Of a stretch of DNA of 21,654 nt, positions 1 to 21,654 are shown piece after piece. Each line of letters opens with the position of its first letter. The first letter of the stretch is position 1. Source of the stretch: a virus; IMG/VR virus record IMGVR_UViG_3300035670_001376, positions 1 through 21,654 of that record. One strand, given 5' to 3'. The notes under the pieces were generated by a model. It did no database searches. It worked only from the letters and a program-made list of their open reading frames with translations, and had not been told where the DNA came from. The position numbers and the translations under genes were made by a program.

Positions 1-729
1 ATACAGGAACTAATAGAAGATATTAATGATGAGATTACTTTTTCCGGAGCACTTCCTTATTCGCTACCGCCAAAAGAGTTAAGTCGTATTATTGAAAATG
101 ATACTAAATATTTTTGGGATAACTGGAAATACGCAGTAGAGAGCCAATATTTGTTATTACCTCTTGAGATGTTTAATACTCCACAGTTTAAAGCTCGACG
201 TCAAATCACCTTACCGGACTGTGTTCAATTTGTAGTTGATTTTAAAGAGGCAAAAGGAACTAGTTTATTTGGAACAATTGATCCTGATTTCGCAGACCAA
301 AAATTAATTGGTTCTGAAGTTTTCTTAACCCCTTTCTTAGGAGAGTCATTAATGTACAGAACAATTATGTTCTCTTTTCTTGACTTGACTAAAGCAATGA
401 CTATTGATTCAATCGCTTATGATTATAATAAAAACTCAAAACTGTTAGGAGTACTTGGAAGAACACCTCGAACTAATGCAGTATTAAGAGTCTTTAAAAG
501 ACTAGATGAGGACAAACTTTATGAGGACGAACTATTTCAAAGATACGTTCGTGCCCATGCAAAGGTTCGATTAGCTCATATGCTTCAAACATTTAACTAT
601 ACCCTACCTGGTGGAGTAACAGTTAACTATCAAAACGTAGTAACTACTGCAGAAAAGGAAATGGAAGAGGTTAAAGCAATGATGAAGGGAGAAAATACTC
701 CGGATTTTTTCTTTTTCTCTCGTCAATAA
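1..729 (+). CDS. Conserved phage structural protein, possible neck/connector (5'-truncated)
   Basis: The reading frame is open from the first base of the window, so this is the C-terminal 242 residues of a gene that starts upstream. A TTG at 151 is an internal codon, not the likely start. The visible part begins with helical sequence (IQELIEDINDEI, then LPPKELSRII and YAVESQYLLLP), continues through a beta-rich middle (TLPDCVQFVVDF) and has a helical C-terminal part with LPGGVTVNYQ. I recognise this overall pattern as a virion-associated family of T4-like phages, but its exact role is not known to me. It ends 10 bases before the gp25 gene on the same strand, which fits a tail, baseplate or neck role. 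No catalytic motif is visible. Confidence 0.6.
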   Translation: MQELIEDINDEITFSGALPYSLPPKELSRIIENDTKYFWDNWKYAVESQYLLLPLEMFNTPQFKARRQITLPDCVQFVVDFKEAKGTSLFGTIDPDFADQKLIGSEVFLTPFLGESLMYRTIMFSFLDLTKAMTIDSIAYDYNKNSKLLGVLGRTPRTNAVLRVFKRLDEDKLYEDELFQRYVRAHAKVRLAHMLQTFNYTLPGGVTVNYQNVVTTAEKEMEEVKAMMKGENTPDFFFFSRQ

Positions 730-739
730 TTTATAAAAG

Positions 740-1117
740 ATGGCACAACTTAGAGATTTTTATACTAGACTGGACGGTGACGCTAAGTACGAAGAAGGTC
801 GTCTTGAAATTAGCGATGATTTAGAATCTGCAGTACAACAGATAAAGATGACTCTTTTTACTAATAAAGGAGAAGTTTTAGGTGAACCTGATTTTGGACT
901 AGATATTGAAAAATATCTTTTTGAATATTCACTTGACTCAGATGCTATCTCTAGAGAAGCAAGTTCTCAAATTAATCGATATGCTGGTGAACTTGCAAAA
1001 AGAAGAATTACAGTAACTTCAACTATGTATCCAGATGAAGTCTCTAATCGTGATATTTTTGTTCTCTTGATTAATTTACCTGAACAAAAGAATCCAATTG
1101 CGATCTTTTACGATTAA
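740..1117 (+). CDS. 25: Baseplate wedge subunit, gp25/GPW family
   Basis: A 125-residue protein of the usual gp25 length. The family signature is the central stretch at about residues 39-58 (LFTNKGEVLGEPDFGLDIEK), where gp25 and GpW proteins carry a conserved L-T-x-x-G-E-x-x-x-x-P-x-F-G pattern. In T4, gp25 is a structural part of the baseplate wedge that helps nucleate the contractile sheath; the old name lysozyme-like is misleading because no lysozyme active site is seen. The gene follows the upstream structural gene by 10 bases and starts at an ATG preceded by AAAAG rather than a clear Shine-Dalgarno. Its stop codon overlaps the stop of the convergent glycosyltransferase gene in a TTAA palindrome. 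Confidence 0.92.
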   Translation: MAQLRDFYTRLDGDAKYEEGRLEISDDLESAVQQIKMTLFTNKGEVLGEPDFGLDIEKYLFEYSLDSDAISREASSQINRYAGELAKRRITVTSTMYPDEVSNRDIFVLLINLPEQKNPIAIFYD

Positions 1118-2016
1118 TTCCAGTATTCTAATACTTTAGGATATTCCTCTTTAATTTGAGGATAATTTGCCACATTTTGCATAATTGCAGCTTTTACTAG
1201 AGCCTTTATTTCAGGATTATGTAGTACTCTCTTTAGTCCCCAAATATGGACAATTTTGTTAAACTCTGCCTTTACTGCATCACTCCATTCACTATATTTG
1301 GGCTGCCATTCATTACCATCGCTTAGCATAGCATGCGCCAAATATTTTGGAGTAACTAGTGTAGAGTAAGGAAGCTCTTTTTCAGCAGCAAGCATTGGTA
1401 AGAGACGTTGCTCAAGAAAAGTCATGTATGCTGAATGGGAAAGTTCTTCTTCAATATCGATAGATTTACTAAGAGTAGCAATGGTTTTTGATGTTTCATA
1501 CCATTCTTTTGCAAATTCCTGATTATTAATAAAAAGAATAGCAGTATTAGTCGGAGCTACTTGTAAATCCCAACGGTTTTTCCATTCCTCAGGTAAGAGT
1601 GGTCGAGGATCAATAATATAGCTGTTTCCAGGATGAGCGCCAAAGATAACCTCATAATGATAGGCTTGATAAGTATCGTATTGGTTAAAATTAAGACGGT
1701 CAGTAATCCATAAGTCTGTATCAAGAATAACGAATGGTGGTTCTAGATGAGCAGCAATTTGTATTTTGCCGAATGCCCACCATCTTTCACGGTCCACATC
1801 AACTGAGGCTAAAGTAGCAGTATCTATTTTATCATATAACGTATCGATGCCATGCGCCCTGAGGTCCTCTAAGTGGGCCTCATTTGTATAGAGCTCAATT
1901 CGACCATATCTGGATTTCCAGCTAAGGATAGAAAGAAGTTGGACGACTAGTCCTAATGTGGTCCAGTCGTCCTCTCCTCGTTTTTCGTAAATATGAACTC
2001 CAGTGAGTTGCTGCAT
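1114..2016 (-). CDS. Putative GT-A type glycosyltransferase
   Basis: About 300 residues. A hydrophobic strand runs into a D-x-D motif (FVILDTDLWI, D99/D101 counting from the ATG at 2016), the metal and nucleotide-sugar binding signature of GT-A glycosyltransferases. Further on come a hydrophobic stretch NTAILFINN and a tryptophan-rich C-terminal half. It resembles small bacterial glycosyltransferase-like proteins with a similar DTDLWI motif, though I cannot name the family with certainty. The sugar donor and acceptor are unknown; phage targets could be virion proteins, modified DNA bases or host glycans. A TTG at 2028 in frame would overlap the upstream gene by 11 bases; I prefer the ATG at 2016, one base after that gene's stop. 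It sits among head and tail genes, an unusual place for such an enzyme. Confidence 0.65.
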   Translation of the reverse strand: MQQLTGVHIYEKRGEDDWTTLGLVVQLLSILSWKSRYGRIELYTNEAHLEDLRAHGIDTLYDKIDTATLASVDVDRERWWAFGKIQIAAHLEPPFVILDTDLWITDRLNFNQYDTYQAYHYEVIFGAHPGNSYIIDPRPLLPEEWKNRWDLQVAPTNTAILFINNQEFAKEWYETSKTIATLSKSIDIEEELSHSAYMTFLEQRLLPMLAAEKELPYSTLVTPKYLAHAMLSDGNEWQPKYSEWSDAVKAEFNKIVHIWGLKRVLHNPEIKALVKAAIMQNVANYPQIKEEYPKVLEYWN

Positions 2017-2017
2017 T

Positions 2018-2380
2018 CTATTCTTCAATGTGATTGATTACAGCACGAATATTTCGTTGCTGATTTGATAATTTCTCTAAAGAAATTCGAGACATCCTAA
2101 TTTGATTTTCGACAGCATCCTTTTTAGATCGAAGTCCCTGAAGTTCAATGTCTTCTTTTGCTTCATTTACAAAAGCAAATTGGCGGGCTTGATCATTTGA
2201 ATAAAGCTTTTTACCGTTTTCATCAAGAGCAGCATTAATATCTGCTTTAATGTTCATTTCCTTTTCAATAATTTGATCTTCAATAGATCGAAGAACTTGA
2301 TTTTTATTGATAATATCTAATTCGATAATTTCAATTGCTTCTGGAAAAGAGAGCAGGTCTTGTATTAGGTCTGATTTCAT
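2018..2380 (-). CDS. Small coiled-coil phage protein of unknown function
   Basis: A 120-residue, highly charged and mostly helical protein. Heptad-like spacing runs through residues 15-50 and again through 75-115, suggesting an antiparallel coiled coil. The centre carries GKKLYSNDQARQ, a G-K-x-x-Y-S-N-x-x-x-R type motif that recurs in small coiled-coil proteins of phage replication and recombination regions, so a mediator or DNA-binding accessory role is possible but unproven. It starts at an ATG preceded by an A/T-rich leader and the conserved AAATTAATTTAGTAT element. It is the first gene of a two-gene unit with the glycosyltransferase, separated from the portal gene by 40 bases. Confidence 0.6.
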   Translation of the reverse strand: MKSDLIQDLLSFPEAIEIIELDIINKNQVLRSIEDQIIEKEMNIKADINAALDENGKKLYSNDQARQFAFVNEAKEDIELQGLRSKKDAVENQIRMSRISLEKLSNQQRNIRAVINHIEE

Positions 2381-2401
2381 AAATATATTTTTATGAATAA
2401 T

Positions 2402-2416
2402 ATACTAAATTAATTT
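2402..2416 (-). promoter_or_regulatory. Conserved promoter-like 15-mer before the 2018-2380 gene
   Basis: Reads AAATTAATTTAGTAT on the minus strand and is identical to the copy at 8220-8234. It contains TAATTTAG, one base from the Bacteroidetes -7 consensus TAnnTTTG. It could be an early or middle promoter; no matching -33 element is clear. Confidence 0.45.
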
Positions 2417-2420
2417 AACT

Positions 2421-4139
2421 TTATAAAGCTCCTTCGCCTTTTGTTTCACCACCTGCAATTTCTTCAGCTCCTCCAGCTGGGGCTTCTGCTGCTGGGGCTG
2501 CTGGCGCGGCTCCTCCTGCGGCTGGTGCTACTCCTCCTGGAGCTGGTGGTTCACCTTGACTTTCAACAGGCGGTTCGTCATCTGGAATTTGATCAAACCA
2601 TTGTTGATTTGATTTAATTTCAGCTTCAGTCATTTTAAGTTCTTTACGAATTAGGTATTCAGTAGCAAAGTATGGAGTACCATCGTCGCGCATAACTCCT
2701 TTTTTGCCCTGGAATGCAGCAATACGTTTTGCCTCGATTTCATTCTCCTTCATCTCTTCAAATACGTTATCATTATGATAAGTAATACCGATAGCATTAG
2801 TAAATCGGTAATCATCTGCTAATTCAGGAAAATCAAGACACATTTGTAAATACCAAGGTTTTACTAAGATCTCAGACATTGCTGTTCGGAGACGATTGAC
2901 AAATTTTTGGTAACGAATTTCCTCCCTAGTAATACCTTCTGAATTAAGAGTAAATGCTCCCATTCCAGATTGACCTTCCCAACGAGAGTAAGGAATTTTT
3001 GAGTCCATCTTTAATTTCTTATAGAAGTAATTAAGAAGTTCAGAACCTGATAAGTTAGGTCCAGGAGTTTGTAGTGCCTCAACCTTAACCTGTTGGTTTT
3101 GGTCGTTAATTGGCAGTACGTAATTTTTATAGAATAGGATATTAGGTTTACCTTCGACATTAAGTTCTCCAGTATCACCATTAAATGAAATATCCTCCTT
3201 AAACATATTTAAGAATTCACGAACATCCTCTTGACCTTTTTGGAAACTTTTACTTCCAATAGGAACAGTTGTTGTTAAACGAATTGGAGCATTCATTACG
3301 TGCCAAATAACTTTTGAGTGCTCAATAATTCTTAAGAGATTAAATGAACGAATCATACGTTCAACAAAACTAACCCTCTTTGTTCTAAAATGGTTAGCAT
3401 AAGAAATATAGATAATTTGACTATCGTTTAGGGTCTTAGTAGATCCCGTTGCTTGATCGTATTGCAACCATTGCATAAATAGTTTTCCTCTAGCATCTTT
3501 TTGAAGCTGAGGAGCAATACTTGCTGGATCTAATTCTTTAAAACCAATAATTTCAGTTGGTTTCTGCAAGTCATCATACAGGATTTCAAAGCAGAGGTGA
3601 CCTTCAATTAAGAATTGAAAGCCATACTGCCATGCCGCAACACCGCTATTGAATCCCCAAGCAGTATAGATCTTTTCGAAATTTTCAAAGTATCGATCTA
3701 GAATTTTATCCTGAAAATTAAGACGTTCCTCTTTGGTATTTCCACGATACAACATTTTACCAGTAAGATCCTTTGGATATGCATAACGATTTTCTTCATC
3801 GTAAACAATCATATCATCGACGATAGTCTCTAATACAAATTCGATTTCGCCATTTGCTGCAATATCACGGAGACGTTCGCGTTTTTCAGTATAGTCTAAC
3901 TGAAAAAAAGCAATTGATTTTGTTCTTAACTGAGAGGTGGTATCAGTCATTGCCATAGAGAAACGAAGTAGATCGTCCTTGGCATTAAGCTTACCCTGTC
4001 TCTGTTGAAGTTGACCCTCAATAAAGCCGATCGCTTGCGAATTCTTAAGTAGTAGATCCTCATGTCGAGTTCCAAATTTACTTAATCCTGCAAGTTTACT
4101 ACTGGTATTTCCTCGTGTTGTTTCTAAAAAACCCGCCAT
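2421..4139 (-). CDS. 20: Portal vertex protein, T4 gp20 family
   Basis: A 572-residue protein; T4 gp20 is of similar size. The portal is the dodecameric ring through which DNA enters and leaves the head and on which the prohead forms. Family features include the N-terminal domain with ETIVDDMIVYDEEN (about 100-120), the clip/stem region with HVMNAPIRL, and the conserved run SGSELLNYFYKKLKMDSKIP followed by SRW, after which GITREEIRYQKFVNRLR gives the long helix typical of gp20. Residues 520-572 form a Pro/Ala/Gly-rich low-complexity tail, absent from T4 gp20 as I know it and more GC-rich than its surroundings. The gene starts one base after the stop of the upstream gene (TAAGATG), so translation is probably coupled. 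Confidence 0.93.
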   Translation of the reverse strand: MAGFLETTRGNTSSKLAGLSKFGTRHEDLLLKNSQAIGFIEGQLQQRQGKLNAKDDLLRFSMAMTDTTSQLRTKSIAFFQLDYTEKRERLRDIAANGEIEFVLETIVDDMIVYDEENRYAYPKDLTGKMLYRGNTKEERLNFQDKILDRYFENFEKIYTAWGFNSGVAAWQYGFQFLIEGHLCFEILYDDLQKPTEIIGFKELDPASIAPQLQKDARGKLFMQWLQYDQATGSTKTLNDSQIIYISYANHFRTKRVSFVERMIRSFNLLRIIEHSKVIWHVMNAPIRLTTTVPIGSKSFQKGQEDVREFLNMFKEDISFNGDTGELNVEGKPNILFYKNYVLPINDQNQQVKVEALQTPGPNLSGSELLNYFYKKLKMDSKIPYSRWEGQSGMGAFTLNSEGITREEIRYQKFVNRLRTAMSEILVKPWYLQMCLDFPELADDYRFTNAIGITYHNDNVFEEMKENEIEAKRIAAFQGKKGVMRDDGTPYFATEYLIRKELKMTEAEIKSNQQWFDQIPDDEPPVESQGEPPAPGGVAPAAGGAAPAAPAAEAPAGGAEEIAGGETKGEGAL

Positions 4140-4140
4140 C

Positions 4141-4767
4141 TTATTGTTGTATTGATTTTATTAAAAAATCTTCAAATATCTTTTGCATATTTACTGGTTC
4201 TGGAAAAACACCATAACCTGATATTCGAGGATTTATTAGTTGTCCAAAATTGTCCCAGTCTATTAATTTAGCTGAAGCAATATCGTCTATGTTATATTTA
4301 TTTACTGCCTGGTATAAATTATCGATACCTACAAGACCACTAAGAATGGAAACAGTAATAAAGTAAAATTTTTGAGCAAGCAATTGTCTCTTTTCAAGTG
4401 GCTCTAATTTGCCGTCATTTGAAAAAAGATTACGATATCCATTTTGTAGAGAAAACTGATAATATGCTTCTAATATTTTAGCAGAAGCTTGTGGCGGCAT
4501 TACTCTTAAGTCGAGAATTACTACCTTTTCTACAAAATTTTGATGAAATAGTACTAAGCCAACTGGGTTTAAACTTAAATAACCTTTTCCTCCACTCAAG
4601 AGGTCAACTGTTTCTTGATTTAAGTTTTGAGCCGGTGGATTAATTTTAAGAGAATAAAAACGACCTGGTAAAAACTGCCCTTTATTAATTGAGATGCCAA
4701 CTTCTTCTGCAACCTGTTCAAGTGAACGGTTTCCATTATTTTTATCAAGTTGAGCAAATGGTTTCAT
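4141..4767 (-). CDS. Unknown protein between portal and gp4 genes
   Basis: A 208-residue protein that I do not recognise. Visible features are a GQFLPGRFYSLKINPP stretch near residue 30-45, a hydrophobic core segment VGLVLFHQNFVEKVVILDLRVMPP around residues 68-92, and a helical C-terminal half with FYFITVSILSGLVGI. No signal peptide, metal site or nucleotide-binding motif is evident. Its position, nine bases downstream of the gp4 gene and one base upstream of the portal gene on the same strand, suggests a head or neck assembly role and coordinated expression with the portal. That is based only on context. The ATG at 4767 has an A/T-rich upstream sequence and no Shine-Dalgarno. Confidence 0.65.
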   Translation of the reverse strand: MKPFAQLDKNNGNRSLEQVAEEVGISINKGQFLPGRFYSLKINPPAQNLNQETVDLLSGGKGYLSLNPVGLVLFHQNFVEKVVILDLRVMPPQASAKILEAYYQFSLQNGYRNLFSNDGKLEPLEKRQLLAQKFYFITVSILSGLVGIDNLYQAVNKYNIDDIASAKLIDWDNFGQLINPRISGYGVFPEPVNMQKIFEDFLIKSIQQ

Positions 4768-4776
4768 TACTATATT

Positions 4777-5265
4777 TTACACCTTATTGAAGAGAAAGTT
4801 TTCAGTAATTATACCAAATCTCATATTATTTTTAGCAGCGTATGATTTTGCTGCCTTAAATTTCTCACTATTGATAATATACGCTTTAGCGTGTCGAGCG
4901 TAATTTAGGGTTTGTTTTTCAGTAAGTCGAGTTGGTGGTGCTGGCGGATGTAGGTATTTGTCAGGCTTGATTTCAACCAACCATTTAGTATGACTGCCAT
5001 CTGCGTTTTTAGTTACCATGTAACAATCAATCCAATAGTTACTGGTCTTTTTTAGGATTGGGTTCCAGTAAACGACTGAGAAATTTTCACTACCCCATTC
5101 AACAATATTGTCATTGCCATCGCAATACTGAAAAAACTTTAATTCCCAGCTAGAACGATAGATTATTTCACTAGCGTCTGCTGAGTATTTTTCAGGATTT
5201 TTAGGAACAAAGTAACCTTGTTTGTAGCCAGTTTTATTAGTAGGTTTTACGCTTTTAATATTCAT
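4777..5265 (-). CDS. 4: Head completion protein, T4 gp4 (gp50) nuclease-like family
   Basis: A 162-residue protein closely following the T4 gp4 pattern: GYFVPKNPEKYSAD, then IIYRSSWELKFFQYCD, then NIVEWGSEN, and VEIKPDKYLHPP. The motif set E41 (in SSWE), D80 (in YWIDCY) and E98-I-K100 matches the E...D...ExK arrangement of TnsA/restriction-endonuclease-like folds. In T4, gp4 is needed to complete DNA-filled heads before tail joining; the fold suggests trimming or handling of the DNA end, but the activity is less well established. The start at 5265 lies within an 8-bp inverted repeat that runs up to the stop codon of the upstream acidic gene, which could affect translation. Confidence 0.9.
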   Translation of the reverse strand: MNIKSVKPTNKTGYKQGYFVPKNPEKYSADASEIIYRSSWELKFFQYCDGNDNIVEWGSENFSVVYWNPILKKTSNYWIDCYMVTKNADGSHTKWLVEIKPDKYLHPPAPPTRLTEKQTLNYARHAKAYIINSEKFKAAKSYAAKNNMRFGIITENFLFNKV

Positions 5266-5290
5266 AATTGTCGATTTTTTGGGACAATTA
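5265..5290 (-). promoter_or_regulatory. Inverted repeat spanning the gp4 start codon
   Basis: TAATTGTC at 5265-5272 is the exact reverse complement of GACAATTA at 5283-5290, with a 10-base loop. In the transcript the stem runs from the stop codon of the acidic gene to the A of the gp4 AUG. It could be a translational-control hairpin or an operator. Confidence 0.4.
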
Positions 5291-5596
5291 ATCTAAATAC
5301 TCTGCGATAAATTCGTCAGCCTCATCCGGGCCAATTTTACTAAGTTCAACTAATTTAACTAGGAGAGCAGCGATTGCCAATTTTTCAGGAATATCGTCGT
5401 CATTCATTTCAATCTGGCCTTCTTTAGCAGCCGTTGAAAGTTCTTCAAATGCTAATTTTGCAGCCTCTTCGATTTCCTCTTCAGAACCAACAAGTTCAAC
5501 TAATTTATCTAAAAGTTCAGTATTAATATCTAGGTCATCTAATTCAACCTGCATTTCAGGTGATTCGAATTCGTATAATTTCATTAACTTTATCAT
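5288..5596 (-). CDS. Small acidic leader-bearing protein, candidate prohead core/internal protein
   Basis: A 102-residue, strongly acidic, helical protein with many Glu and Asp. After a second in-frame ATG (5584) it reads MKLYEFESPE, a member of the K-L-F/Y-E-x-F leader group seen in other genes of the window. I report the ATG at 5596 because it lies 24 bases from the first base of the late-promoter box, the spacing seen at the other sites; the ATG at 5584 is a real alternative. Small acidic proteins near the portal gene are typical of T4 prohead core components such as gp67, so a scaffold or core role is plausible but inferred from charge, size, leader and neighbourhood, not from homology that I can see. 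Confidence 0.7.
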   Translation of the reverse strand: MIKLMKLYEFESPEMQVELDDLDINTELLDKLVELVGSEEEIEEAAKLAFEELSTAAKEGQIEMNDDDIPEKLAIAALLVKLVELSKIGPDEADEFIAEYLD

Positions 5597-5605
5597 CGCG
5601 ATAGT

Positions 5606-5620
5606 TTTTTATTATTTATT
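5606..5620 (-). promoter_or_regulatory. Late-type promoter box before the small acidic gene
   Basis: Reads AATAAATAATAAAAA on the minus strand, 24 bases from the ATG at 5596. ATAAATA matches the T4-superfamily late promoter core (TATAAATA) apart from the first base. The box overlaps the stop codon of the primase gene. Confidence 0.7.
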
Positions 5621-6765
5621 TAGGTAAAAAAGACATCTAATTCGCTTTCAGAAAAGTAATTAATAATACGATCGTTAAATTCAGTAAAAGTTAGATCTTG
5701 ACTTTTGGAATGGAGAAAAATAAAAAGGTCGTTAACGTCCTTAATCTTTTTAATACTTGAGAGCCAGTCAGTCGGATAGAGAAGCTTAAGATCATTTAAT
5801 AATTTTGACCACATAAACACTCTATATCCTTTTTTAATTAGGTTAATAGATTGATTTCGACCTGCCCTATCATTATCAAAAAAGATAAGAGCGTTTTCTT
5901 TAGTTAAGATATTATCTAATAGGAGATTAATTTTAGTAACCCCAGTAGAGGCCATTGAATTTTGGAGAAACATTGCATCAATTTGACCTTCAGTAACGAT
6001 AACTTTTTTTGTAAAGTCAACGTTCATTACATTATAGTAATTATTTAAGGTATCGATATCAATAATAATATCGTCTGCTAGTTTCTTGCTAACTAATCCA
6101 GTTTTTCTAAATTCTGAATAGTTTTTAATTAGATACTTTGGACCATCCGTTACCTCTATTTTTCTAGCTGAAAAACCTAGGATTCTTCTGGATTTTGCGT
6201 CAAGATTAAAAAGATAGATTTTATCTTCTCGACTATCATAATAACAACTTTGAGTAAAGAGTGGAAGCTTGGTAATTTGACGACGCTCTACGAATGCTCT
6301 AATTGGACTCTCTTCTGGAGCTAGATGGCATGGAATTAGGGAAAATCGGTCGACTATATCATCTAATTTTAAGAGATGCTTACCGATTCCTTTGCTAATA
6401 AAAGTCTCAATTAAGGAACCTTTACGTTTGGCTGGAGCAGAGTGTTTAAATTCAGGATCTTTAATAATAGTATCTGGTAAAGTAAGCCCGTATTTTAAGG
6501 CAAACTTTTTGATCATACCGCTAAGATCTGTTTTTATTCCACAACCATCATTGTAACACTTATAGCTATTTGTTGCTAGATAGAAATTGCCGCGTTTTTT
6601 ACGTGGATCCTTTTCAGAGTCACCGCAAAAAGGGCATGCGAAATTAAGCTTATCCTCCGATTCATTTATCTCTTGCTTTATAGGTAAACCAGAAAACCTC
6701 TTTTTCAAGAGGTCTTTAATAAACTGATTTACACTATATTTCTTCAAAATATCAAATGTTATCAT
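5620..6765 (-). CDS. 61: DNA primase, T4 gp61-like (zinc finger plus Toprim)
   Basis: A 381-residue primase. The N-terminal zinc-binding site is C44-x2-C47 (CPFCGDSEKDPRKKRG) with C70-x4-C75. The Toprim domain carries EGQIDA (E259, D263) followed by FFDNDRAGR (D297, D299), the acidic residues that bind the metal ions for primer synthesis. T4 gp61 works with the gp41 helicase to make RNA primers for lagging-strand synthesis. The start ATG overlaps the end of the polymerase gene by 14 bases, indicating translational coupling of primase to polymerase. The stop codon overlaps the late-promoter box of the downstream acidic gene. Confidence 0.93.
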   Translation of the reverse strand: MITFDILKKYSVNQFIKDLLKKRFSGLPIKQEINESEDKLNFACPFCGDSEKDPRKKRGNFYLATNSYKCYNDGCGIKTDLSGMIKKFALKYGLTLPDTIIKDPEFKHSAPAKRKGSLIETFISKGIGKHLLKLDDIVDRFSLIPCHLAPEESPIRAFVERRQITKLPLFTQSCYYDSREDKIYLFNLDAKSRRILGFSARKIEVTDGPKYLIKNYSEFRKTGLVSKKLADDIIIDIDTLNNYYNVMNVDFTKKVIVTEGQIDAMFLQNSMASTGVTKINLLLDNILTKENALIFFDNDRAGRNQSINLIKKGYRVFMWSKLLNDLKLLYPTDWLSSIKKIKDVNDLFIFLHSKSQDLTFTEFNDRIINYFSESELDVFFT

Positions 6766-8209
6766 CTTCTACTAATTCGGAAGTATTAGTTTCTGATTTT
6801 TCTTTTTTCTTGGCTAGCCGCTTCAAATATTTATCAAGTTCTAGTTTTGGAACAATTGTAGTATCTAGACCATATCGAGTTAAGACTTCAATATACTCAG
6901 CTGAGTCAGAGTCAGCTACCTCTGCTTCAGGATTTCCAATTATTTTCCAAAACTTTTCTGGAACTTCAGTATGTTCCATAGTTTCTGAATTAACTGCATA
7001 GAGAGGATATAAACTAGCTTCATCATCTGCTTTTTTGCCTTTTGCTGGAATTAAGGTGACTGCTCGTTTTAGTTGAGGATTCAGGGAACCAACTTTCATT
7101 GAGGTTAAAAGTCGATTAATTGGATCAACTATTAAGGAAAAGAATTGTGACTCAAAATCCATCGGAATTGCTAATTCATCTGGGTAGTTTCCTGGCATAT
7201 AAGCAAAGACATCAAACTCGTTTTCGTTTTCACTAGGATTACAATAGTAGAATTTGATCTTATCGCCTTCACGCAACTTTGGATACTTTCCATCAAGTCC
7301 ATTCTTTATCAACATGTGATTATAAATGGCAGCTGCTCTAGGAAAGATTGAAATTCCTTTCTTTAATTCAAGTCGAGCTTCACTAGTAATATACTTATTA
7401 TAGACTCGGATTTTAAAGTTAAATGCAAGGTCATCAGGATGTAGAGCCGTTGCCTCTTCTCGAAGAGCTATCATTCGTGGAATAATATCCCTTTCTAGAT
7501 CTAGACGTTTACCTTGGGATAGGATAAACTCGTAAAATTCTTTCAATTTATCCCTAGCCCAAATTGGATATGAACCTTTAATTGACTCAAGACCTTTAAT
7601 AACCATATACCTTTTTTCTTTTGGAATTAGGGTATAGTCCGGATTAGGTTCGTATGCTACCTTTAGTGCATAGTTCTTTTTCTTTAGCCATAGACCATGT
7701 TCAGAAAGGTTTTCCAATTTAAAGTTAAGTCGATTGGTTGTATTAAAGAGTCGACCGTATTTTTGAAAACACTGATCGAAATATTCAGCAAGACGATAGC
7801 GGTCAATATTAATACAGATATTGAGAACCTCGTCCTTATTAAATTGAGCGCCAACTATCGAGTTAATTGCAGAGTCAAACTGAACATAGATGGAGTCAGT
7901 ATCAGTATAGATTGCAGCTTCATCATCGACTTTATTAATAGTGTATTCTGAAATACCTAGCTTTTCGTGAAGCTCCCGATCAAGATGCCATTTCTCTTGA
8001 AAATAGTGATTTACTGCTTTAATTGAAAACTTAATTAGGTCTTGGCCCTGTAATGTAATTGACTGAGCAACTGCCGGATTGTAGAAATAGAACCACTTAT
8101 TTCCGTTGGCTCCATAAATAGAGTTAATTAAGATCTTGATTGCGTTTTGTTTAAGGTCGAGGCTACGTATTCGTTTACTCTTTTCTTCTGGCGTCATTTC
8201 GTTCATCAT
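6752..8209 (-). CDS. 43: DNA polymerase, family B (gp43-like), C-terminal half only
   Basis: A 485-residue protein with the C-terminal palm and thumb of a family B polymerase. Motif B is K25-ILINSIYG (K-x3-N-S-x-Y-G) and motif C is YTDTDS at 101-106, with catalytic D103 and D105. A KKKNYAL stretch follows, the KxY-type DNA-binding site, and then YMVIKGLESIKGSYP. Missing are the 3'-5' exonuclease domain and motif A (DxxSLYP), both required for a complete enzyme. The gene begins about 20 residues before motif B at two consecutive ATGs (8209, 8206), and upstream the sequence switches to an oppositely oriented gene, so the other half must lie outside the window. I read this as a split polymerase whose halves assemble in trans, as known for some Aeromonas T4-like phages, rather than a decayed gene, since the fragment is intact with good coding sequence. 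Confidence 0.92.
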   Translation of the reverse strand: MMNEMTPEEKSKRIRSLDLKQNAIKILINSIYGANGNKWFYFYNPAVAQSITLQGQDLIKFSIKAVNHYFQEKWHLDRELHEKLGISEYTINKVDDEAAIYTDTDSIYVQFDSAINSIVGAQFNKDEVLNICINIDRYRLAEYFDQCFQKYGRLFNTTNRLNFKLENLSEHGLWLKKKNYALKVAYEPNPDYTLIPKEKRYMVIKGLESIKGSYPIWARDKLKEFYEFILSQGKRLDLERDIIPRMIALREEATALHPDDLAFNFKIRVYNKYITSEARLELKKGISIFPRAAAIYNHMLIKNGLDGKYPKLREGDKIKFYYCNPSENENEFDVFAYMPGNYPDELAIPMDFESQFFSLIVDPINRLLTSMKVGSLNPQLKRAVTLIPAKGKKADDEASLYPLYAVNSETMEHTEVPEKFWKIIGNPEAEVADSDSAEYIEVLTRYGLDTTIVPKLELDKYLKRLAKKKEKSETNTSELVEDDNI

Positions 8210-8219
8210 ATAAATTATA

Positions 8220-8234
8220 ATACTAAATTAATTT
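8220..8234 (-). promoter_or_regulatory. Conserved promoter-like 15-mer before the polymerase gene
   Basis: Reads AAATTAATTTAGTAT on the minus strand, ending 10 bases before the ATG at 8209. It is identical to the element before the 2018-2380 gene. A shorter relative (CTTAGTATATTA) occurs before the UvsY-like gene. Confidence 0.45.
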
Positions 8235-8271
8235 GATGAGTTTAAATTTTACGGCAAAATTAAAATTCGAA

Positions 8272-8286
8272 AATAAATAATAAAAA
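8272..8286 (+). promoter_or_regulatory. Late-type promoter box before the 8297 gene
   Basis: Reads AATAAATAATAAAAA, 25 bases from the ATG at 8297. It is in the divergent region between the polymerase gene and the PhoH unit. Confidence 0.7.
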
Positions 8287-8296
8287 GAAAATTAGT

Positions 8297-8923
8297 ATGG
8301 GGAGGTTGAGTTATGATGAGCCGCGAGACAAGACTTCAGAGTTACTAGATGTTCTTCCTTTTATGTCGTCATTTCCATTTAATGATTATGAAATCACTAT
8401 GGATGAACGTGGAGACGACGCTATTTCACTGGGAATTTCTCCTATCTTGGTAAAAGAAATCGGCGAATATGGTACAACAAATATGTTGAATTTCCATTAC
8501 CTTGAAAACAATTCAGAAATTACAGTATCATTGCAACAGGAAGACGTCGAGTGGATTATTGAAGAGGCGAATCGTATCAAAAGCATTGACTCAATCCGAA
8601 TCAAGTTAGATGATGCCCTAGAGAGTGACGACCTTACTAAGAAATTAGAAGGAGTTCGGCTTGGTAGAAAATTCATCAAGAAAGTAGATCCTTATAAAAT
8701 AGGCGCTATCAGTTTCAATGAAGTATTAAATGATTTATTAGAAATTAATGAAACTAATCTTACTTCTAAAATCAAACTAAGCGTACAGAAATCAATGATT
8801 AGTCAACTTAGAGACCAAACTTTCTCCGAAAAACAGTACCAAGCACTCAAGGCATTTTTTAATTTCCAGATACACTATGCAAAGATTATCTTAGGCATAG
8901 TAATATCAATTAAAATATACTAA
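8297..8923 (+). CDS. Unknown protein upstream of PhoH
   Basis: A 208-residue protein that I do not recognise. It is acidic in the first half (ITMDERGDDAIS, EITVSLQQEDVEWIIEEANR) and mostly helical in the second (DDLTKKLEGVRLGRKFIKKV), ending in a short hydrophobic tail (IILGIVISIKIY) that might be a weak membrane-interacting or packing segment. No enzyme motif is evident. It is the first gene of a three-gene forward unit and ends three bases before the PhoH-like gene. Directly upstream of its ATG lies a late-type promoter box at 8272-8286, suggesting late expression. The 87 bases between it and the polymerase gene form a divergent promoter region. Confidence 0.6.
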   Translation: MGRLSYDEPRDKTSELLDVLPFMSSFPFNDYEITMDERGDDAISLGISPILVKEIGEYGTTNMLNFHYLENNSEITVSLQQEDVEWIIEEANRIKSIDSIRIKLDDALESDDLTKKLEGVRLGRKFIKKVDPYKIGAISFNEVLNDLLEINETNLTSKIKLSVQKSMISQLRDQTFSEKQYQALKAFFNFQIHYAKIILGIVISIKIY

Positions 8924-8926
8924 CAT

Positions 8927-9694
8927 ATGGCTAAAACTAGAGGTAAATTTAACCGTGAAGAACTCGATGATATCGCTTCATGGGAAAAAGAAAGAGAGCT
9001 ATTGAATACAACTAAGGCACTGGTTTCTAGAAAAATAGAAATCAAATGTAAGTCAAAAGCCCAAAAGGATGCTCTCAATGCAATTGAGGAAAATTATATC
9101 TCAATTATCACTGGACCTCCCGGAACAGGTAAAACCTACCTGTCGTGTGCCAGAGCTCTGAAATATTTAAAAGAGGACCCTGGAACCTACAAAAAGATTG
9201 TCCTAATTAAATCCGTAAATGTACCCAAAGATGAGGAAATTGGTTATTTAAAAGGAACTCTTGAAGAAAAGATGGAAATGTATATGTACCCATTCATATC
9301 AAACTTCCATAAAGTAGTAGGAAAACAGGCAACTGAAGAGCTTAAACAAAATGGCGCAATAGAAATACTTCCAATTAAGTTTGCACTTGGAGTAACGATC
9401 GATGAAGCAATTGTAATTATAGATGAAAGTCAACAAATATCTAAAAATAATTTGCACACGCTCATTACCCGAATTGGAAATAACTCAAAATTTATTTTCT
9501 TAGGAGATATTAAACAGAAATCCGTTAACTTAAATAATAAGAGCGCTCTTGAAATACTAATGGAGCATTTCGTAGGAATAGAAGGAATTGGTGTTTCTAC
9601 TCTTGGCCGAGAAGATATAGTACGACATCCGATTATTAAACATATTGAAGAAGTATTTGAAAAAATAGAAGAACAAGAAAAACTAAATAAATAG
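8927..9694 (+). CDS. phoH: PhoH-like ATPase
   Basis: A 255-residue P-loop ATPase. Walker A is GPPGTGKT at residues 63-70, Walker B is VIIDE at 163-167 followed by SQQI, and GDIKQ lies at 193-197, the helicase-superfamily-like sensor typical of PhoH proteins. PhoH-like genes are very common in T4-like and marine phages; they have been linked to phosphate stress and RNA metabolism, but the phage function is not settled. It follows the previous gene by three bases and precedes a small leader-bearing gene by four, so the three are probably co-transcribed. The name follows the family, not a proven role. Confidence in family is high, in function low. Confidence 0.92.
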   Translation: MAKTRGKFNREELDDIASWEKERELLNTTKALVSRKIEIKCKSKAQKDALNAIEENYISIITGPPGTGKTYLSCARALKYLKEDPGTYKKIVLIKSVNVPKDEEIGYLKGTLEEKMEMYMYPFISNFHKVVGKQATEELKQNGAIEILPIKFALGVTIDEAIVIIDESQQISKNNLHTLITRIGNNSKFIFLGDIKQKSVNLNNKSALEILMEHFVGIEGIGVSTLGREDIVRHPIIKHIEEVFEKIEEQEKLNK

Positions 9695-9698
9695 TTAC

Positions 9699-10040
9699 AT
9701 GAAGTACATAAAATTATTTGAAGCGTATACTTTTGAATATGATCGCGGTGAAAAAGAAAAAGCTATCATGAATTTAAAGAAGCTACCAAAAGAATACAAA
9801 GAAGAAGCGTGTAAACTAATTCAATATATTACCAATGCTAAAAAAGGTAAAGTTACTGGTCTCATGTTACACCCAGAGTTAATAGTCAAGATTAAAGAAA
9901 AAGGTTACCCTGACGGTTATAGTATGGGAGTCGATAAAGATGGATGGTTTATTCATACTCATCGAGCTCGAGCAAAAAGCCATGATAAGATCTCTGGAAT
10001 AACTGCAAAAGAGATGAAGTTTATCGATTCAACCGGATAA
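9699..10040 (+). CDS. Small leader-bearing protein of unknown function
   Basis: A 113-residue protein starting MKYIKLFEAYTFE, the same leader type as the genes at 5288, 12129 and 13836. The rest is basic and helical, with a C-terminal GYSMGVDKDGWFIHTHRARAKSHDKIS-like region in two halves, rich in His, Arg and Lys, and no recognisable catalytic site. The leader suggests incorporation into the prohead as in T4 internal proteins, but this is inference; the basic C-terminal part would be compatible with DNA binding. It is the last gene of the PhoH unit and ends just before the bidirectional terminator at 10043-10073. Its ATG is only four bases after the PhoH stop. Confidence 0.65.
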   Translation: MKYIKLFEAYTFEYDRGEKEKAIMNLKKLPKEYKEEACKLIQYITNAKKGKVTGLMLHPELIVKIKEKGYPDGYSMGVDKDGWFIHTHRARAKSHDKISGITAKEMKFIDSTG

Positions 10041-10042
10041 TT

Positions 10043-10073
10043 AAAAGCGGCTTACTTAGTAGGCCGCTTTTTT
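10043..10073. terminator. Bidirectional rho-independent terminator
   Basis: AAAAGCGGC at 10043-10051 pairs with GCCGCTTTT at 10063-10071, giving a nine-base-pair stem with an 11-base loop, followed by T residues to 10073 and preceded by A residues that form the T run on the other strand. It lies between convergent genes (leader-bearing protein and UvsW) and should stop both transcripts. The stop codon of the UvsW gene lies inside the loop. It is the only clear intrinsic terminator in the window. Confidence 0.88.
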
Positions 10074-11692
10074 ATTAAATCAATTTGTCTATGGCTTACT
10101 GGAAATTTCTGTTCCTTGTAAATATCTTCCCTAATTTTACCGTGCTTGATAGAATAACCATCAAGCTGATCGATTAGATCCCAAACCATTACTTTATTTT
10201 TTTCTGCCAACTTTCGCATACCTCGGCCAATAGCTTGACGTAAGATAATCTCAGATTTAATAGATTCTGATAAGATAATGTGGTATAATCTTTTACTATC
10301 GATTCCTGTGGCAAATGTATTGAACGACGCTACTATGATTACTCCATCTTCTGCTTCAAGGGATGCCTTGAACTTATCTCGTTCCCTAGAATCAACTCCG
10401 CCATCAATATAGTAAACTTTATCATTCCATTCAAGAAGTTTCTCCTGAATCATTCTACCATATCCATTTTTAACATCTGAAAAAAGGATTAAAGTATTTT
10501 TGGCTAACTTTTGGGTAAAATTACTGATAAAGTCAAGCCTTTCCTTACTTTCAAAGATAATTCCTTTTTCGATAGCTAACATATCGCGACCAAAGTCCTT
10601 GGCGTTGTTATACATCGACTTTCCAGTCTTTTTTAGGTGCCAGTATTTTTGAATTTGAGCAGAAGTCTCGTCATACTTAAGATCAAGTATCCCAATCTTA
10701 ATATTTGGCGAATAACCATGGTCAATTAGGTGTTTTGCGGAAAGTGTCATTACTAAAGGACCAACAATTTCCTGAACCCTAAAGAAATCTGAAAATTCTT
10801 CCTCAATTTTAACAGTACCTGATAAACCTAGTCGATATTCCCAATTACTGCACTGAACTAGGATATCTCGAATTGAAGCAGCTCGTCCTTTGTGAACCTC
10901 ATCCACTTGGACAACTGAAAATACTTTAAATAGGTTAGGATTAAGGTTTACCAAGCTCTGGTATGTTGAAATAACGATTTCAGCATCATCAAATCTCTCT
11001 TGCTTAAATTTGTCTTTGCCGCCAATCGTACAAATATTCCATTGTTGGTCCGGTTGAGCGTACATTACGAATTTTTCAGCAGTTTGACCAACTAAGGAGA
11101 TATTTGGAACAATAATAAGTGACTTGTTTTGCTTACTTATTTTTCCAGTATCCCTAAGAAAGGAATTATAGATAAAAAAGATGAGAGTTTTACCAGCAGA
11201 GGTTGCTAGCTCTTGAGTACAAAACTTATATTTACTTGCTCGATAAGAAGCCTCAAATTGATAATCTCTAGGAATAATTGAGTTGCCATGTTCGTCCTTG
11301 ATTCCATCAAGTAAGGTACCGACATATTCTAGATAACTATCACGAGTAATTTCTCGATTGGTAAAGCGTTCAACACCTTCAATTTCACATTCGTAACCCG
11401 TCTTTTCGGCAAATTGATAGATTTCTCGCCAAAGACCGACTGCAATAAGTCCTTCTTTAGTAATAAATGTGTCCATGCCATCCCAAAGACCACGGTCAAC
11501 CATGACATTAAAGGCAGCTTTTTTAGATTTCTTTTTGAAATAGCGAATTAGAGCATTTCGCTCAGCATTTAGGGAAAAGTCAATTAACTTAATAAACTGA
11601 CCGTTTTCAGTAACCTTGAATTTTAACAAGCATTGGGGACTATTTTTAGAGGCCAATTGTTTTTTCAATATCAAGTCGAGCTTTGATTCCAA
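10052..11692 (-). CDS. uvsW: UvsW-like DNA/RNA helicase
   Basis: A superfamily 2 helicase of up to 546 residues. Motifs counted from the TTG at 11692: RDYQ 142-145, Walker A ATSAGKT 163-169, DEVH 264-267, SGT 291-293, a motif V at 455-465 (ASFNTFATGID) and motif VI QAIGRGMRK 486-494. The N-terminal segment (GLWDG near 68-72) matches the UvsW N-terminal domain. T4 UvsW unwinds R-loops and branched DNA and switches replication from origin- to recombination-dependent mode. There is no ATG until residue 64, so the start must be non-ATG; TTG at 11692 overlaps the UvsY-like gene by 47 bases, while TTG at 11656 would overlap it by only 11. I keep the longer form, with the start uncertain. Confidence 0.92.
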   Translation of the reverse strand: MESKLDLILKKQLASKNSPQCLLKFKVTENGQFIKLIDFSLNAERNALIRYFKKKSKKAAFNVMVDRGLWDGMDTFITKEGLIAVGLWREIYQFAEKTGYECEIEGVERFTNREITRDSYLEYVGTLLDGIKDEHGNSIIPRDYQFEASYRASKYKFCTQELATSAGKTLIFFIYNSFLRDTGKISKQNKSLIIVPNISLVGQTAEKFVMYAQPDQQWNICTIGGKDKFKQERFDDAEIVISTYQSLVNLNPNLFKVFSVVQVDEVHKGRAASIRDILVQCSNWEYRLGLSGTVKIEEEFSDFFRVQEIVGPLVMTLSAKHLIDHGYSPNIKIGILDLKYDETSAQIQKYWHLKKTGKSMYNNAKDFGRDMLAIEKGIIFESKERLDFISNFTQKLAKNTLILFSDVKNGYGRMIQEKLLEWNDKVYYIDGGVDSRERDKFKASLEAEDGVIIVASFNTFATGIDSKRLYHIILSESIKSEIILRQAIGRGMRKLAEKNKVMVWDLIDQLDGYSIKHGKIREDIYKEQKFPVSHRQIDLIKKRPTK

Positions 11693-12080
11693 AGATGATA
11701 CTGTCTATTGTTTTAATAGAATCAGTAAAAAAAGCAATCTGGTTTTCAATTATTTCAAGTGACTCTTTGATAGAAGATGTTTTGCCGTCGATTACCATAT
11801 TTTTTTCATTGGCCTGGTAACGAATTTGAAGATTTTTTGAAAGATTTTCCATTTCAAAAGCTTTATCATCACGATATTTTTTACGTATAGTGGTTAAGCT
11901 CTCCATTAAGGCATAATTGTCTTCAAGTAGACGTTGACGAAGCGAAAGAATATTGACTTGAGCGTCCTTTAAGGTTTTTAGACCAGATAACTTTTCAATA
12001 TTTTCGTATATTTCTTTAGAAACTTCAGCTCTTCGCTCTTGAAACTTTTTAGATATACGTGCTTTGGTCTCGTCGTTCAT
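11646..12080 (-). CDS. uvsY: UvsY-like recombination mediator candidate
   Basis: A 144-residue, charged, largely helical protein. Length and layout resemble T4 UvsY (137 residues): a helical N-terminal half, then a stretch with YQANEKNMVIDGK and a C-terminal helix (NQIAFFTDSIKTIDSIIFGIKAR) that recalls the UvsY oligomerisation region. UvsY loads the UvsX recombinase onto SSB-coated single-stranded DNA. The adjacency to UvsW, as in T4, supports the assignment, but the sequence match that I can see is weak. Its ATG has a conserved TTAGTATATTA promoter-like element upstream. Alternatives are a generic coiled-coil protein of the recombination cluster. Confidence 0.6.
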   Translation of the reverse strand: MNDETKARISKKFQERRAEVSKEIYENIEKLSGLKTLKDAQVNILSLRQRLLEDNYALMESLTTIRKKYRDDKAFEMENLSKNLQIRYQANEKNMVIDGKTSSIKESLEIIENQIAFFTDSIKTIDSIIFGIKARLDIEKTIGL

Positions 12081-12096
12081 TAACTTTTCTTTTTTA

Positions 12097-12109
12097 TTAA
12101 TATACTAAG
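12097..12109 (-). promoter_or_regulatory. Promoter-like TTAGTATATTA element before the UvsY-like gene
   Basis: Reads CTTAGTATATTAA on the minus strand about 28 bases before the ATG at 12080. It shares TTAGTATATTA with the element upstream of the 2018-2380 gene. It is preceded by a T-rich stretch and followed by an A-rich leader. Confidence 0.4.
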
Positions 12110-12128
12110 AAAAAGGGACCGGTTTAAA

Positions 12129-12608
12129 TTAAAAGTCGCCGAATCGATAATAGGTAGAGCCTAATTTAAAATGAGTGTCCTCTCCCATTTCATGAGAATC
12201 AAGAGAACTAATAACATTATTGCCCATATCTTGTGAAGAACCATCTTGTGAGTAGGATTGAGCAAAATCTTCACCTTTTGAATTAAGAATTAGGAGTTTT
12301 ATTTTAAATTTAGAGTATAAATTTTGTATCTTATTCATAAATCTGGATTCATCACTTAAAGTAAGGAAAAGCGATGGATACTTTATTGTTTTTCCATTAG
12401 TTGTAAGGATGGCAGTTTGTTTAATATAAGAATCACCTTTAAACTCTGAACCGATTGCCTGTTCCCAGCTATCTCGATTTTTAAAAACGATAATAATATA
12501 TGGAAGCTTACTTTGAATTGCATCTCGAACCTGTTTCCAGTCTTCATTTGGACCAGTCGTTGCATTATCCATTTTATTTTTAAAATCCTCAAATAACTTA
12601 ACGTACAT
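12129..12608 (-). CDS. Leader-bearing protein of unknown function
   Basis: A 159-residue protein starting MYVKLFEDFKNKMD, the same leader type as at 9699. The body is an alpha/beta-looking sequence with hydrophobic strands (LPYIIIVFKNRDSW, PSLFLTLSDES, FKIKLLILNSKGED) and a polar Ser/Gln/Asp/Gly-rich stretch before the C-terminal FKLGSTYYRFGDF. I recognise no family. It has its own late-promoter box at 12620-12634, 26 bases upstream of the ATG, and is separated from the UvsY-like gene by 48 bases. The leader plus late promoter suggest a virion or prohead protein made late. Confidence 0.65.
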   Translation of the reverse strand: MYVKLFEDFKNKMDNATTGPNEDWKQVRDAIQSKLPYIIIVFKNRDSWEQAIGSEFKGDSYIKQTAILTTNGKTIKYPSLFLTLSDESRFMNKIQNLYSKFKIKLLILNSKGEDFAQSYSQDGSSQDMGNNVISSLDSHEMGEDTHFKLGSTYYRFGDF

Positions 12609-12619
12609 TAACTAGAAAC

Positions 12620-12634
12620 TTTTTATTATTTATC
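12620..12634 (-). promoter_or_regulatory. Late-type promoter box before the 12129-12608 gene
   Basis: Reads GATAAATAATAAAAA on the minus strand, 26 bases from the ATG at 12608. It lies in the 40-base region between divergent genes and differs from the other copies only in its first base. Confidence 0.7.
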
Positions 12635-12648
12635 CAATATAATTAAAT

Positions 12649-13206
12649 ATGATTACTAAACTCTATATTTTCGATTTTGATGAGACCTTAGTTAGGGCTC
12701 CAGGTTATACTTGCAAGAAAGCAGTTGAACGGGTACATCCAGAATTAAGCTTTCCAACGCCATATTCTTTTTACGATCATCCAAAATCACTTTGTGAGGA
12801 GATACACAATATTCAGGTAATTTCTCCAGTGGCTGATGATTTAAATCGGGCAAATTCTGACTTCTTGGCAAAGACTGTCCTAATTACTCATCGAGTAAAA
12901 GAGCTAGAGCCAGAAGTTTCTGCAATTATTAAAAATCGTGGACTTCGATTTGATTCTCAATTTTATCTAGGTCGAATTATTGAAAAACTAGAAGTTTTAC
13001 GTACTGAATTAGAAGAAAACTTGGATATTACTGAGATCCACATTTACGAAGATTCATTTGAGCAAATTTCAAAATATCAGTCTTTTTTAGAAGATTGGGA
13101 TTTCGCAAGACCGACTAAGATACAATACTATATTGTGGATAAGTCTAAAGTTATTGAATTAAACTCATTTACTAGAGGAAGCTCACGAAAAATTACATTA
13201 TTATGA
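12649..13206 (+). CDS. HAD-superfamily phosphatase, Swiss Army Knife RNA-repair-like
   Basis: A 185-residue HAD hydrolase. Motif I is IFDFDETL (nucleophile D9, acid/base D11, T13), motif II is LITHR (T80), and motif IV lies in HIYEDSFEQI (E134, D135). The spacing and the IYEDS ending resemble the HAD domain found in Swiss Army Knife RNA repair proteins and the phosphatase half of T4 Pnkp (PseT). It probably removes phosphates from a small molecule or a nucleic-acid end; the substrate is not evident. The stop codon overlaps the start of the next gene by four bases (ATGA), so a P-loop kinase is translationally coupled to it. Confidence 0.8.
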   Translation: MITKLYIFDFDETLVRAPGYTCKKAVERVHPELSFPTPYSFYDHPKSLCEEIHNIQVISPVADDLNRANSDFLAKTVLITHRVKELEPEVSAIIKNRGLRFDSQFYLGRIIEKLEVLRTELEENLDITEIHIYEDSFEQISKYQSFLEDWDFARPTKIQYYIVDKSKVIELNSFTRGSSRKITLL

Positions 13207-13811
13207 TACTTATTATTGAAGGCCACCGCGCGAGTGGTAAAAGTTTTTTAATTGACCAGTTTTTAGAACAGTGTGAAATTCCAAATGTTCACTATTACAA
13301 ATTTCAATTTGCAAAGTACATTGAAGATTTGGGAATTCGAGACCAAGAAACTGGCCCAGGCGTCCATTACTTTAGTATCTCAAATGTAATGACTATTTTT
13401 GAGTTAAACCAAACCTTACTTAGTGATAAAGTTCTAGTATTTGACCGTGCGATCTTTTCAGCCTATGTCTGGTCAATTTACCGAGAGCGTATGGAAAAAG
13501 GTCGACTTCTCAGTGAATTTGAAAAATTACTCTTAAATGAAATTTATAATAATGTCACAGTTGTTTATGTAAATCGAGAAGAGAGTATTACTACAGTAAA
13601 ACGAGAAGACAAGGATTACTTTGGTAATTTTGAAAATGCTGATGCTGAAAAAAGGATCTTTGAAGAAATCTTTACCAAATTCGATCACTTAATTAATGAT
13701 CCAGCTAAAAGAAATAGGTTTACCCGATTTACTAATCATTTTGACGAGATTAGCTGTGAAGCATTTAATCTTCTCTTAACTGACTTAATAAATAGTCGCA
13801 CAGTATCCTAA
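13203..13811 (+). CDS. P-loop kinase (nucleotide or polynucleotide kinase-like)
   Basis: A 202-residue kinase-like ATPase. Walker A is GHRASGKS at residues 7-14, and VFDRAIFSAYVW (D81, R82, S86) resembles the D-R-x-x-x-S motif of deoxynucleoside and thymidylate kinases. A LID-like charged region with NREESITTVKRED follows. It may phosphorylate a nucleoside, nucleotide or a 5' end. It overlaps the HAD phosphatase gene by four bases and its stop codon touches the late-promoter box of the next gene. A two-subunit equivalent of T4 polynucleotide kinase-phosphatase is possible; a dNMP kinase is an equally reasonable reading. Confidence 0.78.
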   Translation: MILIIEGHRASGKSFLIDQFLEQCEIPNVHYYKFQFAKYIEDLGIRDQETGPGVHYFSISNVMTIFELNQTLLSDKVLVFDRAIFSAYVWSIYRERMEKGRLLSEFEKLLLNEIYNNVTVVYVNREESITTVKREDKDYFGNFENADAEKRIFEEIFTKFDHLINDPAKRNRFTRFTNHFDEISCEAFNLLLTDLINSRTVS

Positions 13812-13824
13812 TAAATAATAAAAA
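13810..13824 (+). promoter_or_regulatory. Late-type promoter box before the 13836 gene
   Basis: Reads AATAAATAATAAAAA, 26 bases from the ATG at 13836. It overlaps the TAA stop codon of the kinase gene, which shows that the leader-bearing gene has a promoter of its own. Confidence 0.7.
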
Positions 13825-13835
13825 ATCTAATTTAG

Positions 13836-14411
13836 ATGCTTAAGAACCTTAAATACTATTCAGAATATATTACCGAATCTGAAGAGTTGGAAGCACCGCT
13901 TAAAGGATATACTGCAGACCAAATAATTGCTCGTATTGAAGAAATGATGGAGATCTTATCAGATGACGTCAGATTCGGTGTTCCTTCTGATAATTTAGGT
14001 AGAGCTCTTACTTATCGTGATGCAAATGGTGCAATTCAACGAATTAAGGATCTTCAACACTATTATGACAGTAACGATGAGCAGGTTAGATATTATTGCT
14101 GGTCAATTGCCTATAATGGTAGCTGGAAAGCAACTAAAAATCTAAAAGCTAAAATCGAAGCAGCTGGTGGATTAGGACAACAACCTAATAATATTAGTTT
14201 TAAAAATCTAATTGACTATTTTACTCAAAACCCAGAGGATTCGGATAACGTAAGAAGCTTATCAATTAGTATCGATGCGAAGAAAGTTCGTAAGAGCCAA
14301 AGTGCGAATCAGGAAAAAGAGGAGCAACCTCAAGAAGAAACAGCACAAGAAACTGCGAAAGAAACTCAACAAGATACTCAAAATCAAGGTCAAGAAACAG
14401 AAGAGCAATAG
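13836..14411 (+). CDS. Leader-bearing protein with Gln/Glu/Thr-rich tail
   Basis: A 191-residue protein. The N-terminus contains YYSEYITESEELEAP, which closely follows the T4 capsid-targeting pattern Y-x-E-F-I-x-E. The middle is helical (YTADQIIARIEEMMEIL, GAIQRIKDLQHYYD). From about residue 155 the chain becomes a low-complexity tail of Gln, Glu and Thr, likely disordered. No enzymatic motif is seen. A late-promoter box at 13810-13824 lies 26 bases before the ATG, so it is probably expressed late and independently of the upstream kinase. I infer an internal head protein. Confidence 0.7.
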   Translation: MLKNLKYYSEYITESEELEAPLKGYTADQIIARIEEMMEILSDDVRFGVPSDNLGRALTYRDANGAIQRIKDLQHYYDSNDEQVRYYCWSIAYNGSWKATKNLKAKIEAAGGLGQQPNNISFKNLIDYFTQNPEDSDNVRSLSISIDAKKVRKSQSANQEKEEQPQEETAQETAKETQQDTQNQGQETEEQ

Positions 14412-14433
14412 TCTCGTCTAAACACCAATATTT

Positions 14434-16224
14434 ATGGCAGGAATAAATCATTTAAAGGAAATTTACGATAAACGAGGTAAAGCCTTTCTAGATAATCTAT
14501 TAAACAGTTATGTGATTATTAATGAAAAGGTTAATGGTACATTTTTCGGTATAAAGAAATCAAAAAATGACGAATTTAAATATTTTAAAAAGTCAGGAGA
14601 GATAACTTATATTGATCGAGTGTTAATGAAGTTCTATAATCCGGCAATCACTTTCTTTAATAATTTGTCTCCTGAAAAGAGACAACGTATTCCAGCAAAT
14701 TTCTTTTTTGGTTTTGAATTTATCACATCAGCTGACAGTAAAGAAAGGTCTAGACTCGATATTTCTAAAAATAATTTAGTCTTATCCTATATTCAGAGAC
14801 TAGATGCAGAAGGTAAAGTTGTAGAAACTGTTCAAAACCGAGACACTCTTACCCGATGGGCAGAATACTTAGATGTTGCACCACCACCAATTGTTTTTGA
14901 AGGTAAACTGGATGACGAACAAAAGGCTAAAATCCTAGAATTTGTCTATTCTCCTGAAAAAGAGTTAGAGGACAAATTTAAAACGACATCATTTAGTAAG
15001 TACATTACCTCTATCCTAAATCCTGAGTTTGAGTTAGTTGAGAGAGATATTGATACTCTTATTTTTAGATTTTATGGAGAAACTGAAGAAGGAAAAGAGG
15101 AAAGTACTTTTCTTGCAAAATTGGTCGATCCTATTTTTAAAGACATTAAGCGACCTGCAGCAAAGGAAACTACTAATTCACAAGATTATGTATGGTTAAT
15201 TGTAATAGACTTAATGAACCATATCGAAACATATGATCTTGAAGAACTTAGAGAAATCCTAGATAATTCATCATTTGATGAAAATTATGTTAAGTTAGTA
15301 AATAAGATCTTTAAAGACTTCTTGGTTGAATATAATGTAAAATACGATGGTCTTGAATTAGAGGTTCCGGAATATTTAAAAGGTGCAGATTTTAGTCTTG
15401 ATGTCAATCTAATTAAAGATCCAGAAGTGGCTAACCTAATTAAAGGAAATCAAACTAACGAAGAAATCTATAAAATACTCTTAAATATTTTTAGAAAAAC
15501 CAGAAAGAAATCAGGAGCCGCCTTCTTTAGTAATGAAATGGTTGAGCAGTTAAATATTATTGTTCAAAAGATCCGAAATATTATTATGGGAGATGCTATC
15601 TATGAAGGAGTATTTCCAAGCTTTAGCCAATTTATTGGGGTTGCAACTGACTTTGAAATGCTAAGTGAACAGGATTGGGCAAAAAACAAAGAATCTAAGC
15701 TAGAGAGCAAAAAGGTTAATCTTCTAATTGGAGACTTTCAACCAGTTACTCTAGGACATGTTAAAGCAGCAGAAGCACTAAAGAAAAAGAACGGTCACCC
15801 AGTAATCTTAATTGCAATTAAAGGAGAAGCCCGAACCAAATCTTCACCATTTTCAGCAAGTTTGACCAGACTTATGCTAGAGAAGGTTCAACAAGAACTT
15901 AACAAAGTTATCTGTGATGTCAAGCTCATCCCTAACGGGCAGATTGAAGAGATTATGAAAGTAATTATGCCAGAATACGAACCTATCCTCTGGGGAACTA
16001 CTGGGCGCCGATTAAACGATTATGCTCTTCAAATGGATTATATTAAGAAGAGAAGTATTCCATTAAGATTATCAAAAGATTTTAAATTGGTTGAATTGCC
16101 GTCTTACGCAAAGTCGGATGATGCGATGGAGGCAATTCAAACTGAAAACTTCTTAAAATTTAAAGAGTTGGTGCCTTCATCAATTGCAGCTCAATTCTTT
16201 AACTTGAAAAAAGAACTAGAGTAA
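14434..16224 (+). CDS. Ligase-like nucleotidyltransferase fused to NMNAT-like domain
   Basis: A 596-residue two-domain protein. Residues 25-240 look like a covalent nucleotidyltransferase of the RNA/DNA ligase superfamily: motif I EKVNGT with K32 as candidate AMP-accepting lysine, a motif III-like FFFGFEF at 91-96, a motif IV-like DTLIFRF at 206-212 and motif V-like LAKLVDP at 227-233. The last 170 residues match cytidylyltransferase/NMN adenylyltransferase folds: IGDFQPVTLGH (T439-L-G-H442) and SASLTR at 474-479. A linker of mostly helical sequence joins them. The protein probably makes or transfers adenylates, either sealing or capping nucleic acid, or making NAD. No known enzyme of this exact layout comes to mind. 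It starts 22 bases after the previous gene. Confidence 0.8.
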   Translation: MAGINHLKEIYDKRGKAFLDNLLNSYVIINEKVNGTFFGIKKSKNDEFKYFKKSGEITYIDRVLMKFYNPAITFFNNLSPEKRQRIPANFFFGFEFITSADSKERSRLDISKNNLVLSYIQRLDAEGKVVETVQNRDTLTRWAEYLDVAPPPIVFEGKLDDEQKAKILEFVYSPEKELEDKFKTTSFSKYITSILNPEFELVERDIDTLIFRFYGETEEGKEESTFLAKLVDPIFKDIKRPAAKETTNSQDYVWLIVIDLMNHIETYDLEELREILDNSSFDENYVKLVNKIFKDFLVEYNVKYDGLELEVPEYLKGADFSLDVNLIKDPEVANLIKGNQTNEEIYKILLNIFRKTRKKSGAAFFSNEMVEQLNIIVQKIRNIIMGDAIYEGVFPSFSQFIGVATDFEMLSEQDWAKNKESKLESKKVNLLIGDFQPVTLGHVKAAEALKKKNGHPVILIAIKGEARTKSSPFSASLTRLMLEKVQQELNKVICDVKLIPNGQIEEIMKVIMPEYEPILWGTTGRRLNDYALQMDYIKKRSIPLRLSKDFKLVELPSYAKSDDAMEAIQTENFLKFKELVPSSIAAQFFNLKKELE

Positions 16225-16238
16225 GGAAAACCGGCTAC

Positions 16239-16267
16239 CGAGTTTTTAATATAATACTCTAAACTCG
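16239..16267 (+). promoter_or_regulatory. Inverted repeat around a TATAAT-like box before the metallophosphoesterase gene
   Basis: CGAGTTT at 16239-16245 pairs with AAACTCG at 16261-16267, enclosing AT-rich sequence with TATAAT at 16250-16255. The layout could be an operator overlapping a -10 box or an RNA hairpin. The ATG is at 16274. Confidence 0.35.
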
Positions 16268-16273
16268 TTAATT

Positions 16274-17833
16274 ATGAGATTTAATAATCTTACTGATCTT
16301 GATAAAGATTTCATTTCCGAAATCTATCTAAACAAAGAAATTTCTTGGGAAACCCGAATCCAAACTTTATCTCAAAAGTTTGAGTGTACAGGTAGAACTA
16401 TTGAAAAATGGGTAAAGCGATTAGGACTTACCCAAAAGGTTGCTGAAATTCCAGAACATCTTAAGATTGCACAAGCAAAAGAATATAATAAGGCATCTAA
16501 GAGATTTATTATTAGTTGGGCACAAAACAATACTCCAGTACATAAAGATTTCTTAAAGAATATTGAAGCTTATTCTAAATTTATTAATGCAGATATTCAT
16601 ATTATTGCAGGTAGATACCAAAATCCAACCAGTATTTGGTCAAGTACTCAAGAAAATGAAGAGAGATGGTCTGACGAGATTGTACAATATTTAGATGCAA
16701 ACCGACACGATATTCACAAGTATGTTTCGATCATGTCTGATATTAAGATCCAACCAACTGCAGTTAATCCAATGACTGGAATGGAGGGACTGAGCGGAAT
16801 AAATTCTTGTATATTTGGTTCGCCTAAAGTTCAAATGGAAACTATCCCAGTGTTGGAAGGAGATATTCCAAAAATGATGTTAACTACTGGTGCCTGTACT
16901 CTTAAAAATTATACTGACAGTAAAGCTGGTAAAAAGGGAGAATTCCATCATACTCTAGGTTTTGCAGTAGTTGAAATTAAGGACGAATCTGTTTTCTTTG
17001 TTCGCCAAGTAACTGCAAATAAACGAGGAGAATTTACTGATCTTTATTATCGAGTAAAAGAGGAAACTGTTGAAAATATTGAAAAGGTTTCAGCAATTGT
17101 CCTAGGTGATTTGCATTATGGTCACCATGATCAAGAGGTACTTGATAAAACTCTAGAACTAATGGAACAGGTTTCTCCAGAGCACGTTATTTTACATGAT
17201 GTATTTGATGGAAAATCAATTAGTCACCATGAAGAAAAGGATCCGTTCCTACAATATAAAAAAGAGATGGAAGGAACTAATTCCTTAAAAGCTGAAGTTG
17301 ATGCCTTACTTGAAGGGCTCTCTGCTTTTAAAGATTATAATACTGTAATTGTTCGAAGTAACCATGATGATTTTATCGATAGATGGTTAAAAAATACAGA
17401 TTGGAGAAGAACTGTGACTCCAAAAAATTCTCTAGAATACATGAAATATTCTGCTGCACTACTTAGTGGAGAAGCCCAAAAAGGAATAATTCCATGGTTG
17501 ATAAATAATGTATATCCTAGTTTTAAAACACTAGGTCGTAGCGATAGTTATAAAGTGAATGGCTGGGAAGTTGGACAACATGGAGATATTGGTTCAAATG
17601 GTTCTAGAGGTTCACTCTTACAATTTAGAAAGTTAAATACTAAAATTATTGTAGGTCACTATCACTCACCTGGCAGAAAAGATGGAGCACTAGCAGTAGG
17701 CACAAGCACTCATCTTAGAGTTGGATATAATATTGGAGCAAGCGGCTGGTTACAATCTCACGTTCTAATACACGAAGACGGTAAAGCTCAACATATCCAT
17801 TTTATTAATGGCGAGTTTACTACCTTAAAATAA
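16274..17833 (+). CDS. HTH-containing calcineurin-like metallophosphoesterase
   Basis: A 519-residue protein. The first 55 residues look like a helix-turn-helix DNA-binding domain (TLSQKFECTGRTIEKWVKRLG). Residues 60-265 form a middle domain with RFIISWAQNNTPVHKDFLKN and IIAGRYQNPTS, which I have the impression is shared by phage proteins of unknown role. The C-terminal part is a metallophosphoesterase: GDLHYGH (278-284), HDVFDG (308-313), RSNHDD (361-366), GQHGD (434-438) and GHYHSPG (461-467), covering all five metal-binding blocks. It may be a nuclease or phosphatase guided to DNA. It is distinct from T4 gp47, which has no N-terminal HTH. A 49-base gap precedes it, holding an inverted repeat around a TATAAT-like box. 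Confidence 0.88.
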   Translation: MRFNNLTDLDKDFISEIYLNKEISWETRIQTLSQKFECTGRTIEKWVKRLGLTQKVAEIPEHLKIAQAKEYNKASKRFIISWAQNNTPVHKDFLKNIEAYSKFINADIHIIAGRYQNPTSIWSSTQENEERWSDEIVQYLDANRHDIHKYVSIMSDIKIQPTAVNPMTGMEGLSGINSCIFGSPKVQMETIPVLEGDIPKMMLTTGACTLKNYTDSKAGKKGEFHHTLGFAVVEIKDESVFFVRQVTANKRGEFTDLYYRVKEETVENIEKVSAIVLGDLHYGHHDQEVLDKTLELMEQVSPEHVILHDVFDGKSISHHEEKDPFLQYKKEMEGTNSLKAEVDALLEGLSAFKDYNTVIVRSNHDDFIDRWLKNTDWRRTVTPKNSLEYMKYSAALLSGEAQKGIIPWLINNVYPSFKTLGRSDSYKVNGWEVGQHGDIGSNGSRGSLLQFRKLNTKIIVGHYHSPGRKDGALAVGTSTHLRVGYNIGASGWLQSHVLIHEDGKAQHIHFINGEFTTLK

Positions 17834-17844
17834 TTAAAGATGAA

Positions 17845-18051
17845 ATGTCAGAAAAACACGTAAGTTGGAAAAATTATCAAGACTATAATAATAGAAAGGA
17901 TAAATTAAAGAATGGCATTTTACAACATCCTGAAGAGGGTAATTCGAATAATTCAATTTATGACTTTATGCAAAAGTCAGTTAGCCACAATCTATGGGCA
18001 GTTCCATATAAAGAGTTCCATGCTAGGATAAATAAAATAAAGCCTAATTAA
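17845..18051 (+). CDS. Small unknown protein
   Basis: A 68-residue basic, polar protein with aromatic residues (SWKNYQDYNNRKDK, NLWAVPYKEFHARINKIK). I recognise no family. It lies 11 bases after the metallophosphoesterase gene, and its stop overlaps the start of the next gene by one base (TAATG), which argues that it is a real, translationally coupled gene. An out-of-frame ATG lies just upstream at 17839. Confidence 0.6.
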   Translation: MSEKHVSWKNYQDYNNRKDKLKNGILQHPEEGNSNNSIYDFMQKSVSHNLWAVPYKEFHARINKIKPN

Positions 18052-20039
18052 TGGGATTTGCTGCATATTTTAAACAGTGGGCTCGTCAAGAGTTTGCTCT
18101 TTTTGAAGATGAAAAGACTAAAGAACCTAATGAGATTGACGAGTTAATCACGCTTATTAACTTAGAAATAGGCAGCGATCCTCTACAGGAAGCAGATATC
18201 AAACGATCAAATGATACTATCCAAAAAGTATTAGATAAAATTGATATTGAAAAGATAGAGGGTCGAGACGAAGGTGTTATTAAAGTAGCACAAGCATTAA
18301 GTCGCGGAGTCAAAGCAGATTTTGTTGAAAAGTTTCTTGAATCAGAAAAGAAGAGGATTCCAGGAATCCTAAAAGAAAAGAGATCATTTAGCACAGTTGA
18401 TAACTTTAAAAAGTTTATCCAAATAAAATCAATTGAGGCCTCGATTCAAAGTAATGTTTGGAAGATATATTCAATGTTTGACTATCTTCAAACGCTACCA
18501 GAAAAGGATGAGTCATCAACTGTCCTTGATTCATTTAAAGATACTGGAACTTTTATTAAGGTCGATCCAAATCAAAAAGGAAATAGATTTAAGATTACTA
18601 AAGTTGGTGAACCTGACGGTCTTAAAAATAATCAAGCCCGTGTTATCTTTAATAACGGAGAAGATAAGATCTATACGAAAGAAGATATTTTAAAGTTTAT
18701 TGAAGCTGATCCAACCACTAAAGCAAAAGCAGATAAAATCAAAGAGACTTTAAATAAGGACTCGATTAAATCGGTGATAAAATTAGCAGAAGGTATTATT
18801 ACTAATGAATTAATTGATGCTATTGAACTTGATATTGATCAAATTGAAGCTATTCCAAATACTGAAGAAGGTCGTGAGTATTTAGATGTTAATTGGAAAC
18901 CTTTAATTGAAGCTCTCGGTCTAGGAAAAACTTTAAAAAGACCAATTGAAAAGAAGGAAAAAGAAATCGATAAGGCTGAAAGAATTCCAGTTAAACGTAA
19001 ATCGATTATTAAAAACCGACTCTTTAGTGCCTTAAATGGTGCACTTCTTCCGCCAATTCAAAATGGAGAAGTAGTTACACCAGGTGGAGACTATTATAGA
19101 CTCTTTAAAAAGATAGAAACTCAAAATAAACCTTGGCTTGATCTAAGTATTAATGAGCACTTTAATGGAGAACAAACTGCAATTTCACAATTTAACCAAG
19201 GAGCACGTATTAAAGAAAGTGCTAATGAAGAGGATCAAATGGCATATTTGGGTGCTATTGAAATTTGGGTTATCAAATATTTAGAAAGTGAAGTTGATGG
19301 TTCCTTAAATGATAGAGATACTCAGACCGCTGTTGCTAAAGTTAAGAATATTGCTCTAGAAAAACAAAAGGAGATTAAAAACTATTACTTGTCTAGAGAC
19401 TTTAATATGTCAAACACTCGAGGATTACAATTAAAACCTGACTTAACTCTTCCACTCTACGTAAAAGTTAAATTAGCAGTTAGCGAAGCAGATCGTATTA
19501 AAGAGAGCCCACTTCATAATATCATTAAAGGACTAGGTCAATTAACGACTGGTCTCTTTGCTGGAATTCCAGATAATGGAAACAGAGAAGTAGCTAAAAG
19601 AAATGCTGAGCAAAACAGAGCCATCTTTAATGGAATACTTAGTTTCTTTACTGCTGGAGCATACACAGTTGGTAAACAACAAGGTAGAGATTTTGAAAAG
19701 AAGGTAGATAAAGTTACTAATAAACTTGGTCTTGGAATGGCAGGTCTTACTCCATACAAAGAAGGAGAAGGTCCACAATTCTTTAAAACTGCAGATGGTG
19801 CCAATAAATCAAACGAATCAGTAGACACTAACCTAAAAGAAGATGCTGTCATGACAGTTAGTCCTGAGGGTACTGGAGGAACTCCAGGTCAAGTATTTCA
19901 AACTCCGGATATGTTACCTAGTGACATGGACCCATTATCTCTAGCAGGGCCTGGAAAGAAAAAGAAGGGTGCTAAAAAAGAGAAAATTGTTATTGGTACA
20001 AAGGTAGCAAACTTTGCAGATTTCCTGAAAGGTAAGTAA
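18051..20039 (+). CDS. Large probable internal virion protein with leader-like N-terminus
   Basis: A 662-residue protein that I do not recognise. It begins with aromatic/acidic sequence (AAYFKQWARQEFALFEDEK) resembling, more loosely, the leader group of this window. The body is charged and helical, with Lys/Glu-rich segments. A Gly/Ala-containing stretch (LGQLTTGLFAGIP, then GILSFFTAGAYTVG) around residues 495-545 could be membrane-active. The C-terminal region is disordered-looking, with Lys-rich GKKKKGAKKEK and a final KVANFADFLKGK that again has an F-x-D-F pattern. Size, low similarity to enzymes and position before a tail gene suggest a virion protein, possibly packaged in the head; this is inference. 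The start overlaps the stop of the small gene upstream. Confidence 0.6.
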   Translation: MGFAAYFKQWARQEFALFEDEKTKEPNEIDELITLINLEIGSDPLQEADIKRSNDTIQKVLDKIDIEKIEGRDEGVIKVAQALSRGVKADFVEKFLESEKKRIPGILKEKRSFSTVDNFKKFIQIKSIEASIQSNVWKIYSMFDYLQTLPEKDESSTVLDSFKDTGTFIKVDPNQKGNRFKITKVGEPDGLKNNQARVIFNNGEDKIYTKEDILKFIEADPTTKAKADKIKETLNKDSIKSVIKLAEGIITNELIDAIELDIDQIEAIPNTEEGREYLDVNWKPLIEALGLGKTLKRPIEKKEKEIDKAERIPVKRKSIIKNRLFSALNGALLPPIQNGEVVTPGGDYYRLFKKIETQNKPWLDLSINEHFNGEQTAISQFNQGARIKESANEEDQMAYLGAIEIWVIKYLESEVDGSLNDRDTQTAVAKVKNIALEKQKEIKNYYLSRDFNMSNTRGLQLKPDLTLPLYVKVKLAVSEADRIKESPLHNIIKGLGQLTTGLFAGIPDNGNREVAKRNAEQNRAIFNGILSFFTAGAYTVGKQQGRDFEKKVDKVTNKLGLGMAGLTPYKEGEGPQFFKTADGANKSNESVDTNLKEDAVMTVSPEGTGGTPGQVFQTPDMLPSDMDPLSLAGPGKKKKGAKKEKIVIGTKVANFADFLKGK

Positions 20040-20060
20040 TTGGCTCAATTATTCTTCTAG

Positions 20061-20075
20061 AATAAATAATAAAAA
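20061..20075 (+). promoter_or_regulatory. Late-type promoter box before the tail/baseplate gene
   Basis: Reads AATAAATAATAAAAA, 24 bases from the ATG at 20085. It precedes a clear structural gene, the expected place for a late promoter. Confidence 0.72.
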
Positions 20076-20084
20076 AGAAACTAG

Positions 20085-21654
20085 ATGGGTGATTGGATTG
20101 AAAGCGTAGGCGCAGACATTGCAAATAATGCTGGAATAGCTGACAGAAGTACTAGTGAATTACTCAATACTAATTCAAGTATCTATACTGGAGAAAAGAT
20201 AGGATCTATTGATGGGCCGAGCGGTATACGTAATGGAGTATCAGTAGGCACTATGCTTAATGCTGCAGGGACAGACTCTCTGTTTAATCCATTCAAAATA
20301 TTTAGATATTCAAAGTTTGGAAATGGCGCCGGGCAATACAATATAGGGAATCACAAATTCGTATATAACAAAGCTCCAGAAAATAGTGAAAGCCAAGAAG
20401 TTTTTAATAATCCGACGGCTACTCAAATTATCCAATGGGCAGAGAAAAAAGCTGCAAATAATGGCGCAAGCCCTCTATATCCATATCCATACCAAATAAA
20501 TGATTTTTTATGGTGTAAATACTATGGTAAAATACCTAACAATCGACTCCTAACTCTACGCAGATATCCAATACCAATTGAAGATAATCTGGCTATACAC
20601 GAAAGTAAAATGCCATTGATTCCAATTGCACAAGCCGTTACTTGGTGGGGCGGAGATACTGGAAATACATTAGCAAATATATTTGATGTAAATTATGGAT
20701 TTAATTGGGCACCATTAACAACTAAAGTTCAGGATGTTCAAGGAAATGAAATAGCTGCTGGAAAAGTTCTTGACGCTGTAGGGATTTCCTCAGATAAGGA
20801 TTTCGCTGGAATTAGTGGAGAAACTGCTAGACAGATAATCTTAGCATCATTATATGCAGATCCAAACAATCCTCTTCAAGCAACTGGTGCAGATGCAATG
20901 CTTCAAGAATATGATAAGAGTGCATATGACCCAGAAGGGCCATATTGGAATAGAGTATTGGGGCCAGTAAACGTAATTAATAGTACTCAAACTAGAACAG
21001 AAGGTCTAAAGTATACTCAGCCTATTAAATTGACGTTTGAATATAATCTAAGGTCATATGGAAGAGTTAATCCTAAGGTTGCTATGTTAGATTTAATTAG
21101 TAATTTCTTATCGTTAACATATAGCTCTGCCCCGTTTTACGGTGGAGGTATTCGTTATTTTAAACAGACTGGATATACGGCACCTGCCTTTAATACTGAT
21201 GCAATGGATAAAGGAGATTATATTAATGGTATGCTAGAGGCAGTAAAAGCGCAAAGTGATCTTATTACGGCCGCTGGAGAAAAGTTTAAAGCTTTTGCTA
21301 CAAAATTAAATGACGTTATTACAGCAGAAGGCAATAATATTACAGATAAGGTAATATCAGTAGTTAAAGAATTAGGCAATACTCGACTAGCAAACGATAT
21401 AGTTGGTGCCAGAATGAAAGATCTTATTCAAGCGCCTTTAAAAATGAGATCAATACTTGATGGAAGGGCAGTTGGTGAATGGCATTTAATGGTAGGCAAC
21501 CCGGCAGATCCGATTGCAGTAATTGGAAATTTATGTTTAAAGGATACTGATATGACTCTTTCAGAAGAATTAGGGGAGGACGATTTTCCAGTAAGTGTTA
21601 AATTCACAGTTAGTTTAGAACCTGGGAGGCCTAGGGCTAAGCAAGATATCGAAT
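20085..21654 (+). CDS. Large tail/baseplate structural protein (3'-truncated)
   Basis: The frame is open from ATG 20085 to the window end, 523 residues, so the gene continues beyond it. Visible features: a Gly/Asn/Ser-rich N-terminus; TWWGGDTGNTLANIF near residue 190; KLTFEYNLRSYGRVNPK near 320; MLDLISNFLSLTYSSAPFYGG near 335-352; and, near 460-480, a GEWHLMVGNPADPIAVIGN stretch that resembles a recurrent motif of T4-like baseplate and tail-tube-associated proteins. I cannot assign it to gp48, gp54 or another named subunit with confidence. A late-promoter box at 20061-20075 lies 24 bases before the ATG, consistent with a late structural gene. No stop codon is visible. Confidence 0.75.
   Translation, partial: MGDWIESVGADIANNAGIADRSTSELLNTNSSIYTGEKIGSIDGPSGIRNGVSVGTMLNAAGTDSLFNPFKIFRYSKFGNGAGQYNIGNHKFVYNKAPENSESQEVFNNPTATQIIQWAEKKAANNGASPLYPYPYQINDFLWCKYYGKIPNNRLLTLRRYPIPIEDNLAIHESKMPLIPIAQAVTWWGGDTGNTLANIFDVNYGFNWAPLTTKVQDVQGNEIAAGKVLDAVGISSDKDFAGISGETARQIILASLYADPNNPLQATGADAMLQEYDKSAYDPEGPYWNRVLGPVNVINSTQTRTEGLKYTQPIKLTFEYNLRSYGRVNPKVAMLDLISNFLSLTYSSAPFYGGGIRYFKQTGYTAPAFNTDAMDKGDYINGMLEAVKAQSDLITAAGEKFKAFATKLNDVITAEGNNITDKVISVVKELGNTRLANDIVGARMKDLIQAPLKMRSILDGRAVGEWHLMVGNPADPIAVIGNLCLKDTDMTLSEELGEDDFPVSVKFTVSLEPGRPRAKQDIE

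What the first reader, a model, noticed from the sequence alone, without database searches (positions are those of the whole stretch)
6752..8209. Trans-split DNA polymerase: only the motif B/motif C half is present
The gene starts about 20 residues before motif B and contains motif C, but motif A and the exonuclease domain are missing and cannot be upstream, where an opposite-strand gene lies. The fragment is intact, has its own promoter-like element and is coupled to the primase. Split gp43 genes are known in some Aeromonas T4-like phages, where the break is linked to a homing endonuclease; here no endonuclease is adjacent and the halves are fully separated. The break falls in the fingers/palm region.
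Basis: partly seen in the sequence, partly recalled or inferred. Interest (0 to 1): 0.78.

Follow-up and report, generated by a model that had tools for sequence, protein, structure and literature searches.

The report
Replication polymerase made as two proteins
A large group of aquatic, T4-related phages encodes its DNA-copying enzyme as two separate genes, cut at the tip of the enzyme's "fingers" and in this phage's close relatives lying over 50,000 bases apart, so the enzyme must be put together from two protein chains; the cut site was already known from a few phages, but a fixed, long-distance split across a whole lineage was not described in the papers I could search.

Summary
The window (a 21.7-kb virus fragment) encodes only the C-terminal half of a T4-gp43-like family B DNA polymerase (motifs B and C), under strong purifying selection and overlapping a primase gene. 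It is not a relic. Relatives in the same starred clade of the C-half tree carry the missing half (exonuclease, motif A) as its own gene, 52-67 kb upstream on the same strand; no full-length family B polymerase was found there. The break lies between RB69 residues ~505 and ~554, the loop between the two fingers helices. All 80 best N-half relatives in IMG/VR are cut at the same place; gaps are 1-16 kb in marine relatives and 100-280 kb, on opposite strands, in several huge phages. Cultured phages PAU and MA9V-1 share it. Introns and split inteins at the break were looked for and not found. The same site is split, independently, in Aeromonas, Acinetobacter and Vibrio phages; a two-chain enzyme is reported active for the Aeromonas type. 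Best explanation: an obligate two-chain polymerase, probably split once early in this lineage and later dispersed. A new variant of a known kind. Not shown: the window's own N half, and biochemical assembly.

The parts
6752..8209 (-). C-terminal half of family B DNA polymerase: second fingers helix, palm with motifs B and C, thumb, plus ~110-aa C-terminal extension of the window's clade
8111..8137 (-). motif B, KILINSIYG (residues 25-33)
   Evidence: translation; K25, N29, Y32, G33 invariant in 23 sequences
7892..7909 (-). motif C, YTDTDS (residues 101-106), catalytic aspartates
   Evidence: translation; D103, T104, D105 invariant
6755..7087 (-). C-terminal extension (residues 375-485) seen in the window's clade but not in the shorter marine C halves; no convincing homologue
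   Evidence: lengths; alignment
8210..8296 (-). intergenic region with conserved promoter-like element AAACT...AGTA at 8221-8243(-)
5620..6765 (-). DNA primase (phrog_47), overlapping the polymerase C half by 14 nt
8297..8923 (+). divergent 208-aa gene of unknown function that blocks any upstream extension of the polymerase; a ~209-aa opposite-strand ORF sits there in many relatives

Best explanation
The ORF is one of two obligate subunits of the phage's replicative family B DNA polymerase. The partner, missing from this 21.7-kb fragment, is a ~470-aa protein with the N-terminal domain, the 3'-5' exonuclease, motif A of the palm and the first fingers helix. In close relatives its gene lies 52-67 kb upstream on the same strand. 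The chains should assemble without splicing: the palm sheet is completed across the interface (motif A from the N chain, motifs B and C from the C chain), and the fingers are a two-chain helical hairpin with an open tip. The gene was probably split once in the ancestor of this T4-like lineage, at a loop that tolerates breaks, after which the halves behaved as separate replication genes and drifted apart. Shown: the break, its conservation, the separate N half in relatives, invariant catalytic residues in both, no other polymerase found in relatives. Inferred: physical assembly, activity, the window's own N half, the single origin.
For: Same-clade relatives carry an N half with its own start and stop. 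Twenty-six N halves related to the window's clade and 80 of 80 distant ones end at the same site. C halves start at the same site. Exonuclease and motif A residues are invariant in the N half, motif B and C residues in the C half. dN/dS is 0.03-0.09 over both halves. Profiles align to RB69 gp43 98-504 (N) and 555/559-812 (C), so the break is at about 505-554. phrog_262 finds no full-length family B gene in contigs holding both halves; no family A or C polymerase was found in ten contigs. The predicted C half alone has low confidence around motifs B and C (residues 19-52, 102-105, 157-190), and the N half just before motif A (372-398), as expected if each half needs the other. Precedent: split 43A/43B proteins co-purify and are active (PMC2988022, citing Petrov 2010). 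The window sits in a 98/95 clade with G001, G002, G005 and G013, all with N halves.
Against: The window's own N half has not been seen; the contig reaches only 13.4 kb upstream of the gene. No complex could be modelled with these tools, and nothing biochemical was tested. One contig with ~58 kb upstream of the C half (G015) shows no N half, though gaps up to 67 kb occur. One unsplit relative (L222) nests weakly within the split clade in the concatenated tree, so a second split or a re-fusion is not excluded, although the AU test does not reject a single split clade (p 0.32).
Confidence: 0.88

Rival explanations
1. The fragment is a second or relic copy, and an intact polymerase does the replication.
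For: The window is a fragment, so an intact gene elsewhere cannot be excluded for this phage itself.
Against: In 7 close relatives holding both halves, and in 35 marine contigs, the profile search finds no full-length gene; no family A or C polymerase in ten such contigs; strong purifying selection on the C half and invariant catalytic residues.
Confidence: 0.03
2. The halves are joined covalently, by trans-splicing of the mRNA or by a split intein at the break.
For: Inteins do occur in these polymerases at motif C in some relatives, and a split intein has been reported in the PolB of phage MIJ3 (PMC6892783).
Against: In the window's clade N halves end roughly 25-30 residues into the fingers helix and C halves begin ~24 residues before motif B, leaving no room for intein fragments. 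Each half has its own start and stop, and the N-half stop is followed closely by other ORFs. No Rfam intron or other RNA family in the window or in five relative loci.
Confidence: 0.03
3. The C half has become a separate protein with another job, for example a primase partner, and no longer forms a polymerase with the N half.
For: It is coupled to the primase gene, carries a ~110-aa extension peculiar to its clade, and has its own conserved promoter-like element.
Against: Motif B and C residues are invariant, and so are motif A and exonuclease residues in the partner. Neither half alone holds a complete active site, and no other polymerase was found in relatives.
Confidence: 0.05
4. Assembly error or truncated gene call.
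For: The source is a single metagenomic contig.
Against: The same start and divergent upstream gene occur in dozens of contigs from many samples; the same split is in complete cultured genomes.
Confidence: 0.01

Closest known systems
Split gp43 (43A/43B) of Aeromonas T4-like phages 44RR and 25 and relatives (here 50AhydR13PP and 65.2; also Acinetobacter AB1I1T and Vibrio henriette 12B8)
   Same: Same family B polymerase and the same break in the fingers loop; Aeromonas halves reported to co-purify and be active (PMC2988022).
   Different: There the halves are neighbours, 2 bp to ~3 kb apart, one with an HNH endonuclease and others with small ORFs between, and intact relatives are close by on the tree. 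Here they are 52-67 kb apart and the split is nearly universal in the lineage.
Polymerase halves of Sphingomonas phage PAU (gp105/gp110) and Chryseobacterium phage MA9V-1 (ORF135/ORF138)
   Same: Split in the same region; they group with these phages in the C-half tree. Complete genomes of cultured phages.
   Different: Halves only 2.2-2.4 kb apart. Annotated as two DNA polymerases; not described as a split in the MA9V-1 paper.
Prevotella Lak megaphages and 460-640 kb uncultured phages (LR756500, LR756504, LR745206)
   Same: Same break; N and C halves are separate genes.
   Different: LR756504, LR745206 and Lak-A2/C1 have halves 100-280 kb apart on opposite strands; Lak-B8 ~13 kb and LR756500 ~10 kb on one strand. 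Lak-A2/C1 and LR756500 also carry an intein at motif C.
Rhodothermus phage RM378, the cultured Far-T4 phage
   Same: Polymerase in two genes about 57 kb apart.
   Different: Break at T4 position ~371, between exonuclease and palm; its polymerase gene holds motifs A, B and C together.
Split DNA polymerase III alpha of group 2.2 jumbo phages (PMC7824862)
   Same: A polymerase core split into separate, distantly located genes.
   Different: A different, family C enzyme that accompanies a family B polymerase; no family C match was found in ten contigs here.

Membership tests
T4 gp43-like family B DNA polymerase | motif B (K-x3-N-[SG]-x-YG) and motif C (DTD) | tested here: met
   present and invariant; phrog_262 E 6.6e-60
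T4 gp43-like family B DNA polymerase | motif A and 3'-5' exonuclease motifs in the same polypeptide | tested here: not met
   absent from the ORF and from the window; present in a separate gene in relatives
Split gp43 (43A/43B) class | break in the loop between the fingers helices | tested here: met
   same alignment region as Aeromonas, Acinetobacter and Vibrio split genes
Split gp43 (43A/43B) class | halves adjacent, separated by an untranslated spacer, homing endonuclease or small ORFs | tested here: not met
   52-67 kb apart in the window's clade; window C half flanked by primase and a divergent gene
Split gp43 (43A/43B) class | two chains co-purify and are active | not testable with these tools
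   reported for Aeromonas phage (PMC2988022)
Split-intein PolB | intein fragments at the break | tested here: not met
   tails at the break too short for intein fragments
RM378-type split | break between exonuclease and palm, motif A with B and C | tested here: not met
Far-T4 / moraphage-like aquatic lineage | monophyly of capsid, portal or terminase with Far-T4 or moraphage references | tested here: inconclusive
   portal best matches are the same huge and Lak phages (38% to LR756500); no tree was built with Far-T4 or moraphage reference sequences

The most novel reading that the evidence does not exclude
A very large, mainly aquatic lineage of T4-like phages (several with Bacteroidota hosts) replicates with an obligate heterodimeric family B polymerase whose two genes are regulated and inherited as independent units, so that assembly at the fingers and palm is a point of control or of reassortment rather than a harmless scar.
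Probability: 0.25. Interest if true: 0.82.

Novelty: new variant of a known kind. Interest (0 to 1): 0.62.

Why it matters
Replicative family B polymerases are normally single chains whose fingers open and close on each nucleotide. A lineage-wide enzyme that keeps its active site across two separately encoded chains tests how far a catalytic core can be cut, gives a natural two-part polymerase for engineering, and shows that genes split at a hotspot can become fully unlinked. It also matters for annotation: phages of this lineage are recorded as having two DNA polymerases, and trees built from one half may be read as trees of the whole enzyme. Two cultured members (PAU, MA9V-1) make it directly testable.

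Tried and rejected
Intact second polymerase: not found in relatives. Introns: no Rfam hits. Homing endonuclease between halves: in the four loci read, the ORFs between include ribonucleotide reductase subunits and unnamed ORFs, and those tested gave no endonuclease match; the 52-67 kb stretch in the window's clade was not annotated. Sliding-clamp identity of the ~250-aa ORF before the marine C half: suspected from position and size, not supported by Pfam or PHROGs. Consensus promoter scan: not above chance, so I used conservation instead. Homologue of the C-terminal extension: only a short match to a designed DARPin construct, taken as spurious. AlphaFold of the C half alone: global fold poor (pTM 0.52; TM to RB69 about 0.3), so it is used only as a hint. 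RM378 as direct precedent: its break is elsewhere. Literature: 10 searches found no account of this split in Far-T4, Lak, PAU or moraphages; only open-access papers are held.

Full report
WHAT IS THERE. The window is a 21,654-base virus record with no larger assembly behind it. It carries T4-type genes: portal (gp20), a baseplate wedge protein, a PhoH-like protein and a UvsW-like helicase. ORF 6752-8209(-) encodes 485 aa. It matches the family B polymerase profiles only over their C-terminal part: Pfam 136-239 of 453, PHROG 500-839 of 856. Motif B begins at residue 25 and motif C is at 101-106. The reading frame is closed six codons upstream, and a divergent gene begins at 8297. The polymerase overlaps the primase gene (5620-6765) by 14 nt, an arrangement kept in most relatives.

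NOT A RELIC. A viral-contig scan gave 49 related loci, 49-96% identical. Where the start is covered they begin at the same place, typically M-E-D...KKLDLKQNAIKILINSIYG, most with an in-frame stop a few codons before. dN/dS is 0.05 between the window and its 96% relative L002, and about 0.09 against L016, where synonymous sites are near saturation. Motif B and motif C residues are invariant over 23 sequences down to ~31% identity.

THE MISSING HALF. [quoted passage not shown] It has the exonuclease motifs and motif A, and ends just after the first fingers helix (...ARKILTRLYDERIKTQGEIKQLKNSK*). The gap to the C half is 52.1, 66.9, 53.5, 52.7, 56.5, 54.1 and 57.7 kb, always upstream on the same strand. 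The window reaches only 13.4 kb upstream, so its own N half would lie outside it. A direct scan for N halves gave 26 loci, all ending at the same site, most with another ORF close behind. The window lies in a 98/95-supported clade with four of the seven two-half genomes.

WHERE THE BREAK IS. Against PDB sequences the N profile ends at RB69 gp43 residue 504 and the C profile begins at 555-559. From general knowledge of RB69 gp43 the fingers span about residues 472-571 as two antiparallel helices, so the cut is in the loop at the fingers' tip. In a joint alignment the cis-split Aeromonas, Acinetobacter and Vibrio genes, the Chryseobacterium phage, the Lak phages and three uncultured huge phages break in the same loop, while RM378 breaks near T4 residue 371.

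HOW WIDE. A more distant scan kept the best 80 viral loci; in all 80 the N half ends at this site and none is unsplit. The C half lies on the same strand in 35 of 36 longer contigs, 1.0-15.9 kb downstream, median 4.1 kb; the remaining contig ends shortly after the N half. In the four of these read, the ORFs between include ribonucleotide reductase subunits and a recurring ~250-aa ORF; none tested matched a homing endonuclease. In LR756504, LR745206 and Lak-A2/C1 the halves are 100-280 kb apart on opposite strands. Cultured phages PAU and MA9V-1 have the halves 2.2-2.4 kb apart. In genome contigs one related unsplit gene was found, L222.

ORIGIN. Trees unite the whole group (100/98; 100/100), apart from Straboviridae in which cis-splits interleave with intact genes. 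L222 is placed inside the split group in one tree (weakly, 82/81) and outside it in the C-half tree (81/62). The AU test does not reject all split members of the lineage as one clade (p 0.32). One early split is the simplest reading but is not proven.

HOW IT WORKS. Neither half has a complete active site. No full-length family B gene was found in relatives, nor family A or C polymerases in ten contigs. Predicted alone, the C half is least certain around motifs B and C and the N half just before motif A, where each should contact the other; this is only suggestive, because models were made singly and the C-half model is globally poor. A review reports that the split Aeromonas proteins co-purify and polymerise (PMC2988022). 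Splicing was checked: no intein fragments fit in the short tails at the break, and no intron family was detected. Non-covalent assembly of two chains is therefore the best-supported mechanism, inferred rather than shown.

WHAT IS KNOWN. The Aeromonas split is known, and split polymerases are noted for MIJ3 (intein) and Jug phages (endonucleases). The Far-T4 paper, MA9V-1 paper, Lak taxonomy paper and marine jumbo phage paper do not mention this split in the passages searched. The moraphage paper lists two 'DNA-directed DNA polymerase' families, in 27 and 25 phages, without comment in the passages read; these may be the two halves, but I could not test that. Only open-access papers are held, so absence from this library is not proof of novelty.

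NAMES. 'Far-T4' is used here as a working label for the window's clade (T4-like portal, PhoH near structural genes as in PMC4360716); membership was not tested with reference markers.

Noticed in passing
L038:9974-11914; L031:8026-11140; L032:8060-11152: Inteins at motif C (YTDTD|S) of the C half in some relatives: in frame in L038; in L031 (385-aa ORF between) and L032 interrupted by another ORF, like a split or fractured intein. Similar inteins in Lak-A2/C1 and LR756500.
   Followed up: partly
L058-L064: A third, stand-alone ~245-265-aa exonuclease-like ORF resembling the polymerase exonuclease domain (phrog_262 about 98-226) occurs in many of these genomes.
   Followed up: no
L111 and L095:21996-22937 (RM378): RM378's polymerase is also in two genes about 57 kb apart, but cut between exonuclease and palm.
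   Followed up: partly
L166:3271-4038; L155:7650-8414; L193:8493-9242: A ~250-aa ORF sits directly upstream of the C half in marine relatives; it could be a sliding clamp by position and size but has no Pfam or PHROG match (the L155 copy was not searched).
   Followed up: partly
window 6755-7087: The window clade's C half has a ~110-aa C-terminal extension with no convincing homologue, confidently modelled in part; marine C halves stop before it, many ending in a short hydrophobic tail.
   Followed up: partly
L055:2581-3048; L092:3367-3951; L093:3031-3648; L286:10464-10967: A dUTPase gene (annotated, or dUTPase-like by weak match or by eye) lies next to the polymerase N half in several of these phages and in Vibrio phage henriette.
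   Followed up: no
window 8221-8243 and upstream of C halves in relatives: Conserved AAAC[TC]-N-AGTA(TAA) element 9-12 nt before the start codon, with no clear Shine-Dalgarno in the window; possibly the promoter type of these phages.
   Followed up: partly
L222:161-2686: An unsplit 841-aa relative on a 3.9-kb contig of an 'uncultured bacterium' MAG; shows what the fingers loop may have looked like before the split.
   Followed up: partly
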